Positions 1 to 43,346 of a stretch of DNA of 43,346 nt are shown here, piece by piece. The notes below the pieces were generated by a model. It saw only the letters and a list, made by a program, of their open reading frames with translations. It made no database searches and was not told where the DNA came from. The first letter of the stretch is position 1. Every line of letters begins with the position of its first letter. The stretch is from Nitrososphaerales archaeon (GTDB lineage: Archaea; Thermoproteota; Nitrososphaeria; Nitrososphaerales; JANXEG01): contig JANXEG010000003.1 in NCBI GenBank assembly GCA_025058425.1, positions 1 to 43,346 of the forward strand, given 5' to 3'. The translations under genes and the position numbers were made by a program.

Positions 1-213
1 TTCAAGCCTTCTAATATGGTAGTAGATCGTCTGTTCATAGATACCGAGGGTCTTTGCTATTTCAGCTGGATACATCGACCTCTTAGCGATTAGCGATAAG
101 ATCTTCCAACCGATCGGATTGAGTAATGGCTTTAAATGTCGAGGATCATCATATATCGTAATATCTTTCGCTCGAAACCTCCCTTCTCCATCCATCGTAA
201 CGAGTTTCTTCAT
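1..213 (-). CDS. winged-helix transcriptional regulator, N-terminal part (runs off the window)
   Basis: The reverse strand opens with ATG at 213 and stays open for 71 codons to the window edge, so only the N-terminal part is present. After a short N-terminal strand-rich piece, the segment around residues 35-71 reads as an ArsR-type helix-turn-helix (LNPIGWKILSLIAKR, then PAEIAKTLGIYEQTIYYHIRRLE). The sensor or dimerisation domain lies outside, so ligand and targets cannot be inferred. It is divergent from the MoaD/AOR pair starting at 314, so the roughly 100 bp between them should hold both promoters and it could regulate that pair; this is inference from position only. Confidence 0.75.
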   Translation of the reverse strand, partial: MKKLVTMDGEGRFRAKDITIYDDPRHLKPLLNPIGWKILSLIAKRSMYPAEIAKTLGIYEQTIYYHIRRLE

Positions 214-313
214 TCTGTAATAGCTAAATTCTAACCATTATATATTGATTAAAGTTGTTAAGTGAATAGTTAAAAGGATGAATTGATATATACGTATTGT
301 ATGGGGAGGTTGT

Positions 314-583
314 ATGGGGAGGCTATTCGTAAAATATTACGCACCCTTCGATAAATTGATGGGTAAGAAAGAGGAAGAGTTGGAGATCGAAGGTGATAAG
401 ATCAAAGTCTCCGATTTAATTAAATTAATTAAAAAAAGTGGTAAGTTAGATATACCGATGGAGAGTGATGAAGCTTTGAGTAGTCAGGTATTAATAGTGG
501 TAGATTCTAATATAGCCAAACTAAATGATTATATTCATGATGGTTCCATTGTAAATATACTCCCCCCAATTTCAGGAGGATGA
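314..583 (+). CDS. MoaD/ThiS-family ubiquitin-like sulfur carrier
   Basis: An 89-residue beta-grasp protein ending in the diglycine tail (PPISGG) that is adenylated and thiocarboxylated in MoaD/ThiS carriers. Family members donate sulfur for the dithiolene of molybdopterin/tungstopterin. The ATG at 314 follows a GGGGAGG-type ribosome site. The stop is 6 bp before the aldehyde:ferredoxin oxidoreductase gene, and the end of this gene supplies that gene's GGAGG ribosome site, so the two are almost certainly co-transcribed and probably serve the same tungstopterin enzyme. It could instead be a general MoaD; the pairing favours an oxidoreductase-dedicated one. Confidence 0.85.
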   Translation: MGRLFVKYYAPFDKLMGKKEEELEIEGDKIKVSDLIKLIKKSGKLDIPMESDEALSSQVLIVVDSNIAKLNDYIHDGSIVNILPPISGG

Positions 584-589
584 TTAGAG

Positions 590-2428
590 ATGGGTAATGG
601 ATATGTAGGAAAGATTGCACGTATCGATCTATCAAAATCGATCATACGTGAGGAACGAATACCAGATTCGATTCTAAGAATGTACATTGGAGGGAGTGGT
701 TTAGGCGCGAAGATCCTTTACGATGAAACAGGAGCAGGTACCGATCCTTTTAGCCCTGAAAATCGATTGATATTTATGACAGGACCATTAACGGGGACGA
801 AGGTACCTCTTTCAGGTAGGCATCAGGTGGTCTCGAAATCTCCATTGACTGGGATTTATGGTGAGGCCGATGTTGGTGGCTTCTGGGGTGCGGAATTAAA
901 GAAGGCCGGTTACGATGGCTTAATAATTCAAGGTAAGGCTGAAAAACCTACTTACATCTGGATATGTGATGGAAGTATCACCCTTCGCAACGCTGAGCAT
1001 CTATGGGGTATGGATACCTACGATTTAGATGAGGTATTAAAGAAAGAGACAGATGGTAAAGCGGTAGTCGCATCGATAGGGCCTGCTGGTGAAAGATTGG
1101 CGAGGATCGCTGCAATTATGCACGATGGGAAGGATGCGAGGGCAGCGGCTAGATGCGGGTTGGGTGCTGTGATGGGCTCGAAGAATCTGAAGGCTATTGT
1201 AGTAAGAGGAAGTGGTGAAGTGAGTGTTGCCGATGAAGAAGGGTTGATGAAATCGATTAAGGAGTTAAGTCCGATGATCATTCAAAATACCAAATCTTTA
1301 CATAACTTCGGTACCTCTGGTGCTACAATGGCTATTGAGAAGGTGGGCGATTTACCTATCAAGAATTGGGTAAAGGGAAAGTGGGAAGAGGGTGCACAGA
1401 AGATCTGTGGACAGAGAATGGCGGAGACTATATTGACAGGCCGCTTTTACTGTGCAGCGTGCATAATAGGTTGTGGAAGGAGAGTGAAGATAGATAAGGG
1501 GCCTTACGCTCCCGTTGATGGTGCTGGGCCTGAATATGAGACTGTCGCTGGTTTAGGTGCGATGTGTTTAATAGATAATTTAGAGGCTATCGCGAAGGGT
1601 AACGAACTATGTAATAGATACGGATTGGATACAATATCTACGGGTGCGGTGATAGCACTCGCGATGGAGGCTTATGAAAGGGGTGCGATTAGCAAGAAAG
1701 ATACGGATGGTATAGAATTAACGTGGGGTAACGCGGATGCTATGGTAAAGATGGTTGAGAAGATCGGTAAAAGGGAAGGGTTCGGCTGGCTTCTGGGTGA
1801 AGGTGTGAAGAGGGTCGGTGAAAAGATAAGTGGTATATCTGATGCTGTATTACATGTGAAGGGTTTGGAGCTATCATTCCATGATCCTCGGGCGTACAAT
1901 AGTGTCGCTGTAGGTTACGCAACTTCAAATAGAGGTGCCTGCCATTTACAGGCCTTTTCACATATCTTTGAAAGAAACGCGACCATGCCCGAAATTGGCT
2001 ATCCTGAAATTCAAGATAGGTTTGGTATCGACGGTAAAGGAGAGTTCGTAGCAAAACTTCAAAATGTTATGTCGATGATGGATTCATTGAAGTTATGTAA
2101 ATTCTTATTCTTCGGAGGGATAAAGATCACCCATATAATTCAATGGATAAGGTTCGTGACCGGCTGGGATATGAGTGTAGAGGAGTTTATGAAGACTGGT
2201 GAGCGAATATTCAATCTGAAGAGGATGTATAATGTACGTTGTGGTATCAGTAAGAAGGATGATACGTTGCCTTTACGCATCCTCACATTGAAGAGGGGAG
2301 AGGGTGGTGCTGCAGATAACCTTCCCCCATTGGAGCGGATGTTAAAGCAGTACTATCAGTATAGAGGTTGGGATGACCAAGGCATACCGAAGGCTGAGAA
2401 GCTTTTAGAGTTGGGCATAACTACTTAG
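590..2428 (+). CDS. tungsten-containing aldehyde:ferredoxin oxidoreductase family protein
   Basis: A 612-residue protein of normal length for the AOR family (COG2414), which oxidises aldehydes to acids with ferredoxin as acceptor using a tungsten bis-pyranopterin and one [4Fe-4S] cluster. The N-terminal beta-rich pterin domain contains the family's GGSGLGAKIL and TGPLTGTKVPLSGR stretches. Cluster ligands are visible as C288-x2-C291-x3-C295 with a distant Cys at 503 (LKLCKF). The substrate class (AOR, FOR, GAPOR or WOR type) cannot be decided from these motifs. The ATG is 8 nt after a GGAGGATGA ribosome site overlapping the end of the upstream MoaD-like gene. Confidence 0.93.
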   Translation: MGNGYVGKIARIDLSKSIIREERIPDSILRMYIGGSGLGAKILYDETGAGTDPFSPENRLIFMTGPLTGTKVPLSGRHQVVSKSPLTGIYGEADVGGFWGAELKKAGYDGLIIQGKAEKPTYIWICDGSITLRNAEHLWGMDTYDLDEVLKKETDGKAVVASIGPAGERLARIAAIMHDGKDARAAARCGLGAVMGSKNLKAIVVRGSGEVSVADEEGLMKSIKELSPMIIQNTKSLHNFGTSGATMAIEKVGDLPIKNWVKGKWEEGAQKICGQRMAETILTGRFYCAACIIGCGRRVKIDKGPYAPVDGAGPEYETVAGLGAMCLIDNLEAIAKGNELCNRYGLDTISTGAVIALAMEAYERGAISKKDTDGIELTWGNADAMVKMVEKIGKREGFGWLLGEGVKRVGEKISGISDAVLHVKGLELSFHDPRAYNSVAVGYATSNRGACHLQAFSHIFERNATMPEIGYPEIQDRFGIDGKGEFVAKLQNVMSMMDSLKLCKFLFFGGIKITHIIQWIRFVTGWDMSVEEFMKTGERIFNLKRMYNVRCGISKKDDTLPLRILTLKRGEGGAADNLPPLERMLKQYYQYRGWDDQGIPKAEKLLELGITT

Positions 2429-2570
2429 TTTGCCGATAAAACCTTGCTTATCTTGCTTATAACGAATTAATCCCTATTAATAATAGCAAAAATAAGCGAA
2501 TTCGGATTAAGGAGAAGTTCCAACTTTAGCTTAAATAGTAGTTTAAAGAATTTTAGAGTGGCGATGATGA

Positions 2571-3902
2571 TTGCACGTTGGAGACTCGCCAGAAGATTAT
2601 TACAATAGGATATTTCAATTGTTAGAAGCCCATCACAATTGGTTCAAATCGTGTATACCATTGATCGCGAGTGAAAATGTGCCTTCTGCAGCGGTTAGAG
2701 AGGCGCTGATGAGCGACTTCGGAGATAGATACGCAGAGGGCTGGCCTGGTGAAAGGGTCTACGCTGGATGTATCTACATAGATCAGGTAGAGCTTTTATG
2801 TATAGAGTTGGCAAAGAAGCTCTTCAGAGCGGAGTTTGCGGATGTAAGGCCCGTTTCTGGTGTATGTGCGAACCTTTCAATATACACCGCATTCACACAA
2901 CCGAACGATCGTATGTTGGCTCTATCTATACCGAATGGTGGGCATATATCGATGGGTAAAAAGGATTTTTACGGTACTGCGGGTGCGGTACATGGTTTAC
3001 GTGTAGAGTACTTTGCTTTTAATAGAGATGAGATGAACATCGATGTAGACCAAACGAAGAAGATCGTCGAGAGGATGGCAAAAGAGGAGCATGACCCTCC
3101 TAAGATGGCGATGTTCGGGGGGAGCCTCTTCCTCTTCCCACATCCCGTCAAAGAATTGGCAGATTTCTTCCATAGCTACAACATGTTTATATGTTACGAC
3201 TCGGCACACGTTTCAGGCCTGATCGCAGGAGGGAAGTTTCAGGATCCTTTACGAGAAGGTGCCGATGCGCTCACCTTAAGCACTCACAAAACTATCTTTG
3301 GCCCACAAGGTGGAGCCATAGTATCCTTTGAGAAGTATAGTGAGCAGATCAAGAAGGCCGTATTCCCAGCCAATACGAGCAATCACCATCTACATAGTGT
3401 AGCTGCTAAGGCTGTAGCATTTGCAGAGATGTTGAAGTTCGGTAAAGAATATGCTGAACAGGTCATAAGAAATGCAAAGGCCTTGGCCCAGGCTTTACAT
3501 GAAAGAGGCTTTAAAGTCCTTGGAGAGAAGAAAGGGTTTACAGAATCTCATCAGGTCGCATTAAATATTGTAGATTATGGTGGTGGAGGGGTTTTAGAGA
3601 AGGAGCTGGAGAGGGCGAATATCATCGTAAATCGCCAACTATTGCCGGGTGATATACAAGCTGGTAGGCATTATACAAATCCTGGAGGTTTAAGGTTGGG
3701 CAGCCAAGAGGTTACACGATTGGGTATGAAGGAGAGCGATATGGAGGAGATCGCCGAATTTATAAAGAGGGTGATAATAGATAAAGAACCGCCCGAACGG
3801 GTTAAAAAGGATGTAATAGAGTTTAGAAAGAACTTTCAAAAGATACACTATGCCTTTGATACGGCGCTCGATGCGTACGAGTATGTGAGGATCAGAAAGT
3901 AG
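2571..3902 (+). CDS. glyA: serine hydroxymethyltransferase
   Basis: A 443-residue fold-type I PLP enzyme interconverting serine and glycine with transfer of a C1 unit to a pterin carrier. SHMT hallmarks are present: PLIASEN near residue 31, DRYAEGWPGERVYAG, YDSAHVSGLIAGG and the PLP lysine K240 in LSTHKT. The start is TTG at 2571; the nearby ATGs at 2564 and 2567 are in other frames. C1 units made here can feed the folate enzymes FolD, PurN and PurH encoded further along. The gene for the Hjc-like protein follows after 27 bp on the same strand. Confidence 0.96.
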   Translation: MHVGDSPEDYYNRIFQLLEAHHNWFKSCIPLIASENVPSAAVREALMSDFGDRYAEGWPGERVYAGCIYIDQVELLCIELAKKLFRAEFADVRPVSGVCANLSIYTAFTQPNDRMLALSIPNGGHISMGKKDFYGTAGAVHGLRVEYFAFNRDEMNIDVDQTKKIVERMAKEEHDPPKMAMFGGSLFLFPHPVKELADFFHSYNMFICYDSAHVSGLIAGGKFQDPLREGADALTLSTHKTIFGPQGGAIVSFEKYSEQIKKAVFPANTSNHHLHSVAAKAVAFAEMLKFGKEYAEQVIRNAKALAQALHERGFKVLGEKKGFTESHQVALNIVDYGGGGVLEKELERANIIVNRQLLPGDIQAGRHYTNPGGLRLGSQEVTRLGMKESDMEEIAEFIKRVIIDKEPPERVKKDVIEFRKNFQKIHYAFDTALDAYEYVRIRK

Positions 3903-3929
3903 CAAAATATATGATCATAGGGTAAAAAG

Positions 3930-4241
3930 ATGTCGAAGAAGGCTTCAGGGTACAGATTGGGGCGTGCTCGAGAACATTCTTTAAGGTATAAGTTGATTCG
4001 AGAAGGTTGGTTCTGCATTCGATGCCAAGGGTCTGCTGGAGGCTTACCTCGATCGGAAGTGAAGCCCATCGATCTGATCGCCATCAAGGAAGGTGTAGTA
4101 TATTTTATTCAAGTCTCAAAACGATTAAACACTATTTCAGAGAAAGAGTGTTGTGAGTTAAAAAGTTTGGCGAAGAGGTACGGTGCGAAGCCGATGATAG
4201 CTTACAAAGATGGTAAAAGATGGGTAATGAAAGAATTATGA
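3930..4241 (+). CDS. Hjc-like PD-(D/E)XK-fold protein, possibly inactive
   Basis: A 103-residue protein matching the layout of archaeal Holliday-junction resolvase Hjc: N-terminal helix with Glu (E15), a GW-x-C-x-R stretch followed by QGSAGG, then D48 in KPIDLIAI and the strand-turn-strand VVYFIQVSKR. In Hjc the last motif is normally E-x-K; here it is Q61-V-S63, so two canonical metal/catalytic residues appear replaced, although K64 is adjacent. It may be a non-catalytic DNA-binding relative or use altered chemistry. It probably shares a transcript with glyA. Identification is by motif layout, not by database search. Confidence 0.6.
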   Translation: MSKKASGYRLGRAREHSLRYKLIREGWFCIRCQGSAGGLPRSEVKPIDLIAIKEGVVYFIQVSKRLNTISEKECCELKSLAKRYGAKPMIAYKDGKRWVMKEL

Positions 4242-4289
4242 ATTTTGAATTTGTTATTTAGTCATTAGTTTTCAGATTATTCAAATTAT

Positions 4290-5573
4290 TCAAATCAATA
4301 GTTTTGGATCGTTAGGCCCAATATGCCCATATATGGTCTGGCATATGACCGTTTTAAGCCCTGTAGCCTTTAACATCTTCCAAACCTTGATCATTTCGTT
4401 AAAGCTGGGCCTCGACATAGATCGTTTCCTAAACTCAGGCCTATAGTCTAAGACACAGACTTGAAGTTCAGAATCTATACGGCAAATCTCATCACCTATC
4501 TTAGCAATCTCTTCGTAAGTTATCAGATCTTTATTATAAGGGATACCAACTCCTATAAAGACGGTACCTTTATACCTATCGACCAGATATTTGAGGGCTT
4601 GCCATGATGTCTTATGGTACTTTTCAGCGAGCTCTCTATCTACTATCCCAGTGATCTTCATGAATGTTTCCACACTTAAACCCTTCAGATCTGGACCTAT
4701 ATCGGTAACTCCAACCTCTACAAGTTCATCTATGTAATCACTCGTTAAGATCGTAGTATTCGTATCGATATGAAACCTCGCTTCACGATCTGGGTTGAGC
4801 CTCTTTAACTCTTTGATATATTGAATTAACCAACGCCTGTTAAGTGTACATTCGCCTCCAGATATCGCCATTCTATCTACACCGTAACGCCTTCTAATAT
4901 ACGTCATCACCTCAGCCGCCCTTTTTGGTGTATATGCCAATACTCTACCATTGTACGTCGTCGTCCAGTTTTGGCATTGAGGGCATCGAAGATTGCATCC
5001 ACATGCGAAGACCGCTACTTCAACGTACCCCTTGCCCTTAAGCCACCAAGGTGTTCCTACACCACCAACGGGATGTCCCATCCAACCATGGAGGAGCCTT
5101 TTAAGCTCCTGACTCTCCGAAATCCTCGTCTTAATCTCCATACCTTCCATAACTTTCGTAACACAACTCGGCCTTACAACACCGTTAATCTCAACAGCAC
5201 AGGCATAACACCCTCCCACTCCACATGGATTAAAAATATTATCATTCGGAAATTTAGGAAATTTAGAGAATTTAAAACCTGCAATCTCCAGCGCTCTTTT
5301 CACTGTAATCTTCTCTGGCACGTAAATAACTTCTCCATCCACCTTAATACGAACCTCTTTGACTTCTTCCATTCTAGACCTTAATTCTATAGCCATATGT
5401 GGACATGCTAAATAACAGGCTCCGCATCCAACACATTTATCTATATTTCCTACATCGAAGCATGGGCATGCAACGATTTCTTTACAGATATCACAATTAA
5501 CACACTTATCTACACTCTTTTCAGCATAGTACGATATATGTGCATGGTAACTCATGATCTTCTTTTCACTCAT
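4290..5573 (-). CDS. radical SAM protein with N-terminal 2x[4Fe-4S] and [2Fe-2S] ferredoxin domains
   Basis: A 427-residue protein with three Fe-S modules in order. Residues about 20-57 carry two ferredoxin-type cysteine sets (CVNCDICKEIVACPC and CVGCGACYLACP). Residues about 75-140 carry a plant-type [2Fe-2S] pattern C-x4-C-x2-C-x11-C (CGVGGCYACAV...PSC). From about residue 185 a radical SAM domain has CNLRCPQC (C-x3-C-x2-C) and the SAM-contacting SGGE motif. The radical SAM part resembles pyruvate-formate-lyase-activating/AmmeMemoRadiSam-type enzymes. The fused ferredoxins suggest on-board electron delivery. No substrate can be assigned; no glycyl-radical partner is seen nearby. Its leader contains, or lies just downstream of, the C/D sRNA at 5597-5661. 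Confidence 0.85.
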   Translation of the reverse strand: MSEKKIMSYHAHISYYAEKSVDKCVNCDICKEIVACPCFDVGNIDKCVGCGACYLACPHMAIELRSRMEEVKEVRIKVDGEVIYVPEKITVKRALEIAGFKFSKFPKFPNDNIFNPCGVGGCYACAVEINGVVRPSCVTKVMEGMEIKTRISESQELKRLLHGWMGHPVGGVGTPWWLKGKGYVEVAVFACGCNLRCPQCQNWTTTYNGRVLAYTPKRAAEVMTYIRRRYGVDRMAISGGECTLNRRWLIQYIKELKRLNPDREARFHIDTNTTILTSDYIDELVEVGVTDIGPDLKGLSVETFMKITGIVDRELAEKYHKTSWQALKYLVDRYKGTVFIGVGIPYNKDLITYEEIAKIGDEICRIDSELQVCVLDYRPEFRKRSMSRPSFNEMIKVWKMLKATGLKTVICQTIYGHIGPNDPKLLI

Positions 5574-5596
5574 TAGTATGGGACTTCGAGTTAAAG

Positions 5597-5661
5597 AGCG
5601 AGCTCAGAACTCAAGATCCAGCTCATGTGATTCACAAGGGCTAGACTCTTCACCGCTCGCT
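5597..5661 (-). ncRNA. C/D box sRNA candidate guiding 2'-O-methylation of C34 in tRNA-Leu(CAA)
   Basis: Read on the minus strand: a 7-bp terminal stem AGCGAGC/GCTCGCT, then a C-like box GTGAAGA (5653-5647, one change from RTGATGA), an 11-nt spacer, D'-like GTGA (5635-5632), a 5-nt loop, C'-like ATGAGCT (5626-5620), a 12-nt guide (5619-5608) and D box CTGA (5607-5604) directly against the closing stem. The 12-nt guide GGATCTTGAGTT pairs with nucleotides 30-41 of mature tRNA-Leu(CAA) encoded at 34947 (10 Watson-Crick pairs and 2 G-U). The fifth guide nucleotide upstream of the D box faces C34, the wobble base, satisfying the D+5 rule. AT-rich TATA-like sequences lie upstream at about 5667-5697. 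Confidence 0.72.
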
Positions 5662-5769
5662 TTAGATTATATAAGATCTAATTAGATAAAAATTTTTTCA
5701 ACTGACAACATCGACAAATAGCGTATAAATAAAACCCATATATCATTATAGAATAGAAGGTCGGTTTAG

Positions 5770-6213
5770 TTGGTTTATATAGATACGACAGCGACGTTGG
5801 AGAGCTTTCGTAAGTTCCTCATCAATAGCACTTGCCTATCCTTTATCCCTGAAAGTTACTTGAGAGACCCTGAGGTCTTTCCTGAAAAGGATGGTGAAGT
5901 CGGATCGATCTACGTAGAGGCTGGAGATAAGGTCACCTTGAAGAAGATACGTGAAATTACCTTCATCAATGCAAGGGACGTTCTGGGTATAATCTATGTA
6001 TCTAAGAGTGGGAACACACGCTTGAAATGGAGGCAGACGAGGGGGAAGATCGGTAAGGTTACAGGGGAGGCTTCCGCCAATTCCCTTGTAAATCTCATCA
6101 CCGCTGGTGTGATTACGAAGGATTACATAGAGAAGTTAATAAACGCTCCAAAAAAGGGCAAAGAGGTTAAATCGGAGGGAGCTGAACCTTTTGCTGAGAC
6201 GGAGGAAGTCTAA
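5770..6213 (+). CDS. hypothetical protein, 147 aa
   Basis: I do not recognise this protein. It starts with TTG at 5770, after an AAGG-type ribosome site and a TATA-like stretch (GTATAAATAAA, about 5719). It has no membrane segment or cysteine cluster. The middle is beta-rich with basic residues (SGNTRLKWRQTRGKIGKV); the end is charged and probably disordered (KKGKEVKSEGAEPFAETEEV). The last 47 bp overlap, tail to tail, the end of the UPF0282 gene, so the C-terminal tail is constrained in both frames. Coding character is supported by length, start signals and frame-consistent composition. Function unknown. Confidence 0.65.
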   Translation: MVYIDTTATLESFRKFLINSTCLSFIPESYLRDPEVFPEKDGEVGSIYVEAGDKVTLKKIREITFINARDVLGIIYVSKSGNTRLKWRQTRGKIGKVTGEASANSLVNLITAGVITKDYIEKLINAPKKGKEVKSEGAEPFAETEEV

Positions 6214-7126
6214 GCCACCTCTGAAACTCCCTATCTGGTGGATTTTCTTCATAAAGTTTAGCACGATTTGCCTCCAATAAATTATTTTTTAAACCTAAAT
6301 GTTCAGCGAAGGTCTTCACCCTATTTCTATCGAGCTTAGCGATCTCTTTCAACCCTTCTTCACTCCTCAAAATATGATGATCGACGAGTGTATAAGGAAT
6401 GCGTTTAGCGATTATCGAAAGATTCTTTAAACCCACTTTGATCGCTTCAGAATCGACCTTGTAATCCTCTAGATAGAGGGGTGGGCCACTAATTACCAAA
6501 ACCTTGGGCCTTACCTTTAAAATATACTTCAAAGCGGATTCTGAGATAGGTCCTTGTACATCGGAGCAATAGAGAAGGTGATCTTCACCATGTCGTATGG
6601 TAAGAAGTAATACGTATCCGAGTGATGTACCCTCTTCACCGTGTGGGAATGGTTGGCTGAAATCGATGATGGTCTCTCCTAGAGTGATGCTGGTCGAATC
6701 TACAAATTTTACATCCTTTACGAAATCTCTAATGAGTCTATGAAAGATATAACCTCTCTTTCTTTGACTCGGATTGATCGAGCTTCTATAATCCTTTGCA
6801 AGTACGATTTTATCCTTATAGATCATCTTCGCTTCATCGAGAGAACTCCAACTCCACTTAACTTCAACGTTGGGCCATGCTGCTGTATAGTGATCGAAAT
6901 GGTAGTGCGATATCGTAATTACATCGGCCCTTTCAGCGTAACTTCTTAAAAGTTCACGTGCTCTTCTTAATGCTCGATACTCCAATGGATGTGGAAGCAG
7001 CCCGAATCTCGGTCCCAACGATACACCTGCATCGATCAGTATGCGAAGATCGGATGTTTCTACGAATAGCGATAGTGAACGGACTCCGATGGATTCTGAA
7101 GCGATCGGTGTGTAACGAATGGTCAA
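6167..7126 (-). CDS. UPF0282 family metallo-beta-lactamase-fold hydrolase
   Basis: A 319-residue metallo-hydrolase of the archaeal UPF0282 family. Visible are the family opening (PIASESIGVRSLSLFVETSD...ILIDAGVSLGPRFGLLPHP, spread over residues 7-47), the zinc motif H74-x-H76-x-D78-H79, a later YCSDVQGP segment and the VDHHILR histidine pair. Substrate is unknown for the family; nucleic-acid or phosphodiester hydrolysis is often suspected. The ATG at 7126 is taken because the conserved N-terminus follows at once. The gene converges on and overlaps the 147-residue unknown gene by 47 bp. Confidence 0.85.
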   Translation of the reverse strand: MTIRYTPIASESIGVRSLSLFVETSDLRILIDAGVSLGPRFGLLPHPLEYRALRRARELLRSYAERADVITISHYHFDHYTAAWPNVEVKWSWSSLDEAKMIYKDKIVLAKDYRSSINPSQRKRGYIFHRLIRDFVKDVKFVDSTSITLGETIIDFSQPFPHGEEGTSLGYVLLLTIRHGEDHLLYCSDVQGPISESALKYILKVRPKVLVISGPPLYLEDYKVDSEAIKVGLKNLSIIAKRIPYTLVDHHILRSEEGLKEIAKLDRNRVKTFAEHLGLKNNLLEANRAKLYEENPPDREFQRWLRLPPSQQKVQLPPI

Positions 7127-7241
7127 CGTAGTAACAAGTTTTTAGAGGTGCAATTATAATATAAAGATACCTTTACCATTTCGTCCATGTGATTAAAGCC
7201 TTTATAGAGGGATTGTTAATTAACCGATGGTATAAAAATGT

Positions 7242-7329
7242 GCGGGGTTGGTCTAGTGGTTAGGATACCAGACGGTGATGGGTGAGCCCCCCAAGCTGGT
7301 GGTCGCGGGTTCAAATCCCGCACCCCGCA
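7242..7329 (+). tRNA. tRNA-Gly(CCC) with a 15-nt intron at position 30/31
   Basis: Acceptor GCGGGGT/ACCCCGC, D arm with GTCTAGTGGTTAGGAT, five-nucleotide variable loop, T arm GCGGG-TTCAAAT-CCCGC and A73 are clear; CCA is not encoded and CTTTT follows. The 88-nt span is 15 nt too long in the anticodon arm. Removing 7272-7286 yields stem CCAGC/GCTGG and loop CCCCCAA, i.e. anticodon CCC. The same cut fits a BHB: central helix UACC:GGUG, bulges AG|A and AG|C. The mature loop then has C instead of the usual U at position 33. A TTAATTAA box lies about 25 bp upstream. Confidence 0.8.
7272..7286 (+). other. tRNA-Gly intron (15 nt, BHB type)
   Basis: The intron is bounded by bulges AG|A (5') and AG|C (3') around a four-pair helix formed by exon UACC (7266-7269) and intron GGUG (7281-7284). 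The internal hairpin is only about 2 bp. Sliding the intron one base to the left gives the same product. It lies between tRNA positions 30 and 31, a non-canonical place. Confidence 0.65.
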
Positions 7330-7522
7330 CTTTTAATGTTTAACTCATACTTACATAACGATCTAGTGCCTTATCGATAGGTCTTGATGTAAAATTTTGT
7401 TATTAAAAATGAACTTCAAGAATATAAAAGCAAATTTTTGTCATTTATTTCTCAGTAAATTTCATATCGACCGTTTCGAAAAACTTTTAAATTTACCATT
7501 CCAAGATATGATCGTGATTTAA

Positions 7523-7828
7523 TTGGCCAAGAAAGAAAAGGAACCAAAAACATCTATCTTACCCGATGCGTGCTTTTATCACGATGAGGAAAAATATCTT
7601 GTTGAAATAGAGTTACCAGGGGTTACAAAAGAGAACATCGATCTTGAAGTGAGTGAAAGAAGTATTTGTGTAAAGGCGCCACGAGATGATGTAGAATACT
7701 TTGGATGCTGGATCTTTGCCCATGAAGTCAAACCGAATCAGGCGAAGGCCTCCTTTAAGAATGGGTTGTTAACAATAATCGCACCACTCGCCAAACCGAT
7801 GAAGGGTGTAAAAGTCCCTATAGAGTAG
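7523..7828 (+). CDS. Hsp20/alpha-crystallin family small heat-shock protein
   Basis: A 101-residue protein consisting almost wholly of an alpha-crystallin domain: YLVEIELPGVTKENIDLEVSER is the typical start of the fold and the FKNGLLTIIAP stretch is the family's conserved G-x-L motif. The long N-terminal arm of classical Hsp20s is missing. Family members hold unfolding proteins, or act as CS-domain co-chaperones when small. The start is TTG at 7523 (TTG GCC AAG), with a TTTAAATTT TATA-like box about 30 bp upstream and little leader, so it may be leaderless. It appears monocistronic. Confidence 0.85.
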   Translation: MAKKEKEPKTSILPDACFYHDEEKYLVEIELPGVTKENIDLEVSERSICVKAPRDDVEYFGCWIFAHEVKPNQAKASFKNGLLTIIAPLAKPMKGVKVPIE

Positions 7829-7838
7829 ATATTTCCGA

Positions 7839-7860
7839 ATTTCCCTTTATTTTTTTATGA
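7839..7860 (+). terminator. T-rich transcription terminator after the Hsp20 gene
   Basis: A run of T (TTTATTTTTTTA) starts about 18 bp after the Hsp20 stop. Archaeal RNA polymerase terminates at T-rich non-template stretches. TTTCCCTT just before it is complementary to AAGGGAAA about 30 nt later. Confidence 0.4.
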
Positions 7861-8005
7861 TTTAAAGAGATAAGGGAAAGTAGATTATGTAACTTTACAT
7901 GCTTCGATCATTACGATCGTTATGATCGTGATCAACCATAACGCCATATAATCATTACGTAAGCATTAATTGGATAAGAATAAAGCAAAACAAAACAAGT
8001 GTATC

Positions 8006-8443
8006 TTAACTTAACCTATTGCATTTTTCACATACCCCATAAATATCGAGCCTCTGCCCAGTCACCCTAAATCCCCTTGCCTCATTCACTCTCTTTATAA
8101 TGGACTGCACCACCGGATGATCTAGATCGCTGATGTTACCACATACTATGCAGACTAAGTTTATATGGGGCATAATATTCGGATCGAATCTTTTCTGACC
8201 GTCTGAAAATGGTAACTCTTGAATCAAAGAGAGCTCTTTAAGGATTTTGAGAGTTTTGTAAACCGTTGCGAGGCTTATCGTTGGGAATTCCTCCTTTACT
8301 TTTTGGTAAATGGCTTTGGCCGTCGGATGGGTTGAGTTTTGGAGAGCGTGTTTGCATATGGCTATCCTTTGAGGGGTTGCTTTATACCTCTTTTTTCGAA
8401 ATGCCTGTATCAACAGTTCCAGCGATCTTTGATGGAGGAGCAT
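8006..8443 (-). CDS. Fur/PerR-family metalloregulator
   Basis: A 145-residue Fur-superfamily protein: winged helix with TPQRIAI (residues 23-29) and recognition helix PTISLATVYKTLKIL (54-68), then a dimerisation domain with structural-zinc pairs C98-x2-C101 and C138-x2-C141 and a regulatory-site-like FDPNIMPHINLVC. Family members sense iron, zinc, manganese or peroxide; the PerR/Fur distinction cannot be made from sequence alone. It is divergent from the DPSL ferritin gene with a 65-bp gap containing an AT-rich inverted repeat, so control of itself and of the ferritin is the likely role. Confidence 0.92.
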   Translation of the reverse strand: MLLHQRSLELLIQAFRKKRYKATPQRIAICKHALQNSTHPTAKAIYQKVKEEFPTISLATVYKTLKILKELSLIQELPFSDGQKRFDPNIMPHINLVCIVCGNISDLDHPVVQSIIKRVNEARGFRVTGQRLDIYGVCEKCNRLS

Positions 8444-8447
8444 GTTC

Positions 8448-8461
8448 TTATTAGGTAATAA
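8448..8461. promoter_or_regulatory. candidate Fur/PerR operator between the regulator and ferritin genes
   Basis: TTATTA-GG-TAATAA is an inverted repeat with 6-bp arms, placed just upstream of the regulator start (8443) and ahead of the ferritin's TATA-like CTTAAATAA (about 8467-8475). AT-rich palindromes of this kind are typical of Fur-superfamily operators. Binding is inferred. Confidence 0.4.
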
Positions 8462-8508
8462 TAATACTTAAATAATTTTCGTTCTTCTCATCTATAAGAG
8501 GTGAATAT

Positions 8509-9087
8509 GTGGTGAGTAAAGGATATTCTACCAATGTTGGTAGAGAAATGGTCGAAAAAGCGGGCGTCGATGTCAACTTATTGATAGATAAATTAAAGAA
8601 GGCCGCGGCTGCCGAATTTACAACTTACTATTACTACACTCTACTCAGAATGCATTGTACTGGTTTAGAGGGGGAATCGATAAAGGAGGTTGTAGAGGAT
8701 GCAAGGCTTGAGGATAGACTCCATTTTGAAACCATCGTACCAAGAATTTACGAGCTCGGTGGAGAGCTTTATAGAGATTTAAGGGAACTTCATGACGATG
8801 CTGCTTGCACAGCAGCCTACTTGCCGAAGGATCCGAGCGATTTGAAGGCGATACTTAAAGTATTATTAGAAGCGGAAAGATGTGCCATCAGAGTCTATAC
8901 AGAAATCTGCAATATGACCTATGGTAAAGACCATCGAACCTATGATCTTTCGCTAGCGATTCTACATGAAGAAGTGGAGCATGAAGCGTGGTTCCAAGAA
9001 ATCCTCGAAGGAAGGCCGTCTGGACACTTTAGACGTAGAAGGCCGGGAGAGGGTCCATACACACAAAAGTTCAGACATATAGAGTAG
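8509..9087 (+). CDS. Dps-like (DPSL) ferritin-family protein
   Basis: A 192-residue four-helix ferritin-like protein. Carboxylate/His ligands expected for a di-iron site are visible in order: [31 protein letters not shown] and [11 protein letters not shown]. Cysteines in [11 protein letters not shown] and ERCAIRVY fit the paired cysteines of thermophile DPSL proteins, which store iron and remove peroxide. The start is GTG at 8509 after AGAGGTGA. The divergent Fur/PerR gene suggests metal- or peroxide-responsive control. The basic C-terminal tail (FRRRRPGEG) might contact DNA or the shell interior; this is speculation. Confidence 0.88.
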
Positions 9088-9224
9088 TGTTATGGTATAG
9101 TAAGAATAAAAACATTCACCTTCCTTTATTTTTAGAAGTCATGAAGTCATGTAGTTGGGATCGATACCTGTTGAAGCTTTTGTAGATTCGAATCATTTTT
9201 ATAAGAAGAGAGAAGTGAACATCA

Positions 9225-9545
9225 TTGAATAGATACATAAAGGTAGCACAAGCAGAAGAAGTACCTAAAAATGGGATGAAGTTGGTAAAAGTAAATCAGC
9301 TTGAAGTCCTACTGATAAATATAGATGGCAATTTTTACGCTATAGATAATCGATGTCCACACATGGGCTATCCACTATTCTTCGGAAGACTCGATGGTAG
9401 AATATTAAAGTGTGGATTTCACTATGCTGAGTTTGATATTGAAAGTGGCAAACCGCTAAATGGAGTAACCGAAAAACCACTACAAAAGATAAGGTTGAAG
9501 AGGTCTGGCTCAGCTCTTTTGATCGAGTATAGAGAATTTCCTTAA
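9225..9545 (+). CDS. Rieske-type [2Fe-2S] ferredoxin
   Basis: A 106-residue single-domain Rieske protein with both ligand boxes: C44-P-H46 (NRCPHMGYPL) and C63-GF-H66 (KCGFHYAEFD). There is no signal peptide or membrane anchor, so it is soluble and resembles small ferredoxins of oxygenase or nitrite-reductase-like systems. The start is TTG at 9225 preceded by AGAGAGAAGTGA. It follows the ferritin gene by 137 bp, with a T-rich stretch between, so it probably has its own promoter. The redox partner is unknown. Confidence 0.92.
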   Translation: MNRYIKVAQAEEVPKNGMKLVKVNQLEVLLINIDGNFYAIDNRCPHMGYPLFFGRLDGRILKCGFHYAEFDIESGKPLNGVTEKPLQKIRLKRSGSALLIEYREFP

Positions 9546-9581
9546 ATTCATCTTTACATGACCGCAGGACTTTATTACTCA

Positions 9582-10058
9582 TTAAATCGTCAACGTATCT
9601 TTGGAAATAAAATACTTAATCTCCTTTATCCTCTCCCACCTTTCGACATCGCCGTGGATCACATAAAATATTGGGTGTGGTTTTAGGTTTTTATTGCTCA
9701 AGAGTACCTTCCCCCTTATAGGATCTCTGCATAAGAGTTTGTTTATAAGTAGATTATACTCATAATATAACTGACCTTCCGTAACGGGTATCTTTAAGTT
9801 AGTATCTACGAGGTATTTATCGATCTTCTTTAAATCGAATCTGAAGCCCCTTCTTATCCCTTCTATCGAGATGAAATGAAGGTACGTGTTGATCGCCTTT
9901 AATGGCTCTCTAAAACCTTTGAACCTCACCAATTGTGGATGGTTCACATAACCTCTAGTCCTTCCCTCTAAGACTGCTTTGGCCAGTAGTCCTTCTCTCC
10001 ATACAGCGATCAAGCCTCGAATATCCAAATATTCCGGGTGTATGCTCCATAACCTCAA
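9582..10058 (-). CDS. pyrimidine-dimer DNA glycosylase (T4 endonuclease V-like family)
   Basis: A 158-residue protein with the opening typical of the Pyr_excise family (PF03013): MRLWSIHPEYLDIRGLIAVWREGLLAK followed by TRGYVNHPQLVRFKG, given here in parts over residues 1-47. Relatives excise UV photoproducts through an N-terminal amine/AP-lyase mechanism. The later part (HFISIEGIRRGF...EGQLYYEYNLLINKL) matches the helical body. It converges on the Rieske gene with a 36-bp gap. Assignment rests on recognised family motifs; substrate range is unknown. Confidence 0.7.
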   Translation of the reverse strand: MRLWSIHPEYLDIRGLIAVWREGLLAKAVLEGRTRGYVNHPQLVRFKGFREPLKAINTYLHFISIEGIRRGFRFDLKKIDKYLVDTNLKIPVTEGQLYYEYNLLINKLLCRDPIRGKVLLSNKNLKPHPIFYVIHGDVERWERIKEIKYFISKDTLTI

Positions 10059-10131
10059 GATTATTCATCCCTAATTTTACAATACAGTTACGATTTACGA
10101 TATCAATTTTCTCCAGATTAAATTTTGATTC

Positions 10132-13012
<2,881 letters not shown>

Positions 13013-13017
13013 TACTT

Positions 13018-13158
13018 TTAACCACCAGTCGCTTTATCCATGCCTATACAACATTCACAATTGATAGTTTCACCGCAGTATGGACAGACACACCTACAAT
13101 CATCTATAACTCTACCGCACTTTTCACATAATACATACTCTTCGGAACTGGAACTCAT
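13018..13158 (-). CDS. 46-aa Cys-rich (zinc-ribbon-like) small protein
   Basis: A short frame reading MSSSSEEYVLCEKCGRV, then DDCRCVCPYCGET, then NCECCIGMDKATGG. It has nine cysteines in 46 residues, with C-x2-C pairs suggesting a small zinc or Fe-S binding domain. The start has a strong ribosome site (AGGAGAG, 8 nt upstream) and the stop is 5 bp before the ferredoxin oxidoreductase alpha gene, so it is the first gene of that operon. A TATA-like AAATTTAA lies about 45 bp upstream. Role unknown; a small electron carrier or assembly factor for the oxidoreductase is one possibility. Confidence 0.7.
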   Translation of the reverse strand: MSSSSEEYVLCEKCGRVIDDCRCVCPYCGETINCECCIGMDKATGG

Positions 13159-13481
13159 TTAAAACTCTCCTTTCATTATATTTTTTTCTTCTAATAGTTA
13201 AATTTACCGATCGAGGATAAGTATGGTCATGTTGGCTAAACATGAAGTAAGAGATGATCGATTTGATGATTCAATTAAAATACCAACAACATACAACATA
13301 AAACTTTAAAACTTTCCTCTTTGGTGCCAGATTTTTATTAGAAAAATTTTAAAATTCGATGCTGGATGGAAACGATCAAGTGAGATAAATGAATAGAAAA
13401 TCGTAGCGAACGATCGGTTCTTTTTGCTTGAGTTGCTATCTTCGGAATCTCTATGAGAATTTATATTAAATCTTTGAAGAT
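13159..13481. other. intergenic region, 323 bp
   Basis: The right-hand end (near 13159-13210, minus strand) holds the promoter and ribosome site of the Cys-rich/oxidoreductase operon. At 13468-13483 lies a perfect palindrome AAATCTTTGAAGATTT, just after the stop of the winged-helix gene; it may act in termination of the CDC48 transcript. A 28-codon plus-strand frame from 13223 lacks a ribosome site. I see no tRNA or other structured RNA here. Confidence 0.5.
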
Positions 13482-13715
13482 TTATGATTGGGTTTTTTCG
13501 ACGATTTCGATCCTTCGCTTATCCTTTCCAACCCACTTTACATTGATCAAACCGATTATTTCTAAATGCAAAAGCGCCTTGTTCAGCTCTCTCATCTGGA
13601 TATTGCCACCATTCTTATTGATTTCATTCAATAAATCTTGATCAGTAATGACTTTTCGTTGTTTTAAAGTCTCATACACCAATACTTTTAAAGGGTACTT
13701 TAACACCAATTCCAT
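13482..13715 (-). CDS. winged-helix DNA-binding protein, 77 aa
   Basis: A compact winged-helix domain: helix 1 YPLKVLVYETLKQRK, then TDQDLLNEINKNG, recognition helix MRELNKALLHLEIIGLI and wing NVKWVGKDKRRIEIVEK. It has no extra sensor domain. It begins 7 bp after the CDC48 stop on the same strand, so the two are co-transcribed. It could be a transcription regulator or an RNA/tRNA-binding wHTH; the pairing with CDC48 gives no direct functional clue. Confidence 0.75.
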   Translation of the reverse strand: MELVLKYPLKVLVYETLKQRKVITDQDLLNEINKNGGNIQMRELNKALLHLEIIGLINVKWVGKDKRRIEIVEKTQS

Positions 13716-13722
13716 TACCTTT

Positions 13723-15900
13723 TTATCCGAAGAATGGCTGAGCTTTGTGAATCGTCTTCATCCTCTCACATAGTGAAGCATACCATCTTTCTACCTCTGG
13801 GCTGATCGAAGGATTGATCTTTTCGAGCGCCCTTTCAAAGTCTTCTTTACGTACTTTATCGCTACCTTTCTTCATAGCGATTATAGCCGCCTCTCTACAC
13901 AAGGATTCCAAATCGGCCCCAGAGTACCCTTTCGTTGATGAAGCTATTTCCTCCAATGAAACATCATGAGATAATGGCATTTCACGGGTAAGAACTTTAA
14001 GAATCTCGAGTCTACCTTTCATATCTGGTGGAGGGACATAGACCAAAAGGTCGAGCCTCCCTGGCCTTAAGAGTGAAGGATCGATCAGATCCGGTCTATT
14101 GGTAGCACCTATCACAAAGACCCCGCTTATATATATGCTATCGATCTCCGTTAACAACTGGCTGAGTACTCTATCTTCTACATTAGAGTCTTCTAACGTA
14201 CCTCCCCTGATCCTTGCTAAAGAGTCGATTTCGTCCAAAAAGATGATGCAAGGGGCTGATGCTCGAGCCTTTCGAAAGATCTCTCTAACCACCTTCTCCG
14301 ATTCTCCTACCCATTTCGACATAACCTCTGGCCCTTTAACGGTGATAAAGTTAGCACCACTCTCCATCGCTATAGCTCGTGCTAGAAGGGTCTTTCCACA
14401 ACCCGGAGGGCCATACAGAAGAATCCCCCTTGGAGGTTTAACGCCCATCCTTCGAAATCTTTCAGGATCCTTTATCGACCAGATTATATTCTCTTCCAGA
14501 ATCTGCTTCACAGAATCCAATCCACCAATATCACTCCACTTCACCTTTGGAATTTCTACATAGACCTCTCTCATAGCTGTCGGAACGATCTCTTTACAAG
14601 CTTCACGAAAGTCTCTTTGGGTCACAACGATCTTTTCCAAAATTTCTGGTGGTATTCTTTCACTCTTAAGATCGAATTCGGGCAAGTACCTCTCTAAAGC
14701 TTTTAGAGCAGCTTCACGACATAATGCCTTTAGATCAGCACCCGTATAACCATGTAACTCTTTAGCCAATTCTTTCAAATTAACATCGTCTGCCAGAGGC
14801 ATCCCTCTTGTATGGATCTGTAAAATTTCTAACCTATCTTCCATGTTTGGTACACCGATCTCAACCTCTCGATCGAATCTACCGGGCCTTCGAAGGGCAG
14901 GGTCTATACTTTCAGGCCTATTCGTCGCTCCAATGACGATCACACCACTTCTTTCTGAAAGCCCATCCATCAAAGCCAAGAGTTGGGCTACAACCCTCTT
15001 CTCTACATCGCCGAGCACCTCCTCTCTCTTTGGAGCTATGGCATCGATTTCATCTATGAAGATGATGCTCGGTGCATTCTCTTTCGCCTCTTGGAAGATC
15101 TTTCTAAGTTTCGCCTCACTCTCTCCATAGTACTTACTCATAATCTCAGGTCCACTGATCGAAATGAAATGGGCTTCAGATTCGTTAGCAAGGGCTTTTG
15201 CGATCAATGTCTTTCCACAACCCGGTGGACCGTAGAGTAAAACGCCGTTGGGAGGATCTATACCGAGCCTCTGAAAGATCTCTGGATGGCGAAGTGGTAG
15301 TTCAACGATCTCCCTCAACCTTCTAACTTCTTCTTTTAATCCACCGATCTCTTCGTACGTCACTCTGGGCCTTATTGCAGCTTCGGTAACAGGCTCATTT
15401 AGAATACTTATTCGTGTAGAATGTCCGATCTTCGCAGAAGGTTTCGGATTAACCTTCACTACCTGTAACACGATAGGGTTACCTAAAATAGGTATGGATA
15501 GCTCATCACCTTCGGTGACACAGTATCCCTTCAACCTATTCTTCACAAATTCTAAAAAGTCTTCATCTACACTTAACTTGTTATCGACAGGTGCAAAGGT
15601 AACACTCCTTGCCATCTTTATACTTGCCCGTTTAACGGTAACGTATTCGTTCAAAGAGACGCCGGCATTTTTTCTTGTCTGACCATCGATCCTGATGATT
15701 CCGTAAGAACGATCTTCAGGATCAAAGGGCCATGCAGTTACGACTGTGAACCTTTTTCCGATAAGTTGCACAGCATCACCCACATTTACTCCTAATATAG
15801 TAAGAGTATCGGGATCCATTCGTGCCCTTGCTTTTCCTACGTCCCTCTGCTTGGCTTCAGCCACCTTTAACTGCACCGCTGTGACACTAGTTTTGGCCAT
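13723..15900 (-). CDS. CDC48/VCP-family AAA+ ATPase
   Basis: A 725-residue protein with the full VCP layout: N domain (double-psi barrel plus beta-clam) to about residue 185, D1 ATPase with Walker A GPPGCGKT at 224-231 and [15 protein letters not shown], and D2 ATPase with Walker A at 497-504 and [12 protein letters not shown]. Both second-region-of-homology arginine segments are present ([26 protein letters not shown]). It unfolds and segregates proteins, probably feeding the archaeal proteasome. It has no C-terminal HbYX tail (ends AQPFFG). The ATG at 15900 is preceded by about 100 bp with TATA-like sequence. Confidence 0.97.
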
Positions 15901-16002
15901 TCGGGTCGCCTACCGTCCATTTATGTTATATCTTAAGACTTAAGACTTACTTTATATGAACTCCAATTAAAGATTTATTTTGATGGAGATCTTTATATGA
16001 GG

Positions 16003-16272
16003 TTAATAGTACCTACTAACACTCACGGTCTGTACTTCACTAACGTACTTGGAGGATTTGATCGCTTCTTCTAGCGCATCCATAACTCCATCCCTCTCCT
16101 CCACTTTCACATCGATGATCAAAGCCGATAGACCAAACGCTATAGGTTCCTCACGTTTAGATACGATCTCCATACCTTTAGGAAGGTGGTTGCGAATGGA
16201 CTCTGCCATTTCATTTAAATCTATTCCTACATCCACGGGGAATACCTTCATTCTTACAATAAGGGACCTCAA
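16003..16272 (-). CDS. translation elongation factor aEF-1 beta
   Basis: An alpha-beta sandwich of about 89 residues: VRMKVFPVDVGIDLNEMAE, KGMEIVSKREEPIAFGLSAL and a C-terminal ALEEAIKSSKYVSEVQTVSV. It is the nucleotide-exchange factor for aEF-1 alpha. An upstream ATG at 16305 would give 100 residues but overlap the preceding gene. I prefer TTG at 16272 (LRSLIVRM), which has a GGGGG ribosome site about 7 nt upstream and gives the usual family length. It is coupled to the zinc-ribbon gene, a common archaeal pair. Confidence 0.85.
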   Translation of the reverse strand: MRSLIVRMKVFPVDVGIDLNEMAESIRNHLPKGMEIVSKREEPIAFGLSALIIDVKVEERDGVMDALEEAIKSSKYVSEVQTVSVSRYY

Positions 16273-16285
16273 ATACAAACCCCCA

Positions 16286-16468
16286 TTATGGCCCTTCAAA
16301 ACCACAATTCATGCACTTATATGGTCTAGCGAATAAGCGGCACTTTTCACAACGCCAGATCAAGACTTTGCCACAGTCTGGGCAATAGAACTTTACCACG
16401 CGCTCCTTCGGCATAGTAGGTCGGTTACAAGAAGTACATATCGGTAGTTGTAATCGATCTTTAGACAA
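16286..16468 (-). CDS. archaeal zinc-ribbon RNA-binding protein partner of aEF-1 beta
   Basis: A 60-residue protein with four C-x2-C knuckles: CTSC (11-14), CPDC (29-32), CEKC (40-43) and CMNC (52-55), ending GFEGP. This matches the small Zn-ribbon family commonly encoded directly before aEF-1 beta in archaea. It probably binds RNA or the ribosome. It ends about 13 bp before the preferred aEF-1 beta start, whose ribosome site directly follows its stop codon. Confidence 0.85.
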   Translation of the reverse strand: MSKDRLQLPICTSCNRPTMPKERVVKFYCPDCGKVLIWRCEKCRLFARPYKCMNCGFEGP

Positions 16469-16589
16469 TACTGATCAACACATCTCTTTCTTCCATCACA
16501 ATATATACTTTTTGGAGTTATTTGATCTTAGGCTGTATACTGTATAAGATAAGTCTTCTTCATGGTTTATGGTATCTAACTATTTGATC

Positions 16590-17762
16590 CTATGCTTCAC
16601 CAATACAACTCTTTAATAATGAAATTATATCCTTCAACCCTCTCATACCGATTGTACTCAGGATCTTTAAAACCCTCTCCATACCTAAAGCCCGTACTAA
16701 AGTCGATGAGTGATAATCGAATTCGCTCTTTAAAACGATCTCATTTATGATCGATTGATCCAAAATCTTAAAGATCTGATCTATCTGATCGTTGGAAAGG
16801 CTCTCAAAGATCCTTCTCATTAGTAACATCACCTTAAATTCTCTTCCAAACATCTTAAACCATTCCTGCTCATACATCTTTAAACGAGTAGTATCATCCT
16901 TATCGAGGGCCTCTATCAAAGCACGACCGGCGAGGATTCCGCCCATTCCACCCGTGTAAATTCCTCCAGCCGTAGTCGGTTTGGTCTGGCCCGCTGCATC
17001 ACCGACTCTCACAACTCTGTTAAATACAAAATGGTTCGATGGGCCAGATACGATGAGGGTCGATCCGACCTTTCCTAAGATTGCACATTTTCTATTCTTT
17101 AAGAATGATTCTATCGATTTGAATGGATCAATCCCTATACCAGCGGTCCCAACCTTCGCCAGGTGGTCATCGTAAGGTACAATCCACGTAAAGAATCCAG
17201 GCGATAACCTCTGATCGAAGAATATTTCGACGGTATCCCTTTGAAACGATCGGCTATAAACCTCGAATCGGGCTGCGTTCAATAGACCTTTATCTTTAGG
17301 ATTAGGAGGATGACCTCTTGCATCTACCAAAAGCCGACCCGTATAATTTTCACCATTCGCCTTTACTTGTATCAAATTCTCCAATTCATTAAAGTGTGAG
17401 ACCCTCGTCTTTAGTAAAATTTCTGCACCAAAGCTCACAGCTCTGTACGCGAGCTCTTTATCCAATTCACTACGATCCAAGACAACGATTCTTTGCTTTC
17501 GTGCATCTATCTCTAAACTTAAACCACTTGGAGCATGTAAAATGGCCCGCTCGATCCTATTTTGAACGATCCTCGCTTTTGGAAGGATTCCGAGCTGTGA
17601 TAACGCTTTCATACTCACTAAACCGGCACACTTCTCAGGAAGGCCTATTTCTACATCCTCTTCCAAGACTTTTACTTTAAAGCCCCTCTTTGCCACTTCC
17701 TTGGCCGTTATAAGGCCTGTAAGCCCGCCACCCATTACCAATACGTCACAATCGGCACTCAT
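16590..17762 (-). CDS. geranylgeranyl reductase family flavoprotein
   Basis: A 390-residue FAD enzyme. It has a Rossmann dinucleotide motif VLVMGGGLTGLITAKEVAKRG at the N-terminus (about residues 7-27), the family's PEKCAGLVS box with Cys46 region, and the FAD-closing VGDAAGQTKPTTAGGIYTGG segment. Relatives saturate geranylgeranyl chains of archaeal ether lipids. A hydrophobic C-terminal helical part contacts the membrane lipid substrate in the family. It is divergent from the small membrane protein gene; an 11-bp inverted repeat lies between them. Confidence 0.88.
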   Translation of the reverse strand: MSADCDVLVMGGGLTGLITAKEVAKRGFKVKVLEEDVEIGLPEKCAGLVSMKALSQLGILPKARIVQNRIERAILHAPSGLSLEIDARKQRIVVLDRSELDKELAYRAVSFGAEILLKTRVSHFNELENLIQVKANGENYTGRLLVDARGHPPNPKDKGLLNAARFEVYSRSFQRDTVEIFFDQRLSPGFFTWIVPYDDHLAKVGTAGIGIDPFKSIESFLKNRKCAILGKVGSTLIVSGPSNHFVFNRVVRVGDAAGQTKPTTAGGIYTGGMGGILAGRALIEALDKDDTTRLKMYEQEWFKMFGREFKVMLLMRRIFESLSNDQIDQIFKILDQSIINEIVLKSEFDYHSSTLVRALGMERVLKILSTIGMRGLKDIISLLKSCIGEA

Positions 17763-17792
17763 CTTAATTCCCTTTGGATCATGGTCTTTTTA

Positions 17793-17857
17793 ACTATAGC
17801 GATATAGCGATTACACCCTACCTTCAGTAAATTAAAATATATGTAGATCGCTATAGT
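17793..17857. promoter_or_regulatory. 11-bp inverted repeat flanking divergent promoters
   Basis: ACTATAGCGAT (17793-17803) is perfectly complementary to ATCGCTATAGT (17847-17857). The repeats bracket the TATA-like ATTAAAATATAT (about 17831-17842) of the membrane-protein gene, and the left copy sits about 30 bp upstream of the reductase gene start. This could be a split operator for both genes. No binding protein is identifiable here. Confidence 0.4.
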
Positions 17858-17864
17858 GTGCGGA

Positions 17865-18251
17865 ATGGATTCATCTACAATTAAGAGACCGATCGCTGGT
17901 TTTGTACTTTCATTAATATCGGGCATATTTATCCTCATAAATGCTATTCTCTTTACGATCTTTACAGGTTTTATTCACACATTCATCTTAACTTGCAGTA
18001 TAATACGGTATGGAGTGTGTGAGATACCGTTCAATCCGCCCTTAACGTTCATTTCACTATTGGCCATCTTAGGGTTGGTATGTGGTATGATTATCCTCTT
18101 GGCTTCTTACTTGACTTATAGGGGAAGGGTCATCTTAGGTGGTTTACTCACATTAACATTCTCTATTCTGAGTATAGTTGTAGGAGGGGGTTTCCTTATA
18201 GGTATGATCCTTGGTATAATCGGAGGGGTTTTTACGTTGGCACGAATTTAG
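17865..18251 (+). CDS. small multi-spanning membrane protein
   Basis: About 128 residues with four hydrophobic segments: GFVLSLISGIFILINAILF, FIHTFILTCSI, FISLLAILGLVCGMIILLAS and a Gly-rich LTLTFSILSIVVGGGFLIG to the end. It has no recognisable catalytic motif and I cannot name it. An upstream in-frame GTG at 17856 exists, but ATG 17865 lies 28 bp after a TATA-like box, the spacing of a leaderless archaeal transcript, so I prefer it. It is monocistronic; the next gene (purH) converges on it. Confidence 0.75.
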   Translation: MDSSTIKRPIAGFVLSLISGIFILINAILFTIFTGFIHTFILTCSIIRYGVCEIPFNPPLTFISLLAILGLVCGMIILLASYLTYRGRVILGGLLTLTFSILSIVVGGGFLIGMILGIIGGVFTLARI

Positions 18252-18275
18252 CTAATCGTTAAGCCACTTCAACGA

Positions 18276-19880
18276 TCAATGTTTAAAAGCCCTTTCATGT
18301 GTGAATACCATAGCTATGTTATACTCATTCGCAGCTTCGATTATCTTTTCATCGTTTATTGAACCACCAGGTTGAATTACCGCTTTAATACCCGCTTCTC
18401 CGAGTAGATCGATACTATCGCGAAATGGGAAGAAACCATCCGATGCTGCGACCGCTCCTTTAGCCCGTTTACCAGCATTATCCAGAGCGATCTTTACCGC
18501 ACCATTCCTCTTTCTGAATGAGGCCACACCATATGTCCAAAAGTACGTGAGCTTACCATTCTCAACTTTACCATCGGCGATAACTATTCCATTCGATGGT
18601 ACTTTTCTTACCAATTCCCAAGCTGCTAAAAGCTTCTCTAATGTTTCTGAATCAGGCTTTACTTTAGTCGGATAGGTAAGTTTCGATCGATCGAGCTTCT
18701 TATTATAATCTGCTGGCTCTTGTACCAACAATACACCTTCCAACACTCGAACATCATACGGATAATTGCTAGGTTCATGATATTTGATGATTCTAATCTT
18801 CTTCTTCTGTTTCGCCTTTAATATCTCTAATGCTTCAGGGTCATAATCAGGAGCTATGAGTATCTCTGTGTAAACAGATTTATCCTCAACACCAGGATTC
18901 TTCCCTATAAGTTTGGCTGATGCAACATCTACCTTTCTATTCACTACCGTTGCACAACCATAATCGGCCTCCGGATCGCACTCATGTGCTAATGTATAAG
19001 CCTCTGCCAATGTTGGTGCGAATGCAAAACCACTGATATTCCCATGCTTTACAGTAGCTGCCGTCGGTGTATGCTCAAAGCCCTTTAAAATCTCATAAGC
19101 CTTTCCTATATCTAAATAATTATTAAAAGATCTCTGCTCACCGAATAATTGCTCCCATTCGGCCATGCTCGTATAACCATCTAATTTGTAAATCGCTGCT
19201 CTTTGATGGGGATTTTCACCATACTTTGCATCCTCAAACTTCGTTGCCGATATAAAGAATTTCTCGGGGAATAACTCATTCGGGTTAAGATATTTCTTAA
19301 GCTCTCTATATATCGCTATATCATAAGCAGCGACTATGCTAAAAGCTGAATACGCAAGTCTCTGCCTAGTTGATAAAGAGATAAAGCCATACTTCTCCAA
19401 CTCTTCAGCTACTTGATTATAATACTTTGGATCTGGCACTACTATCACATATCGATAATTCTTTGCAGCCGCTCTCACCAAAGATGGTCCACCGATATCG
19501 ATATTCTCGATAAGTGTCTCAATATTAACATTCGATGATGATGCTATTCTTTCAAATGGGTAAAAGTTACAGACTACCATATCGATAGGCTTTATATTGT
19601 AAGCTTTAAGTTGTTGTAAATGATCTTCTTCTCTCTTTGCAAGTATAGCGGAGAATACCTCTACTTGGAGAGTCTTTACTCTACCATCTAGCATCTCTGG
19701 GTATCTTAACCGCTCCTCAAGCTTTTCACAAGGTACATTTGCCTCTTGTAGAGTTTTATATGTGCCTGATGTTGCCAAAATTCTCACACCATTTTTATGT
19801 AAAGTTTGAGCGAATGGTATCAAACCACTTTTATCCCATACACTGACCAATGCTGCGTGAGGTCTGATTCCATCTTGCAT
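18276..19880 (-). CDS. purH: bifunctional AICAR formyltransferase / IMP cyclohydrolase
   Basis: A 534-residue two-domain PurH. The MGS-like cyclohydrolase domain occupies about 1-195 (ALVSVWDKSGLIPFAQ, ILATSGTYKTL, RVKTLQVEVFSAILAKR) and the AICAR transformylase the rest, with the conserved K-H pair in ATVKHGNISGFAF and late SDGFFPFRDSIDLLGEAGIKAVIQPGGS, cited in parts. It performs the last two steps to IMP using 10-formyl-folate. Many archaea use PurP and PurO instead, so the bifunctional enzyme marks a folate-dependent route. It is monocistronic, separated from the main purine operon by purB on the opposite strand. Confidence 0.96.
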   Translation of the reverse strand: MQDGIRPHAALVSVWDKSGLIPFAQTLHKNGVRILATSGTYKTLQEANVPCEKLEERLRYPEMLDGRVKTLQVEVFSAILAKREEDHLQQLKAYNIKPIDMVVCNFYPFERIASSSNVNIETLIENIDIGGPSLVRAAAKNYRYVIVVPDPKYYNQVAEELEKYGFISLSTRQRLAYSAFSIVAAYDIAIYRELKKYLNPNELFPEKFFISATKFEDAKYGENPHQRAAIYKLDGYTSMAEWEQLFGEQRSFNNYLDIGKAYEILKGFEHTPTAATVKHGNISGFAFAPTLAEAYTLAHECDPEADYGCATVVNRKVDVASAKLIGKNPGVEDKSVYTEILIAPDYDPEALEILKAKQKKKIRIIKYHEPSNYPYDVRVLEGVLLVQEPADYNKKLDRSKLTYPTKVKPDSETLEKLLAAWELVRKVPSNGIVIADGKVENGKLTYFWTYGVASFRKRNGAVKIALDNAGKRAKGAVAASDGFFPFRDSIDLLGEAGIKAVIQPGGSINDEKIIEAANEYNIAMVFTHERAFKH

Positions 19881-20355
19881 ATACCTTCAAATTCTTCTTG
19901 ATAACATGAGTGATTAAATCTTTCGGTACTCTTACTCAATTTACCAATCGTTACCGATGTTATCGAAATCATGAAGAAAATTAATGAATGAAGATTATGA
20001 AGATTATGAAGATTGAGACTTTTAGAAAGTGAGAGAAGCTCAGCTTTCCAACCGATGGGTCTATTTCAATCCTTAAACGAATGTGTGAAGACCTTAGGAC
20101 CTTTAACTTTTTCATCTCTTTCTTACCAAAATTACTAATAGGAGCTTATTCTCTTTATATTTCAATCAAAGTATCTCAATTCTTCTCTTATAATCACTCA
20201 TTAATATCTTAAATCGTCTTAAATCGAACTTTTTCACTCAATCTCTCTAAGAAACCTCCACAATTGCTTAATTGCTGATACTGGGAACTTCTAAAAATCA
20301 TCAGAAAATCGATATGAAGATTTAAGTCTATGTATTTTCTTAAATCTGTTCTAGT
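19881..20355. other. 475-bp divergent intergenic region purH/purB
   Basis: This AT-rich region between divergent purine genes should hold both promoters. For purB, AGATTTAAG about 30 bp upstream of ATG 20356 is a good TATA box for a leaderless transcript. Two short tandem repeats are present: AGATTATGA twice plus a partial copy (from 19992), and TCTTAAATCG twice (20207-20226). I find no tRNA, CRISPR repeat or convincing coding frame. Confidence 0.5.
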
Positions 20356-21816
20356 ATGAGCGATAAGGAATTCGGTTATGATGACTTCCTCTCGGTCTTT
20401 ACATGGAGATATGGGAGTGAAGAGATGAGGAAGCTCTTCTCTGAATTGAGGTATAGGGCTTTATGGAGGAAGATATGGGTATTGTTGGCCGAGGCCCAAT
20501 CACGCTATGGGTTGGTTTCGAGCGAAGAATTGGAGGATCTAAAGAGTAAAGCTGATGAAAGGTACATAGATCTAAAAAGGGCTCATGAAATTGAGAAGGA
20601 GATCGGGCACGATGTAATGGCTGAAATTAAAGCTTACGCAGAGCAATGTCCAAAAGGTGGAGGGAAGATTCACCTTGGTGCCACATCTATGGATATTGAG
20701 GATAATGCCGATGTTCTGAGGATCAAGGATGCGTTAAATATCATTCTGACGAGGTTGGTGAACTGCCTCGATTCTTACTCGAAGAAGATCATGGAGTATA
20801 AGGATTTAGTCTGTATGGGTTGGACTCACCTACAACCGGCGGAGCCCACAACCTTGGGCTATAGGTTGGCAAATTATGCCCAAGATATTGTATTCGATAT
20901 TCGATTGGTAGAATTTTTACTCAAAGATTTTGTAAAAGGCAAGGGTATCAAAGGTGCTGTAGGTACTTCGGCGAGCTTTAAGAGGTTGTTAGAGGGTATC
21001 GGTAGGCCGATGGATATGGAGGAGTACGTGATGAGTAGATTGGGCTTGGAAGCGACATTCATAACCACTCAAACCTATCCAAGAAAGCTCGATTACCTTG
21101 TTCTATCGACATTGGCATGTATCGCGCAGAGTGTACACAAATTCGCCTTTGATTTAAGATTATTACAATCCCCGAACTTTGGTGAATTATCGGAACCGAT
21201 CAGAGAGGCTCAAGTGGGGTCTACAGCGATGCCATTCAAGAGGAATCCTGTTAGGGCGGAGCGTATGTGCTCTCTAGCAAGGTACATCAGTACACTCCCG
21301 ATAGTCGCCTTTACGAATGCAGCAAATAGCCTCCTTGAGAGGACCTTGGACGATTCTGCGAATAGAAGGATAATCATCCCAGAAGCCTTCTTAGCTCTAG
21401 ATGAATGCCTTCTCATCTACAATAGGATTCTGTCCGATCTTCGAGTCTACCCATTTATGATAAGGAAGAATTTAGAGAGGTATGGTCCATTCGCTGGTAC
21501 AGAGGCTATCCTGATGAAGCTCGTCGAAAGGGGGGAGGATAGGCAGAAGATGCATGAGAGGATTCGGAGTCACGCCTTTAGGGCATGGGAGGAGGTGATG
21601 AAGGGCAATAAAAACCCATTGGCCGAATTGTTAAAGGGTGATGAAGTCATTTCTTCAAAGCTTTCTGAAAAGGAGATCGATGATCTACTCGATCCTACCG
21701 CGCATGTTGGTGATGCTGTAGAAAGGTGTGAAAGGTTCGTGAAGGATATTATAGAGCCGATAGTGATGCAGTATAGGGATAGGCTGAAGGAAAGGTATGA
21801 AGGGCCCCGCTTCTAG
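20356..21816 (+). CDS. purB: adenylosuccinate lyase
   Basis: A 486-residue fumarase/aspartase-superfamily enzyme. It cleaves SAICAR to AICAR and adenylosuccinate to AMP. Signature loop GSTAMPFKRNP (SS-x-MP-x-K-x-N type) is present, as are GKIHLGATSMDIEDNAD and TLQPAEPTTLGYR-like active-site segments (WTHLQPAEPTTLGYR). ATG 20356 is placed for leaderless initiation. Its stop TAG and the stop TAG of purM on the other strand share the palindrome CTAG (21813-21816), so the two genes end on the same four bases. Confidence 0.96.
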   Translation: MSDKEFGYDDFLSVFTWRYGSEEMRKLFSELRYRALWRKIWVLLAEAQSRYGLVSSEELEDLKSKADERYIDLKRAHEIEKEIGHDVMAEIKAYAEQCPKGGGKIHLGATSMDIEDNADVLRIKDALNIILTRLVNCLDSYSKKIMEYKDLVCMGWTHLQPAEPTTLGYRLANYAQDIVFDIRLVEFLLKDFVKGKGIKGAVGTSASFKRLLEGIGRPMDMEEYVMSRLGLEATFITTQTYPRKLDYLVLSTLACIAQSVHKFAFDLRLLQSPNFGELSEPIREAQVGSTAMPFKRNPVRAERMCSLARYISTLPIVAFTNAANSLLERTLDDSANRRIIIPEAFLALDECLLIYNRILSDLRVYPFMIRKNLERYGPFAGTEAILMKLVERGEDRQKMHERIRSHAFRAWEEVMKGNKNPLAELLKGDEVISSKLSEKEIDDLLDPTAHVGDAVERCERFVKDIIEPIVMQYRDRLKERYEGPRF

Positions 21817-22865
21817 TCATCAACCCTTATACCCTTGACGAATACCCCATCTACTCTATCGACTTTACCGATCCTCTCTACAGAGAATCCTTCCCGCTCG
21901 TAGATGTTTGAGATCGAATCCACATCTTTTGACGGTGCACAGATGCAGAAACCAATACCCATATTGAATGTTCTGAACATCTCCCGCTCAGTAATTTTCC
22001 CTTCTCTTTGAATGAGAGAAAAGATTGTTGGGGGTTTTGGCATATTATCGAGATTAAAGCCCAACCCTGAACCCCTCACCAACCTCTGGAGTTTCGAAAA
22101 GGCACCGCCAGTTATGTGTGCCATACCGTGTATCTCACACTCCTTTAAAGCCTTCAGAGTTGGCTTCACGTAGATGTAAGTAGGCTCCAGTAACTCTTCA
22201 CCCAGAGACCTACCCAATTCATCAAGATAATCCTCAACTCTATACCTTCCCAATAATACTTTACGTGCAAGTGATAAACCGTTGGAGTGTATACCAGAAC
22301 TCTTTACACCCAAGACCACATCACCCTCCCTCAACTCCTTACCCGTAACGACCCTATCCTTCTCTAGAATCCCACAGCACATGGCGGCAAGATCGAAGCC
22401 TCTACCATTCACACCTTTGATTACATCGGGCATGACTGCAGTCTCACCACCTACGATAGCTACAGAAGCCTCCTCAGCACCCTTTACCAGACCCAAGGTC
22501 AACTCGTAAACCAACCGATCATCCGCCCTTTCTAAGGCGATATAATCGATCAGTGCGAATGGTTCTGCACCCACGCAGATCAGATCGTTCACACACATCG
22601 CTACACAATCGATACCTACCGTATCAAACTTATTCATCATCTGGGCGATTAAGACCTTCGTTCCGACACCATCTACGTGAAGGGCTAAAGCCTTCCCACC
22701 TCCAATATCGACCAAACCCGCGTAATGGCCTATCTCAGAGATGACACTCCCGAATTTCCCCTCTCTCGATCTGAACGTCTTACGGAGTTCGCTTGCCAGT
22801 AATGTATGAATACCCTTGATCTTCGTGAGATCTATACCTACATCGGCATAGGTGAAGCTAGGCAT
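21813..22865 (-). CDS. purM: phosphoribosylformylglycinamidine cyclo-ligase (AIR synthetase)
   Basis: A 350-residue ATP-dependent enzyme closing the imidazole ring of AIR. Family landmarks are VDGVGTKVLIAQ, DCVAMCVNDLICVGAEPF, VGGETAVMPDV, GIHSNGLSLARKV and MAHITGGAFSKLQR. It is the last gene of the second purine transcription unit (purF paralogue, purD, purE, purC, purM), 8 bp after purC. Confidence 0.96.
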   Translation of the reverse strand: MPSFTYADVGIDLTKIKGIHTLLASELRKTFRSREGKFGSVISEIGHYAGLVDIGGGKALALHVDGVGTKVLIAQMMNKFDTVGIDCVAMCVNDLICVGAEPFALIDYIALERADDRLVYELTLGLVKGAEEASVAIVGGETAVMPDVIKGVNGRGFDLAAMCCGILEKDRVVTGKELREGDVVLGVKSSGIHSNGLSLARKVLLGRYRVEDYLDELGRSLGEELLEPTYIYVKPTLKALKECEIHGMAHITGGAFSKLQRLVRGSGLGFNLDNMPKPPTIFSLIQREGKITEREMFRTFNMGIGFCICAPSKDVDSISNIYEREGFSVERIGKVDRVDGVFVKGIRVDD

Positions 22866-22873
22866 AGCATCAT

Positions 22874-23719
22874 TTAATCGAACTTTAAACCTGTGATACG
22901 TTCATAGGCGATGATATATCGCCCTATGGTCTCTTGAATCAAAGATTCGGGGAGTTGGGGCGGTTCTGGTAGCGGCTTCTTATTCTTTACAGCCTCATCC
23001 AACTTTGCCTTATAACCGATCTTTATCAACCAGTCTCGGATCGGTTGCTTATCGTAACTCTCTTGAGCCCTACCGACTTCATATTTATCCTTCGGCCAAA
23101 GTCTGAACTCATCTGGGCCTATCGAATCTGCTAAGAGTATCTCCCCATCCTTCTTACCGAACTCCAACTTTAAATCGGCCACGATGAACCCAGCCTTATC
23201 GGCCTTTTCAGCGATCTTTGAATAGATCATCATACTCTTCTCGACCACTTCCTCATATTCATCTTCATTCAACCATCCCCTCCTCAGTATCTCATCCTTC
23301 GTTATAGGAACATCCTTTTCTTCATACTTTGTGGTGGGATCGAATATTGGTTGAGGGAGTTTGGCAGCCAAGACTGGCTCGATAGGTACGGATGCTAAGC
23401 CCTCCTTCACCCGCTCGTAGAGGCTACCATACAGATACCCCCTCACTATACATTCGATCGGGATCATATTCAACTTCTTTACAACCATCATATTCTTGCC
23501 TATCACCTTCACCATGTGATTCTTCACACCAAGAGTCTTGAACCAGTACTCGGCGAACTTGCATAGTACTTCACCTTTTCTCGGTATCATAGATGGTAGT
23601 ATTACATCGAATGCGGAGACCCTATCGGTGAAGAAGAATAGAAGCTCATCTTCACTATACTCATATATGTCTTTCACTTTTCCTTTACGGATCAATCTAC
23701 CTTTGAACTCCATCCTCAC
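22874..23719 (-). CDS. purC: SAICAR synthase
   Basis: A 281-residue ATP-grasp-like enzyme that joins aspartate to CAIR. Visible motifs are GKVKDIYEY (ATP loop), [34 protein letters not shown], and [10 protein letters not shown] with [13 protein letters not shown]. Its ATG overlaps the purE stop by 4 bp (ATGA), indicating translational coupling. Length and motifs are ordinary. Confidence 0.96.
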
Positions 23720-24144
23720 ACCCTCCTCCTATAAAGGATCAGCTCTTCTTGAAGTTTTTTGTCATGTACTGCGAGTATTTGAATGGCCAAAAGGGCTGCA
23801 TTCCTACCATTATCTATACCTACACAAGCGACTGGTACACGTGGAGGCATCTGAACTATAGATAGTAAAGAGTCTAATCCACCCAACTTTGCCGAAACGG
23901 GGACACCGATCACGGGCTTTGTAGTGAGGGAGGCGATGAATCCGGGGAGAGCGGCGGAGAGTCCGGCTATACCGATGAATACATCGGCATCAGAATTCTT
24001 TACATAATTCTCTAGCTCATCATGATTTCTATGAGCAGAGAGAATCTTCGTCTCATATTCTACACTGAACTCCTTTAAAGTCTGCACCACCTCATCTACG
24101 ATATTTTGATCCGATTTGCTACCCGAAATTACAGCTACCTTCAT
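23716..24144 (-). CDS. purE: PurE-type carboxyaminoimidazole ribonucleotide mutase/AIR carboxylase
   Basis: A 142-residue PurE with the phosphate loop [10 protein letters not shown], the [12 protein letters not shown] active-site strand and [29 protein letters not shown]. It makes CAIR from AIR. No purK gene is present in the window. PurE could therefore use CO2 directly (class II) or the substrate carboxylation may be non-enzymatic; class assignment needs alignment. It is coupled on both sides by 4-bp overlaps with purD and purC. Confidence 0.93.
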
Positions 24145-25667
24145 ACCGATTCACCCATCAAGCTCTTCTTCAAAGTAGCTACAGGGTCTACCATGCCGAG
24201 ACCAGGTAACCAATCGAACCGTCTACCTAATATACCTTTCTCCAACCTATAACGGTAAAGCCTTCTTACACGGTCTGCCACATCCATCCTCCTTGCTAAC
24301 AATTCTAAAGAACCGATATCGCTCCTGTGAAATAGACCCCAGCCATCACCGAGCCTAATGTAAGCAATGCACCTTTCGATACGTTCACTAGCCTCCTCAA
24401 ATCGGTCTGATTTGCATAATATCTCACATACCCTAGAACCACCCGTAACTATACTGCCATCATCCTTCAGATCTGCCGATCCCCAGTAAAACTCACAACC
24501 CTCATTAACGATCTTCTCTTCATCCACGATTACAGGATGGTTCTTCGCCAGATCTCGAAAATCCGGATAACCCTTAGGTGCTACAGCCTTCACGACAGTT
24601 ACAGAATCCTCAAATTCGATATTTATGCTGCTTAACCTACCATCGATGATGCCATAACAGATGTCTATCAGATCGGTCTTCAAAGTAGATAGTACATTTA
24701 GGGCCTCCGGATCCCCAAACCTTGAGTACATTTCGATGATCGTAGGACCTTCTACTTCGGTGATCATCATCTGCCCAGCTACAACACCATGGTAACACTC
24801 ACCGACTTCATCTTGAATAGCCTTTACGATCGAATCTACAATCTTTAATGATTCTTCATATTCATCTTTGGTAATAAATGGGAGTGTCATGCCAGGCCCG
24901 CTGATCGAGCCCATACCACCAGTCTCCGTACCTATATCAAATTCATGTGCATTTTTGTTATCTTGTACCAAGGGCATACCCTTCACAACCTTACCATCGG
25001 TGAAGCACTGTAATGTATATTCAGGCCCCCAAACCTTCTCTTCAACCAGAATTTTATCTTCGATTCCCGAGAAGGACTTCATGTAACTCTCTAACCAACT
25101 CGCATGTTGCTTCTTAAACCTCTCCTTCTCATCATGCAGATAAATGTGCCTATCATCCACGACCTTTACACCTCTACCACCAGCCTGTCGGGCGGGTTTT
25201 AAAGCGACATTCTGTAACCAAGTTAGGGTCTCGGAGTACTTTTCCAAGTACCGTGAAGCCTCTTCAGCCGTTCGAAAAGTCTTAAACAACAGTTTACCCT
25301 TTAAATCATACTTCCATTGTAACCTTCTTAACTCAGCCTTCGACATCTCTATCTTAGCGAGTTTGCTACTCGCACCTATACATGGTATACCATTCTTTTC
25401 ACATATATCTGGTACACCGTGAAAATTCGGCTCTTCTGGACCCACGAATACAAAATCGACACCCCATCTTAACGCATGTGTGACTACTTTTTCAGGATCG
25501 GTAGTTTTACAAAGTGCATATTCACCACCACTCTGCTTACATATCCTTAATATGCCGGGGTTTTGAAGTTCACCCACCCAATAGACTTTAGGTCTATATT
25601 TACTCTCAGCGAGCTTCTTCGCTATTATATGCTCCCTTGCACCATTACCCACACCCATTACCTTCAA
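24141..25667 (-). CDS. purD: phosphoribosylamine-glycine ligase (GAR synthetase), long form
   Basis: A 508-residue ATP-grasp protein, about 80 residues longer than bacterial PurD. It has [16 protein letters not shown] at the N-terminus, [28 protein letters not shown], and [16 protein letters not shown] for metal binding. The additional material is mainly C-terminal ([18 protein letters not shown]). It is preceded by the purF paralogue with 1 bp between, and overlaps purE by 4 bp. Confidence 0.94.
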
Positions 25668-25668
25668 T

Positions 25669-26970
25669 CTACTTAACCTCCCAATCTACGCCAAAACACT
25701 TCATACATAACTCGCTCTCCTTTAAACCGATACACTCCACCAGTTTAGAGATAGGAAGAAAAGAAAAGCTATCGGCACCTATTACATAAGAAATCTCTTC
25801 TTCGCTCAAATTCCCGCCGATCAGTTCATCACGGGGCGGGACTTCTGTACCGTAAGGGCACGGTGCTACGAGAGCAGGGCTCCCAATCTTCACATGTACC
25901 CTTTTTGCACCCTTCCTCTTCAAATCTAACACAGTACTTTTTAGTGTATTTCCTCTTACAACACTATCATCGATCAATATTACATCTTTATTATCTACGG
26001 AGTATCGAACAGGGTTCAACTTCAATTGAACACCGGTAAGCCTTTCCAATTGTGTGGGTCTGATGGCACTTCGAGTATACCTACCAGTCCTAACAAACCC
26101 TATCCTCGTGGGTATCCTTGCTTCTTCTGAATACGCCATCGCAAAGGCCAACGCGGTTTCTGGTATGCCTATTACTACATTAGCTTGAATTGGCCTTTCT
26201 CTCGCCAAGGCCCTTCCAATATTCTCTCTTACTTTAGAGACGGAGATTCCGTTCAAGTAAGAGTCTAGACGGGCAAGGTAGATATACTCGAAGCTACAGT
26301 ACTTTCTATTCGGCTCACCACATCGCTCTCTCCTTATACTCAGAGGGTCGAAGATGACGACTTCACCGGGATTCACACTACCGGTATGCTCAGCACCCAT
26401 CACATCGAGGGCAGCGGTCTCGGAAGCGACTATGCCTATATCGAAACCTATGGCACCGATCTCTAAGGGCTTTACTCCATGAATATCTCTACCACAGATC
26501 ATTTCTTCATTCTTTGTAAGGACTATGAATGAATAGCCACCATGGACCTCTCTTATGATGCTCTTTGTAGCCTCCAACGTATCTCCACACTTATAGATCA
26601 TCTGTGAAAGTTTCTCGGAGAATATTTTAAAGGCGGTAACTTTATCCGGATGAAGGTCCGGCTTCCCATCACCTACACAGACGAGCTCGACAGGTTCTTT
26701 TACATAGATTACACCATCACCTTTGATCGGTGATGTTTGGCCGATAGCTATATGACCTTCCTTCAGAGATCCAGCCTTCTCTTTGAAGAAATCTTCGACC
26801 ATCACATCATCGTTGATCGTACTCAATAACCTATCTTTACCGAGGGATGATAACCCCGTAGACTCTTGTCCACGGTGTTGTAATGCATTTAAACCGTAGT
26901 AGAGGAAACGGCATGCATTCCAATTTTCTCTACCTTCACCGAATGGGTAAAACCCTATAATACCTGGCAT
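25669..26970 (-). CDS. PurF paralogue lacking the glutaminase nucleophile
   Basis: A 433-residue amidophosphoribosyltransferase homologue. From MPGIIGF the N-terminus aligns with CGVIGI of true PurF but has Pro where the catalytic N-terminal Cys should be. Other glutaminase residues are also changed (GQTSPI replaces the VRYSTVG region; GDGKPD replaces QNGTIVN). The phosphoribosyltransferase half is intact: PRPP loop VILIDDSVVRGNT and Fe-S-type cysteines in KYCSFEY, VAPCPYG and LCMKCFG. An upstream ATG (27021) would add 17 residues, but TTTATAAG lies inside that stretch about 35 bp before 26970, so I choose the later start. It heads the purD-E-C-M unit. It may be ammonia-dependent or regulatory. 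Confidence 0.85.
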   Translation of the reverse strand: MPGIIGFYPFGEGRENWNACRFLYYGLNALQHRGQESTGLSSLGKDRLLSTINDDVMVEDFFKEKAGSLKEGHIAIGQTSPIKGDGVIYVKEPVELVCVGDGKPDLHPDKVTAFKIFSEKLSQMIYKCGDTLEATKSIIREVHGGYSFIVLTKNEEMICGRDIHGVKPLEIGAIGFDIGIVASETAALDVMGAEHTGSVNPGEVVIFDPLSIRRERCGEPNRKYCSFEYIYLARLDSYLNGISVSKVRENIGRALARERPIQANVVIGIPETALAFAMAYSEEARIPTRIGFVRTGRYTRSAIRPTQLERLTGVQLKLNPVRYSVDNKDVILIDDSVVRGNTLKSTVLDLKRKGAKRVHVKIGSPALVAPCPYGTEVPPRDELIGGNLSEEEISYVIGADSFSFLPISKLVECIGLKESELCMKCFGVDWEVK

Positions 26971-27090
26971 CAAACTTCCAAAGATTGGAATATGCTTATA
27001 AATATCTCTATAAATGTGCATTCCTTTCCATCGAGCACGATCTTGATCTGTGAAGTCTTTTAACTCGTATTCAAATCAACGAGAATTTGT

Positions 27091-27954
27091 TTAAAACCCC
27101 TTTCTGGTCTGTAAATTCATGGCGATCAAAGTATTTTCGAGAAGCATAGCAACGGTCATAGGCCCTACTCCTCCGGGGACTGGGGTGATGTACGAAACCT
27201 TCTCAATGACGGAGTTAAAATCTACATCACCACACAATTTACCTTCGATACGATTCATACCCACATCTATCACTATCGCACCCTCTTTTACCATATCACT
27301 AGTAACTACGAATTCGGGTCTACGACCTACAGCGGTTACCAAAATATCTGCATTTCTCATATGCTCCACAATATTCCGTGTCTTCGTATGGCATATGGTA
27401 ACTGTAGCATCATCATTTACAAGAAGATGGTAGAGAGGCTTACCGACCAGATTACTCCTATTTACGATGACCGCATTCTTCCCTCTTACTTCTATATTAT
27501 ACTTCTTGAGCAGGGCCATTATACCTTTGGGTGTACAAGGTATTAAATCACCCTTCTTATGGAATAGCTTCCCTAAATTCTCAGGGTGCAGACCATCAAC
27601 ATCCTTTACTGGATCTATCTTCTCAATGACTTTGTATGGATCGATATGTGAAGGTAAAGGCAATTGAACCAATATGCCATGGATATCCTTCGCTTTATTC
27701 AAACTCTCTATAAGCCTTAAGATATCATCCTCACTACTCTCCTTAGGAAGGTGGTAATTTTGAGAACGAATTCCCACATCTTCACAACTTTTATGCTTCG
27801 CTTTAACGTAAGATATTGAGGCAGGATCATCACCTACGAGTATAGTTGCGAGTGTCGGCCTAATACCATCTTTGATCGATCTGTTAACTTCAATTCTTAC
27901 CCTCGCCTTGACCTCCTCAGCCAGTGCTTTACCATCCATAATTATTCCGGTCAT
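27091..27954 (-). CDS. folD: methylenetetrahydrofolate dehydrogenase/cyclohydrolase
   Basis: A 287-residue bifunctional enzyme making 10-formyl-folate precursors. Motifs: SYVKAKHKSCEDVGI with catalytic Lys, VQLPLPSHID, KDVDGLHPENLG, and PVPGGVGPMTVAMLLENT. It is the last gene of the purS-Q-L-F-N-folD operon and overlaps purN by 4 bp, so formyl donor production is co-expressed with the folate-dependent formyltransferase PurN. Confidence 0.96.
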   Translation of the reverse strand: MTGIIMDGKALAEEVKARVRIEVNRSIKDGIRPTLATILVGDDPASISYVKAKHKSCEDVGIRSQNYHLPKESSEDDILRLIESLNKAKDIHGILVQLPLPSHIDPYKVIEKIDPVKDVDGLHPENLGKLFHKKGDLIPCTPKGIMALLKKYNIEVRGKNAVIVNRSNLVGKPLYHLLVNDDATVTICHTKTRNIVEHMRNADILVTAVGRRPEFVVTSDMVKEGAIVIDVGMNRIEGKLCGDVDFNSVIEKVSYITPVPGGVGPMTVAMLLENTLIAMNLQTRKGF

Positions 27955-28574
27955 TCCAGAATCCTCACCCTTCTACCTTCAATCCTTAACTTACCTTCGA
28001 CGAACAACCTCACCGCTTCAGGGTATAATCTATGTTCCAACTCCAAGATTCTATTCGATAAGCTCTCTACAGTATCGTCCTCCTTTACTGGTACAGACGC
28101 CTGTAGAATTATCGGGCCTGCATCCAGATTTTCATCCACAAAGTGCACCGTACAGCCAGATACCTTAACCCCATACTCTAGAGCTTGCTTCTGCGCATGT
28201 AGGCCAGGGAATGAAGGGAGTAGAGAGGGATGAATATTCATGATCCTCCATCTGAATTTATTGACGAATTCTTGGCTCAGTATCTTCATATAACCTGCTA
28301 AGAGTACTAGGCCATTTTCAGGAGTTACACCGTGCTCAATAAGATGCTTAATGATTTCACGGTCATACTCTACCCTATCTTTAAAACCGACTTCTTCTAT
28401 AGCTAAAGCTTTCACACCATAAGCCTTTGCAATTTCAAGAGCTCTGGCATCCTTCCTACTGCTGATCACAACCTTTACCTCACAATTCTTAATCCTCCCT
28501 TCCTTTACAGCCTTTAAAATCGCCTCCATATTCGAACCTCTACCGGAAACCAAAATTCCGATATTGACTACCAT
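27951..28574 (-). CDS. purN: phosphoribosylglycinamide formyltransferase (folate-dependent)
   Basis: A 207-residue PurN with VSGRGSNMEAILKAV near the N-terminus and the catalytic stretch NIHPSLLPSFPGLHAQ plus GCTVHFVDENLDAGPIILQ carrying the Asn-His-Asp triad. It transfers a formyl group from 10-formyl-folate to GAR. Many archaea use formate/ATP-dependent PurT instead. It is adjacent to purF (1 bp) and overlaps folD. Confidence 0.96.
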   Translation of the reverse strand: MVVNIGILVSGRGSNMEAILKAVKEGRIKNCEVKVVISSRKDARALEIAKAYGVKALAIEEVGFKDRVEYDREIIKHLIEHGVTPENGLVLLAGYMKILSQEFVNKFRWRIMNIHPSLLPSFPGLHAQKQALEYGVKVSGCTVHFVDENLDAGPIILQASVPVKEDDTVESLSNRILELEHRLYPEAVRLFVEGKLRIEGRRVRILE

Positions 28575-28575
28575 C

Positions 28576-29991
28576 TTACTTCTTCAACTCCTCTCTACTC
28601 CGGAACTTTGGCCTCCCACCTATACAGCTATAATCACCAGTAACACAGGCCAGACATAATTCATCTTTAGGCAGACCGATCCCCTCTACCAAACCATCTA
28701 TATCATTGTACCCTAACTGATCGACACCGATCCCTGCACCAACAATTTCATTTATTCTATCGATGTCACTCTCTTCACCACATAACTTGTAGGCTAGCAA
28801 TTCATCTTGGGTTGGGAAGTCTATTCCCATGTAGCAAGGGTAACGAATCGGAGGGAATGTCACAACCATCCTTACTCTACGCGCACCCGCCCGCTTTAAC
28901 AGTTTGATGATTATCTTAGAGCTTGTACCACGTACGATACTGTCATCTACCATAACGATATCCTTACCTTCCACAACATGGGTAATAGGGATGATCTTCT
29001 TTACGATTTCCTCTCTACTCGTTTGGGTAGGTTCGATGAAGCTTCTCATCATACCTCTCTTTCTATAACGATCCTTCATCAACCCCTCTTCGAATGGTAT
29101 ACCACTCACTTCTGAGTAGCCTAGAGCTGCCGGTCGGGCAGAATCGGGTACGGGGATTACTATATCGCCCCAACCACCATACTTCTTCGCTAAGATACGA
29201 CCGATATTCTTCCGCGCTCTATATACATAAGCACCATCGATACATGAAGATGGATGGGCGAAGTACGTATATTCAAAAGCACAGTGGTAGTGCCTTACGT
29301 GCTCCGCAAACCTAAATGATTGAAGACCGTCTTTACTCAACTTTACAACCTCACCCGGCTCCACATCACGAATAAACTCCGCACCGACGGCTATCAATGC
29401 ACAACTCTCTGAAGATATTATATATGAAGATGAAGGTTCATGCCAACCGATGCATAGAGGTCTGAAACCTCTTGGATCTCTAATCCCATACACTTCACTA
29501 CGATTATTCAAAATGGCTAAGCAGTATGAACCTAACAGATCCTTCCCCATTTGAACGAAGGACTCCAACCATTCATTTTCTTTTAGAAGTTGATGAAGTC
29601 TTAAACCGATCAACTTTGTGTCACTATCGTGACTGTGAACATCGTAGCTCGATTTTAGCATATTTTGAAGGATTTCAAAATTCACGATAGTACCATTTTG
29701 AGCGATGGAGAATTTATTACCGATTTGAATAGGTTGGGCATTCTCTAATGTTGTACTCCCTACAGTGGAGTATCGCACATGCCCGATTCCAGCCTTACCA
29801 ACGATCCTCCTCTTGGTTGTAAGTTTCTCGGGTATCAAACCCAATCTTCGATAAGGCTTATGGCCTTCAATCGCGATGCCCCACGATTCCTGTCCGCGGT
29901 GTTGTAATGCCTCTAAACTGGAGAGAATCAAAGGTGTGACATTACTTCCAGAAGATGAATATATGCCGATCACTCCACATTTCTCTCTCAA
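28576..29991 (-). CDS. purF: amidophosphoribosyltransferase
   Basis: A 471-residue PurF that catalyses the committed step from PRPP and glutamine. The sequence begins MREKCGVIGIYSS, so cleavage after a four-residue propeptide would expose the catalytic Cys5. Glutaminase residues are intact (QHRGQESWG, GHVRYSTVG, IAQNGTIVNFE). The synthase half has IVMVDDSIVRGTS for PRPP. Cysteines in HYHCAFEY, RYPCYMG and LCLACVTG match the [4Fe-4S] ligands of Bacillus-type PurF. Overlaps purL by 4 bp. Contrast with the paralogue at 25669. Confidence 0.96.
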   Translation of the reverse strand: MREKCGVIGIYSSSGSNVTPLILSSLEALQHRGQESWGIAIEGHKPYRRLGLIPEKLTTKRRIVGKAGIGHVRYSTVGSTTLENAQPIQIGNKFSIAQNGTIVNFEILQNMLKSSYDVHSHDSDTKLIGLRLHQLLKENEWLESFVQMGKDLLGSYCLAILNNRSEVYGIRDPRGFRPLCIGWHEPSSSYIISSESCALIAVGAEFIRDVEPGEVVKLSKDGLQSFRFAEHVRHYHCAFEYTYFAHPSSCIDGAYVYRARKNIGRILAKKYGGWGDIVIPVPDSARPAALGYSEVSGIPFEEGLMKDRYRKRGMMRSFIEPTQTSREEIVKKIIPITHVVEGKDIVMVDDSIVRGTSSKIIIKLLKRAGARRVRMVVTFPPIRYPCYMGIDFPTQDELLAYKLCGEESDIDRINEIVGAGIGVDQLGYNDIDGLVEGIGLPKDELCLACVTGDYSCIGGRPKFRSREELKK

Positions 29992-32207
29992 TCAACCTCA
30001 CCCAGATACCTAGGGAGCGCCTGAGACCAGATATTTTTCAATTCTTTGACCGAAAAGTCAAGGACTTCACGATCGTTCATCTTTAACCTTAACCTGCTCC
30101 CATTAACCCTGCCTATCACACCGCACTCTATATTCATATTTGAAGCTAACTGTATAACTTCTCCTACATCTCTACTATCCACTTCTATCAAAAATCTACC
30201 ATGGGTCTCAGAGAATAGTAATTCATCGAGTCTACAATTAAGCGCAGGTACTTTTGAACAGTCTACTTCGACACCCAAACCGTTCGGAAAGCACATCTCC
30301 GCTAACGCTATAGCAAACCCTCCTTTTGAACAATCATGAATAGCTTTGGCCAACCCTCTCCTGATGATTCTACCCATCAATCGATGGAGCCTCTTCTCAA
30401 GTCGAAAGTCGACCTTCGGGACTTCACCACCCACCAAATTATGGATATACTCATAATATTCGGAGCCGCCCATTTCTGGCTTGGTCAAGCCCAGCATCAC
30501 TATCACATCATCAACCATCTTTAAGCCCATATCTATAATATGTTTTGCATCGTCGATCAATCCAATAACCATTACGACTGGTGAAGGTTTGATCGCGGAG
30601 CGTGTCACCATATCCTCATTGTAGAAACTCACCTTCCCTCCAACACACGGTATGTGAAGGGCTTTACAGTAATCCGCCATACCACGTACAGATTCGACGA
30701 AGGTCCAATACACGTCAGCCTTACCCGGGTCGCCGAATTGGCAATGATCGACCATAGCTATAGGCTTACCTCCTACCGCAATGATATTTCTGCAAGATTC
30801 GGCCATACATCCGGCCGCACCATGGTAGGGATCGAGATAGCAATGTTTACTATTGCCATCACTCGTTACAGCCAAAAACTTCCCATTCGGCAATTTAAGG
30901 ACTGCAGCATCCGCCTGTCCAGGTTTGATGACCGTTCTGATACCGACTTCATGATCGTACTGGCGATAGATCCACTCCCTGCTACAGATATTTGGTGATG
31001 AAAGAAGTTTTAAGAAGATTTCATCCAGATCTTTTGGCTCCTGTGGAGGCTCGATACCTTTGCATAATTCAATATATTCAGGCTTCATACTCTTTCGAGG
31101 CATAAGGGGTGCCCTTGCTACCATTTCAGCGGGAAGGCGGGCCAGGACCTTCCCCTTCATCTTCACAGTTAAATACTTATCACTCGTTACTTTGCCGATG
31201 ATCGAGTATGGCACACCATACTTTTCAAAGATTTTACACACCTTCTCTACACCCTCTTCCTTCACAATAAATAACATTCTCTCTTGAGATTCAGATAGCA
31301 TTATCTCTACAGGATCCATATCAGGTTCACGTAGATGAACTTTATCCAGATATACTTCAACACCACAACCACCCTTCGCTGCGACTTCAGACAGAGCGCA
31401 TGTCAGACCTCCGCCACCTAGATCCTTTAAACCACTCACATAACCACTCTCGACAACCTCTAACGTCGCATCTATGATCAATTTCTTCATGAATGGATCT
31501 GGTACTTGAACTGCTGACCTCTCTTCCTCAGACCTCTCGCTCAAAACCTTCGATGCGAATGTTACACCATGTATACCATCACGACCAGTGCTACCTCCAG
31601 CGAGGATTAAGAGGTCATTGGGATGGCGGGCCTCGGCTAAGATTAGATGCTTCCTTAAGCCCACACCTATACAGGCTACATCCACAAGACAATTTCTTTC
31701 AAAGGATTCATCGAACTCCACTTCACCAGCTACCGTCGGAACACCGACGCAGTTACCGTAATCCGCAATACCTTTTACTACATTTATGAATAGCCATCGT
31801 GAATGCTCACTTCGATCGATCATTCCGAACCTTAATGGATCGATCAGAGCGATCGGGCGAGTACCCATACACAAAATATCCCTTAAGACACCACCTATAC
31901 CCGTTGCAGCACCGCCGTAGGGATCGATGGCAGAAGGATGGTTATGGCTTTCGATGTGAAGTGTAACGATGTAACCACCACCTACATCTACAACACCCGA
32001 ATCGTAACCGGGCCCTATCACCACATGCTTACCCTTTGTAGGTAGGAGTTTCAAAACCTTCCTCGATGACTTATAACTTGTATGTTCAGACCACTCTGTA
32101 TCGATCATGGCCCACTCCAACGAATTGGGCTCTCTGCCCAACATCCTTCTCACTAGCTTTATTTCTTCATCCGTTAAATTCAATTGAAGATTTTCCACAA
32201 TCGTCAA
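29988..32207 (-). CDS. purL: FGAM synthetase, PurL subunit
   Basis: A 739-residue small-type PurL, which works in complex with separate PurQ and PurS, both encoded just upstream. Landmarks: IDTEWSEHTSYKSS, GPGYDSGVVDVGGGYIV, ESHNHPSAIDPYGGAATGIGG (in parts) and GLKDLGGGGLTCALSE, then a second half repeating the fold with MADYCKALHIPCVGGKVSFYNE and IHDCSKGGFAIALAEM. It converts FGAR to FGAM. 10 bp separate it from purQ. Confidence 0.96.
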   Translation of the reverse strand: MTIVENLQLNLTDEEIKLVRRMLGREPNSLEWAMIDTEWSEHTSYKSSRKVLKLLPTKGKHVVIGPGYDSGVVDVGGGYIVTLHIESHNHPSAIDPYGGAATGIGGVLRDILCMGTRPIALIDPLRFGMIDRSEHSRWLFINVVKGIADYGNCVGVPTVAGEVEFDESFERNCLVDVACIGVGLRKHLILAEARHPNDLLILAGGSTGRDGIHGVTFASKVLSERSEEERSAVQVPDPFMKKLIIDATLEVVESGYVSGLKDLGGGGLTCALSEVAAKGGCGVEVYLDKVHLREPDMDPVEIMLSESQERMLFIVKEEGVEKVCKIFEKYGVPYSIIGKVTSDKYLTVKMKGKVLARLPAEMVARAPLMPRKSMKPEYIELCKGIEPPQEPKDLDEIFLKLLSSPNICSREWIYRQYDHEVGIRTVIKPGQADAAVLKLPNGKFLAVTSDGNSKHCYLDPYHGAAGCMAESCRNIIAVGGKPIAMVDHCQFGDPGKADVYWTFVESVRGMADYCKALHIPCVGGKVSFYNEDMVTRSAIKPSPVVMVIGLIDDAKHIIDMGLKMVDDVIVMLGLTKPEMGGSEYYEYIHNLVGGEVPKVDFRLEKRLHRLMGRIIRRGLAKAIHDCSKGGFAIALAEMCFPNGLGVEVDCSKVPALNCRLDELLFSETHGRFLIEVDSRDVGEVIQLASNMNIECGVIGRVNGSRLRLKMNDREVLDFSVKELKNIWSQALPRYLGEVD

Positions 32208-32217
32208 AATATCGCTA

Positions 32218-32919
32218 TCACCTCATCACGTAATCGATCAAGGATTCGAATATCTTCCTACCATCTTCAGTGCGGTAAGGGCTAAGGATAGTTTGAGAAG
32301 CCCTCTCGGGATGGGGCATCATACCCACGACATTGCCTTCACGGTTGCAGATACCAGCGATATTAGCGATCGAACCATTCGGATTCGCTTCCTCACTCAC
32401 TTTACCCGATTCATCGACGTAACGGAAGACGATCTGATCGTATCTGTGTAACTCTTTAAAGCCTTTTCGTGGTATAAAGTATCTACCCTCATTATGTGCG
32501 ATGGGTATTCGAAGAATCTCTCCTTTACTTAGCTTGCATGTGAATGGTGTTCTATTCGTTTCCACCTTTATTTTCACCCATTTACATATGAATTTTAAAG
32601 AGCTATTCCTTAAGAGCGCACCGGGAAGTAGATTTGCTTCTACCAGGATTTGAAATCCATTACAGATACCGAGTATGGGTACACCTCTCTCAGCCAAATA
32701 TTTCACATGATTCATGATCGGGCTATGGGCAGCTATAATACCTGCCCTTAGATAATCCCCATAACTGAAGCCACCGGGTAGAATGATCGCATCGTAGGTA
32801 CGAATATCGTGATCTTCATGCCACACCAGATGTGGCTCGACCTTTGGCATACTCGATAGTACTTCGATCGTATCGAGATCACAGTTACTACCCGGAAAGC
32901 GTATCACCGCTACCTTCAT
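32218..32919 (-). CDS. purQ: FGAM synthetase, glutaminase subunit PurQ
   Basis: A 233-residue class I glutamine amidotransferase supplying ammonia to PurL. The nucleophile is in the GICNGFQIL elbow and the His/Glu partners are in MMPHPERAS. The oxyanion region [13 protein letters not shown] is present. Its start overlaps the purS stop by 4 bp. Ordinary in length and motifs. Confidence 0.96.
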
Positions 32920-33185
32920 TTGACTCTACCACTGACCTTTACTGAGCATCTGTGCGCAGCCGGATTATATAATCTAAGATTGTCACAGAGTTCGGTAACG
33001 ATCCTCTCCGCTTCCGCTTCACTTTCAGCCTCCACAACCATCTTCAGTAATTTAGCTACACGGACCGACTTTACCATACTATAATGACCTTTTGTTAAGA
33101 GTACTCGATGTATGGTCTCGCCTTCTGGGTCCCTTGCCATGGGCTTACCCTCGATCGTCACATAGACAAGAAATTTCTCTTTCAT
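32916..33185 (-). CDS. purS: FGAM synthetase, PurS subunit
   Basis: An 89-residue PurS, the small bridging subunit of the three-part FGAM synthetase (VYVTIEGKPMARDPEGETI; VRVAKLLKMVVEAESEAEA). It is the first gene of the purS-Q-L-F-N-folD operon. The 157 bp upstream (33186-33342) contains several TATA-like stretches on the minus strand, probably the operon promoter. Confidence 0.93.
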   Translation of the reverse strand: MKEKFLVYVTIEGKPMARDPEGETIHRVLLTKGHYSMVKSVRVAKLLKMVVEAESEAEAERIVTELCDNLRLYNPAAHRCSVKVSGRVK

Positions 33186-33342
33186 TTATACGTGCTAAGA
33201 TTTAAGCGTTAACGGATATATTTTAACCCATCTCTCTAATAAATTCTATTATAACCCATATACTCATCTCTTAGATCATAGGTTACGCACCACTTCTATC
33301 GTACACTTCTAATGAATTAATATCATCTTCATCATCGTATCA

Positions 33343-34746
33343 CTACACTTTATGAATCGCTCTGCCATAGGTATCTAAGGCCGCTTCCTTTATGGCTTCA
33401 GAGAATGTGGGATGGGCATGGTAGGTCGATGAAAGTTGCGCAACGGTAGCGTTCATCTTTAAGGCCAGTACAGCTTCATGGATCAGCTCGGTCGCACCGT
33501 GGCCGATGATATGTACACCTAAAATTCGGCCATCCTTCCTATCTGTGATGATCTTCACAAATCCCTCCATTTCGCCTTCAACCACGGCCCTACCACATGC
33601 CCGAAATGGAAACTTCCCTATAGCTATATCATAGCCTTTTCTCCTTGCCTCATCCTCGGTAAGGCCGACAGCCCCGACCTCCGGTCTACTAAAGGTGCAT
33701 CGTGGAATAGCTGTATAATCTATAGAGACATCATTACCCATCGCATTTTCGGCAGCGACTATACCTTCTTCAAAGGCGGTGTATGCGAGAAGGTATTTGC
33801 CAACCACATCTCCAGCAGCGTATATCCCTCTTACATTCGTCTCCATATGCTCATTCACCACTATACCATCCTTTGAGAAGATTACGCCCAACTTCTCTAA
33901 ACCCAAACCCTCCACATTCGGCCTTCTCCCAGAAGCGAGTAAAACAAGATCCCCTTTAACTTCACCTACAGTATTGTTAGAGGTATATCTGACAACCTTC
34001 TCCTCACCTTCATCCTTAATCTCAACAACCTTCGCATTCGTATAGATAGATACTCCTAACCTCGTTAGATTCCTATGAAGCTCCATAGAGATTTCAGAGT
34101 CTTCGAGTGGAAGTATGCGAGGGAGCATCTCAACGATCGATACTTGGGCGCCGAAGCTTCTCAAGATAGTTGCAAATTCTACACCCATGGACCCTCCACC
34201 GATTATCACTACCTTACTAGGAACTCTCTGTAAAGCCAATGCTTCTTCATTGGTGATCACATTCTTACCATCGATTCCGGGTATCGGAGGCTTAAAAGGG
34301 CGAGAGCCCGTAGCGACGATTACATTCTTTGCCTTCAATACACACCTTTCGCCATTATCTTGTGATACCATTACTTCTTCTCTATCGATCAACGTACCCG
34401 TGCCCTTGAATACTCTAACCCTATTCGCCTCCATCATCAACTCTATACCCCTCCTCAATCTCTTTATGATCAGCTCTTTACTCTTCATGACCTCTTGAAG
34501 ATCGAGCTTCACACCACTTATCTCTATTCCCATTCTTGCAGCCCTCTGTTTTAATGAAAGAATATCGACTACATTCAAGAGAAACTTCGTCGGTATGCAG
34601 CCTTCATTCAAACACACCCCACCGAGCGCCCTCCTTTCGACCAACGCCACACTCCCACCCAACCTTCCCGCCCTTACAGCCGCTGAATAACCAGCCGGCC
34701 CTCCACCGATTACGATAATATCAAAGACCTTAGAATCGATACCCAT
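33343..34746 (-). CDS. lpd: dihydrolipoamide dehydrogenase
   Basis: A 467-residue pyridine-nucleotide disulfide oxidoreductase. FAD motif IIVIGGGPAGYSAAVRAGRLGG at the start (about residues 10-31), redox disulfide GGVCLNEGCIPTK, NAD motif VVIIGGGSMGVEFA, and C-terminal active-site TYHAHPTFSEAIKE. It reoxidises dihydrolipoamide of glycine-cleavage or 2-oxoacid dehydrogenase complexes; neither is encoded here. Its promoter lies in 34747-34800, divergent from tRNA-Leu. Confidence 0.94.
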   Translation of the reverse strand: MGIDSKVFDIIVIGGGPAGYSAAVRAGRLGGSVALVERRALGGVCLNEGCIPTKFLLNVVDILSLKQRAARMGIEISGVKLDLQEVMKSKELIIKRLRRGIELMMEANRVRVFKGTGTLIDREEVMVSQDNGERCVLKAKNVIVATGSRPFKPPIPGIDGKNVITNEEALALQRVPSKVVIIGGGSMGVEFATILRSFGAQVSIVEMLPRILPLEDSEISMELHRNLTRLGVSIYTNAKVVEIKDEGEEKVVRYTSNNTVGEVKGDLVLLASGRRPNVEGLGLEKLGVIFSKDGIVVNEHMETNVRGIYAAGDVVGKYLLAYTAFEEGIVAAENAMGNDVSIDYTAIPRCTFSRPEVGAVGLTEDEARRKGYDIAIGKFPFRACGRAVVEGEMEGFVKIITDRKDGRILGVHIIGHGATELIHEAVLALKMNATVAQLSSTYHAHPTFSEAIKEAALDTYGRAIHKV

Positions 34747-34879
34747 GATTTCCCTATCCTTTACTACACCTGAATTTATAAACTCATAGTTGATGAGCCT
34801 AATAGTTGATCATCTGGTTCATCCTTTCTATGAAGAGCGATGCAACCAATTTATATTCACTATTCACACAGATAGGTAA

Positions 34880-34946
34880 AAAGATTTAAGGATACGAATA
34901 TGAGATATCTTTAGCTTGTAAAAGCTAAATGGTGCGGGGGTCGAAT
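34880..34946 (+). promoter_or_regulatory. tRNA-Leu promoter and structured 5' leader
   Basis: A TATA box (AGATTTAAGG, about 34882-34891) predicts a start near 34912, leaving a leader of about 35 nt, long for an archaeal tRNA. The leader begins with an 8-bp hairpin TTTAGCTT-GTAA-AAGCTAAA (34910-34929), followed directly by TGGTGCGGGGG (34930-34940), the exact complement of the tRNA 3' end. GCGGGGGT occurs at 34934 and again at 34947 where the mature tRNA begins. Confidence 0.5.
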
Positions 34947-34955
34947 GCGGGGGTT

Positions 34956-34977
34956 AATGGTTAAATACCATCCCCAA
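34956..34977 (+). other. tRNA-Leu intron 1 (22 nt)
   Basis: A near-ideal BHB: exon GGGG (34950-34953) pairs with intron CCCC (34972-34975), 5' bulge TT|A, inner helix ATGGT/ACCAT closed by TAAAT, and 3' bulge AA|C. Splicing joins acceptor-TT to CCCGAGCC. Confidence 0.8.
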
Positions 34978-34992
34978 CCCGAGCCAGGTCAA

Positions 34993-35012
34993 AGCTTGAG
35001 CTGGGCGACAAG
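34993..35012 (+). other. tRNA-Leu intron 2 (20 nt)
   Basis: A relaxed BHB: exon GTC (34988-34990) pairs with intron GAC (35007-35009) with a neighbouring G-A mismatch, 5' bulge AA|A, inner helix GCTT/GGGC, and 3' bulge AG|A. The product restores D-stem CCC/GGG. Boundary uncertainty is one or two bases. Confidence 0.65.
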
Positions 35013-35021
35013 AGGGGGCAG

Positions 35022-35032
35022 AAGTAGCCTAG
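35022..35032 (+). other. tRNA-Leu intron 3 (11 nt)
   Basis: Exon GGGC (35016-35019) pairs with intron GCCT (35027-35030). The 5' site AG|A lies in the closing loop and the 3' bulge is AG|A, a bulge-helix-loop form. Splicing gives anticodon stem GCAGA/TCTGC. The intron is very short. Confidence 0.65.
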
Positions 35033-35160
35033 ACTCAAGATCTGCTCGCTGAGGCGTTCGTGGGTTCAAATCCCACCCCCCGCACCACTAGGCACATTAC
35101 GAGAATCTGGAGATACAGCCCAAGCCCACCTCTTTCGAACCTCAATGATTATTAGCTACA

Positions 35161-36336
35161 TTGGCAATATCACCTTCAGAATTGACGAAGATCTATCTTG
35201 GCACATCGGGATGGTCGTATAAGGATTGGATAGGTGTCTTCTACCCTTCCGAAGAAGATGTAAGGCTATCTTATTACTCACAATTCTTCGACACCGTTGA
35301 AATAGACTCTACCTTTTATTCCTATCCATCGAAGGGTCTGGTCTATGGTTGGTCAAGGGCTACGAAGCAAGGCTTTATCTTCTCTGTAAAGTTACCAAAG
35401 TTAATTACCCATAAGAAGATGTTGAATCTTGATGAGAATGTAGAATCGGACCTATACCAGTTTTTGGATCTGATGAAGCCTTTACATATGGCTGGAAAGC
35501 TCGGCCCCATCTTGATTCAACTTCCACCCAAGTTTGAAAAGAATTCTGAGAAGTTAGAAGCCTTCTTACGCATACTCCCATCTGAGTTCAAATTCGCCTG
35601 TGAATTTCGCCATCGGTCCTGGTGGGTCGATGAGACGTGGAGGTTGCTTGAGGAGTACGGTGTTGCGAATGTTATCTTAGATGGTCCTCACCTCCCCTCT
35701 GACCCGATCGTTACGGCCGAATTCGCTTTTATAAGATGGCATGGTAGAGGGAAGAGGCCTTGGTACAACTATCGTTACAAAGTGGAGGAGCTGGGCCCTT
35801 GGGTCCCGAAGGTTAAAGGTTTGATCGATCGGGTGAAGGAAGTCTACGGTTATTTTAATAACCACTTTCACGGTTACGCTGTAGCCAACTGCCTCCAGAT
35901 GTTGGAGATGCTGGGTAAGCTCTCCGATAGGCAGATCGATTTAAAGAAGCGTGTATTAGATTACCTTGATCGTGTAGCGATATCTTTACCAATCACCTTA
36001 AATATAGAATCGGCCGGATTGAAGGATCTCCTCCTTATCTTCATGAATGATAGCAGATTGGCACGTATATATGAAATCGATGATCGAGAGGTTTCTAAAT
36101 TGAGGATCGAGGATGATGTGATAGAAGCGAAGGTGCGCGATTATGAGGTTTTAATAGATTTAAGATCGAAGAGAATTTTGCACAACTGTGGTGATTGGGA
36201 GCATCGGCTTGTGAAGAAGGAGTTTTGCAAACATATTGGGAAGGTTATGCTAATCTTGCCTGAAGATAAAGCTATAGCCGTCTTAAGAAGGATCGCTGTA
36301 GAGAGAGATGAATGGAGGTTCGATCTATTGGATTGA
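35161..36336 (+). CDS. DUF72 family protein with C-terminal extension
   Basis: A 391-residue protein whose first about 250 residues are a DUF72 (YecE-like) TIM-barrel: LGTSGWSYKDWIGVFYPS, FFDTVEIDSTFYSYP, FSVKLPKLITHKK, ACEFRHRSWW, and a WHGRGKRPWYNYRY stretch with FNNHFHGYAVANC. The last 140 residues are an additional domain, not recognised, ending in a basic/acidic mix. DUF72 function is unknown. The start is TTG at 35161; the TATA-like spacing suggests a short leader. It lies directly downstream of tRNA-Leu on the same strand (73 bp). Confidence 0.85.
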   Translation: MAISPSELTKIYLGTSGWSYKDWIGVFYPSEEDVRLSYYSQFFDTVEIDSTFYSYPSKGLVYGWSRATKQGFIFSVKLPKLITHKKMLNLDENVESDLYQFLDLMKPLHMAGKLGPILIQLPPKFEKNSEKLEAFLRILPSEFKFACEFRHRSWWVDETWRLLEEYGVANVILDGPHLPSDPIVTAEFAFIRWHGRGKRPWYNYRYKVEELGPWVPKVKGLIDRVKEVYGYFNNHFHGYAVANCLQMLEMLGKLSDRQIDLKKRVLDYLDRVAISLPITLNIESAGLKDLLLIFMNDSRLARIYEIDDREVSKLRIEDDVIEAKVRDYEVLIDLRSKRILHNCGDWEHRLVKKEFCKHIGKVMLILPEDKAIAVLRRIAVERDEWRFDLLD

Positions 36337-36848
36337 ATGCAAGGGCCAAGGCATATAAAATTTAGAAAGATGAGCTTCGAAGATCTATTCGTAAAGAGCC
36401 GAACCTCAAAAATCTATCGAACTCTCGATCCTTATCACATGCTTCGATGGTTAAAACCATCTCATGCTTATTGGTGTTAGATTTGGTGTCAACGGTTAGA
36501 GAAAAAATAATTTTTTTCTTGCACATTTGGCACTAAATTTGGCACCAAATCTGACACTGCCTTTTATTATGCTAATAAATCGCCAGGATGGCATCCTATT
36601 TCGTCCTATATGCTATAAGAATAAAAACTCGTGAGTCTGGATGTGGTATTTTGATACAATCACATGGTTAAGATCGAGACATGAGCAGATCGAGGATGTT
36701 ATCGTAAAAGCCCTATGAAGCCCCTATGTTTATAGATTTATAGCTTAGGGCTAAAGCTAATCCATCTTGACAACCTCATTTTTATACAGTCTTATAAGCA
36801 AAGATAAAAGTGGGTCTATGCTTAATAATAAAGGGGCTTAGCTTTAGA
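36337..36848. other. 512-bp intergenic region with inverted repeats
   Basis: No gene is evident. It holds a palindrome GATGGTT-AA-AACCATC (about 36447-36462) flanked by direct CATGCTT copies, a long imperfect inverted repeat (36474-36557), a T-rich run (about 36510-36519), and a GGATG-G-CATCC hairpin (about 36592-36602). Near the FEN-1 start, CTAAAGCTAA (about 36753-36762) is complementary to TTAGCTTTAG (36838-36847), immediately before the ATG, and AAGCCCC is complementary to the GGGGCTT that includes the ribosome site. Confidence 0.5.
36474..36557. repeat. imperfect 19-bp inverted repeat (84-bp element)
   Basis: GTGTTAGATTTGGTGTCAA (36474-36492) matches the reverse complement of 36539-36557 at 17 of 19 positions. 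Inside the right arm, TTTGGCACTAAA is followed by TTTGGCACCAAA, a tandem 12-mer. A T-rich stretch lies in the loop. Could be a miniature inverted-repeat element, an operator array or a strong terminator hairpin. Confidence 0.6.
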
Positions 36849-37877
36849 ATGGGTGTAGATATTAGAGATATAGTCAAAGCTACGAGAGTCACACTGGAGC
36901 AACTATCGGGGATGGCGATCGCTATAGATGCCTATAATGCCCTCTACCAATTCCTCGCGATTATAAGGGGTGAAGTGGGAGAGCATTTAAGAGATCACGA
37001 AGGTAGAGTGACGAGCCACCTAAGTGGCCTATTCTACAGAAATATAAACTTCTTAATGATAGGTATAAAACCGGTCTACATCCTTGATGGCCAACCACCT
37101 ACGTTAAAGTTCATGGAGATCGAGAGAAGGAAGGCTGTAAAACAACAGGCCGTAATAAAGTATCTTGAGGCCTTATCGAGGAAAGATTATGAAGCTGCGA
37201 AGAAGTATGCTCAAGCTACATCGATCATCAAGGATTACATGGTAGAGGATACAAAACGTATTCTCGATTTGATGGGCATACCTTGGATAGAGGCACCTTC
37301 TGAAGGTGAGGCTACCGCTGCTTACCTTACTCAAGTAGGTTTGGCATCGGCTACGGCGAGCCAAGACTTCGATAGCCTACTCTTCGGTGCTACACAGCTC
37401 ATAAGAAATCTTACGATAAGTGGTAGGAGGAAGCTCCCCGGGAAGAAGGAGTATGTGGATATCGAGCCTGAGAAGATCGAACTCGATCGATTGATTAGAG
37501 AGTTGGGGATAACAAGAGAGCAGCTGGTCGATATCGGTATCCTTGTGGGCACAGATTACAACCCCGATGGCTTCAAAGGGATCGGGCCTGTGAAGGCCCT
37601 AAAGTTAATCAAACATTACGGTAGATTGGAGAATATTCCTGAAATACAAGATGCGTTGAGTAAGATCGATTATGAGGCGATCAGGCAGATCTTTTTAAAG
37701 CCGAGTGTGGTGAAACCTTCAAAGTTAGAGTGGAGATCTATAGATACCGATGGTCTGATTCACTTCCTCTGTGATGAAAGAGACTTCTCCAAAACTAGAG
37801 TTATGAACGCTCTAGAGAAGTTGAAAGAGGCTCAGAGGAAGAGGTCTGAAAGTTTGGAGCGTTGGTTCGATGGTTGA
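36849..37877 (+). CDS. fen: flap endonuclease 1 (FEN-1)
   Basis: A 342-residue structure-specific 5' nuclease for Okazaki-fragment maturation and repair. FEN-1 must begin Met-Gly; ATG 36849 gives MGVDIRDIV and follows AAAGGGGC, so I prefer it to the upstream ATG at 36810. Active-site acidic residues lie in AIDAYNALYQF, YILDGQPP, EAPSEGEATAAYL, ASQDFDSLLFG and GTDYNPDGFKGIGP. The C-terminal PCNA-binding box reads ESLERWF, with Glu where the usual Gln stands. The last 8 bp overlap the isoaspartate methyltransferase gene. Confidence 0.95.
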   Translation: MGVDIRDIVKATRVTLEQLSGMAIAIDAYNALYQFLAIIRGEVGEHLRDHEGRVTSHLSGLFYRNINFLMIGIKPVYILDGQPPTLKFMEIERRKAVKQQAVIKYLEALSRKDYEAAKKYAQATSIIKDYMVEDTKRILDLMGIPWIEAPSEGEATAAYLTQVGLASATASQDFDSLLFGATQLIRNLTISGRRKLPGKKEYVDIEPEKIELDRLIRELGITREQLVDIGILVGTDYNPDGFKGIGPVKALKLIKHYGRLENIPEIQDALSKIDYEAIRQIFLKPSVVKPSKLEWRSIDTDGLIHFLCDERDFSKTRVMNALEKLKEAQRKRSESLERWFDG

Positions 37878-38568
37878 GCATATCGATTTTGCTGAGTTAA
37901 GGAGGAGGATGGTGGAGAATTTAGTAAGAGAGGGTATCATAAGGTCTGATGAAGTCAAAAGGGCGATGCTTACAGTTCCAAGGGAGGAGTTCGTTTGGCC
38001 AGATTGTAAGGATAAAGCGTATTGGGATACCCCACTCCCTTTGGGCACAACGGGCCAGACGATCTCTGCCCCTCATATGGTAGCGATTATGTTGGAAGAG
38101 TGCGAATTAGGTAGAGGTATGAGAGTATTGGAAATAGGTGCGGGTAGCGGGTACAACGCAGCCCTGATGGCCGAAATCGTCAACCCTAAGGGTAGTAGAG
38201 GATCGGGCAAGGTGATAACTGTAGATCGAGTGAAGGAATTGGTAGAATTTGCTAAAATGAATCTTAAAAGAACTGGGTATGATGATCGTGTCGAAGTCTA
38301 TCTTGCAGATGGTTCGTTAGGCTATCCAGAGGGTTGCGAAGAGGAGCTTTATGACCGAATTATGGTAACGGCATCATCACCTAAGGTACCTAAGATGTTA
38401 AAGAAGCAGCTGAAGAAAGGGGGCATACTTTTAATACCAGTAGGCGATCTGTGGGCGCAGAGTCTATTGAAGCTCATGAAGCGTGAAGATGGTAGCTTCG
38501 ATGAGAAGCACGTATGTGAATGTATATTCGTTCCATTGATAGGTGCAAACGGCTATCCTGAATATTAA
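37870..38568 (+). CDS. pcm: protein-L-isoaspartate O-methyltransferase
   Basis: A 232-residue SAM-dependent enzyme that repairs isoaspartyl damage. Motifs: VPREEFVWPD, the family's TISAPHMVAIMLE, SAM motif VLEIGAGSGYNAALMA and ITVDRVKELVEFA. C-terminal KKGGILLIPVGD completes the fold. Start ATG 37870 overlaps fen by 8 bp, so it is translationally coupled to a DNA repair gene. Normal in length. Confidence 0.94.
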   Translation: MVEHIDFAELRRRMVENLVREGIIRSDEVKRAMLTVPREEFVWPDCKDKAYWDTPLPLGTTGQTISAPHMVAIMLEECELGRGMRVLEIGAGSGYNAALMAEIVNPKGSRGSGKVITVDRVKELVEFAKMNLKRTGYDDRVEVYLADGSLGYPEGCEEELYDRIMVTASSPKVPKMLKKQLKKGGILLIPVGDLWAQSLLKLMKREDGSFDEKHVCECIFVPLIGANGYPEY

Positions 38569-38603
38569 ACATTTAAATAAATACCTTGATCACCATATAC
38601 GCA

Positions 38604-39158
38604 ATGGATCGGGATCAGGATCAAGATCTATTAGATTTTTTCAAGATAATCTACAGATTAAAGAAAGAAGTAAGAAAAGGTTGGTTGATTAAAGCTGGTG
38701 TTAAGAATCCAGAATCGGTCGCAGATCATGTGTGCTTTACAGCACTTCTCTCGATGATCATAGGTGATATGAGAAATCTTGATACCTTTAAAATGGTGAA
38801 GATGGCATTAATACACGATATAGGTGAAGCGTTGATAGGGGATAGGGTTCCTAACGAAATGGAAGGTAAAGATCGAAGAGAGAGCGAGGCCATATTCAAG
38901 ATCTTCTCTCATCTTCCGAACAGCATCCACAGATCTTACTTGGAGTTATGGAATGATCTGGTAAACTGTAAATCGGAAGAGTCAAGGTTGGTTTGGGAGC
39001 TGGATAAGTTCGAGATGGCTTTACAAGCCTGTGAATATTTTAATGAAGGTTACGATTGGGATAAATTGATGGAGTTCTTCACATCTGCAGAGAGGCAAAT
39101 AAAAGACCCCTTTTTAAAGACCCTACTTGTAAAAGTTAAACCATCACCGTTATCTTGA
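38604..39158 (+). CDS. HD-domain hydrolase (YfbR/HDDC2-like 5'-deoxynucleotidase family)
   Basis: A protein of about 184 residues with an HD metal site: ESVADHVCFTALLSM, ALIHDIGEALIGDRVP, and a late VWELDKFEMALQACEY carrying the final Asp. Relatives dephosphorylate deoxynucleoside monophosphates. A TATA box (ATTTAAATAA, 38571-38580) sits 28 bp before ATG 38604, so I take a leaderless start there rather than the upstream TTG at 38586. Confidence 0.85.
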   Translation: MDRDQDQDLLDFFKIIYRLKKEVRKGWLIKAGVKNPESVADHVCFTALLSMIIGDMRNLDTFKMVKMALIHDIGEALIGDRVPNEMEGKDRRESEAIFKIFSHLPNSIHRSYLELWNDLVNCKSEESRLVWELDKFEMALQACEYFNEGYDWDKLMEFFTSAERQIKDPFLKTLLVKVKPSPLS

Positions 39159-39190
39159 TCGATGGTATTGAAATAAGTGTGAATTAAATT

Positions 39191-40066
39191 ATGATAGAAG
39201 CCATCGGGTTCGCTATTTTAAGTGCGATCCTATTCGCTTATGGTACGATCTTCGTCCGGAAAGGCTTAGAAGAGCTCAATTTCTTCTCAGCATCTATAGT
39301 AGTCACACTCATCGGTTTTATTATCTATTTGCCACTCATGATTTTACTGGTACCATTAAATCGTATTAATATGGGAGGTATCGTGCTTTTTCTACTTTCG
39401 GGTATATTTACTCCAGGCCTTACAAGACTCTTCTACTTTAAAGGTATCGAAAAGCTCGGTGCGGCTATAAATGCACCGATCTTTGCCACACATCCTCTCT
39501 TTAGCGCGATACTCGCATTCATCCTTTTAAATGAACAGCCCAGTTACGGGATTTGGCTCGGAATATTCTGTATAATTTGTGGTGGAATAATACTTGAGAA
39601 GGTTATGCATAACAATGGAGGTTCAAAGAGGTTTAATAAAATCGATGCACTCTTCCCTCTATCGGCTGCCATAGTGCTGGGATTCGGATATATTTTAAGA
39701 AAGACGGGCCTAAATATGTGCAATGAACCGATTGCGGGTGCTACCTTTTCTTACATGGCCTCTTTACTTGTTTATACTCTTTTATTCACCTTATCATCAC
39801 GTATGAGAAGTTCTGCAATGGTAAACGGGAAAGCACTTCAGAGATTTTGGAAAGCGGGTGTACTTTTTGGTATAGGCTGGGTCTCTACATTTTATGCACT
39901 TAGAGTCGGCGATGTCACGATCGTTGCACCATTGGTGAATACCGAACCACTATTCGTAATACTCTTCATTCATCTATTCCTTAGGAAGTTAGAGAGAGTT
40001 TCTATCGCGCTTGTGATTGGTGCTCTTTTCATCGTTATAGGGACCACGTTTATAATACTCTACTGA
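39191..40066 (+). CDS. EamA/DMT-superfamily membrane transporter
   Basis: A 291-residue protein with about ten hydrophobic segments arranged as two EamA repeats: first half AILFAYGTIFVRKGLEEL...LNEQPSYGIWLGIFCIICGG, second half ATFSYMASLLVYTLLF...FVILFIHLFLRKLERVS, cited in parts. The repeat-end motif (LNEQP / LRKLE) is typical. Exporters of amino acids or metabolites are known in the family; substrate is unknown here. No partner gene is apparent. Confidence 0.88.
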   Translation: MIEAIGFAILSAILFAYGTIFVRKGLEELNFFSASIVVTLIGFIIYLPLMILLVPLNRINMGGIVLFLLSGIFTPGLTRLFYFKGIEKLGAAINAPIFATHPLFSAILAFILLNEQPSYGIWLGIFCIICGGIILEKVMHNNGGSKRFNKIDALFPLSAAIVLGFGYILRKTGLNMCNEPIAGATFSYMASLLVYTLLFTLSSRMRSSAMVNGKALQRFWKAGVLFGIGWVSTFYALRVGDVTIVAPLVNTEPLFVILFIHLFLRKLERVSIALVIGALFIVIGTTFIILY

Positions 40067-40129
40067 TCGAGAGTGATCGATTGAATTTATTTTTAATGAT
40101 TTTATCAGACCTTATTTGCTTTTTAAATA

Positions 40130-40846
40130 TCAAGTTAGCTTCTTACTCGATCTACCGTATGGACATATGTATACACACAATCCGCACAACCTCTCTCCTA
40201 ATCTTCTCTCCCTTTCTCTCATATACTCATCACATAAATGTACGTTGAACCTCACTTCTACAGGTTCTGATGGATCGAATGGGACGCCTGTAAATGCCTT
40301 AACCGGGCAGATCTTCACACATTCTTCACAATTACCACACCTGCCATTAATCGGTGAGCCAGTTTTAAATGGTGCATCTGTAAGTATTGTTGCGAGCCTA
40401 ACCCTTGGGCCATACCAAGGTGTGACCAAAAGGCAACTCTTCCCTATCCAACCAAGGCCGGATAGATTCGCCACAAGTTTATGAGAAATCACTCCGATAA
40501 GTTTACTATGGTCGATTCTTTGTGAAGCTGGTATCGGATAGGCGTGATAACCGTTCTCTTGAATCTTCTTTGCTAATAAAAGAGTGATATGGTCTAAGCG
40601 TGAATTGATCGTATTATAGAGTGCCTTATACGTGAAGATGACGCTCCGGTCTTCATGTCTATATAATTCATCAACGATCGCATCCAATAATCGAATGCCT
40701 ATCGATACACCCCTTGGAAACTTCCTTAAGTATTCTCCACCCTGTTTACATATGAAGTCCTGCACGGTCGTTAAATCGGCAAAACCGATCAAATCGACCC
40801 CGAGCTCTTTCGCCATTCGTTCGAGCTCAGCTTGTAGATTATTCAC
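40130..40846 (-). CDS. QueG-like double-[4Fe-4S] protein, short form
   Basis: A 238-residue protein resembling epoxyqueuosine reductase: N-terminal AKELGVDLIGFADL, then GLGWIGKSCLLVTPWYGPRVRLATILTD (in parts) and two ferredoxin-like cluster sets, CGNCEECVKICP and CGLCVYICPYG, with an additional Cys in VHLCDEY. It is much shorter than QueG (about 350 residues) and lacks the HEAT-repeat tail, so it may be a cobalamin-binding reductase of another role. It is convergent with the EamA gene. Confidence 0.8.
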   Translation of the reverse strand: MNNLQAELERMAKELGVDLIGFADLTTVQDFICKQGGEYLRKFPRGVSIGIRLLDAIVDELYRHEDRSVIFTYKALYNTINSRLDHITLLLAKKIQENGYHAYPIPASQRIDHSKLIGVISHKLVANLSGLGWIGKSCLLVTPWYGPRVRLATILTDAPFKTGSPINGRCGNCEECVKICPVKAFTGVPFDPSEPVEVRFNVHLCDEYMRERERRLGERLCGLCVYICPYGRSSKKLT

Positions 40847-40942
40847 TCTGATCGCCTATATGATATCGATAATTTTTCGATAAAAGCTTTATTTTATTTA
40901 AATTAATGTGAAGTAAGGATGTGGATATGCTTTACGCTATGC

Positions 40943-43164
40943 TCACTCTTTATCGATGAACTCTTCTGCCCTTGGAGGTTCTGGGCTTAAACCTTTCCTC
41001 TTTCTAATCTCTGTAATCAGTTGTGGCATTAAAGATGCGGGTACGGGTGACCATGACTTAAAGTACGTATTCCATAAAGCCTTTCCTGCTGTTGCCCCCC
41101 TCATCACTTCGCTCAAGTCGAAGGTTTCTGACGCTGGAATCTCACCCTGAATGATAGCAAGTAGACCCTTCTGTTCTATATTTAATAACTTTCCTCTTTT
41201 AGATGAAATTACACCAGCAACAGCGCCTATCAACTCTGATGGGCATCTAACTTCGATCCCCAGTATGGGTTCCAATAGGATCGGTTCGGCAGAAAGTAAC
41301 GCGCCCAATAGGGCCCTTCGTGTTGCAGGTACCAATTGAGCATAGGTTCTATGTGCAGGGTCTTCATGGGGAACGAAGTGGTATAGTATTGCTTTGATCC
41401 CTCTACAATATTCGTAGGCTAATGGACCATTGATCATAATGTCTATGAAACCTGCTCTGATCGAATCTAGTGATTCTTGAAGGAATTGGACACCCTTTGT
41501 AGCATCTACCAATATATTTCCTCGTTCATCTATGGCTACTACGTTGCGGGCTTCTTCCGCATCCCAACCATGCTCTCTTAAGATCTTTGCGATCGCCTTT
41601 CTATCCATGGCTTCATGAATCTGATTGGTTCTAATGAGCTCGATGATATCCTCTCCTAGAGGCTCTACAACCATGTATACTTTATTATGTCTATTTGGAG
41701 ACTTTGCCATTACAGGCCCAGCCCTACTTCGAATAGTTTCACGGTAGTTGATCAATGGTTTGGAAGTGATGATTTCTAAGCCCTGTTGATTGAGTAAAGT
41801 GGTAACGATTTCTAGATGAAGGACACCCATTCCCGACATCAATGTTTCACCAGTCTCTTCGTTGATCTTCACCACAAGATTGGGATCCTCAATACTCATT
41901 CTTCTTAACGCTTCTACAAGTTTGGGCAGATCTCTAGGATTCTTTGGCTCTATAGCTTCCGTAACCACAGGTTCAGAAACGTACTTGATAGATTCGAAGG
42001 GTACTACATCTTTTATAGATGATACAGTCTCACCAGCCCTCGCATGCTCGAGGCCAAGGAGTGCCGGAATATTACCCGCGGTCAGAACACCTACGATTTC
42101 TCGATACGGCCCCATGAACATAGTAACAGACTGAACCCTCTCCTCCCTCTTTGCACCGATTAGGTAAACTACATCACCATCTCTAACCGTACCTGAGAAG
42201 AGCCTGCCCGTTGCTACAACACCAGCTTGAGGGTCTACGACGACATTTGTAACCATCATCACTATCGGTTTATTTTCATCACAATCCAGTAGAGCCTTCC
42301 CTATTTCAGAGTTCAAATCACCCTTCCAAATCTTTGGTATACGGTACTTTTGAGCGACATGAGGTGGTGGGAGGTGTTTGATCACCATGCTTAGAACTGC
42401 TTCATGTAAGGGAGCCCTTTCAACCAAATCTGCAACCTTTCCTTTCGAATACGCATCGTATATATCACTAAAGCGAATACCGATCTTCTGCGCCATTTCG
42501 AAGTTGAATCCCCATCTATCCTTCGCAGAGCCAAAGGCTACGCTACTTCCCTGTATACTCACTAACCATTTATCACGATATTCCGGTTCGGCGTAAATCT
42601 TGATCAGACGGTTAAAGTCATTGATGATATTCGCTAGCCATGTTTGCATCTTATCAGGCGTAAGTCTCAATTCTTTCACCAATCGATCGATCTTGTTAAT
42701 GAATAACACCGGTCGAACCCTTTCTTCCAAGGCCTGTCGAGTAACGGTCTCGGTCTGAGTCATTACACCCTCAACGGCATCGACAACTACTACAGCACCA
42801 TCTATAGCCCTCAAACTTCGTGTAACCTTACCAGTAAAGTCGATATGTCCAGGGGTATCGATCATATTCATCACATAAGGTTTTCCTTCATATTCATAGT
42901 ACAGTGTAACATTAGCCGCTTTGATTGTCATCTGCCTTTGTTGCTCCAACTCCATAAAGTCTAAAGCTAACGCTTGGCCAGCTACCGAAGGGCTGAGCAT
43001 ACCACACGCTGCTAAGAGACTATCGCTCATCGTAGTTTATACGGCTGATCAGAAATTTCTGATCAGTTTCCGTGATCTACGTGAGCGATAATCCCAAAGT
43101 TCCGTATCTGATCCTTTATACCGATGATCTTCAATACCTCCGCAGTGGTCTTGAACCTTGGCAC
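40943..43164 (-). CDS. translation elongation factor 2 (aEF-2), interrupted by a 29-nt intron
   Basis: Coding sequence is exon 1 43164-43068 and exon 2 43038-40943, giving 730 residues, the usual aEF-2 length. Start is GTG 43164 (VPRFKTTAEVLKIIG...) with AGGTGGTGA 7 nt before it. Exon 1 encodes QIRNFGIIAHVDHG and half of the G1 motif; K33 is split by the intron and exon 2 resumes with TTMSDSLLA. Later motifs are DTPGHIDF, INKIDR and SPNRHNKVYM. The diphthamide-loop region reads HEDPAHRTYAQLVP (H595), with Thr-Tyr where Gly residues are usual. Without splicing only a 695-residue frame from ATG 43030 is seen, lacking the P-loop. It promotes ribosomal translocation. Confidence 0.93.
43039..43067 (-). 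other. 29-nt BHB intron in the aEF-2 gene
   Basis: Unspliced, the sense strand runs GGA AAC TGA and stops. Removing 43067-43039 gives GGA AAA ACT ACG ATG AGC (G-K-T-T-M-S), restoring the P-loop. The RNA forms a BHB: outer helix CGUAG/CUACG (extendable by GCUCA/UGAGC around a bulged A), central helix ACGG (43073-43070) with CCGU (43044-43041), 5' bulge AA|A, inner hairpin from a perfect 22-nt palindrome (43045-43066), and 3' bulge AU|A. Both cuts fall after the second bulge nucleotide, as for archaeal splicing endonuclease. Phase 1 intron. Confidence 0.9.
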
Positions 43165-43346
43165 AGCGTCTTCACCACCTATCGGAAGAAGAATAGGAGG
43201 GTTAAGAACCTTTCCCTTACAGATTCACCTTTGCGTATAATTCGAATAGCTGAGTTTTTCGCTTTAATAAATATCTCTCATAAATTTATTTCCTTGTAAA
43301 ATCATCGGTAAAATTCATAAGTAAGTGATGGACGAAGAAGTTAACA
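43165..43346 (-). promoter_or_regulatory. aEF-2 upstream region
   Basis: On the minus strand AGATATTTATTAAAG (about 43260-43275) and CGAATTATACGC (about 43236-43246) are TATA-like. The second would give a leader of roughly 50 nt including the AGGTGGTGA ribosome site. The reading frame is open upstream of GTG but has no conserved Met. Confidence 0.4.

Follow-up and report, generated by a model that had tools for sequence, protein, structure and literature searches.

We identified a locus on the minus strand of the window (the whole stretch of 43,346 nucleotides analysed here) that very probably encodes a C/D box guide sRNA directing 2'-O-methylation of the wobble cytidine of tRNA-Leu(CAA), i.e. 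formation of Cm34. This assignment comes from sequence analysis of the locus, of its proposed target and of its homologs in other archaea. The sRNA would constitute a new, widely conserved and apparently uncatalogued family that belongs to a known kind of RNA and acts on a known kind of target.

Anatomy of the sRNA

In archaeal C/D box sRNAs, a C box (RUGAUGA) and a D box (CUGA) form a K-turn via the terminal stem. Such RNAs also carry an internal D'/C' motif, and a guide of 10-12 nt located directly 5' of the D box selects the target nucleotide at position D+5. The minus strand at positions 5660-5598 presents all of these features, namely C and D boxes with a stem, an internal D'/C' motif and a 12-nt guide with a target at D+5. 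Its sequence reads GCGAGC-G-GUGAAGA-GUCUAGCCCUU-GUGA-AUCAC-AUGAGCU-GGAUCUUGAGUU-CUGA-GCUCGC, in the order terminal stem, C box, D' guide, D' box, loop, C' box, D guide, D box and stem. The 6-bp terminal stem is formed by the 5' arm GCGAGC (5655-5660) and the 3' arm GCUCGC (5598-5603). Between both arms lie the C box GUGAAGA (5647-5653), the D' guide with its 11-nt spacer GUCUAGCCCUU (5636-5646), the D' box GUGA (5632-5635), the C' box AUGAGC(U) (5620-5626), which was recognized from the alignment and from structural covariation, the 12-nt D guide GGAUCUUGAGUU (5608-5619), in which G5612 occupies position D+5, and the D box CUGA (5604-5607), read from the window as well as from the alignment. 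The mature RNA is likely to be about 63-70 nt long, since the conserved block spans 5598-5660 and the covariance model R1 aligned at 5591-5665.

The original prediction had placed a C/D box sRNA on this strand at 5597-5661, and every element that it claimed was found, with the same box order and spacer length. The C box departs from RUGAUGA at a single position, where an A occupies the place of the fourth-position U, so that an A-U pair with the D box would replace the U-U pair. The D' (GUGA) and C' (UGAGC) boxes look degenerate, yet they are mutually paired (G-C). A comparison with Rfam gave no match above the gathering score in the sRNA region of the window.

Pairing of the D guide with tRNA-Leu(CAA)

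As had been proposed, a tRNA-Leu(CAA) is encoded in the window, on the plus strand at 34934-35087. The pre-tRNA carries an encoded CCA and three introns, one near position 9, one in the D loop and one in the anticodon stem. Because of these three introns the gene was missed by ARAGORN and Rfam, which reported a single tRNA, tRNA-Thr, in the unedited window. Relatives in which some of the introns are absent served as reference for writing the mature sequence; once the introns were removed, ARAGORN called tRNA-Leu(caa), with the anticodon stem GCAGA/TCTGC. A second exact copy of ACTCAAGATC is located at 35033, within this three-intron tRNA gene.

The D guide pairs with positions G30 to U41 of tRNA-Leu(CAA). 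The claimed pairing over all 12 nucleotides held, with the refinement that ten of the pairs (31-40) are Watson-Crick and that the pair at each end (G30 and U41) is a G-U wobble. The D+5 nucleotide G5612 faces C34 (position 35036), the predicted methylation site, as originally described. A 12-mer able to pair with the tRNA site and followed by CUGA occurred exactly once in the real window and in none of 150 windows simulated with a first-order Markov model.

The distance between the sRNA and the target gene, about 29 kb in the window, is only about 2 kb in G001, a genome of the same genus (G001:C2:327875-327950 and 329978-330016, respectively). In the tRNA-Leu(CAA) genes of Nitrosopumilaceae (L115-L121 and L130), an intron inserted after position 37 starts with ATC, which duplicates the 3' exon, and consequently both the spliced and the unspliced tRNA present CTCAAGATC to the guide.

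Conservation and covariation across relatives

Homologs were recovered in many families of the order by a DNA search of 150 relatives. A covariance model was then built from the homologs with the guide included, and weak matches in its counts should thus be taken with caution; within the order (Nitrososphaeria, Thaumarchaeota) it matched 130 of 151 relatives, 97 of 105 high-quality genomes and 47 of 48 genera, and phylum-wide its matches lay in 234 of 397 genomes and in 108 of 171 genera. It also recognized the family in Nitrosopumilus, Nitrosotalea, Cenarchaeum and Bathyarchaeota contigs. The guide core CUUGAG was present in all 40 divergent matches that were read. A literature search for C/D sRNAs in Nitrosopumilus found no precedent among the papers within its reach, most subscription papers lying outside it.

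Examination of homologous loci, a check that the original prediction had suggested, revealed conserved boxes and a near-invariant guide. In an alignment of 23 sequences, UGA.GA in the C box, GA in the D' box, UGA in the C' box, GAUCUUGAGU in the D guide and GA in the D box were invariant. The C/D structure was paired in 91.3% of cells, with both-sided changes in seven pairs, and its covariation score of 0.413, compared to 0.200 for shuffled alignments, was reached by none of 500 shuffles. The terminal stem and both K-turns covaried: the stem was paired in 94.9% of cells, with both-sided changes in four of its six pairs, and the D'/C' column pair 34-50, which is G-C in 16 sequences, U-A in five and U-G in two, was never broken.

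Guide and target also appear to have changed together. Guide position 12 is mostly A in genomes whose tRNA has U41 and G in those with C41, and the resulting pair is Watson-Crick in 16 of the 20 genomes for which both sequences were available (permutation p = 0.0013, a phylogeny-uncorrected value that is optimistic because the genomes, being related, do not count as independent observations). The pattern extends over families f1, f11 and f13 (U41) and f6, f9, f14 and f15 (C41). Among relatives, guide position +1 is inconsistently paired, and a few members are mismatched at position 41.

Alternative explanations

A chance combination of box-like motifs with a 12-nt match might be envisaged given that the C, D' and C' boxes are imperfect with respect to the consensus and that Rfam offers nothing above its gathering score. 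The original prediction had considered a random origin unlikely, and the empty result of the 150 simulations, the covariation and, decisively, the conservation of the locus throughout the order and the phylum make it so improbable that we regard it as excluded. The same breadth of conservation bears on the proposal that the element is a K-turn in the 5'-UTR of the radical-SAM gene that lies downstream (ORF 4290-5573, minus strand), bound by L7Ae to regulate that gene instead of acting as a guide. The sRNA does end about 24 nt 5' of this ORF on the same strand, and translational regulation based on L7Ae has been proposed in archaea (PMC5539422). However, the sRNA is conserved over many families along with an invariant guide, and G001, which belongs to the same genus, keeps the sRNA although its neighbour on the radical-SAM side is another gene. 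The latter observation speaks against a 5'-UTR element, and we consider this explanation very improbable. Equally little credence can be given to the idea that the locus encodes some other structured RNA in which the boxes are incidental. Folding prediction for the window's copy alone, free in solution, does give a longer hairpin (minimum free energy of −27.4 kcal/mol, z = −2.8), but the inner pairs of this hairpin are kept in 67.8% of cells across homologs, versus 91.3% for the C/D structure, and the hairpin was rejected on these grounds. An intramolecular pairing between the D' and D guides was likewise discarded, as both stretches pair with each other worse than shuffled ones do.

A further possibility would add to the methylation of tRNA-Leu(CAA) and not replace it: the same guide might also serve tRNA-Leu(UAA), in which case a G-U at D+5 would lead to methylation of U34 and both UUR isoacceptors would be modified by one sRNA. 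The tRNA-Leu(UAA) of relatives contains CTTAAGATC, to which the guide core is complementary except for a G-U at position 34. Nevertheless, the guide retains G, which matches C34 perfectly; a search of the window's own genome gave no Leu(UAA) pattern, although introns could hide it; and separate guides for Leu(CAA) and Leu(UAA) have been reported in Pyrococcus (PMC7994747). We therefore judge this dual role unlikely, and a guide for C34 of tRNA-Leu(CAA) remains the preferred assignment.

Proposed function in Cm34 formation

If it works as characterised C/D RNPs do, the sRNA complex would 2'-O-methylate C34. L7Ae would occupy both K-turns, the terminal one (C/D) and the internal one (D'/C'), and Nop5 and fibrillarin would then join the L7Ae-bound sRNA. 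Pairing of the D guide to positions 30-41 in the tRNA-Leu(CAA) anticodon arm would set C34 opposite D+5, where fibrillarin would methylate its 2'-OH to give Cm34. This modification would be expected to stiffen the wobble base and to favour reading of the UUG codon. The genome contains adjoining fibrillarin and Nop5 genes on contig C4 and two genes of the L7Ae family. In several families, TATA-like sequences (TTATTTA, CTTATATG) appear to recur about 30-40 nt 5' of the C box; they would be compatible with the sRNA having its own promoter. The sequences thus show the box anatomy, the covariation, the match and joint change of guide and target, and the presence of the protein genes, whereas transcription, RNP assembly, methylation of C34 and an effect on decoding are what we infer.

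A review lists Pyrococcus sRNAs that are directed at position 34 in each of tRNA-Leu(CAA), Leu(UAA), Met and Trp (PMC7994747). In P. furiosus, methylation of C34 in tRNA-Leu(CAA) was predicted, yet undetected among the tRNAs analysed (PMC7668247), and for this reason Cm34 in the window's genome is, here too, something that we infer. The Pyrococcus sRNA for this site (PMC7994747, PMC7668247) is of the same class and is predicted to have the same target nucleotide. The family described here, compared with it by description, is found in Thermoproteota, mainly in Nitrososphaeria, and has a conserved D' core (UAGCCC/UGGCCC) as a feature of its own. Guide sR50, which resides in the intron of pre-tRNA-Trp and directs Cm34 and Um39, is likewise a C/D guide for methylation of a wobble C34, whereas the sRNA of the window is not intronic in its own target, aims at a leucine tRNA and has one guide without a known target. 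The predicted Cm34 guide for tRNA-Met in Pyrococcus, sR49 (PMC2584109), resembles it in being a stand-alone guide for a wobble cytidine and differs in its tRNA and in its guide. Bacterial TrmL (YibK) also 2'-O-methylates position 34 of tRNA-Leu isoacceptors, but as a protein-only enzyme, a case of convergent function. Wobble 2'-O-methylation of leucine tRNA, protein-made in bacteria, is apparently RNA-guided in these archaea. The wide conservation of the guide, which extends to ammonia oxidisers that are mesophilic and have small genomes, speaks for a role in decoding and not in heat stability alone.

The D' guide

The core of the D' guide is conserved in relatives throughout much of the phylum. 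Most of the order has UAGCCC, Nitrosopumilaceae (f9) have UAUCCC, and members further away have either UGGCCC or UAGCCC. This conservation suggests that the D' guide has a function, and would imply a second target. Conserved targets were not found in the SSU and LSU rRNA of eight relatives, nor was a target found in 29 tRNA loci of the window's own genome, a set from which intron-rich tRNAs are missing. A search of six genomes for AGGGCYAGAG gave 11 matches that were inspected (in G046, G202 and G276), none of them in a tRNA-like context. According to a review, one guide lacks a target in sRNAs that are directed at tRNAs (PMC7994747). In the window (5646-5636, minus strand) and in homologs, the C at D'+5 would face a G.

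A split D guide and other variants

In G012 and G025, two genomes of a single genus in family f12, an insert breaks up the D guide, which reads GAGGAT, 23 further nucleotides and CTTGAGTGCTGAG (loci L337, G012:C3:116110-116320, and L336, G025:C35:4150-4340). Bulge-helix-bulge (BHB) introns, which are of the tRNA type, are defined by a 3-nt bulge, a 4-bp helix and a second 3-nt bulge, and their excision restores the exon. In the split guide, GAGG of the exon can pair with CCUC near the 3' end of the insert, with AUA and AGC as the 3-nt bulges and an inner GGC/GCC helix, and the predicted cut after the second bulge nucleotide on both sides removes exactly the insert and restores GGAUCUUGAGUG. 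Although both the geometry and the restored guide agree exactly with a BHB intron, its outer helix is weak and another fold is lower in energy, for which reasons the insert is called here a candidate BHB-like intron within a C/D guide. A literature search for introns in archaeal C/D sRNAs found no precedent within its reach, outside of which most subscription papers lay. Taken as a whole, the proposal that a wobble sRNA for tRNA-Leu(CAA) is widely conserved across Thermoproteota, mesophilic ammonia oxidisers included, and that in this genus a 23-nt BHB intron divides the D guide of the sRNA and would have to be removed by the tRNA-splicing machinery for full pairing with the target, has in our estimation an even chance of being correct. 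The inserts of G012 and G025 are identical at 17 of 23 positions, and the rest of the sequence at 63 of 65. Another variant was observed in family f8, where the loop between D' and C' of locus L298 (G008:C26:1995-2161) is greatly enlarged and contains inverted-repeat-like sequence.
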